Positions 1 to 32,576 of a DNA stretch of 32,576 nt are shown here, one piece after another (the first letter of the stretch is position 1; each line of letters begins with the position of its first letter). The notes beneath the pieces are model-generated. The model ran no database searches and had not been told where the DNA came from. It was given only the letters and a program-made list of their open reading frames with translations. The position numbers were made by a program, and so were the translations under genes. Source of the stretch: Desulfatibacillum sp. (GTDB lineage Bacteria; Desulfobacterota; Desulfobacteria; Desulfobacterales; Desulfatibacillaceae); NCBI GenBank assembly GCA_016342355.1, contig JAEINP010000052.1:1-32576 (forward strand), in the 5' to 3' direction.

Positions 1-582
1 TCCTGTTAGATCCTCCCGCTTGCCCATGTTCAGCCCGGCTTTCACAAAATCGGAGTAGCGCCTGCGGGAGGCGCGCAAAGAGCCCCCAAACGCCGCCAAA
101 ACAAAGTTTGCATCTTGCCAGGGGTATGAACTTTTTCCCAGGAGAACCCTATGCCCGCAATACTTGTGGGCTGCAAGGGCTTTAAGGTCGGAAACCACTC
201 CCGCTCGCAAAGGATTCAGGTGAATGTACCTGACCAGTTCCTTAAAGTAAGCGTTTTCCTGGCACAAGACGGATTTGAACCGGTTCTGAAACAAGGGGCC
301 GCAGCGGAAATGCCTGCGGTTGAAATATCCGGCGTACCCGGTCATGAGCCGTCGCATGACATGGGATATTCCCGCAGGAGGACTGCGAAACAAAAAATGG
401 GCGTGATTATCCATGAAAACCCAGGCGTAGCAGGCGGTCTGGGTTTCAGGTAGAACCAGGGCAAGACGAGCCACCAGGGCCTCCCGGTCCTGGTCATCGG
501 AGAAAATCGGCTTACGCTCGATGCCCCGGATCATCACGTGATGCAACAAACCGGGCGCGTCTAATCGGGATTGGCGTGGCAT
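1..582 (-). CDS. REP-associated tyrosine transposase (RAYT, Y1_Tnp family), 3' end cut by window edge
   Basis: Reading the minus strand from the ATG at 582 gives 194 uninterrupted codons that run off the left edge without a stop. The protein has the Y1 transposase HxH metal motif (DNHAHFLF, His60 and His62) and the conserved RYIHLNPLRAG segment with the probable nucleophilic Tyr119. The order of motifs (HxH, then GPLFQNRFKS, then RYIHLNP) is that of TnpA_REP/RAYT proteins rather than IS200/IS605 TnpA. Such proteins cut and move single-stranded REP palindromes and are usually single-copy domesticated genes. A purine-rich ribosome site (GGTGAGG) precedes the ATG. G/C-rich inverted palindromes lie at 1196-1296. 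The C-terminus cannot be judged here. Family assignment is confident; activity is unknown. Confidence 0.9.
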   Translation of the reverse strand, partial: MPRQSRLDAPGLLHHVMIRGIERKPIFSDDQDREALVARLALVLPETQTACYAWVFMDNHAHFLFRSPPAGISHVMRRLMTGYAGYFNRRHFRCGPLFQNRFKSVLCQENAYFKELVRYIHLNPLRAGVVSDLKALAAHKYCGHRVLLGKSSYPWQDANFVLAAFGGSLRASRRRYSDFVKAGLNMGKREDLTG

Positions 583-638
583 AATACCCTCACCTTTACA
601 CCAATTCTGCGCATTGCGTCAAGTTAGTCGATTAATCA

Positions 639-648
639 GGGACGTCCC
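639..648. repeat. Perfect 10-bp palindrome GGGACGTCCC upstream of the RAYT gene
   Basis: A perfect palindrome lies about 57 bp upstream of the transposase start, next to another short palindrome, GATTAATC, at 630-637. The half-site CAGGGACG recurs at 967-974 on the other side of the small gene at 664-930. It could be a recognition or flanking sequence of the RAYT element, or an operator; the sequence alone does not decide. Confidence 0.4.
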
Positions 649-663
649 CAACTTTCCACGAAG

Positions 664-930
664 CTAATCTAATATATTATTTAATATTAATATGTTATCA
701 TCGTATTTACCTTCCTTGATCATAACAGAGGCTGTGTTTTCGATACTGCGTCTATTTTCGTCAAAAACACGGAGTAACTCCTTTTCATTACAGAAGCACT
801 CAAAAGAATCACACAGTGTTTCGGAGGGAACTCTGCAGTCAATATCTCTTTCTCCAGTTGTACAAGTAAATTTGACTGAGGAGTTTATAGGATCGTAAAA
901 GCGTTCTTCCGAAAATTTCAGTTCAGACAT
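664..930 (-). CDS. Small DUF1488-like protein
   Basis: This 88-residue protein starts at an ATG with a good ribosome site (AAAGGAG, 6-7 bases upstream). It resembles DUF1488 proteins: an N-terminal FSEERFYDP segment, a central beta-rich part with F-x-C and D-x-D-C-R-V residues, and a C-terminal FDENRRSIENTASVMI helix matching the family's F-x-x-N-R-x-x-I pattern. The family has no firm biochemical function. Cysteines are frequent (five). The gene is much more AT-rich than most of the window and sits between a transposase and a repeat zone, so acquisition is plausible. The family call is by pattern only. Confidence 0.6.
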   Translation of the reverse strand: MSELKFSEERFYDPINSSVKFTCTTGERDIDCRVPSETLCDSFECFCNEKELLRVFDENRRSIENTASVMIKEGKYDDNILILNNILD

Positions 931-1195
931 GGTATTCTCCTTTCAGCTTCTTGAATAGACCAATTCCAGGGACGCAAAACGCATTGGCGGCCCTCCGGGT
1001 GACCGTTGTCTTCGACCGCTTTTTGCGGATAATATGTTGTTCCTTGAGTTTAATGGGAAAATACCTGAAACAGGTTCAGATTTCCAGCAAAAAATTCAAG
1101 GGGCAGGTGGTTTTTCGGGAAAAGATTTTCCCGTTCCCACGCTCCTCAGGCTGTGTCGCAATCTATTCTCAGTACAAGGAGAGCATGCCTCTTCT

Positions 1196-1233
1196 CCCTC
1201 CCCCTTGATGGGGGAGGGCCGGGGTGGGGGTGA
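1196..1233 (+). repeat. G/C-rich palindromic repeat unit, copy 1
   Basis: A perfect 9-bp stem (CCCTCCCCC, loop TTGAT, GGGGGAGGG at 1196-1218) is followed by a G-rich tail to 1233. The unit is the inverted relative of the one at 1259-1298, about 60 bp away. Two opposed palindromes with tails are the arrangement of BIME-like elements mobilised by RAYT proteins, but C/G-rich repeats of this kind are also common without a RAYT. Confidence 0.65.
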
Positions 1234-1258
1234 TATTTTCACGTGTTTCCAGCGATTT

Positions 1259-1298
1259 ACCCCCCATCCTGTCCTTCCCCCGCAAGGGGGGAAGGGAC
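1259..1298 (-). repeat. G/C-rich palindromic repeat unit, copy 2 (inverted relative to copy 1)
   Basis: A 9-bp stem (CCTTCCCCC at 1273-1281 with GGGGGAAGG at 1287-1295, 5-base loop) is preceded by a C-rich tail. Read on the minus strand it aligns with copy 1 over its length with a few changes and single-base gaps. It is not followed by a T-run, so it is not a standard terminator. Confidence 0.65.
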
Positions 1299-1602
1299 GA
1301 AGCTGGAAGGGCTTTGGCCTTCGACAAACAGCCAATTTATCGGTTGAATTGCCTTTTTCTTTGTTGCGACACAGTCTGTCCTGTGTGGGAATGCAACCCA
1401 TAATTGTCTGAAATTGCGCTGAAAAGGCAAAGATACTGGACCCCCGCCTGCGCGAGGATGACGGATGTGCGAGGCGTTTACCGCGCCGGAGGCGCCTCTT
1501 CAACGCCGAGTTCTCCGCCTTGGGGTAGCCAGCGCAATTGGTTGCCTGGGTCCGACGGACAATATGTCGACCGGAACGTGTATAAATACCGATAGGTTTT
1601 GG

Positions 1603-1707
1603 CGAACCAAAATGTGTATTGAAAACCGGGTTTCCGGGAGGTTCATCCGCGCCCCGAACCACATTTGTATGAAAACCGGGCTTCCACCGGGTTCCCTGCA
1701 CGCCGCT
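1603..1707. repeat. Two degenerate tandem copies of a ~52-bp unit
   Basis: The segment beginning CGAACC at 1603 recurs at 1655 with the same order of landmarks: AACC, TGTAT, GAAAACCGGG, TTCC and GGTTC. The offset is 52 bp. An even more decayed copy may lie just upstream (about 1570-1602). The unit has no coding signature and is probably an old dispersed-repeat insertion. Confidence 0.55.
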
Positions 1708-1747
1708 GATCTTTCCCGGATTCGATGAACAATTCAGGCCGCCCCTG

Positions 1748-1918
1748 ATGCGCTCCCGCGCCCTGGCAGCAAAGGACGCTGCCACGGCCACCCAACTCAT
1801 CCGGGTTGCCAGCGCCACCCGCGGCGGCCACATCGCTGCGGTGAGGGGCATCGCCGCTCATGCCCGGGGTGAGCCGGAAAAAAAATCGCTCCAGGAATAC
1901 CACCGGGACATCCGTTAA
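1748..1918 (+). pseudogene. Possible 3' remnant of an unrecognised gene (56 codons from ATG)
   Basis: An open plus-strand frame runs from before 1700 through an ATG at 1748 to a TAA at 1916-1918. Its product is Ala/Arg-rich with an amphipathic look (contains RALAAKDAATATQLIRVAS and ends EYHRDIR). I do not recognise it. A strong intrinsic terminator begins 24 bp after the stop, which suggests a real transcript ended here. There is no convincing ribosome site at the ATG, and upstream the frame enters repeat sequence, so a truncated gene end fits better than an intact gene. In G/C-rich DNA open frames are frequent, so confidence is low. Confidence 0.3.
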
Positions 1919-1941
1919 CCGGATATCAATGAGAGAACGCC

Positions 1942-1987
1942 AAAAGGGGGAGGGCCTTGTTCGCAAGGCGCTCCCCCTTTTTTTTTG
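1942..1987 (+). terminator. Strong rho-independent terminator
   Basis: The stem pairs AAAAGGGGGAG-GCCTTG with CAAGGC-CTCCCCCTTTT around a TTCG loop, with one G/G mismatch, and is followed by a run of nine Ts. The T-run favours plus-strand termination. On the minus strand only four Ts follow, so it may weakly end the operon that finishes at 2036. Confidence 0.9.
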
Positions 1988-2035
1988 TTTTAGGCCTTAA
2001 GATAGCCTGCTACAAGCAAAATACCTACCCGGGTA

Positions 2036-2728
2036 TTATAGAAACCCAATTTTTTCCGGCGGTTTTCCTTCCGCCAAATGCTTGATGGTGCGCATCATCT
2101 TCTGTTCCATAATAAAGGACGGCAGTTCAAAGAACACCACCAACAGCAGATTCACGATGGGATTGTTGGCCGTCCATTCAATTTGCCATCTTTCAATGAG
2201 CCGGGTGGCGCCATTGGGCTGTTCAATCAATGTAAAGCTCCAGTATCCGGCGGCGAACATACTTTTCGGCAGAGGAGAGAAATATTTTCGACCTTCGATA
2301 TAGTCTCTGGAGTCAAAACCCAGCACGAGTTTTTTATTTTCTTCCAGCGCCAGGACAGTCACGCCCATGCCGTTCTTGTGGAGCTTGATGTGGTCATGAA
2401 GGCGCATATCCTGAAACTCGGGTTCTATGCGGTAGACATTGTGAATCCCGAATAAAAAGAGCCTCTCCAGCCAGTCATAGCTGTAATACCCGCCCCGTCC
2501 TTGCCCCAATTGTTTAAACCATTGAAAGACCTTTTCAGGAGGGGCCTGGATGGAAATGGCATGGGTCATGTCAATGAAAGGATTTTTGATCATGGCGTCT
2601 TCAGGCATTTTCATGGCCCTTTCCTCTTTGGTTGCGCCCCAGCCATTGTACCATCTTCGCAGGATAAACACATAAAGCAGGGCTACAACAATTTCGAAAA
2701 GAAGCAATTCCATTGCAAAAACAATCAT
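2036..2728 (-). CDS. Membrane-anchored SRPBCC (START-like) family protein
   Basis: The 230-residue protein has one N-terminal hydrophobic helix (about residues 1-22), a short basic linker and an SRPBCC ligand-binding fold: the HAISIQAPPEKVFQWFKQLG entry strand and helix, the GRGGYYSYDWLERLF motif typical of this subgroup, and a long C-terminal helix with FIMEQKMMRTIKHLAEG. SRPBCC proteins form a deep hydrophobic pocket for lipids, polyketides or similar ligands; the ligand here is unknown. I chose the ATG at 2728 over a GTG one codon upstream; AGGA lies about 9 bases before it. It is the last gene of the operon with the genes at 2799 and 4036 (gap about 70 bp), so a role in handling the hydrophobic substrate or product of the two redox enzymes is inferred. 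Confidence 0.75.
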   Translation of the reverse strand: MIVFAMELLLFEIVVALLYVFILRRWYNGWGATKEERAMKMPEDAMIKNPFIDMTHAISIQAPPEKVFQWFKQLGQGRGGYYSYDWLERLFLFGIHNVYRIEPEFQDMRLHDHIKLHKNGMGVTVLALEENKKLVLGFDSRDYIEGRKYFSPLPKSMFAAGYWSFTLIEQPNGATRLIERWQIEWTANNPIVNLLLVVFFELPSFIMEQKMMRTIKHLAEGKPPEKIGFL

Positions 2729-2798
2729 CACTCAGAATCCTTTCCTGGAAAAAGTTCTCAATCTGTTGCGTATGCAACTGTCAGAAGCCCATTCACTT

Positions 2799-4019
2799 TC
2801 AGGCCCGGCGCAGTATCTCAGAGGGAGCGGTTGCGGGAAGTCCGTTGCGATAGCAGGCGATAGGCATTTGGTTGACAATGGCCCCCAGGCACCGGTTGCA
2901 GCTTGTGCAAGCCACTTGGGTGACTTTTCCGGCCTTAATTTTTTTGACCAGAAAAGGCTCCCGGATAAACGGCCTGCACATTTGAATAAAATCAGCATGC
3001 CCCTGTTCAAGGATGCTTTCCATTTGGCCGACTTCTCTCAGCCCCCCCACAAGAAACAACGGGGTGTCCCCCACCACGGGCCGGAGCGCCTGTGCGGCCG
3101 GTAAATTCCAAGGGCCTTGCAAGGCAAGTTGCCCCTCCATTCTTTTGGAGGCCACCCATGCAAAGGGTTTTTTCCAGGTAGGGAAGCCCTGGACGATTTC
3201 CTTTGTAGGCACTTCTCCATGCCACATGGTCATGTGATTGTACAAAAGGTTGCCCGAAGCGACCTCTATGCCGTCAATTCCCAGGTCAACCAGCCATTTG
3301 GCGTGTTCCATGGCCTCATCAAGGATGATGCCAGGCCTGGGTGTCTGGTCATCGGTGTTGATCTTTACAACCAAGGGGGCGCCTGAAGGCAGGATTTCCT
3401 TGACGGCGATAACAATCTCACGGAGTAACCGAAACCTGTTGAGGGTCGTCCCTCCCCATTCATCGTCCCTTTGATTATAAAAGGGCGAAAGAAACTGGTT
3501 TATCAGGTACCCGCCCGCCGCGCTGATGTGAATGCCGTCCGCACCGGCTGCCATGGCCCGGATTGCAGCCTTTTTATAGGCGTCAATAATCTCCACGATC
3601 TCCTGGTGGGTCAGCATTCTTGGTTTCACAAGATAGGTGGGGTCACGGTCCGTAGCCGAAGGCCCCGCCGGTTTTTCTCCAATGACCGCCGATGTGGTCT
3701 GCCTTCCTGCATGAACCAGTTGGAAGAGCACACGCCCATTGTTATCGTGAATCCCTTGGGCAAGTTTCTCCAGGCCCGGCAGGAAGGCGTCGGAGTGAAT
3801 ACCGGTCTGGCGCAGCGTGGCCCGTCCCAAGGGATGGACCGACATGTACCCCGTGACAATCAGGCCGACTTCCCCCTTGGCAAGGGTCTTGTACCTTTTT
3901 ATAAGGCGATCGGTCACCGCCCCCTGATCCGTGGCCATGGACTCACCCGTGCCTGAATGGACAAACCGGTTTTTTACAGTCAGCCCCGCGACTTGCTTTT
4001 CAGTAAACAGAATGGACAT
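2799..4019 (-). CDS. NADH:flavin oxidoreductase/OYE family, 2,4-dienoyl-CoA reductase-like, with [4Fe-4S] motif but no C-terminal FAD domain
   Basis: The 406-residue protein is a flavin TIM barrel: HAGRQT (His103), GGYLINQFLSPFYNQRDDEWGG and the VGGLR phosphate-binding turn near residue 325. The His/His(Asn) pair of classical Old Yellow Enzyme is replaced by Ser166 and Gly169. Instead Tyr171 and His267 (in MWHGEVPT) align with the catalytic Tyr/His of E. coli 2,4-dienoyl-CoA reductase. Cys371, 374, 377 and 389 (CxxCxxC-x11-C) fit a [4Fe-4S] site. FadH-like enzymes are about 670 residues, with an FAD/NAD(P) domain that is absent here, so electrons must come from a partner. The gene starts 17 bp after the SDR-ferredoxin fusion, with GGAGG at the ribosome site, and the two are surely co-transcribed. 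Reduction of a C=C bond in an enone or enoyl thioester is the likely reaction; the substrate is unknown. Confidence 0.88.
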   Translation of the reverse strand: MSILFTEKQVAGLTVKNRFVHSGTGESMATDQGAVTDRLIKRYKTLAKGEVGLIVTGYMSVHPLGRATLRQTGIHSDAFLPGLEKLAQGIHDNNGRVLFQLVHAGRQTTSAVIGEKPAGPSATDRDPTYLVKPRMLTHQEIVEIIDAYKKAAIRAMAAGADGIHISAAGGYLINQFLSPFYNQRDDEWGGTTLNRFRLLREIVIAVKEILPSGAPLVVKINTDDQTPRPGIILDEAMEHAKWLVDLGIDGIEVASGNLLYNHMTMWHGEVPTKEIVQGFPTWKKPFAWVASKRMEGQLALQGPWNLPAAQALRPVVGDTPLFLVGGLREVGQMESILEQGHADFIQMCRPFIREPFLVKKIKAGKVTQVACTSCNRCLGAIVNQMPIACYRNGLPATAPSEILRRA

Positions 4020-4035
4020 ATTCCCTCCGGCTTTG

Positions 4036-5793
4036 CTAATTCACTTCCATATATTGCGAAATTCTATGTTTGACGTCTTTCACCGCTTTGGGGTTTTTCA
4101 GTTGGATGGTAACCGCCCCGTTGGGACATGCAGTTGCGCAACGGCCGCATTTTCTGCAGATATCTCCGTGAACGGCCTTCCCGTTTTGGATGGTAATGGC
4201 GTCAAACGCGCAGGTTTCAATACAGGTCCCGCAGCCGACGCAATCGTCCGTCACATGGATTTCCAGCCCTTCCACAGGAGGCATCACCTGGTCCAGATGC
4301 TCCCCGGGCACATGCCTGAAATATCTCATCATGCAGCAGCAATGACAGCAAAAGCAGACACTGAGAAGTTTCTGGCGGTCCTTCACCAGAAAGATATCGT
4401 TATCAACCCGCACCTTTCCCGTCATGGGAACCAGGCCTGCCGAGATGGCCCGCTCCACATGGGCGTGCGCCTCCTCCCTGGTGACCTTGCGGCTGAGCCC
4501 CTTGGGCATGTCCAGGGCGGTTTCCCCCATGAAAAGGCAGCCCACGTCATGGGTATGGTTCTGGCAATTATGGGCGAACCGGCAGCCGCATTCATTCATG
4601 ACCACATGATGGGTTGATTCGTCGATGAATTGGTGAACCACCTCGGCGAGGAGCACTTCCTCCTGTGCGATAAGGTCTTGATTGATGGGCAAATAGGTCA
4701 TGCTGTTTTTTTTCGGGTCCATCCAGGGGGCTATCATTCTCAAGCCCGGAATGCTGAAAACCCTGAACAGATTGTGCATCAGACCCAGCCCAAATAGCGC
4801 GAGGGGCCTTTTTTTCAAAAGGAAGGTCAGGTATTTATGTTTTAACTTCTTGTTTTTGAATTGCCTTTGACGATCAAGATAGCTGGCAAAGGTCTCCTCG
4901 GATGAATATTTGGGTTCCCATCCGGTGGCGGCCCTAAACTTGTGGTTGTCCGAAAAAATGGTATGGCTGCTCACTTCCACCCAGCCCGAGCTCATTGGCA
5001 GCAGCCGGAGTTTGAAGGCGACATCAGCCATGGGCCTCAGAGCGAAAGCTGGCATGGGCGCAAGTTTCACCCCGGCCAACCGGAAGCACTTTCGAGCTGA
5101 CATGGCGTCGTTGGCGCCTACATTGTATATGCCGGAAAGATCGTGAATCAGGCAGAGGTACATGGCTTCGCCCAAATCATCCTCATGCACAAAATGGATG
5201 TGGGGACTGGCGCCCACGGCCATGGCGCTTACCTTGGACGAAAACACTTTGGAGAACATATTGTTAATATTGGGGCCAAAAACCAGGGCTGGCCGCAAAA
5301 TGGTAAAGGTGATTTCCGGATGATCCGAAAAAAATTCCCGGGCAAAGGACTCCACCTGAATTTTGCTGGTGTTATAATAGCTCTTTTCGTTCCGATGGAG
5401 GGGGCTTTCCTCATTTTGGTACAGGGGGCTTTCGGGGTGCGCGCCATAGGCGGTATTGCTGCTGATAAAAACGACCTTTTTGACCCCGTTATCCAAACAG
5501 GCGCGGAAAACATTTTTCGAGCCTTCAATATTGATGTCAAGGGTTTGAGACTTGTCCTGGATTTCATTAACAATGAAGGCAAGATGATAGACAACGTCAA
5601 CACCTTGCAATATCCCGGTAATGGCTTCACTGCGGATATCCTCCCTGAAAAAGGAAACCTTGCCTGATCCTCCCCTCCATGGCGTGACATCAATTCCTAT
5701 GATCCTGTCAATGTTCTGATCCGCATCCAGCCTTTTCAGCAAAGGAGCGGCGATATAACTGTTTATCCCGGTCACAGCAACGGTCATGCCCAT
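4036..5793 (-). CDS. Extended SDR (NAD-dependent epimerase/dehydratase) fused to Cys-rich and 2x[4Fe-4S] ferredoxin domains
   Basis: Residues 1-310 form an extended short-chain dehydrogenase: N-terminal Rossmann strand VAVTGINSYIA, SSNTAYG, and the catalytic YxxxK as YNTSK (Tyr140, Lys144). The glycine-rich turn is atypical (TGINSYIA in place of TGxxGxxG). Residues about 320-490 contain two further cysteine clusters: ECGCRFAHNC...GC (402, 404, 410, 419) and CFCCHCCC (480-487). Residues 515-560 are a bacterial-type ferredoxin with two CxxCxxCxxxC motifs (518-528 and 546-556). I took the ATG at 5793, which has AGGAGG seven bases upstream; an upstream alternative start adds 19 residues. It heads the operon and is divergent from the AraC regulator. 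Coupling of NAD(P)(H) chemistry to FeS electron transfer, possibly to the adjacent OYE protein, is inferred. Confidence 0.85.
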   Translation of the reverse strand: MGMTVAVTGINSYIAAPLLKRLDADQNIDRIIGIDVTPWRGGSGKVSFFREDIRSEAITGILQGVDVVYHLAFIVNEIQDKSQTLDINIEGSKNVFRACLDNGVKKVVFISSNTAYGAHPESPLYQNEESPLHRNEKSYYNTSKIQVESFAREFFSDHPEITFTILRPALVFGPNINNMFSKVFSSKVSAMAVGASPHIHFVHEDDLGEAMYLCLIHDLSGIYNVGANDAMSARKCFRLAGVKLAPMPAFALRPMADVAFKLRLLPMSSGWVEVSSHTIFSDNHKFRAATGWEPKYSSEETFASYLDRQRQFKNKKLKHKYLTFLLKKRPLALFGLGLMHNLFRVFSIPGLRMIAPWMDPKKNSMTYLPINQDLIAQEEVLLAEVVHQFIDESTHHVVMNECGCRFAHNCQNHTHDVGCLFMGETALDMPKGLSRKVTREEAHAHVERAISAGLVPMTGKVRVDNDIFLVKDRQKLLSVCFCCHCCCMMRYFRHVPGEHLDQVMPPVEGLEIHVTDDCVGCGTCIETCAFDAITIQNGKAVHGDICRKCGRCATACPNGAVTIQLKNPKAVKDVKHRISQYMEVN

Positions 5794-5891
5794 GTGGAGA
5801 TCCTCCTGTCCCAAATTTTGACTTGTTTTATCTGCCAGCTTGACAGACAAAGTTTCAAAAAGTATCTGTTATGAGTGAAATGCCTTCTGTC

Positions 5892-5975
5892 TGACATTTT
5901 GAACACTTGGTCAATATTACTAATCCAACGGGCAATTTCTGTGAATGATCGAATGGGACTAATACTTGACATTTT
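5892..5975. promoter_or_regulatory. Candidate AraC-type regulator operator: TGACATTTT direct repeats in divergent intergenic region
   Basis: TGACATTTT occurs at 5892-5900 and again at 5967-5975 in the same orientation, 75 bp apart, within the 218-bp space between the fusion gene (minus strand) and the AraC-family gene (plus strand). Direct-repeat operators in a divergent spacer are usual for this regulator class. The match is only nine bases, so this is a suggestion. Confidence 0.35.
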
Positions 5976-6011
5976 CGGCCAACTCCCATGGGGAGAGGGC
6001 GCCAAAAACCC

Positions 6012-7031
6012 ATGAATCCACTGCACGAAATCAGAAGGCCGATCCCCTGCGTCTATCCCATTTTACGTTTCGCCATTGACAAGGGAATCGGGAGCGCCTC
6101 CCTGCTGGAAGGGACCGGTCTGGAGGAAAAGGACCTGCTGGACCCCAGAAAAGATATCAGCCTGGACCAGGAGCTTTCCATCATTCGCAATCTGATAACC
6201 CTGGCGCCGGAGCCGGAAATCGCCTGGGAGCTTGGGGGATATTTCAACGCCAGGGCTCACGGGGCGTTGGGCAGTTTGGTGGCCACGGCCCCCACCATAG
6301 GCCAAATCATTTATTCAATCATTGAATATATTACAATATCAAATAGTTATTTTAGATTGCATTCGGAATCAAAAGGAAAGGTGCTCCGGGTTTTTCTCAT
6401 GGAGAACCATATTCCCGGGGATCTTCTTCCTTTTTTGGTGGAACGGGATCTGGTGGCCGGAAAAACCACCATAGATAACCAGTTGCCCGGGAAAATCGAC
6501 GAGATCGTGCTGGGAGTTTCCTTTGGTTACGCGCCCAGGACAGACATGGAAAAGTACCGGAAAGTCTTTGTGAAGAATGTGGCTTTCAATCAGCCCATGA
6601 CCGTTATCGATGTGGATCAATCCGCCTTGAGCATGCCCATAAACCAGGGCAATCCCAGGGAATTTGAACTGTTTCGCCAGCAGTGCCAGGCGGAAATGGC
6701 CTTGCGGAGCAAAGAGTTTCTTTTTCTTTCTGACAGGATCAGGCTTTGCCTTCAGGCGGAAAACGGGCGCATTGGATTGGAACAAGTGGCAAGCCAGCTA
6801 AGCATGAGTGAGCGCTCTTTAAGAAGGCATCTTAAAAAGGAAGGAATCAGTTTCAGGGCGATCAGAAATCAGTATTTTTTTCAACAATCCCTGAATTTGC
6901 TCAGAAACCCCAAGTTGCAGATCGAAGAAATCGCCGACATGTTGGGATACAGCGAGCCAAGCGCCTTTAGCCGCGCCTTTCAAAAATGGGCGGGCATTCC
7001 CCCGGGGGAATACCGGAAAACTGTTCTGTAG
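6012..7031 (+). CDS. AraC-family transcriptional regulator (arabinose-binding-like N-terminal domain)
   Basis: The 339-residue protein has an N-terminal domain of the Arabinose_bd/OruR type (about residues 15-200, including WELGGYFNARAHGALGSLVATAPT) and a C-terminal AraC helix-turn-helix pair (about 255-335). The first recognition helix lies in LEQVASQLSMSERSLRRHLK, and the second carries the family motif IADMLGYSEPSAFSRAF followed by W-x-G-x-x-P-x-x-Y-R. An in-frame ATG at 5988 would add eight residues; I prefer 6012 because GGGGAGAGGG lies between the two. Members of this subgroup sense small organic or fatty compounds. It is divergent from the SDR-ferredoxin/OYE/SRPBCC operon and is its likely regulator. 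Confidence 0.88.
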   Translation: MNPLHEIRRPIPCVYPILRFAIDKGIGSASLLEGTGLEEKDLLDPRKDISLDQELSIIRNLITLAPEPEIAWELGGYFNARAHGALGSLVATAPTIGQIIYSIIEYITISNSYFRLHSESKGKVLRVFLMENHIPGDLLPFLVERDLVAGKTTIDNQLPGKIDEIVLGVSFGYAPRTDMEKYRKVFVKNVAFNQPMTVIDVDQSALSMPINQGNPREFELFRQQCQAEMALRSKEFLFLSDRIRLCLQAENGRIGLEQVASQLSMSERSLRRHLKKEGISFRAIRNQYFFQQSLNLLRNPKLQIEEIADMLGYSEPSAFSRAFQKWAGIPPGEYRKTVL

Positions 7032-7091
7032 GAATTTTTCCTCCGCAGAAACCTCAGTGCAGTCGTTCTCTCTTGATGGACAGTCCTAACT

Positions 7092-8261
7092 TTACTGGCC
7101 CTTTTCTTCATCGCCATAGATAGTGAATTCGGGATAATGTTTTTTGGCGCAAACCGGACAGATGCTGTGGGTCAGTTCGGCGTTGGAATGATCCTTGATA
7201 TAGGCTTCCAAACGGTTCCAGTAGCCCTGGTCGTCCCGGATGCTTTTGCAATGGGAGCAAATGGGCAAAAGCCCCCGGAGGGTTTTCACCTCGGAGAGGG
7301 TTTTCTGCAATTCGGCGATTAGCTTGTCCCGCTCCTGCTCCGCCAGCTTTCTTTGTTCGATTTCCTGCTGGGCATGGGTCAGTTCCACTTCAATCTCAGC
7401 CACCTGCCGCAAAATGGCCAGAACAGGGCGGTTTTCAATAACAATGCCCTTTTGCGTGTTTTGCCAATACAGGTAGCCGTATAAAAAAGGAAGGGCGAAC
7501 AGGGAGATGACAAACCGGCTTATAAGCGTTCCCTGGATGATCCCCCAATAGTGGGGCGTTCCTGCAAAAGCGCCTGTGGCGAATAGAATCACGTCCAGCC
7601 ACATGACTCCCAACAGGGCGCCAAAGGCGCGGAGCCATAGCTTGCTGCTCATGCCCGGCTTGCCTAAATACTCCCAGGCGATGCCCAAAAAGATCAAATC
7701 AATCAGAGTGGTTATTATCGAGGCCGTGTTGGTTCGAAAACTGGGCAGGGGGATGTAAGAAAGCGGGTCTCCGCCCATCAAGGCCATCTGGAAATGCAGC
7801 GCTATTGCTATCACAGGCGCCAATATGGAAACCCCGGCCACCGTGGAAATGGCGATGCGCGTGGCCCTGGGACCGTCAAAAACATAGACCACAAAAACCC
7901 CCAGGAGCAGGGAAGTGTAAAACACCGTGGACCCGATGACAAAGGTAAGCCCGCCCACCTGGACGCTGATCCCGGCGTCCGTGACCCAGGACATGATGGC
8001 GGTTATCCCGCCGATAACTGCATAAAAAGGCACCGGTCCGAACCTGTGGCGCAAGGAATGGGCCCACAGCACCAGAAAATACACCACCATGGCCTCAACA
8101 ATCAGAATAACGACTTCGTTTCCCATAATCTCCGACTTTGTAAAACCAACCTGCAAACAGCCAATATTGCCAAATATTTTTAAAGCAATGTCCGTGCCGC
8201 TTTTCCCATTTGGCGGTTTTTTTCTGCACTGGCCAAGCCCCGCCTTCATCGCGGATATCAT
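7092..8261 (-). CDS. Multi-pass membrane sensor-like protein with coiled coil and C-terminal CxxC...CxxC module
   Basis: The 389-residue protein has a hydrophobic part of about six or seven membrane segments (residues about 45-275), a charged coiled coil (about 285-335, QQEIEQRKLAEQERDKLIAE) and a tail with LLPICSHCKSIRDDQGYW and SICPVCAKKHYP. This paired-CxxC tail is known as a C-terminal module of many deltaproteobacterial PAS, receiver and GGDEF proteins. Here it follows a membrane domain directly, without a kinase or cyclase. The membrane part looks similar to VUT/YhhQ-type proteins, but I am not sure. The ATG at 8261 has GGGAGG seven bases upstream; an internal ATG just before the first membrane helix has a closer, weaker site. 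A Fur/PerR-like box lies 40 bp upstream. A sensing role is inferred. Confidence 0.65.
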   Translation of the reverse strand: MISAMKAGLGQCRKKPPNGKSGTDIALKIFGNIGCLQVGFTKSEIMGNEVVILIVEAMVVYFLVLWAHSLRHRFGPVPFYAVIGGITAIMSWVTDAGISVQVGGLTFVIGSTVFYTSLLLGVFVVYVFDGPRATRIAISTVAGVSILAPVIAIALHFQMALMGGDPLSYIPLPSFRTNTASIITTLIDLIFLGIAWEYLGKPGMSSKLWLRAFGALLGVMWLDVILFATGAFAGTPHYWGIIQGTLISRFVISLFALPFLYGYLYWQNTQKGIVIENRPVLAILRQVAEIEVELTHAQQEIEQRKLAEQERDKLIAELQKTLSEVKTLRGLLPICSHCKSIRDDQGYWNRLEAYIKDHSNAELTHSICPVCAKKHYPEFTIYGDEEKGQ

Positions 8262-8300
8262 CCCCGAGCCTCCCTTATCATACCTTCCTTGATTTTTAAA

Positions 8301-8315
8301 TGATAATGATTATTT
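8301..8315 (+). promoter_or_regulatory. Fur/PerR-type box in divergent promoter region
   Basis: TGATAATGATTATTT is a 7-1-7 inverted repeat of the Fur-superfamily type. It matches the minus-strand reading of the box before the Fur/PerR gene (11575-11589) at 13 of 15 bases. It lies between the divergent genes at 8261 (minus) and 8398 (plus), just upstream of a possible plus-strand -10 hexamer TATAAG at 8320-8325. Confidence 0.7.
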
Positions 8316-8397
8316 TTCATATAAGTGGACTGGGGTTTAAAACCCACGACAAGACCAAAGTCCTAACCAGGAAGGCTTGAGCCAGGAGGTAAGTCTC

Positions 8398-8733
8398 ATG
8401 AAAAACCAATTGCAGGATGTATTCAAACATATCGGCGCCGAATACGCGGGAGAAATTTTGCGGGATTCCGGCTATTTGCTGGAAGTGGATGTTTCCGGAA
8501 AGGCAGATAAACTGGGATATGGAGACGTGGCGGAAAAATACCGCGGAGTCAGTGCCTTTGTTCCTTTAAAAAACTCAGCTCCGGGCATGAAGGTCATGTT
8601 TGACGGACGGGGATTCTCCCGTTACGCCCAGTTTGAATCCGGGGTGGTGGCGCCCGAACACGTGGCTCGTGATGCCGACTTGCCCCACAAGGATTTTGAA
8701 CCCCACGACAGCATGGTCCGCATCATAGGGTAA
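8398..8733 (+). CDS. Hypothetical protein, putative Fur/PerR regulon member
   Basis: The 111-residue soluble protein starts at the ATG at 8398, which has AGGAGG eight bases upstream; an in-frame upstream start would add seven residues without a ribosome site. I do not recognise the family. It has no signal peptide, membrane helix or cysteine. The C-terminal half is rich in Gly, Pro, Asp and His (FDGRGFSRYAQF, then PHKDFEPHDSMVRIIG), which could bind a metal, but this is speculative. A Fur/PerR-type box lies 82 bp upstream, and the catalase and its regulator lie downstream on the other strand, so a role in oxidative stress or iron response is inferred from context only. A hairpin follows the stop. 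Confidence 0.7.
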   Translation: MKNQLQDVFKHIGAEYAGEILRDSGYLLEVDVSGKADKLGYGDVAEKYRGVSAFVPLKNSAPGMKVMFDGRGFSRYAQFESGVVAPEHVARDADLPHKDFEPHDSMVRIIG

Positions 8734-8768
8734 CGAAATAGTGTTGGACAAAATGATTGGAAGAGAAA

Positions 8769-8802
8769 GGGCGGCGTTTCAAATTGCATGGAAACGCCGC
8801 CC
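8769..8802. terminator. Hairpin between convergent genes, probable bidirectional terminator
   Basis: A perfect 12-bp stem, GGGCGGCGTTTC with GAAACGCCGCCC, and a 10-base loop lie between the stop at 8733 (plus) and the catalase stop at 8869 (minus). The following T-runs are short on both strands, so efficiency is uncertain. Confidence 0.65.
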
Positions 8803-8868
8803 CTTATATGTTGCTTAATCATCGGTTGAGCATGCAGGATATTCCCCGTCTGGAGAATGCCCTGATTT

Positions 8869-11558
<2,690 letters not shown>

Positions 11559-11574
11559 GGTCACTCCACGATAT

Positions 11575-11589
11575 TAATAATCATTATTA
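11575..11589 (-). promoter_or_regulatory. Perfect PerR/Fur-type box in the fur/perR-katG promoter
   Basis: TAATAATCATTATTA is a perfect 7-1-7 inverted repeat placed at roughly +1 to +15 of the predicted promoter at 11596-11624, where a bound repressor would block transcription. It closely matches the box at 8301-8315. Confidence 0.85.
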
Positions 11590-11590
11590 G

Positions 11591-11624
11591 ATAGGAATAT
11601 ATTCCTATTACCTCCCGATGTCAA
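11591..11624 (-). promoter_or_regulatory. Sigma-70-type promoter of fur/perR-katG with an 18-bp palindrome over the -10
   Basis: On the minus strand a consensus -35 TTGACA (11624-11619) is separated by exactly 17 bp from a -10 TATATT (11601-11596). The -10 sits inside a perfect 18-bp palindrome, ATAGGAATATATTCCTAT (11591-11608), distinct in sequence from the neighbouring Fur/PerR box. The palindrome may be a second operator. Confidence 0.8.
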
Positions 11625-11664
11625 GAAAATTCGCATAATCGTTGCTTTCAAGTGGGAGCATTGA

Positions 11665-11754
11665 ATGAATCAGGCAAAGGAGAAACCGGAAGTGCCTCAG
11701 GGCTCGAAATCACAAACAAATCCGTCCCTATATAGTAAAAAGGGCGGTGAATAA
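11665..11754 (+). CDS. Possible 29-residue small protein
   Basis: A short frame starts at ATG 11665 with GGGAG six bases upstream and ends at TAA 11752-11754. The peptide is hydrophilic and rich in Lys, Gln, Ser and Pro, with no membrane segment. It lies divergent to the regulator gene, so it could share that control region. It matches nothing I recognise and may be chance; the ribosome site is the only support. Confidence 0.25.
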   Translation: MNQAKEKPEVPQGSKSQTNPSLYSKKGGE

Positions 11755-11843
11755 TAAGCGCAGTCAAGGCAGTTCGGGTTTCCGTTCGTATGAGTAGCAC
11801 CCATTATAGCATATTAAATTGTCCAAAAACATACATAAACAGG

Positions 11844-11899
11844 CAAAAAAAAAGGCCGGGTCGCCATTCCTTTACAGGAATCGCAAGCCCGGCCTTTTG
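11844..11899 (-). terminator. Rho-independent terminator after the TRAP receptor gene
   Basis: On the minus strand AAAGGCCGGG pairs with CCCGGCCTTT, enclosing a second small stem (GATTCCT / AGGAATG), and is followed by a run of nine Ts. It begins about 20 bp after the stop at 11920. Confidence 0.9.
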
Positions 11900-11919
11900 C
11901 TTGTTTTATTTGGGGATTA

Positions 11920-12942
11920 CTATTTTTTCTGCGAGCGAAAATCAGCCAAATGCCCTTTGAGTTCATCCAGGACTTCTTCCGGGAATTCCTCTCCGGCCAG
12001 TTCATCCCATATGGTCATGGCCTGATTGCGGACCGCCTGGAAGTCCTCGTCGGTCATTTTGGTTTCTTTCATGCCGTACTTGAGGAGGGCGGCCAGGGAT
12101 TTTTCATTATCCTTGCGCACAGCCTCGTTGTATTTGTGCTCAACTCCCGGCCTTACCCGGAAAAACTCATCCCGATATTCCTTGGGCAGGCTTTCCCAGG
12201 CCTGCATGGAAAGCAGAATCAGGGCCGGAGAGTACCTGATTTTGACGGGATTGACATAAAGAATCTTGGAATACAACTGGGTGCCTACTACAAAGGCGGC
12301 TGGCGCAATGGCGGCATCCACGATTCCCTGACGCACCGAGGTGGCGGCTTCGGGCACGTTTACTTTAATAGGATGGGCGCCCAGGCTGGTGAGCAGGGCT
12401 TCTTCAATGGGGCCGTACCATGTGATAAACTTGGCTTCCTTGAAATCTTTGAGATTCGCCATGGGCGATTGGGCGGAAAAAATTTGGTCGAAATCCTGGT
12501 CATTCCACGAAATGGCCATATACCCGTCGTCAGCCAGCAACTGATCAAACTGGGCGCGCATTTTCGACTTGATGTAGTCCACCTCTTCCCAGGATTGGAA
12601 CAGGAAAGGCAGTTCCACCACGGACATGGGAGGACAGGCAAGGGTCACTCCCTGGCCGGACAGCCCTGCTCCGTCCAACTGGCCGATGCGCATTTTTTTG
12701 ATGATATCCTCATCGTCCCCCATGACCCCGCCCCAATAGATTTTGGTTTTGACGGTTCCTTGGGTTACCTCTTCCACAACAGGTAAAACATGGATTTTAA
12801 GTTGTCTTGCCCAGCCCACTCCGTCCGGAGCAAGGGTGGCGAACTTCCAGTAAAACTGATCGTCCCCGGCCAGGGCCGAGGCAGTTAAAACAGGGATGAT
12901 TAAGGCGACGAGCAACGAAAACAGCAGAACTTTCCTTAGCAT
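11920..12942 (-). CDS. TRAP transporter solute-binding protein, DctP family (orphan)
   Basis: The 340-residue protein has a Sec signal peptide (MLRKVLLFSLLVALIIPVLT, cleavage after ASALA) and the DctP fold: WKFATLAPDGVGWARQL at the N-terminus, YWGGVMGDDEDIIKKMRIGQLDGAG, the ELPFLF hinge segment, and the VRQGIVDAAIAP region that follows the substrate-binding segment. Such periplasmic receptors deliver carboxylates or similar anions to a DctQM membrane pair. No DctQ or DctM gene is present within the window on either side. The canonical binding arginine is not obvious, so the ligand is unknown. The ATG at 12942 is preceded by AGGAGGGG; the upstream alternative frame is a non-ATG extension before the signal peptide. 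A strong terminator follows, so it is a single-gene unit. Confidence 0.9.
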   Translation of the reverse strand: MLRKVLLFSLLVALIIPVLTASALAGDDQFYWKFATLAPDGVGWARQLKIHVLPVVEEVTQGTVKTKIYWGGVMGDDEDIIKKMRIGQLDGAGLSGQGVTLACPPMSVVELPFLFQSWEEVDYIKSKMRAQFDQLLADDGYMAISWNDQDFDQIFSAQSPMANLKDFKEAKFITWYGPIEEALLTSLGAHPIKVNVPEAATSVRQGIVDAAIAPAAFVVGTQLYSKILYVNPVKIRYSPALILLSMQAWESLPKEYRDEFFRVRPGVEHKYNEAVRKDNEKSLAALLKYGMKETKMTDEDFQAVRNQAMTIWDELAGEEFPEEVLDELKGHLADFRSQKK

Positions 12943-13276
12943 ACTATTTAGACCCCTCCTTTTGATTCTGTCCTTTACCGGACGTTGATAAATCGACCAT
13001 TTCCTACCCTGACATACTAAAATTGTCAATAAAAAACCATGCTTTGCTTTACACCGAAAGCCAGGTGTGAGAGAATGATTTTCGTATTTTTAAGGATTGG
13101 ATTTTCCATGGCTTGACTTTTTGGCCATTTATAATTAATCATTAAAAATTGTTTGAGCTAAATGGCCCCCATGGCGGGCGCCCTATAAGGCGACCCCCTG
13201 CCCTATGAAATGTTGGCGCTGGCCGGGAGTTGGGGCTTAATTCCCTTGCGCGAGATTTTTTTTTCCAGGAGGCGAT
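12943..13276. other. 334-bp divergent intergenic region, no gene seen
   Basis: This space separates the TRAP receptor (minus) from the HU-like gene (plus) and should hold both promoters. The left part is AT-rich with TTGACT at 13113 and TATAAT at 13130, but these are only 11 bp apart and cannot form one standard promoter. I see no RNA gene or conserved riboswitch structure. Confidence 0.5.
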
Positions 13277-13552
13277 ATGAACAAGCTGGAACTGGTGTCC
13301 ACGTTGAAAAACAGGGCTGGCATATCCAAGACCGATGCCGCCAAGATTGTGCAGATTTTCTTTGATTCCATGGCAGATGCTCTGGCTAAAGGCGAACGGG
13401 TGGAAATCCGGGGATTGTGCAGCTTTTTTGTGAAGGAATACAAAAGCTACACCGGCCGCAACCCCAAAACCGGTGAGCCCGTAAAAATTAGCCCGAAAAG
13501 ACTCCCGTTCTTTAAATGCGGCAAAGAGCTAAAAGAACGGGTCGACTATTGA
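13277..13552 (+). CDS. HU/IHF-family DNA-binding protein
   Basis: The 91-residue protein matches the bacterial DNABII family in length and motifs: MNKLELVSTLKNRAGISKTDA at the N-terminal dimer helices, and the DNA-arm region with GRNPKTGEPVKI, close to the family signature G-R-N-P-x-T-G. It bends DNA and organises the nucleoid. AGGAGG precedes the ATG. It heads the run of plus-strand genes holB, ricT, metG and a penicillin-binding protein, with 27 bp to holB, so co-transcription is plausible. Which DNABII paralogue it is cannot be told. Confidence 0.9.
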   Translation: MNKLELVSTLKNRAGISKTDAAKIVQIFFDSMADALAKGERVEIRGLCSFFVKEYKSYTGRNPKTGEPVKISPKRLPFFKCGKELKERVDY

Positions 13553-13579
13553 TCGTAGGTATTAGGTAACGCCCTGCAA

Positions 13580-14572
13580 ATGGATCCGGTTCGGCATCAA
13601 AGACGGGCCTTGGGTTTTTTGTCGGGCATTCTGGCAAAAAACAACGTAGCCCATGCCCTGGTTTTTACCGGTGACGCCGGATTGGGCAAAAAGCAGGCGG
13701 CTGAGCATTTTGCCATGGCGCGCAACTGCGAAGGGACTCCCGACCCGGAAAGCGCCATGTTTGGAGACCAGGGACCCTGCGGGGTCTGCGGTTCCTGCCG
13801 TAAGATTCTTTCCGGCAATCATCCGGACGTTCTCTTTGTGGAAAAAGATGGCGTGTCTGTTAAAATCGCCCAGGTCCGGGCTCTTTTGTCTGTGCTGGCC
13901 ATGAGGCCTTCCGAGGCGAAAATCCGGGTGGTGGTGATAACCGACGCCGGAGCCATGACGCCCGAGTCCTCCAACGCGCTCTTAAAGGCATTGGAGGAAC
14001 CCTCGGAAACCACTTGTTTTGTCTTGCTGGCCGGACAAAAATCCGAACTGCTGCCCACAGTGGTTTCCAGGTGCCAGGAAATTCGATTTTCCCCCCTGCC
14101 GGTTTCCTTTCTCGTCCAAAGTCTGGAAGCCAGGGGTGTGGACAGGGATCTGGGCCAGGCCTGCGCCCTCCTTGCCGGCGGCAGCCTGGACAACGCGCTG
14201 GAGCTTGCCTCGGAGCAGGGACTGGCAAGGAGAAACTGGCTCATCAATCAAATTTGCGCCCTGGAGGACCAGGGCATGGGGCAGGCCTTGTTGTTGGCGG
14301 AGTTTCTGGCCAGGGACAAAAAGGCCGCCCAGGATGATTTAAACTGGATACGCACATGGCTGCGGGACCTCTTGGTCAGCCAGTACGCGCCCCAGCACGT
14401 GATCAATAAGGATCTCATGGGCCTGGTGACCAGCAGGGCAAAAAAAATCTCCCCGGAGAGTTTGCTGGATAGACTCCAGGCTGTCACGGATTGTGAAAAG
14501 GATCTGGCACGGAATGTCAACACACGGCTTTCCATGGAAACCCTGTGTTTGCGTTTGTCGTCAGGAGGATAG
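13580..14572 (+). CDS. holB: DNA polymerase III delta prime subunit
   Basis: The 330-residue protein is a clamp-loader AAA+ subunit. It has a P-loop-like GDAGLGKK (residues 31-38), a four-cysteine zinc module (Cys50, then CGVCGSC at 67-73), the Walker B-like region near VVVITDAGAMTPESSNALLK, and the conserved LLPTVVSRCQ (SRC) motif. The delta prime subunit is the stator of the loader that places the sliding clamp on primed DNA. The stop codon directly abuts the ATG of ricT. The ribosome site before ATG 13580 is weak, consistent with readthrough coupling from the HU gene. Confidence 0.93.
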   Translation: MDPVRHQRRALGFLSGILAKNNVAHALVFTGDAGLGKKQAAEHFAMARNCEGTPDPESAMFGDQGPCGVCGSCRKILSGNHPDVLFVEKDGVSVKIAQVRALLSVLAMRPSEAKIRVVVITDAGAMTPESSNALLKALEEPSETTCFVLLAGQKSELLPTVVSRCQEIRFSPLPVSFLVQSLEARGVDRDLGQACALLAGGSLDNALELASEQGLARRNWLINQICALEDQGMGQALLLAEFLARDKKAAQDDLNWIRTWLRDLLVSQYAPQHVINKDLMGLVTSRAKKISPESLLDRLQAVTDCEKDLARNVNTRLSMETLCLRLSSGG

Positions 14573-15703
14573 ATGGGTAAGGTAGTAGGAATAAGATTTA
14601 AACCCCAGGGCAAAACCTATGATTTTGACCCCGGCCTATATGTTTTGTCCAAGGGCGATAAAGTGGTGGTGGAAACCGAACAGGGCCTGGGCTTTGGCAC
14701 AGTGGCCTTGACTGCCCGACAGGTTTCGGAGGAAATGCTTAAACTGCCCCTGAAAAAAATTCACCGCATTGCCACCCCCGAGGATCTTGAGCAATATGAA
14801 TCCGTCCTTCAACTGGAAAAGGACGCTTTTGAGTATTGCGAAAATGGCATAGCAGAATTGAAGCTGGACATGAGCCTTTTTTCCGTGGACGCCACCTTTG
14901 ACTCCACCAAACTCACCTTCTTTTTCACTGCGGAGGGAAGGGTGGATTTCAGGGAACTGGTGAAAACGCTGGTGCGCCACTTCCGGGTGCGCATTGAACT
15001 CCGCCAAATCGGGGTGAGGCATCAGGCAAAAATGTGCGGAGGTCTTGGCCGGTGCGGCCGGGAAACGTGCTGCACATCGTTTATGACCGGCTTTGTTCCT
15101 GTGTCTGTCAAAATGGCGAAGGTTCAAAACCTGTCCCTCAATCCCACCAAGATTTCGGGATTGTGCGGCCGCCTTATGTGCTGCCTGACCTTTGAACACG
15201 AAACCTATAAGGCCCTCAGGGACGGATTTCCTAAACTGGGCAAAAAGGTAAACACCCCTTCAGGCAAAGGCAAGGTGGTGCGCCACAACCTCCTTAAAGG
15301 ACTGGTTTCCGTTCGCCTGGATGAGGGAAGCGAAATCGAGCTGCCTGCGGACCACTGCACACCGCCGGACGAACAGCCTCTCCCACCATCGCCACCGCAG
15401 CAGCAGCCTGAGCCGCCGTCCGTGGCTGAACCCGAAGTGGTGGAAGAGCCTCCCAAAAAGGAAGACCCATTACCCAAGGGGGACGACAAAAAAAGACGAT
15501 CCAGGCGAAAGAAAAAATCTCCCAGACAGGCGAAGGGGGCCCAAAGCACCGAACCTCCTAACGCGGTCAACCCGGATCAGAAGCAGGCCAAGGATAAACC
15601 CAGGCGCCCAAAAAGCAGAAGAGGAAACAGGCAGAACACGGACAAAAAGAATGAAGTCCGGTCCAAGCCCGTCTCTGGCAATAGTCAGGGATCTGATTCC
15701 TGA
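14573..15703 (+). CDS. ricT: RicT/PSP1 (YaaT) family regulatory FeS protein with basic C-terminal tail
   Basis: The 376-residue protein has the PSP1 domain over residues about 1-265: VVGIRFKPQGKTYDF, RHQAKMCGGLGRCGRETCC and KISGLCGRLMCCLTFEHETY, the conserved cysteines being those that hold FeS clusters in the B. subtilis RicAFT complex. There RicT helps RNase Y process RNA; in this phylum the role is untested. Residues about 270-376 are an added Pro/Glu-rich linker and a very Lys/Arg-rich tail (DDKKRRSRRKKKSPRQ), probably disordered and nucleic-acid binding. AGGAGG lies just before the ATG, which abuts the holB stop. The holB-ricT-metG order is commonly conserved. Confidence 0.92.
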   Translation: MGKVVGIRFKPQGKTYDFDPGLYVLSKGDKVVVETEQGLGFGTVALTARQVSEEMLKLPLKKIHRIATPEDLEQYESVLQLEKDAFEYCENGIAELKLDMSLFSVDATFDSTKLTFFFTAEGRVDFRELVKTLVRHFRVRIELRQIGVRHQAKMCGGLGRCGRETCCTSFMTGFVPVSVKMAKVQNLSLNPTKISGLCGRLMCCLTFEHETYKALRDGFPKLGKKVNTPSGKGKVVRHNLLKGLVSVRLDEGSEIELPADHCTPPDEQPLPPSPPQQQPEPPSVAEPEVVEEPPKKEDPLPKGDDKKRRSRRKKKSPRQAKGAQSTEPPNAVNPDQKQAKDKPRRPKSRRGNRQNTDKKNEVRSKPVSGNSQGSDS

Positions 15704-15749
15704 ACCCTGGCCGTGGAATATGGCATTTTCTAAGCGACAAGGAGGAAGC

Positions 15750-17675
15750 ATGGCTTCACCATTTTACATAACAACCCCTATATATTACGTAAATGCCCGT
15801 CCCCATCTGGGCCATGCCTACACCACCATCGTGGCCGATGTTGCCAGGCGGTATCATGCCTTAAAGGGACAGGAAACCTATTTTCTCACCGGCACGGATG
15901 AGCATGGCGACAAAGTGGTGGAAGCCGCCCAAAAGGAAAACAAGGAAACACGGGACTATGTGGACATGATATCCGCCCTGTTCCGCAACCTGTGGCCCGA
16001 GCTCCTGGTGAGCAACGACCAATTCATCCGCACCACAGACCCGGAGCACATCCAGGTGGTCCAGGATGTCCTGCAAAAAATTTACGACAGTGGCGACATC
16101 TACTTTTCCGAGTACGAAGGCCTCTACTGCTTTGGATGCGAACGTTTTTACCTGGAAAGGGAACTGGTGGACGGAAAATGCCCGGACCACGAAACAGAGC
16201 CCAAGCGCATCAAGGAATCCAACTATTTCTTTAAAATGAGCAAATACCAGGACTGGCTCATCAACCACATAAAGAATAATCCCGGATTCATCCGCCCCCA
16301 ACGGTACGCCAATGAGGTTCTTTCCTTCCTCAAGGAACCCCTGGAAGACCTGTGCATCTCACGGCCTAAAACGCGCCTGACATGGGGCATAGACCTTCCC
16401 TTTGACGACAAGTACGTCACCTACGTCTGGTTCGACGCCCTGCTCAATTATGTTTCCGCCGTAGGATATCCTGATGGGGAAAAATTTCAAAAATTCTGGC
16501 CGGGCGTACAGCATCTGGTGGCCAAGGACATCCTCAAGCCCCATGGAATATACTGGCCCACCATGATGAAGGCCGCCGGCATTCCCGTTTACAACCACCT
16601 CAATGTGCACGGCTACTGGAACGTGGCTGAAAGCAAAATGTCCAAAAGCCTGGGGAACGTGGTGGAACCCCTGGACCTTGCCAAAAAATACGGGGTGGAG
16701 GCCTTTCGCTATTTTCTGCTGCGGGACATGACTTTCGGACTGGACTCCAGTTTTTCCGAGGAAGCCCTGGTAGGGCGCATCAATTCTGACCTTGCCAACG
16801 ATCTGGGCAATCTCTTTTCCCGGGTAATCTCCATGGCCCATAAGTTCTGCGACGGAAAGGTTCCCTCAGACCACCCGGACCTGGCCTTTGACTCGGACTG
16901 GAAACTTTCGGGCAACGCCATGGAGACCGTGGAAGCCTATGACGTGGCCATGGAAGAATTCCAGTTCCATAAAGGTCTGGCCGCCGTGTGGGAGTTCATA
17001 AGCCGCATGAACAAATATGTGGACTTTACCTCCCCGTGGGTCCTGGCCAAAGACAAGGCTTCCGCCGCCCAACTGGAAGCCGTCATGTACAACCTCCTGG
17101 AAGGCCTGCGTCTTGTGGCCGGGCTGGTGTGGCCCGTCCTGCCTGCCGCAGCCGAAAAAATGGTGGAGCATCTGGGGCTGAACAAGGACGAATTCCTGAA
17201 GGACCCCGAGGCCTTGTGTCAATGGGGAGTCTTGAAGCCCGGCACGCCTTTACAGAAAGCCGTCACCTTGTTTCCCCGGATTGATGTGAAAAGCCTCCAG
17301 GAAAAGGAGCCGGAAAATACAATGACCCCCAAAGTCCCGGAGCTCAAACCGGAAATCGATATAGAAACCTTTGCCAAGGTGGACCTGAGAGTGGGCACGG
17401 TCGTGGAAGCCCAGGCTGTCCCCAAGGCCAACAAACTCCTTCAGCTTACCGTGGATCTGGGTGAAGAAGAACACCGTACCGTGGTTGCGGGCATTGCCAA
17501 GGCTTTCAAGCCGGAGGAACTGGTAGGCAAACAGGTCCTTGTGGTGGCCAACCTCAAGCCTGCCAAACTCATGGGCATCGTTTCCCAGGGCATGGTGGTG
17601 GCGGCCGTGGACAAAGAGGTCATTGGCCTGGCAACCGTCAACACACCGGTTCCTCCTGGAACCACCCTGCGCTAA
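15750..17675 (+). CDS. metG: Methionyl-tRNA synthetase with C-terminal tRNA-binding (EMAP-like) domain
   Basis: The 641-residue enzyme charges tRNA-Met. It has the class I HIGH motif as HLGH (residues 19-22), a partial zinc knuckle (CFGCERFY...KCPDH), and KMSKS (KMSKSLGN, near residue 297). The C-terminal domain (about 536-641, VDLRVGTVVEA...) is the OB-fold tRNA-binding module that also makes the enzyme dimerise. The start at 15750 has GGAGG just upstream and fits the family N-terminus; a longer frame upstream overlaps ricT in another frame and is not coding. It is followed by two bases and then the penicillin-binding protein gene. Confidence 0.97.
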   Translation: MASPFYITTPIYYVNARPHLGHAYTTIVADVARRYHALKGQETYFLTGTDEHGDKVVEAAQKENKETRDYVDMISALFRNLWPELLVSNDQFIRTTDPEHIQVVQDVLQKIYDSGDIYFSEYEGLYCFGCERFYLERELVDGKCPDHETEPKRIKESNYFFKMSKYQDWLINHIKNNPGFIRPQRYANEVLSFLKEPLEDLCISRPKTRLTWGIDLPFDDKYVTYVWFDALLNYVSAVGYPDGEKFQKFWPGVQHLVAKDILKPHGIYWPTMMKAAGIPVYNHLNVHGYWNVAESKMSKSLGNVVEPLDLAKKYGVEAFRYFLLRDMTFGLDSSFSEEALVGRINSDLANDLGNLFSRVISMAHKFCDGKVPSDHPDLAFDSDWKLSGNAMETVEAYDVAMEEFQFHKGLAAVWEFISRMNKYVDFTSPWVLAKDKASAAQLEAVMYNLLEGLRLVAGLVWPVLPAAAEKMVEHLGLNKDEFLKDPEALCQWGVLKPGTPLQKAVTLFPRIDVKSLQEKEPENTMTPKVPELKPEIDIETFAKVDLRVGTVVEAQAVPKANKLLQLTVDLGEEEHRTVVAGIAKAFKPEELVGKQVLVVANLKPAKLMGIVSQGMVVAAVDKEVIGLATVNTPVPPGTTLR

Positions 17676-17677
17676 GC

Positions 17678-18988
17678 ATGGGGACCGAGAAACCGGAAAT
17701 AGAACAGCGCGGAGTGTCCTGGCGTAATTATCAGGCGACTCTTAAACGCAGGCAGGAAACCAGGCGCATAGGATGGTTTGCTCTCAAGTGGGCCTTTGGC
17801 CTGACCCTGGCGGCCACGCTGGCGGTGGGCATTGTCCTGGGAGTGACGGAATTATCCCCCCGTCTGAAGGAAAAGGAACGGGTTCCTCCCATTGCAATGC
17901 GGTCCAAGGCCCAGGTCCGGGAGCTCATGCAAGGGCAAAAATTGTGGCAGGTGGCCGAAGAGCCCCCGGCAATCACCCGGGATGGGAAGACTTACGAAAT
18001 CACCACCACCCTGGATCTGGAATTCCAGCGCCATATGCTCAAGGTCCTGGACCCCACCCATGCCAGGGCCATCGCCTTTGTGGCAATGGAGCCGGAAACC
18101 GGCAAAGTCCTGGTCATGGCCGGTATTCACAAGGACCCGGAGGCAGGCAATCCCTGCGCCCAGGTTTTGTTCCCGGCGGCCAGCGTCTTTAAGATGGTCA
18201 CAGCCGCGGCTGTCTTGGATTCCAAGGGCCTCACCCCCCAATCTCCCGTGAAATATAATGGGAAAAAGCATACGCTGTATAAATCCCAGCTTGAAAACAG
18301 GGACAACAAATATACCCGCCATATTACCCTGGGGGAGGCTTTTTCCGACTCCATCAATTCCGTGTTCGGTAAGATTGGCAATCAGGTGGGCAGTGAAGCC
18401 CTTCTGACCAAGGCCGTGGACATGGGTTTTAACGGGGACCTGGGCCTGGAATGCGCCTTCAGTCCCAGCCAGATCATCATGCCGGAAGACGCCTATGGCG
18501 TCGCGGAGGTCGCCTCGGGGTTCAACCGCGGCACCAGGATCACAGCCATGCACGGGGCGGCCATGGCCTGCTCCGTCGTCAACGGCGGCCTCCTGCCCGA
18601 GCCCTATATCGTGGCTTCCGTTGAAAATGAGGAATCGCAGATAGTTTACGAAGGCCGCCTTACCCCCATGGGTCAGGCCATGACGGAGAAGGCAAGCCAG
18701 GACCTGCAGGAAATGATGGTCAGCGCCGCATTAACCGGCACAGGCAAGGGGTCCTTTGGTAAAAGGGAAAGGGGCAGAGCCCTGAAAAATATTGTGGTGG
18801 GAGGCAAAACCGGTTCCATCAATCACGACACCGAGTACGACATCCGGTATGACTGGTTTGTGGGTTTTGCCCACGACCAAAAAAATAAAAAAGCATTGGC
18901 CTTTGCCGCCATCGTGGCCCACGAAAAATTCATTGGAAAAAAGGCCGGGGACTATTGCAAGGAAGCCATCAAATACTATTTCAAGTGA
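17678..18988 (+). CDS. Penicillin-binding protein, transpeptidase domain only
   Basis: The 436-residue protein has a cytoplasmic basic N-terminus, one membrane anchor (about residues 33-56) and a periplasmic transpeptidase domain with all three active-site motifs: SxxK as SVFK (Ser169), SxN as SIN (225-227) and KTGS (377-380). The usual N-terminal dimerisation domain of class B PBPs is nearly absent, so it is short compared with PBP2 or PBP3 (about 600 residues). It should crosslink peptidoglycan or act as a carboxypeptidase-like transferase. Its start is two bases after the metG stop, so it belongs to the same operon. Confidence 0.9.
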   Translation: MGTEKPEIEQRGVSWRNYQATLKRRQETRRIGWFALKWAFGLTLAATLAVGIVLGVTELSPRLKEKERVPPIAMRSKAQVRELMQGQKLWQVAEEPPAITRDGKTYEITTTLDLEFQRHMLKVLDPTHARAIAFVAMEPETGKVLVMAGIHKDPEAGNPCAQVLFPAASVFKMVTAAAVLDSKGLTPQSPVKYNGKKHTLYKSQLENRDNKYTRHITLGEAFSDSINSVFGKIGNQVGSEALLTKAVDMGFNGDLGLECAFSPSQIIMPEDAYGVAEVASGFNRGTRITAMHGAAMACSVVNGGLLPEPYIVASVENEESQIVYEGRLTPMGQAMTEKASQDLQEMMVSAALTGTGKGSFGKRERGRALKNIVVGGKTGSINHDTEYDIRYDWFVGFAHDQKNKKALAFAAIVAHEKFIGKKAGDYCKEAIKYYFK

Positions 18989-19147
18989 TAAACTCCGCTT
19001 GAGGATTTGCCGGAACCGGTCCGGCGTCAGACCGTCCATCCGGGCACACCCCTGGACACGGCCATCCCTGTTTTGGGAGCGGATTATCTTTTCCAGTATT
19101 TTTGTTCCGACCATAAAATGATGTGAACCAACCGAGGCTATTACCCC

Positions 19148-20071
19148 ATGCCCTTGCCCATCACCACGGACCAGACCCAGTGTTACGCTGCCGACGGATC
19201 AATCATCCCGTGCCAGGGAACCGGCCAGGACGGGGAAACCCGCGCAGGCCAGCCATGGCCTGAGCCGCGCTTTTCGGGTCAAGGCCCGTGTATCCTGGAC
19301 AATCTGACCGGCCTCATGTGGACCCGGGACGCCAACCCTCTGGAATTTCCCCTCACCTGGGACGAAGCCCAGCAGGCCGTGGATGCTATGAACGTCGAAA
19401 ACGCCCATGGCTATTCCGATTGGCGCCTGCCATCCCGGCGCCAATTATTCTCCCTCCTGAGCCACACCCGGATCAACCCGGCCCTGCCCCAAGGGCATCC
19501 TTTTGAAAACGTGTTTTCCGGCTATTGCTGGACTTCGGACACCTGCGCCCGGTTTCCGGGTCAGGCGTGGTATGCGCACCTGGGGGGCGGACGGGTATTC
19601 ACGGGCATGAAGCATGGCTCCTATATGGTCTGGCCCGTGCGGGCAGGGGAAGTCACTCAGATTTCTGCGGCGATTTCATCCCTGGACAGGTTTATTCCCC
19701 ATGGCGCATGGGTGGAGGATTCCCGGACCGGCTTGTTCTGGACCAGGGATGCGGCGATTCTTCCTGCCCCGGTGACCTGGACCCAAGCCCTGGATTTTAT
19801 CCATTCCCTGAATAATAAAAACGCCCTTGGTTTTTCGGACTGGCGCTTGCCCAATGTGCGGGAACTGGAAAGTCTGGTGGATGCCACGGCCCATTCTCCG
19901 GCCCTTGCCCAGGGCCATCCCTTTGAGAGTGTATGCCAGGGGTACTGGTCCTCCACCACCAGTGTCTATGATTCAGCCTATGCATGGACCCTCTACACCC
20001 GGGATGGCAGGGTGGGCGTGGGTTTCAAAACCGGTGCGGATTTTCAAGTCTGGCCGATTCGCAACCCCTGA
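19148..20071 (+). CDS. Tandem DUF1566 (Lcl C-terminal-like) protein
   Basis: The 307-residue protein holds two DUF1566 repeats. Repeat 1 (about residues 46-165) has LTGLMWTRDA, GYSDWRLPSRRQLFSLL and GHPFENVFSGYCWTS; repeat 2 (about 190-305) has RTGLFWTRDA, GFSDWRLPNVRELESLVD and GHPFESVCQGYWSSTTS, and both end in VWP[VI]R. The fold resembles C-type lectin or formylglycine-enzyme-like domains and is often on surface or secreted proteins, but no signal peptide is visible here. The ribosome site is weak (GAGG at about -14). It follows the housekeeping operon by about 160 bp. Function unknown. Confidence 0.85.
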   Translation: MPLPITTDQTQCYAADGSIIPCQGTGQDGETRAGQPWPEPRFSGQGPCILDNLTGLMWTRDANPLEFPLTWDEAQQAVDAMNVENAHGYSDWRLPSRRQLFSLLSHTRINPALPQGHPFENVFSGYCWTSDTCARFPGQAWYAHLGGGRVFTGMKHGSYMVWPVRAGEVTQISAAISSLDRFIPHGAWVEDSRTGLFWTRDAAILPAPVTWTQALDFIHSLNNKNALGFSDWRLPNVRELESLVDATAHSPALAQGHPFESVCQGYWSSTTSVYDSAYAWTLYTRDGRVGVGFKTGADFQVWPIRNP

Positions 20072-20303
20072 CGCTGGTTTTTTTTGGGGGTTCCGGGCCG
20101 GGCCAGTTAATTTTTTCAATTCCCCATTGTGAAATAGATCTCCACAACGGCGGTTTTATAAAAATCTTGTTGTCCTTTCCCAATCTATTTGCGACAATAT
20201 AGGATAGAATCAGCTGTTTGGCTTGATGGATTGGTCCACCCCACGGTTTGATGGGATTTAACGGACCGGTTTGTTTATTAAAATTTACAAGGAGGCTTGG
20301 CAA

Positions 20304-20957
20304 ATGACATTTATGCGTCGCATTGGCATTCCCGTTACATTGATTCTTATCGTAAGTTTTGGTTTGCTCGGGTGTGCGGATATGACACCCGGCCAAAAGA
20401 AAACCGCCCAGGGCGCAGCAGTAGGCACGGCGGCAGGGGCTGCATTGGGCGCTCTCATTGGTTCCACCCAGGGCGAAATGGGCACAGGAGCCCTTATCGG
20501 CGGCGTGGCCGGAGCTGCCGTTGGCACCGCTGTGGGCCATAAAATGGGCAAGCAGGCCGAGGAACTGGCCCAGATTCCCAATACACAGGTGGAATTAAAG
20601 GAAGACAAGGTGATTGTCACCATGGACAACTCCATCCTGTTCGCCGTCAATTCCTCCGCGGTTCAGCCGGGTTCCCAGGGGACCCTGCGGGATATCGCCC
20701 AGGTTATGGTCAAGTATCCTGACACCCAGATCATGGTCAAGGGACACACCGACAGCCAGGGCTCCGAACAATACAACCAGCAGCTTTCCGACCGTCGTGC
20801 AGGCGTTGTCAAGAATATCCTCATTTCCTATGGCGTGCCCAGCCACCGGATCACCTCCATCGGCTTTGGCGAGTCCATGCCCATCGCCGACAACAACACG
20901 CCTGACGGCAGGGCCATGAACCGCCGGGTGGAAATTGAAGTGCGGCCCTTGAACTAA
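20304..20957 (+). CDS. OmpA-family lipoprotein with glycine-zipper and peptidoglycan-binding domain
   Basis: The 217-residue protein starts at ATG 20304 with AGGAGG upstream. It has a lipoprotein signal with lipobox GLLGC, a glycine-zipper segment (about residues 35-85, alternating Gly/Ala with a GxxxG rhythm), and a C-terminal OmpA-like domain (about 100-217) with GHTDSQGSEQYNQQLSDRRA, the diaminopimelate-contacting motif, and a closing NRRVEIEV. It should sit in the outer membrane and tether it to peptidoglycan. This YiaD-like architecture is common. A strong terminator follows. Confidence 0.92.
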   Translation: MTFMRRIGIPVTLILIVSFGLLGCADMTPGQKKTAQGAAVGTAAGAALGALIGSTQGEMGTGALIGGVAGAAVGTAVGHKMGKQAEELAQIPNTQVELKEDKVIVTMDNSILFAVNSSAVQPGSQGTLRDIAQVMVKYPDTQIMVKGHTDSQGSEQYNQQLSDRRAGVVKNILISYGVPSHRITSIGFGESMPIADNNTPDGRAMNRRVEIEVRPLN

Positions 20958-21072
20958 AGGGCGGCTTCCTGGCTCGGGTTACACCAAATCCGGGATGCAA
21001 AAACCGGAGGGAGCAGGGTGCGTCTAACGCTGCCCAAAACCAGCGCCGGGGCCATGAAAAAAGTTTGAATTG

Positions 21073-21104
21073 CGGGGCGAACCCATTGGGTTCGCCCCGT
21101 TTTG
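21073..21104 (+). terminator. Rho-independent terminator after OmpA-type lipoprotein gene
   Basis: CGGGGCGAACCC pairs perfectly with GGGTTCGCCCCG around a 3-base loop and is followed by TTTTGTT. It lies just before the convergent 5'-nucleotidase stop at 21122 and may protect both units. Confidence 0.92.
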
Positions 21105-21121
21105 TTAATGGACTGGAAAAA

Positions 21122-22930
21122 CTATTGCATGGTTACGCCGGTGGAGACCGGCGGGGTAAGGGGATCATGGGCTTTGGCGTATTCCATGAAAACAGCCGCG
21201 TCCACAAAACCCGTGTCCATGCGCATGCCCTTGGCATCGCCCAGAGGCGTGTATCCATCCCCTCCGGTGGACAGGTACTTGTTCACCACCACCCGATAAA
21301 CTTCCTTTTCCTGGATGGGAGTCCATACCTCCCGGGCGTTCTTGAATTCCAGCAAAACCACCCGGTTGCCCGGGGCCTTGCTCTTGTCCACTGTAAAGCG
21401 GGCGTTGCCCAGGTAGGGAAAGGCCCCCTGGTTGTCTTTTGTCGGGTCCAGCGCCCTTTCAACCGCCTTGCTGATGGCCTGCCGAACCTCCTTGCCGTTC
21501 AGTTCCAGAATCACCGCCGTGTTGCCGAATGGCAGAAGGTTGTAAACATCGGCCACAGTCAGGGTTCCCGCGTGAATATCCGTCCTCACTCCCCCGCCAT
21601 TTTGGATGCTCAGGTCCGGCCTTAATCCCACGGAACGGCATTTCCAATAAAGGCTTTCCGCCACCAAAGGCGCCACCATGCTCCCGTTCTTAAGAATTAC
21701 ACCGGTACCGGGATGGGGTGCGCCGGGAATCCGCACCTGTAAAAGGCCGCTTGGGACTTTGGCCACAACCTCCTGTCTGAAAGCCTCCAGCCCGGAGGAA
21801 TATGTCGCAAGCAAGGCCATGGCCTGGGGGTCCCGGGAAACCGCCTCGATTTCAGGATTAATGGCTATGGCGGCCAATATATCCTGTTTGACAGCCGGGG
21901 ATACCTCTTCCTTTTTGCCCGCGGCGTCCTTTTGCATAAAGGGTTCGCCTGTCAAAAGAGTGAAATTGCCGGTGCATTTCACCACCTCGCCTTCCCGGTT
22001 GAACAGCACGTCCAGAGCGCCCATGCCCTTGGCCCATTCCCAGGCCTGGGCTATGTATACGGGATCATTTTCAGGACTCATTGCCATGGTAGGGTAGGGG
22101 CCGGCGGCCTGCATGCCCAGAGAGGAAAAATCCCCCAGCAGAGTGTGGGAATGGCCGCCTATGATCACGTCAATGCCGGAAACCGCCTTGGCCAGGGCGA
22201 TATCCCGGCTATAGCCCAGGTGGGAAAGCACCACGATTTTATTGATACCCTGGCTTTCAAGCTCCGCCACATAGCGCCGGGCAACCTCCTGTTCGTCCTG
22301 GAACTGTACCGTGGGACCGGCATTGGAGATTTCTGCGGTTTCAGGAGTGAGTAGTCCCAGGATGGCGACGGACTCTCCACCTACCTCCCGGATCACATAG
22401 GGCTTTAGCACATGGGCCTGGTCCCCTTCCAGAATCACGTTGGCCCCCAAAAGGGGGAAGTCCAGCAGAGAAGCGAAACTTGTTACAAAGCCCGGCCCTT
22501 TGTCGAACTCGTGGTTGCCCAGGACCATGGCGTCAAAGCCCAGCAGATTCATGAAATCCGCTTCGGCCTTGCCTCCATAGGTGGGAAAATACAAGGTCCC
22601 CTGCACCGCGTCCCCGGCGCATAAAAGCATGGATCGGGGGCAGATGGCCCGGGTTGCTTTGACCTTGGCGGCGAGCCTTCCCATGCCGCCCAGGGTCAGG
22701 TAGGTTTTGGTTCCGTCTATGGTCACGCTAGCGGGAATCCCTTCCAGGTGAGAGTGGATATCGTTCACGTGCATGAGCCGGATCTTGACGGTTTCCTCTG
22801 CCCCGGGAAGCGATGTGACTACCTGGGGTTTCGCTATCTGAGGAGCGGCGCCTTGATTCCAGGAACACCCGCCGGTAAGAATCAGCAGGAGGACAGACAA
22901 TATAATCAGTGTGGGTTTGAATTTTTTCAT
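21122..22930 (-). CDS. UshA-type 5'-nucleotidase/metallophosphatase lipoprotein
   Basis: The 602-residue protein has a lipoprotein signal (MKKFKPTLIILSVLLLIL, lipobox LTGGC) and the two domains of the family. The N-terminal metallophosphatase carries the dimetal motifs DIHSHLE, GDAVQG, GNHEFD and GGHSHT. The C-terminal substrate domain (about 430-600) has NGGGVR and the adenine-stacking region near YLSTGGDGYTPL. It should hydrolyse extracellular nucleotides or UDP-sugars for phosphate and nucleoside salvage in the cell envelope. GGAG precedes the ATG. An insertion-like stretch around residues 280-380 (ending in an all-helical part) makes it longer than UshA (550). Confidence 0.93.
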   Translation of the reverse strand: MKKFKPTLIILSVLLLILTGGCSWNQGAAPQIAKPQVVTSLPGAEETVKIRLMHVNDIHSHLEGIPASVTIDGTKTYLTLGGMGRLAAKVKATRAICPRSMLLCAGDAVQGTLYFPTYGGKAEADFMNLLGFDAMVLGNHEFDKGPGFVTSFASLLDFPLLGANVILEGDQAHVLKPYVIREVGGESVAILGLLTPETAEISNAGPTVQFQDEQEVARRYVAELESQGINKIVVLSHLGYSRDIALAKAVSGIDVIIGGHSHTLLGDFSSLGMQAAGPYPTMAMSPENDPVYIAQAWEWAKGMGALDVLFNREGEVVKCTGNFTLLTGEPFMQKDAAGKKEEVSPAVKQDILAAIAINPEIEAVSRDPQAMALLATYSSGLEAFRQEVVAKVPSGLLQVRIPGAPHPGTGVILKNGSMVAPLVAESLYWKCRSVGLRPDLSIQNGGGVRTDIHAGTLTVADVYNLLPFGNTAVILELNGKEVRQAISKAVERALDPTKDNQGAFPYLGNARFTVDKSKAPGNRVVLLEFKNAREVWTPIQEKEVYRVVVNKYLSTGGDGYTPLGDAKGMRMDTGFVDAAVFMEYAKAHDPLTPPVSTGVTMQ

Positions 22931-22999
22931 GAATCACTCCTTCGTCAGATCATAGGGACAGACCTTGTCGTTGCAATAGGTAAGGGCGCTATCCCGTCG

Positions 23000-23476
23000 T
23001 TATTTAAACCGTTCGTCCGCCCTGGTTTCCGGGGTATTCTCCTGGGTGCGTTCCAGCCAACCGGTGCGCGAGAATTCCGGGGTGTCGAATTTGGGCACAT
23101 AGGGTTTTATGTCAAGCAGGGGCGTACCGTCCAGGATGTCGATATTTTTAACATGGATAATATTGCTTTCAACACCGGTCACTTCCACCACAGAAAGGCC
23201 GATGGGGTTGGGCCTTTTGGGGGCTCTGGTGGCGAAAACCCCCCGTTCCTCCTTGTCCAAAAAGGGCGTGACGCGTAATTGGTAGCCAAAACACTGGTGA
23301 AAGTGATATAGTAGGATGGCGTGGGAAAAACCGTCCAGGTCTTTCAAACCGTCTGCAAGTTCCGGCAGCACTTCCACCGTACCTTCCACTCCTTTTGCTC
23401 CGGCTGGCTGGATGGGCATTCCCCGGGTTTCCTTAAACGGCGTATGAATGGTTCCTATGGGAATCAACTGAATCAT
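23000..23476 (-). CDS. TrmO/TsaA-like tRNA (adenine-N6)-methyltransferase
   Basis: The 158-residue protein matches the UPF0066/YaeB family: IGTIHTPFKE at the start, the signature RGVFATRAPKRPNPIGLS (residues about 78-95) and LLDIKPYVP near the end. E. coli TrmO uses SAM to methylate t6A37 in tRNA-Thr; the present protein is shorter, lacking much of the C-terminal domain, as in archaeal and many bacterial members. GCAGGAG precedes the ATG. It is about 70 bp upstream of the nucleotidase on the same strand, and the two may share a transcript. Confidence 0.85.
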   Translation of the reverse strand: MIQLIPIGTIHTPFKETRGMPIQPAGAKGVEGTVEVLPELADGLKDLDGFSHAILLYHFHQCFGYQLRVTPFLDKEERGVFATRAPKRPNPIGLSVVEVTGVESNIIHVKNIDILDGTPLLDIKPYVPKFDTPEFSRTGWLERTQENTPETRADERFK

Positions 23477-23520
23477 ATTTCAACTCCTGCATCAATGCCT
23501 GCATAATAGTCTAAAATCAT

Positions 23521-23548
23521 TTGACTTGGTTGCAGGTTACAATATTAT
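23521..23548 (+). promoter_or_regulatory. Predicted promoter of the glycyl radical enzyme gene
   Basis: TTGACT (23521-23526) and TATTAT (23543-23548) are separated by 16 bp, 39 bp upstream of the ATG at 23588. Each hexamer is one base from consensus. The following leader is AT-rich and ends in a strong GGGGGGAAG ribosome site. Confidence 0.65.
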
Positions 23549-23587
23549 TCCAACAAATTTATAACAACCATACAGGGGGGAAGTTTT

Positions 23588-26554
23588 ATGGTCAAGGCTG
23601 TCAAGGCGGAATTTGGTATTAGGGCGTTTAGGATGTCCCTTAAAATGCTTGCCCTGTTGTTCAGGGTCAGCCCGGCTTTTCGCAAGGAGATCTTAAACAA
23701 GGAAACGGGCTTTGTGTTCAATGCCCGGTATCAGTTTTCCACAAGGGACGACAAGGTCCACGTATTTTTGATTATCAATGAGGGAAAGGTGCGTACTGGC
23801 TGGGGAACCATTTCCAACCCGGATGTGACCATCTATTATAAGGACAAGGAAACCATGGCCCGGATTTTTTCCAAAAGTCCGGAAGAATCCCTGGACTATC
23901 TGCTCAGCAACGAAATGTCCTACACGGGCAATATGTCCTTTCTCACCCGGTTTTCCTACATCACCACCCTTGCCAACAACTTATTGGCGAAAAAAAAGGA
24001 AGTCCCTCAAAACAAGCTGTTCGCCCCAATCCGGGATATTGATAAGGGCGAAAAACGCCGCAAGATCCAAAACGAAATCCTGGATAAAAAGGTGGATGCG
24101 GTGCAGTTTCTGGAGGACCCCTACCTGGGCAGGATCACCCTGGAGGATTTTCCACGCCTCAAACGCTTGAAAAACAAACGCTTCTCCACCAAACCGGCAG
24201 TGTGTTCGGAACGAGCCAGGCTGCTGACCGAATTCCATAGGAAAAAGGGTTTTGAAACCGATCAAAGCGGCGCGCCCTGGCATCCTGGCCTGCGCCAGGC
24301 CCTTGCCATGAAGCACATCATGACCCATAAATTGCCCGTCATCACCGATGGCCAGCTCATGGCCGGATCCACCACCACCAAGGAGGTGGGCGTCCCTGTG
24401 TATCCCGAGCTTATCGGCACCACCATCTGGCCCGAACTCTCCACCATCGGAGACCGGGAACTCAACCCCAACGATTTGAGCCCGGAAGAAGCCCGTATTC
24501 TCAACTTTGAGGTATTCCCCTATTGGATGACCCGCAACGTACGGGAATACTGCCGCACTCAATTCGGCAACCCGGTTTCCCAGCAATTGGAAGAACGCTT
24601 TGTTTTATACTTCATGATGAAGAACAACGCCATTTCCCACACCATCCCGGATTTCAGGAAAGTGGTGGAACAGGGCCTGGAGTCTGTCCGCAAGGAGGCG
24701 CAAACCAAGGAAAAAGCAGCCACCGACCCGGATCAGATCCTCTTTTACCGCTCCTTGCGGGCCGCCGTGGACGGGGTGCTTACTTATGCGGAGAATCTCA
24801 GCCAGGAGGCCCTGAGGCAGATCGCCACCATGGACCCGGAAGACCCGGATCAGGCGACACGCATAGGGGAATTGAAAAAAATCGCCCAGGTGTGCGGTAG
24901 GGCGCCTGCCAAGCCAGCCCGGACCGTGTACGAAGGCCTGATGGCTATCTGGATCAGCTTTGTATGCCTGCATGTGGAAAACGCCAACTCCGCTCTCTCC
25001 ATAGGCCGGTTGGACCAGATTCTACAGCCCCTTTTGGAAAAGGAAATGGCCAAGGTCAAGACCCCCAAAGGCAGGGAAAATGTGGTTCGGAGAACCATCG
25101 AGCTTGTGGGCAGCTTTTTTCTAAAACTCAATGACCACGACCCCCTCATGCCCAGCGTGGGCAACAAGCTGTTCGGGGGCAGTTCGTCGGACGATACCGT
25201 CACCGTGGGCGGGGTAACCCCTTCGGGCGAAAACGCCGTCAACGACATGAGCTATATTATCCTCAAAACGGCGGAAATGCTCTGCTTCCAGGACCCCAAT
25301 CTGAACGCCCGGTATTATTCAGGCATCAATTCCCCGGAATACCTGCGCCGTTTGGCCGAAGTGAACATCAATATGGTGGCGTCACCCAGCATCCATAACG
25401 ACCAGGCCATGATAGAAGCCCTGACGCATCAGGGCATTCCCTTGGAGGACGCAAGGGACTGGGGTGTGACAGGCTGCGTGGAGCCCACCATTGTGGGGAA
25501 GCATTACGGCCACACCAACTGCATGCTGGTGAACATGGTGGCTGCCCTGGAAATGGCCCTGAACAACGGGGTGCATCCGGTTATGGGCGACCTGATAGGT
25601 CCCCGCACCGGGGATGCCACCCGGGACTTTCCCGTTTACGAGGATTTTCTTGCCGCCTATAAAAATCAACTCAAATACCTGTGCGACATGTCCGTGGAAA
25701 TCAACAATTATCTGGGCAGGGCCCATCAGTACATCCATCCCACCCCGGTGCTTTCGGCCATGAGTACAGGCCCCATGGAAAGCGGCAAGGACCTCATCGA
25801 CGGGGGCGCAATGTACAATTCCTCAGGCGTGGCTATGGTTTCCCTCACAGACGTGGTGGACAGCCTCATGGTCATCAAAAAGCTCATATACGAGCAAAAG
25901 GCCCTGGATTTTCCCACGCTGTTAAATGCCCTGGAATCAGATTTTGAAGGACAGGCGAATGTAATCCACACTCGGGTGAACCGGATTCCCAAGTTCGGCT
26001 CCGGGGACGAGGAAGCCATTGACATAGCCCGGGACCTCATAGATTTTTGCTACGACCAGTATATACCCCAGAAAAATTACCGGGGCGGCAATTACTGGCC
26101 CGGATTCTGGTCCATCAGCTACCATGTGGGCTTTGGCATGCTTTCCGGGGCTCTGCCTTCAGGCAGGAAAAAAGGCAAGGCTTTCACGCCGGGCCTCACG
26201 CCTGCGCCGGGCTCGGCGGATCAGGTTTTGCCAAACATCCGTTCCGTGGCTGCCCTGGACCACTTGAAAATGCCCAACAACATCGCCTTCAACGTCAAGC
26301 TGGCTCCCCATGCCGGGGATACCCACGCCAAAACCCTGGACTATTTCACCAGCTATCTCCAAAGTTATTTTGACCTGGGGGGTATGCAGTGGCAGTTTAA
26401 CGTACTCACTACGGATATGCTCAGGGACGCCATGGACAATCCCGAGGACTACCGGTGGCTCATCGTGAGGATTTCAGGCTACAATGCCTATTTTGTCAAG
26501 CTGAACAGGAATATGCAGGAAGAACTCATAGAGCGGACCGAGTTCACCGGGTAA
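23588..26554 (+). CDS. Glycyl radical enzyme (PFL-like) with N-terminal SCP2-like domain, substrate unknown
   Basis: The 988-residue protein has two parts. Residues about 1-135 resemble an SCP2 sterol-carrier-like domain (VHVFLIINEGKVRTGWG, NPDVTIYYKD, then LDYLLSNEMSYTGN). Residues about 195-988 are a complete glycyl radical enzyme: catalytic Cys630 in GVTGCVEPTIVGKH, the VGGVTPSGENAVNDMSYI region, SIHNDQAMIEAL, and the radical loop RISGYNAYF with Gly964, 25 residues from the end. The GCVE context is that of the dehydratase/C-N/C-S lyase group, but the residues after it (PTIVGKHYGHTN) lack the PGKTEGWHD seen in glycerol dehydratase-like members. The lipid-type domain suggests a hydrophobic substrate. 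The gene has its own promoter, and no radical-SAM activase is in the window. The reaction cannot be named. Confidence 0.93.
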   Translation: MVKAVKAEFGIRAFRMSLKMLALLFRVSPAFRKEILNKETGFVFNARYQFSTRDDKVHVFLIINEGKVRTGWGTISNPDVTIYYKDKETMARIFSKSPEESLDYLLSNEMSYTGNMSFLTRFSYITTLANNLLAKKKEVPQNKLFAPIRDIDKGEKRRKIQNEILDKKVDAVQFLEDPYLGRITLEDFPRLKRLKNKRFSTKPAVCSERARLLTEFHRKKGFETDQSGAPWHPGLRQALAMKHIMTHKLPVITDGQLMAGSTTTKEVGVPVYPELIGTTIWPELSTIGDRELNPNDLSPEEARILNFEVFPYWMTRNVREYCRTQFGNPVSQQLEERFVLYFMMKNNAISHTIPDFRKVVEQGLESVRKEAQTKEKAATDPDQILFYRSLRAAVDGVLTYAENLSQEALRQIATMDPEDPDQATRIGELKKIAQVCGRAPAKPARTVYEGLMAIWISFVCLHVENANSALSIGRLDQILQPLLEKEMAKVKTPKGRENVVRRTIELVGSFFLKLNDHDPLMPSVGNKLFGGSSSDDTVTVGGVTPSGENAVNDMSYIILKTAEMLCFQDPNLNARYYSGINSPEYLRRLAEVNINMVASPSIHNDQAMIEALTHQGIPLEDARDWGVTGCVEPTIVGKHYGHTNCMLVNMVAALEMALNNGVHPVMGDLIGPRTGDATRDFPVYEDFLAAYKNQLKYLCDMSVEINNYLGRAHQYIHPTPVLSAMSTGPMESGKDLIDGGAMYNSSGVAMVSLTDVVDSLMVIKKLIYEQKALDFPTLLNALESDFEGQANVIHTRVNRIPKFGSGDEEAIDIARDLIDFCYDQYIPQKNYRGGNYWPGFWSISYHVGFGMLSGALPSGRKKGKAFTPGLTPAPGSADQVLPNIRSVAALDHLKMPNNIAFNVKLAPHAGDTHAKTLDYFTSYLQSYFDLGGMQWQFNVLTTDMLRDAMDNPEDYRWLIVRISGYNAYFVKLNRNMQEELIERTEFTG

Positions 26555-26563
26555 ACCTTTGAA

Positions 26564-27310
26564 TTAATGGGAAGGACTCATGCTCGCCGAGGAAAGGGTG
26601 TCGTATGCCAATTCCATGAGGGGCTTGAGGTTGACGATGTCGGCGGTGTTGTAGGCAATCAGCTTGTCCAGGGCGGATTGGTCTCCGTTTTGCCAGGCCC
26701 TCCACAGGTACACCGCCTCCAAGCCGCCAAGGCCTTGGATGTCCTCCCCGCGGCTGATCCCTAATTCCTTTTCGATTTTTTTCAGGCCGCCCTTATGCCC
26801 TATTTTCTGGAGGGGATAGCGCAGGTCGATATGCCCCTGGGGCAGGGTGATGGAGGGAAAGGACCGTTTGATAAAGGGCAGGTCGAACATGGCGCCGTTA
26901 AAGGTGATGACCAGGTCGTATTGGGCGATATCGATTTCAAAATCCGAAAGATTGAACCCGTTGACGTAGGAAAAAACCTTTTGGCCGTCATAAATGCCGA
27001 TGACCGTGATTTCGTCCAGGTCGTGGTCAAGGCCGCTGGTTTCAATATCCAGGAACACGGCATTGTGTTTATACCGCCGGTACATCCTCCAGGCCTGGCC
27101 CGAAGGCAGGCATTTTCTGAAATAGGCCGGGTCGTCCAGGTGCTCCAGGGATTCTTCCAGGGCGGCCCGGATGACTTGGTCCCGGCCCGGTGAAAATACG
27201 GGGCCGGGCCAATGGAGGAAGTCCTGCCAGGTGGCTATGCCCTTTTTCCAAATGCGTTGTTCGGTTTTTTCGCCGATTCCCTGAATGTGCATAAAGGTGC
27301 GTTGGAGCAA
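26564..27310 (-). CDS. RNase H-like 3'-5' exonuclease, YprB family
   Basis: The 248-residue protein has an N-terminal helix-hairpin-like segment (HIQGIGEKTEQRIW) and a DEDD exonuclease domain: FLDIETSG (Asp88, Glu90), ITFNGAMFDLPFI (Asp143) and YNTADIVNL (the last Asp). It is predicted to degrade single-stranded nucleic acid with two metal ions. I keep the TTG start at 27310 because GGGGGA lies about eight bases upstream and the N-terminus MLQRTF-HIQGIG agrees with the family; an internal ATG at 27292 is the alternative. It follows a small gene on the same strand by 59 bp, and its stop is only 9 bp from the convergent glycyl radical enzyme stop. Confidence 0.85.
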   Translation of the reverse strand: MLQRTFMHIQGIGEKTEQRIWKKGIATWQDFLHWPGPVFSPGRDQVIRAALEESLEHLDDPAYFRKCLPSGQAWRMYRRYKHNAVFLDIETSGLDHDLDEITVIGIYDGQKVFSYVNGFNLSDFEIDIAQYDLVITFNGAMFDLPFIKRSFPSITLPQGHIDLRYPLQKIGHKGGLKKIEKELGISRGEDIQGLGGLEAVYLWRAWQNGDQSALDKLIAYNTADIVNLKPLMELAYDTLSSASMSPSH

Positions 27311-27369
27311 GGCACAGTCCCCCGTTGGTCATCAAATACTTTAAACGGAAAAAAAAGACGGGCTGGGGA

Positions 27370-27552
27370 TCAGTTTACCTCGTCCCAATGGTCTTCGGCC
27401 TTGCGCAGAAAATCGGCAAACTCGGGGTCGTCCTTTTCAATGCGGGCGGCAATTTGACGCCAGGTTTCCGAGACGCTGGAATAACCCTTTTGTCTAATCA
27501 GTCCTTCTACATACAAAAATACTTCATCCCGATTCATATCGGACATATCCAT
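27370..27552 (-). CDS. Small conserved-looking hypothetical protein
   Basis: The 60-residue acidic, helical protein (NRDEVFLYVEGLIRQKGYSS, ending EDHWDEVN) starts at ATG 27552 with GGGAG nine bases upstream; a TTG seven codons earlier overlaps that site and is less likely. I do not recognise a family. It precedes the YprB-like exonuclease and may be translated from the same message, so a partner role is possible but unproven. Confidence 0.6.
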   Translation of the reverse strand: MDMSDMNRDEVFLYVEGLIRQKGYSSVSETWRQIAARIEKDDPEFADFLRKAEDHWDEVN

Positions 27553-27697
27553 GGTTTTTTGCTCCCTTTTCAATAGTCTGGCAGGGGTATAGTCTCCCTG
27601 TTACATGCCTGCGGGATCAATGCCCGGAGACGGACCCTTTTTGAACATTTTCGAAGCAAAAAATCAAGGGCCGTGAGCAAATTCAACCCAGCCTTTG

Positions 27698-29278
27698 TTA
27701 AAAGCCGAATTCCTTGAGCAAGGCGTCCACCTCGTCCTGAGAATGGACGGCGTCGTCCCGCTGGGAATGAGAGGGTCCGTAAAGTTCCTCTGTGTCCTGT
27801 TTGGAGTCTTCTTTGGAAATCTTGACCCCAAATTTCAGGACCAGGTTGAGGAGCTTTTTCTCCAGGTCCTGGATCAGAACGATGACCTTTTGAATGACCT
27901 GTCCGGTTAGGTCCTGGTAGTCCTGGGCCGTGAAAATGTCCACCAGGTCCTTGTTGGTCAGGGCAGTGGACTCCAAAATGGACGAAGTGGTGACTCCGCA
28001 TGCCAGGACCTGTTTTCTGGCCATGCGCAAAAGCCCCTGCATAAGGGAAAGGGAACCGGCGGCGGGCTGCTCCTGCTCCTGCAATGCCAAGTCCATCATG
28101 GTATCCATGGAAGCCATGAGGATTTCCACATCCCCGGAGGACTCCTTGAGTTTTTCCATGAGGGCCATGTCCTTTTCGTTGCGCTCCTGGATGACTTCCG
28201 TGAGGTCCATGGTGGTTGAGGCCGCGTTCTCGGTCAGTTCAATAATGTGTTCCAGGCGCAGGCTGGAGTCTGGCAGCTTGTCTTCCACCAAGCCTTTCAT
28301 TTCAGGGTCCAGAGTTTGGGAGAATTCCCTCAGGGAATTATGCAGGGCGCGGGCCATCTGGCCAATTTCCCCGAACAAACCAAAGTCGGGGGTTCCCTTG
28401 GTGACGCCTTCTATGATTTTTTCAGCATTATCAATGTCCCCTGCGGTCAGGGCTTTCATAAATTCCAGCATTGAATTGACAATCTGGGAGCTTTCCTTGC
28501 CTGCATCCGGTGACGGAACTTGTGACAAGCCGCTCGCCAAAGTACCCGTGAAGGCCGCCTGGATGCCTCCGATCTTGGATCGGGGTATGGAAAGGGTAAT
28601 CATTTCCTCGCCATCTTCCTGGGCATCCACATGAATTTCGCCTCCTTCCTTTTTCAGATGCTCCTTAAAAGCCTTAAAAAACTCCTCTGTATCCATTTTC
28701 CAGATATCCAGAGCGGGCGGAGCGGCGGCAGGGGCATTATCGGTTGCGACGGGGGATGAAACCTGGAAATCTCCAGCTGCGGAGGACGGGGCGGTGGGTT
28801 CAGCAGGGGCCAGGGAGGTTTCCAGCATGTCAGACACGTCTGGCAGCCCGTCCCCTGGTTCTTCTTCCACCACTTCTGCAGGGGGAGCAGCGGCTTCCGG
28901 CGCCGGGGGGGGAGGCGCAACGGTCACGGGGGCTTCTCCCGACAGAATAGCCAGGACTTCCGCCATGCCATAATCCCCATGATCTCCTGTGAGGGCCTTG
29001 TCCAGGTGGTCTGTGAAGGTCTCCAGGGCGCAGGCCATGATGGCAAGATTATCCGGGGCCGGACTCTTCCCGATTTTATTTTCCAGAAAAACTGCAAGAT
29101 TGTCACAGATTTCCATAAGCTCTTCGGCCATGAGCATTTCCAGGGTCGTCAATAATTCGCCGATTTGGCCCCGTGACCTGTCAATATCCTCGTGAGCCGG
29201 GCTTGCGCATTCAAAAGTATGCCGTAGTTCTTTTACTGCCATTACAATATCTTGCAGGGTTTCATTATCCAATTGCAT
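27698..29278 (-). CDS. cheZ: CheZ chemotaxis protein phosphatase with a long N-terminal extension
   Basis: The 526-residue protein is CheZ in its C-terminal half: the helical hairpin from about residue 300, the catalytic DLTGQ (Asp456, Gln460, in the motif AQDYQDLTGQVIQ), and a C-terminal CheY-binding helix SQDEVDALLKEFGF after a flexible linker. E. coli CheZ is 214 residues. Here residues 1-115 are an added all-helical domain, 116-190 a Pro/Ala/Glu-rich linker, and 195-260 another small domain. The phosphatase removes phosphate from CheY-P to reset motor signalling. AGGAG precedes the ATG, and a -10 TATAAT lies about 40 bp upstream. No other chemotaxis gene is in the window. A diguanylate cyclase is divergent. 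Confidence 0.92.
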   Translation of the reverse strand: MQLDNETLQDIVMAVKELRHTFECASPAHEDIDRSRGQIGELLTTLEMLMAEELMEICDNLAVFLENKIGKSPAPDNLAIMACALETFTDHLDKALTGDHGDYGMAEVLAILSGEAPVTVAPPPPAPEAAAPPAEVVEEEPGDGLPDVSDMLETSLAPAEPTAPSSAAGDFQVSSPVATDNAPAAAPPALDIWKMDTEEFFKAFKEHLKKEGGEIHVDAQEDGEEMITLSIPRSKIGGIQAAFTGTLASGLSQVPSPDAGKESSQIVNSMLEFMKALTAGDIDNAEKIIEGVTKGTPDFGLFGEIGQMARALHNSLREFSQTLDPEMKGLVEDKLPDSSLRLEHIIELTENAASTTMDLTEVIQERNEKDMALMEKLKESSGDVEILMASMDTMMDLALQEQEQPAAGSLSLMQGLLRMARKQVLACGVTTSSILESTALTNKDLVDIFTAQDYQDLTGQVIQKVIVLIQDLEKKLLNLVLKFGVKISKEDSKQDTEELYGPSHSQRDDAVHSQDEVDALLKEFGF

Positions 29279-29318
29279 GGTGGTCGCTCCTTAAATGGAA
29301 TGGGGGCTTGGGGCAAGC

Positions 29319-29324
29319 ATTATA
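29319..29324 (-). promoter_or_regulatory. Consensus -10 hexamer upstream of cheZ
   Basis: On the minus strand TATAAT lies 41 bp before the cheZ ATG. The -35 at 16-18 bp spacing is poor (TGTTTC or TTTCTT), so an activator or a different sigma factor may be needed. Confidence 0.45.
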
Positions 29325-29487
29325 TATTGGATCATTTTGCAAGAAACATTCCAGAACACAAAAAACTTGTGCTAATCTGCATACAAACAAAGTCCGGACT
29401 TGAAAGACCTACCCAAGGCCTGCTAAAGAAAGAATACGTTTGCTTGGCATCTTATCAAACCTGCCTTAAACCTTGGCTATTGCGAGA

Positions 29488-30807
29488 ATGCGTGTGGGTT
29501 TTTCCATCAAGAAAATCGGCTATCCCCTTTTGGTCCCAGGTCTTTTGATCATTGCTTCCTGTTTTATGGTCCTGTGGTGGCCCGACCTTGTTAAAAATGT
29601 GGGCGACGCCCAAAAAGCGGGAGCTCTGCTGGAACTGCTGCCGGTGCTTCCCTACGCCGTATTCGGGGCAGGCATCATCATGGGCTGGAGATACAGCAAT
29701 ACGGGAATGATCCTGGCCTCCCTGGCCATGGCCTTGTCCTACGGATGCCTGTTGGCCACGGGCGCAGGCCCGGGAATCACCATGGGAGCGGGGGCTTCTG
29801 TCCTCCTGCCCCTGAATCTGCTCCTTTTCAGCCTGCTGACCAAACGGAGACTCCTCACCAGCTTTGGCATGGCGGCTTTGGGCGCCCTGGTCTTTCAGGT
29901 ATTGGCAGTTTGGATTTTTTGCGAACCGGGAATTTCCGACCTCACCCGGACCGCCCTGCAAATGTCCCCCGACCTGGGAAAACGCCTGGCAAACCTCCAG
30001 GCCAACCTCAACGCCTTATTCAACAATCCCGGCCCCTTGGGGATGGATCACCTTTCCATCCTGGGCCAGGTGATTTTTTGCTGGTCCTTTGTGATTTTTA
30101 TCGCCCGTCTGTATTTTGCCCCGGACCAGCTCGCCACAGGATTTTTTGGAGCCCTGTGCGCCGTGTTCATTGGGGTGTCCATGGGTTCCCGGGAAGCCTA
30201 TATGATCTTTTTCTCTACCGCCGGGCTTATCCTTCTCATCACCTCCATCGAGGCCTCCTTTTCCATGGCCTATATGGACGAACTCACCGGCTTGCCCGGC
30301 AGACGCAGCCTTAACGAAACCATGCTCAACCTGGGCAAGAAATACGTCATCGCCATGATCGATATCGACCATTTTAAAAAATTCAACGATAATTATGGCC
30401 ATAAAACCGGGGATCAGGTTTTAAAGATGATCGCCACAAGGCTGGGGAAAATGGGCGGAGGCGCCAGGACATTCCGGTACGGCGGCGAGGAATTTACGGC
30501 TATCTTTCCGGGCAAGGAAATTTTCGAAGCCCTGCCCCACATCGAAAAATATCGCCAGGATATTGAAAACACACCCTTTGTTGTCCGGAGCAAAGGAAGA
30601 AAAACAACCACCGCCAACAGCCGGGGCAAAGGACCTGCCCCCACTTCCAAACGGGTCAAGGTGACGGTCAGCATTGGCGTGGCCGAGCCCACCAAGGCCA
30701 TGACCAAGCCCGAACAGGTCATAAAAGCCGCCGATAAAATCCTCTATAAGGCAAAAAAATCCGGCAGAAACTGCGTCAAGTCCCTGTCATCATCCGAACA
30801 GCCATAA
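29488..30807 (+). CDS. Membrane-bound diguanylate cyclase (GGDEF)
   Basis: The 439-residue protein has an N-terminal membrane region of about seven or eight helices (to about residue 260), then a GGDEF domain beginning YMDELTGLPGRRSLNE. The substrate-metal motifs are MIDIDHFKKFND and YGGEEF (about residues 331-336), an active-type signature making c-di-GMP from GTP. The product-inhibition RxxD site expected just upstream is absent (GGGARTFRYGG). A Lys/Arg/Thr-rich insert (RSKGRKTTTANSRGKG) interrupts the domain before VKVTVSIGVAE. I use the ATG at 29488; a TTG five codons upstream is possible, and neither has a clear ribosome site. It is divergent from cheZ, pointing to motility control. Confidence 0.92.
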   Translation: MRVGFSIKKIGYPLLVPGLLIIASCFMVLWWPDLVKNVGDAQKAGALLELLPVLPYAVFGAGIIMGWRYSNTGMILASLAMALSYGCLLATGAGPGITMGAGASVLLPLNLLLFSLLTKRRLLTSFGMAALGALVFQVLAVWIFCEPGISDLTRTALQMSPDLGKRLANLQANLNALFNNPGPLGMDHLSILGQVIFCWSFVIFIARLYFAPDQLATGFFGALCAVFIGVSMGSREAYMIFFSTAGLILLITSIEASFSMAYMDELTGLPGRRSLNETMLNLGKKYVIAMIDIDHFKKFNDNYGHKTGDQVLKMIATRLGKMGGGARTFRYGGEEFTAIFPGKEIFEALPHIEKYRQDIENTPFVVRSKGRKTTTANSRGKGPAPTSKRVKVTVSIGVAEPTKAMTKPEQVIKAADKILYKAKKSGRNCVKSLSSSEQP

Positions 30808-31170
30808 GGAATTCCGTTTCTGGTAGTTGGCTACAAATTCTTCATCAACTTATGGACTTCCACACCGAATCGCGTTAGGAATTTCCAGGTAATATTCGAT
30901 TAAAAATCATGAACAATTGGCAGGTTGGGTGCTCTTTGCAAGGGTTGTTACTGCTTGAAACCGGTTTGCTCCAAACTATGTGATTTTTTTTATGCCTGGA
31001 TGAGCAGAGAGCAGGGTCCACCGCGCCAGCAGCCTTGGTTTTGTGAAGCGGTGTATGGGCTTTTGGCAAAGCCGCCGCCGCGTTTCGGTTAAAAGACCGT
31101 GTCATAGATTCACCCGTGGGATTGTTCGCTCGCTGTTGCTCAATTTGCAGTTTCAACTATTGGAAATATT
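30808..31170. other. 363-bp intergenic stretch without a supported gene
   Basis: The region between the cyclase and the glycosyltransferase has short open frames on both strands but none with a ribosome site and a recognisable product. Base composition shifts toward AT here. I see no repeats longer than a few bases and no terminator with a clear stem. Confidence 0.5.
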
Positions 31171-32505
31171 ATGCAAAAATGCGTTCGTGGAAATGCTTCA
31201 TTTGAATTTCAGGCCATGTTCTTCCCGATCATTGTTGGGGGCGCCATCCTGGCTGTTTATCAATTTTTTTTGAATCGAAGTTTATGGTTGGATGAAGCCT
31301 CGTTGGCTTTAAATATCATCAACAGGGATTTTGCCGGGCTTGCCAGGGCCTTGGACTATAATCAGGTCGCGCCAATAGGTTTTTTATTTGTAGAGAAATT
31401 GTTGGTTATGGCGTTTGGCGAAAATGAATTGGCGCTAAGACTTTTCCCCCTGGTCTGTTTTTTGGCCTCCATACCTTTCTTCTATTTATTTTCCGAAAAA
31501 CTGGTTGAAAACCATGTCATTGCGCTTATGGCTACAGCGATTTTCAGCATAGCATGGTCGATTTTGCGGTATTCATCCGAGGTCAAGCAGTATTCAACAG
31601 ATGTCCTATTTGCTATCGTTATTGTCTATTACCTATTGCATCTGAAAGTGCTGAATAACCGGTCCCTTGTCATTTTTGCGGTTTTTGGGGGCATTGCCCT
31701 ATGGTTTTCGAATACTGCGATAATAATGCTTTTTATTTCTGGTGTTTACTTGATGTATTTTGAGTTGCTCCGGAAAAAGAGCTTCAAAATATTATCCATC
31801 TTAATGCTTTGGGCTGCTTCGTTCTCCATCTACTATTTTTTCTTTATCCATAACCACCCGACCCGGGCATTCATGGCAACGTACTGGGGGAATTCATTTT
31901 TGCCGCTAAATCCGTTTGCAACGAAATTTTACATATTTTTATTTTCTTCAACAAAGGATATATATGCATATCTGCTAGGTTTCGGACCTTTTTGGTTTAT
32001 CCCGGCAACAATTTCATTAAGCGCTATCGGTTTTTTATTGTATCAAAAAAAGTATATTGTAATATATTTCTGTTTAGCACCCATGTTTATCACACTTTTC
32101 CTCTCTGCTTTCCATTTGTATCCTTTTTCAAGAAGGCTTCTGTTATTCATTTTACCGCAAATAATAATTATTTATTCAATTGGGCTGTATAACCTATTTC
32201 AGCTCATTAAAAGCAAATTGCCGATATTGCCCGTTGTTTTGTTGATACTGCCAGTTATAATTATGTTTTATCCGCTATATTTGCAATTTACACGGGACTT
32301 TGACGAAGTAAAGGATAGTTTGGAGTACATGGAAAAAAACATTCAAAAAGATGAATCTATTTACATTTATTATGGATCTAACAGGGCTTTCGAATTCTAC
32401 GAAAAAACAGGCGCGGTGAAAATTCTTAATCCAATAGTCGAAGGGTCATGCCACCGTGATGAAAATTTCAAGTATGATCAAGAGCTTTTAAATCTAAAAG
32501 GATAG
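31171..32505 (+). CDS. Membrane glycosyltransferase-like protein, GT39/PMT type, possibly truncated at its C-terminus
   Basis: The 444-residue protein has about ten hydrophobic helices and the loop signature of ArnT/PMT-type transferases: FLNRSLWLDEASLALNI, with the Asp-Glu pair in the first external loop, and a conserved RYSSEVKQYSTDVLF segment in the second. Such proteins move sugar from a polyprenyl carrier to lipid or protein at the membrane. The ribosome site at 31171 is weak and an internal Met16 is possible. The gene is clearly more AT-rich than its neighbours, consistent with transfer. It stops right after DQELLNLKG, where I recall that relatives continue with a short Arg-Val-Trp-like beta strand; a frame-shifted RARFFL follows, so a small C-terminal lesion is possible. 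Confidence 0.72.
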   Translation: MQKCVRGNASFEFQAMFFPIIVGGAILAVYQFFLNRSLWLDEASLALNIINRDFAGLARALDYNQVAPIGFLFVEKLLVMAFGENELALRLFPLVCFLASIPFFYLFSEKLVENHVIALMATAIFSIAWSILRYSSEVKQYSTDVLFAIVIVYYLLHLKVLNNRSLVIFAVFGGIALWFSNTAIIMLFISGVYLMYFELLRKKSFKILSILMLWAASFSIYYFFFIHNHPTRAFMATYWGNSFLPLNPFATKFYIFLFSSTKDIYAYLLGFGPFWFIPATISLSAIGFLLYQKKYIVIYFCLAPMFITLFLSAFHLYPFSRRLLLFILPQIIIIYSIGLYNLFQLIKSKLPILPVVLLILPVIIMFYPLYLQFTRDFDEVKDSLEYMEKNIQKDESIYIYYGSNRAFEFYEKTGAVKILNPIVEGSCHRDENFKYDQELLNLKG

Positions 32506-32576
32506 AGCAAGATTCTTTCTGTAAAATTGTTTAGTGGTCCGCACGTCCTTCTTTTGGCGATGGTTATGGTTCATCC

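Follow-up and report, generated by a model that had tools for sequence, protein, structure and literature searches.

A glycyl radical enzyme fused to an SCP2-type domain in Desulfatibacillum: candidate member of an undescribed subfamily that may act on hydrophobic substrates

A gene of Desulfatibacillum sp. raises the question of why a glycyl radical enzyme (GRE) should carry an SCP2-type domain at its N-terminus, and on which substrate such an enzyme might act. As judged from the open reading frame, its translation and its homologues, the gene (23588..26554, plus strand, as are all features below) codes for a protein of 988 amino acids; it is part of a stretch of 32,576 nucleotides which was analysed as a whole and is referred to as the window. 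The original prediction of a complete GRE held: the protein comprises a PFL-like catalytic domain (residues 190–850, 24155..26137; Pfam PF02901, E 1.6e-161) with the catalytic Cys630 (25475..25477) in a GCVEP motif, and a C-terminal glycyl radical domain (residues 866–970, 26183..26497; PF01228, E 2.8e-23) with the radical-bearing Gly964 (26477..26479) in RISGYNAYF, and thus shows the PFL-like domain, the catalytic cysteine and the glycyl radical motif that define the superfamily. Upstream of the gene, a consensus scan found a sigma-70-like promoter match (TTGACT-16-TATTAT, 23521..23548) agreeing at 10 of 12 consensus positions, with six such sites in the region as compared to a mean of 3.5 in shuffled sequences, and a G-rich stretch at 23575..23583, read in the sequence, resembles a ribosome-binding site. 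The genes nearest to the SCP2-GRE gene in the window include those of TrmO, a 5'-nucleotidase, an RNase-H-like protein, CheZ and a GGDEF protein; they were rejected as operon or functional context, the nearest genes being common only to the window and the D. alkenivorans locus L013.

Proof of an SCP2 domain by sequence comparison was abandoned. Residues 1–145 scored 19.5 bits (E 0.0013) against PF02036, below the curated cut-off of 21.3; SCP2 was absent from the Pfam matches of the whole window protein at E ≤0.01; and a profile search of the PDB with the N-terminus returned SCP2 chains only at E 0.75–0.92, ranked below designed proteins and an endolysin. N-termini of 13 of 18 family members matched SCP2 at E ≤1, the best at 1.7e-5. 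The fold was decisive. An AlphaFold model of residues 1–190 had a mean pLDDT of 71, with 10-residue blocks of 79–92 for residues 11–90, but of 62–63 for residues 91–110, and low confidence in the linker (residues 136–189, 23993..24154). Foldseek searches with this model gave UbiJ-SCP2, SCP2 and alkylsulfatases as top matches (E from 2.2e-6), and VIA-align superimposed it on the sterol carrier protein 8af3 (Z 12.5 on the DALI scale, 112 residues, 2.5 Å), on human SCP-2L (6z1x, Z 12.3) and on the domain of human MFE-2 (1ikt, Z 11.6). Residues 1–135 (23588..23992) are thus clearly predicted to adopt the SCP2 alpha/beta fold, and the SCP2-type N-terminus of about 135 residues claimed from the sequence pattern stands on the fold, with Pfam sub-threshold. 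The joint between SCP2 and GRE is real, given that the D. alkenivorans protein is 89% identical over residues 1–986, that dN/dS values are 0.105 in the SCP2 part and 0.056 in the GRE part, and that dozens of loci share the architecture. The remark that GREs are rarely fused N-terminally was fair, but the case is not unique, since in a deposited 1150-residue chain of choline lyase the GRE part spans residues 363–1145.

The SCP2-GRE family was found in Desulfobacterota (37 of 297 genomes of this host phylum), in Bacillota and in Asgard archaea including Lokiarchaea, the spread in the latter two groups being taken from a species-genome scan alone. The scan yielded 25 loci, 20 of them in metagenome-assembled genomes of Asgard archaea. 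Of ten stretches with a stand-alone SCP2 gene (taken from 14 such matches), seven had a co-directional GRE match no more than 1 kb away, and L133, found through the GRE search, is an eighth locus of this kind. A quick tree set the fused forms apart from 24 reference GREs as one clade, with a sister clade of forms whose SCP2 domain is encoded separately next to the GRE, and split and fused forms grouped together with an SH-aLRT of 100; with SH-aLRT as its only support measure and several long branches, the tree is usable for the family clade and the subdivisions within it rather than for the exact place of the family among GREs. It omits L027 (partial), the broken L082 GRE together with L035, L037 and L091 (all <700 aa), one of two C33 GREs and L101 (both hidden by longer antisense open reading frames), and L122–L133 (fetched later); L028 is labelled as fused, but the start of its contig cuts the gene and its N-terminus was not seen. 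Because members were picked by a fused or adjoining SCP2, the presence of SCP2 in members is to some degree a product of the selection. Less affected by this was a query of 30 genomes with the whole protein: 19 matches covering about 900 residues or more showed 39–100% identity and started at query residues 1–52, whereas frames of conventional length (about 790–940 aa) matched at 34% or less; between both groups were fragments in G297, G298, G300 and G301 and the split, broken locus of G312. The domain architecture and a shared ancestry of the fused and the split proteins are thus established computationally. The claim of an uncharacterised GRE class also held up: the protein did not cluster tightly with any of the 24 reference GREs whose substrate is known, and it scored far below the cut-off of every NCBIfam equivalog. 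No description of an SCP2-GRE fusion was found in the open-licence literature searched, an absence that carries little weight, and the excerpted text of a report on Asgard GREs (PMC8163825) does not mention SCP2.

No activase gene was detected in the window, in agreement with the original prediction, but this does not extend to most relatives: a matching activase is encoded within 3.5 kb of the family GRE in 37 of 57 related loci, and the family has an activase lineage of its own. The host has one activase of this lineage outside the window, which is located on contig C127 (C127:4049-4966) beside a paralog and probably serves the window enzyme in trans. The activase of L018 scored best against the HypD activase model, at 305 bits (cut-off 425). 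Copy counts within 3.5 kb, compared with those in the more distant parts of these loci (330 versus 374 kb), were 37 versus 0 for the activase, 18 versus 0 for TetR, 11 versus 2 for aldehyde:ferredoxin oxidoreductase (AFOR), 7 versus 0 for short-chain dehydrogenases (SDR) and 5 versus 3, hardly an enrichment, for acyl-CoA synthetase; in these counts, from which L122 was omitted as a copy of L017, many loci belong to closely related organisms, the neighbour profiles derive from those same loci, and the background is the remainder of the loci rather than, for AFOR, Asgard genomes at large. The clades differed in their partners: AFOR occurred in 8 of 25 loci of clade A and 3 of 32 of clade B, TetR in 1 and 17, and SDR in 0 and 7 of them. 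DUF6765 and a lipoprotein-like family were confined to split loci, and three AFOR-bearing loci encode GlpK and an MlaE lipid permease 3.6–4.6 kb away. None of the partner families was found near the SCP2-GRE gene in the window or in D. alkenivorans.

As a full-length AlphaFold model was poor (pLDDT 58) and was set aside, the active site was read from an alignment of 49 family members with 24 reference GREs only. Cys630 and Glu632 (25481..25483) are present in all 49 members, His351 (24638..24640), which aligns with His164 of glycerol dehydratase, is present in 47 and missing in two, and Gly964 is conserved in 48 of 48, the 49th sequence ending before it. Glu632, at Cys+2, occupies the general-base position of eliminating GREs. 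Since glutamate at Cys+2 also occurs in 18 and histidine at the His351 site in 11 of the 24 references, the pair marks a chemistry and not a substrate. The Glu632 and His351 sites are Ser and Tyr in the host GREs presumed to be alkylsuccinate synthases and Ser and Arg in PflB, while both CutC sequences have Asp where the family has His351. Of the residue set of glycerol and propanediol dehydratases (His281, Asp447, Glu435, His164; the first two bind the polyol), the window protein keeps Glu435 and His164, but has Ser468 for His281 and Asn644 for Asp447; in the family, the His281 site is mostly Ser, Ala, Met or Thr, and the Asp447 site is always Asn, Gly or Ser. Trp841 is found in 49 of 49 members versus none of the references.

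We lean, by a small step beyond even, towards a reading in which both parts hold: the window protein belongs to an undescribed GRE subfamily marked by an SCP2 domain, as N-terminal fusion or adjoining gene, and works as an eliminase by radical chemistry, with SCP2 presenting a hydrophobic substrate that bears a hydroxyl group and with an aldehyde or ketone as the product. A radical-SAM activase would generate the Gly964 radical, which would be transferred to Cys630, and SCP2 would pick the poorly soluble substrate from a membrane or micelle and hand it to the barrel. The cysteine thiyl radical would abstract hydrogen at the carbinol carbon, with Glu632 accepting the hydroxyl proton, whereupon the neighbouring C–O (or other C–X) bond would break and the leaving group be protonated by His351. 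Further conversion of the aldehyde or ketone might fall to AFOR, as an oxidation, or to an SDR, and an acyl-CoA synthetase might in some organisms activate the product for beta-oxidation. Our guess at the likeliest substrates is hydrophobic vicinal diols or 1-O-alkylglycerols, met in the breakdown of lipids or ether lipids; D. alkenivorans is described as rich in alkyl glycerol ethers in PMC11150832. A bolder version, in which the family acts as a radical lipid lyase on intact lipids or long-chain alkyl glycerols that SCP2 draws from the membrane, seems to us unlikely. The hydrophobic substrate of the original prediction remains plausible in view of the SCP2 partner and some lipid-type neighbours, but its hydrocarbon variant, by fumarate addition, is disfavoured by the retention of Glu632 and His351.

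Alternatively, SCP2 might be a structural or docking module for membrane anchoring, assembly or radical protection, and the GRE might convert a small and polar molecule, for instance a diol or an amino acid. UbiJ, whose SCP2 domain is among the best Foldseek matches, is an accessory factor, and since SCP2-type domains also serve in protein assembly, as in UbiJ, substrate delivery is not the sole role conceivable here; the top PDB matches moreover include enzymes named glycerol dehydratase, HypD, diol dehydratase and choline lyase, whose substrates are small and polar. The changed polyol-binding His and Asp sites and some lipid-type neighbours (MlaE, acyl-CoA synthetase) speak against a small polar substrate, and we consider this explanation doubtful.

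A fumarate-adding enzyme of the alkyl- or benzylsuccinate synthase type, with the hydrocarbon delivered by SCP2, appears improbable. The other host GREs C88 and C34, to which we apply the name alkylsuccinate synthases, would fit the setting, and 8iof, labelled as a benzylsuccinate synthase alpha subunit but outside the tree, scores 354 bits as a match and carries a Glu at its Cys+2 position. However, C88 and C34 are on a separate long branch with Ser and Tyr instead of the family's Glu and His, and TutD/BssA (4pkc, 184 bits) and MasD (9o8u, 232 bits) are far weaker matches; with the reference names presumed and 8iof outside the tree, neither the grouping nor the residues at the Cys+2 and His164 sites place the protein among these synthases. 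The structure 2f3o of Archaeoglobus PflD, with the family's Glu and His, is among the nearest references, and in PMC8163825 alkylsuccinate synthase (Ass) activity is suggested for this protein, and Asgard GREs resembling it are read as Ass/Bss. That the Asgard GREs include the SCP2-GRE family suggests caution in reading them as hydrocarbon-activating. A steroid- or hopanoid-type polycyclic substrate in place of an acyl or alkyl lipid is very unlikely: the presence of SDR and 3-beta-HSD/epimerase-type genes in the vicinity of some members of clade B (L127; L090, read by eye) and one adjoining TetR matching FasR, FadR and KstR models weakly and far under their cut-offs would fit, but SDR families are broad, and in Lokiarchaea the family has AFOR and CrtI-like genes as neighbours, while the annotated part of those loci showed no recognizable steroid gene.

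To our knowledge, characterized eliminating GREs act on small polar molecules; a GRE subfamily with a lipid-carrier-type partner would extend eliminating radical chemistry to membrane-type substrates. The occurrence of the fusion in a Desulfatibacillum relative, in Asgard archaea and in other anaerobes suggests an undescribed anaerobic breakdown of lipid-like molecules. If a radical lipid lyase were indeed involved, ether lipids or lipid diols would be opened without oxygen by a route common to Asgard archaea and sulfate reducers. Anaerobic breakdown of alkyl ether lipids is, as far as we know, an open question, for which the family supplies a gene, a likely activase and testable residues.

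Among known systems, the B12-independent glycerol and propanediol dehydratases (1r8w, 5i2a) share the PFL-like barrel, the GCVEP loop, the Cys+2 glutamate and the His164 equivalent with the family, and 1r8w is the best single-sequence PDB match of the window protein (377 bits); the family differs by the changed His281 and Asp447 sites, an invariant Trp at the Tyr640 site, the added SCP2 domain and its separate clade. PFL2/PflD of Archaeoglobus fulgidus (2f3o) has Glu and His as in the family, is the best profile match (460 bits) and groups with the family and the host GRE C22 (SH-aLRT 81, a weak grouping with long branches), but its chain of 776 residues lacks SCP2. Trans-4-hydroxyproline dehydratase HypD and choline lyase CutC are eliminating GREs; the window protein scored 412 bits against the HypD model (NCBIfam NF043068, cut-off 1100) and 406 bits against that of CutC (TIGR04394, cut-off 1050), which has Asp for His351. 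According to PMC12441222, YbiW and PflD of E. coli open anhydro-sugar phosphates by a glycyl radical, which we read as C–O ether cleavage, a cyclic ether being opened next to carbinols. These anhydroglucitol/anhydromannitol 6-phosphate GREs keep Glu and His as in the family, but act on polar sugar phosphates, form separate branches and are of conventional length (810 and 765 aa). On the SCP2 side, MFE-2 and the alkylsulfatases are carriers of SCP2-type domains that act on fatty or alkyl substrates; chains of the alkylsulfatases Pisa1 and SdsA1 match the N-terminal model at Z 11.1–12.2 and the MFE-2 domain at Z 11.6, while the catalytic domains and the chemistry of these enzymes are unrelated to those of the GRE family.

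The gene at 23588–26554 on the plus strand of the Desulfatibacillum window is an open reading frame of 988 residues. Ahead of it, a promoter-like site is found at 23521, followed at 23575 by a G-rich stretch resembling a ribosome-binding site. Pfam places a PFL-like domain at residues 190–850 and a Gly_radical domain at residues 866–970, and Cys630 in GCVEP and Gly964 in RISGYNAYF are found where the original prediction had put them. The neighbouring genes are all located on the opposite strand; those upstream code for TrmO and a 5'-nucleotidase, those downstream for an RNase-H-like protein and CheZ. A 444-aa ORF at 31171–32505 (+) matched neither Pfam (E ≤ 0.01) nor NCBIfam (E ≤ 0.001) profiles.

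From sequence alone, assignment of the N-terminal domain (residues 1–135) to SCP2 is borderline. Its Pfam score of 19.5 bits is below the cut-off of 21.3, an SCP2 match at E ≤ 1 was obtained for 13 of 18 members (best 1.7e-5), and a PDB profile search retrieved SCP2 chains at E 0.75–0.92. The predicted fold is clearly that of SCP2. The AlphaFold model, based on 21 sequences and less confident at residues 91–110 (62–63), comprises helices 2–27 and 29–35, strands 46–52, 58–64, 67–72 and 80–84, helices 87–93 and 98–106, strand 110–114, and helix 116–137. Best Foldseek matches were UbiJ-SCP2, SCP2 proteins of archaea and animals, and alkylsulfatases. VIA-align gave Z 12.5 (2.5 Å, 112 residues) against sterol carrier protein, 11.6 against the SCP-2-like domain of human MFE-2 and 11.1–12.2 against alkylsulfatases, as compared to about 6 for Eis acetyltransferase rows. 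The proposed fusion of an SCP2-like domain to a complete glycyl radical enzyme (GRE) is thus borne out by structure prediction. The SCP2 domain is under purifying selection, with dN/dS towards D. alkenivorans of 0.105 (0.056 for the GRE part), values which are rough due to high dS.

Some genomes encode SCP2 as a stand-alone protein of 141–181 aa. Ten of the 14 clear stand-alone matches from the profile search of the host phylum were examined, and seven of these (L077, L078, L079, L080, L082, L085 and L086) have a same-strand GRE gene within 1 kb, broken into two ORFs in L082. L084 is a 3.6-kb contig bearing an activase, in L083 the SCP2 gene adjoins a GRE remnant of 84 aa, and no GRE was seen in the stretch of L081 examined. 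An eighth split case, L133, was reached via a GRE search. In a tree of 73 rows, the 43 rows labelled fused form one group (SH-aLRT 100) and six split rows another (SH-aLRT 99); together, these 49 rows are set apart on a long stem (SH-aLRT 100) from 24 reference GREs, so that tight clustering with a GRE of known substrate was not observed among these references. Fusion in one clade and co-encoding in its sister clade are good evidence that the SCP2 domain works with the GRE. Split loci also contain uncharacterised partners absent from the fused loci searched, namely DUF6765 proteins (L079, L080, L083, L085, L133) and a lipoprotein-like family (L077, L078, L079, L082, L085, L133).

SCP2-GREs are a family rather than an accident. 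A species-genome scan yielded 25 loci with best-segment identities of 58–89%, 20 from Asgard archaea (Loki-, Jord- and Njordarchaeia) and five from bacteria (Desulfatibacillum, Desulfobacterales, a 'Proteobacteria' MAG and two Bacillota); every carrier genome except Desulfatibacillum is a MAG. Among 297 genomes from the host phylum, 37 matched the N-terminal profile, including the host's own and three with weak matches (E 3e-5 to 1.3e-4). In the host genome, Gly_radical was matched 12 times, once by a short frame. Three of these matches belong to SCP2-fused GREs, on the window and on contigs C127 (44% identity) and C31 (42%), and eight to further GREs on C22, C33, C34, C35, C46 and C88. Both GREs on C33 have GCVY in place of GCVE at the catalytic Cys.

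An activase gene is located within 3.5 kb of the GRE in 16/25 loci of clade A and 21/32 of clade B, the two sets used for neighbour counts; among the nine clade A loci lacking one, L027, L029, L035 and L037 are contigs ending inside the GRE. Activases from fused and split loci, 34 in all, cluster as a single group (99), separate from activases of other GREs. Searched with the clade A activase profile, the host activase on C127 scored 381 bits and the other five, which adjoin other GREs, at most 286. The C127 type also includes the activase encoded near the GRE of L015, a clade A member, which supports the C127 activase as the putative activator of the window enzyme in trans.

Cys433, Glu435, His164 and Gly763 of glycerol dehydratase align with Cys630, Glu632, His351 and Gly964, which are conserved in 49/49, 49/49, 47/49 and 48/48 members, respectively. 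In place of His281 and Asp447, the window protein has Ser468 and Asn644, and both positions vary across the family (Ser 23, Ala 14, Met 4, Thr 3, other 5; and Asn 36, Gly 8, Ser 5). Trp841 and Lys345 occur in all 49 members, versus 0/24 and 1/24 references. The Glu at Cys+2 and the His are not special to the family, as 18/24 and 11/24 references share them. This residue pattern fits an elimination in which the leaving group is adjacent to a carbinol, but with a different binding pocket, and eliminase chemistry is likely. Fumarate addition, as by Ass/Bss, appears improbable: in the host GREs on C88 and C34, presumed alkylsuccinate synthases, Ser and Tyr replace the family's Glu and His. However, PDB entry 8iof, labelled benzylsuccinate synthase alpha subunit, matches the window protein with 354 bits and shares the Glu at Cys+2, which slightly raised our estimate for fumarate addition and slightly lowered that for our main reading of a radical eliminase with a hydrophobic substrate. 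Hermodarchaeota GREs, 33–38% identical to Archaeoglobus PflD, have been interpreted as Ass/Bss (PMC8163825).

Within 3.5 kb, clades A and B differ in AFOR (8/25 versus 3/32), TetR (1/25 versus 17/32), SDR (0/25 versus 7/32) and acyl-CoA synthetase genes (1/25 versus 4/32), counts that include many closely related loci and rely on profiles derived from the same loci. Compared with farther parts of these loci, activase, TetR, AFOR and SDR are strongly enriched, and acyl-CoA synthetase barely (5 near, 3 far). AFOR adjacency occurs in Lokiarchaea, Syntrophomonadaceae (L029) and the Desulfobacterota family f41. In L094, L095 and L106, AFOR is followed by a 4Fe-4S protein, and genes of MlaE and glycerol kinase (named in L094 or L095, otherwise assigned by cluster) are located 3.6–4.6 kb from the GRE. 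Seven Lokiarchaeal loci contain a CrtI-like flavoprotein and a flavin/2Fe-2S reductase, identified in L018 and assigned by cluster elsewhere. L018 has two copies of this pair, with a CrtI/carotenoid-isomerase-like flavoprotein in each (7016–9816 and 15850–18656), one on either side of the SCP2-GRE and its activase. In L127, a 624-aa fusion of an epimerase/3-beta-HSD-type and an SDR domain (5381–7255, minus strand) is encoded two genes from the SCP2-GRE. These partners are best explained by an aldehyde or ketone product that would then be oxidised and activated with CoA, while the association with SCP2 suggests that the substrate is hydrophobic. We somewhat favour a radical eliminase acting on a hydrophobic hydroxylated substrate presented by SCP2.

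Mono- and dialkyl glycerol ethers are abundant in D. alkenivorans (PMC11150832; reportedly also PMC5552659). Using a glycyl radical, YbiW and PflD form 1-deoxyfructose 6-phosphate from the 6-phosphates of anhydroglucitol and anhydromannitol (PMC12441222), and we regard this as a precedent for C–O ether cleavage. Because of these ether lipids and this precedent, 1-O-alkylglycerols or long-chain vicinal diols are our lead guess for candidate substrates. No NCBIfam equivalog came near its cut-off with the window protein, and no description of an SCP2-GRE fusion was found by title or abstract in the literature searched. The SCP2-GREs represent a new subfamily within the known GRE superfamily.
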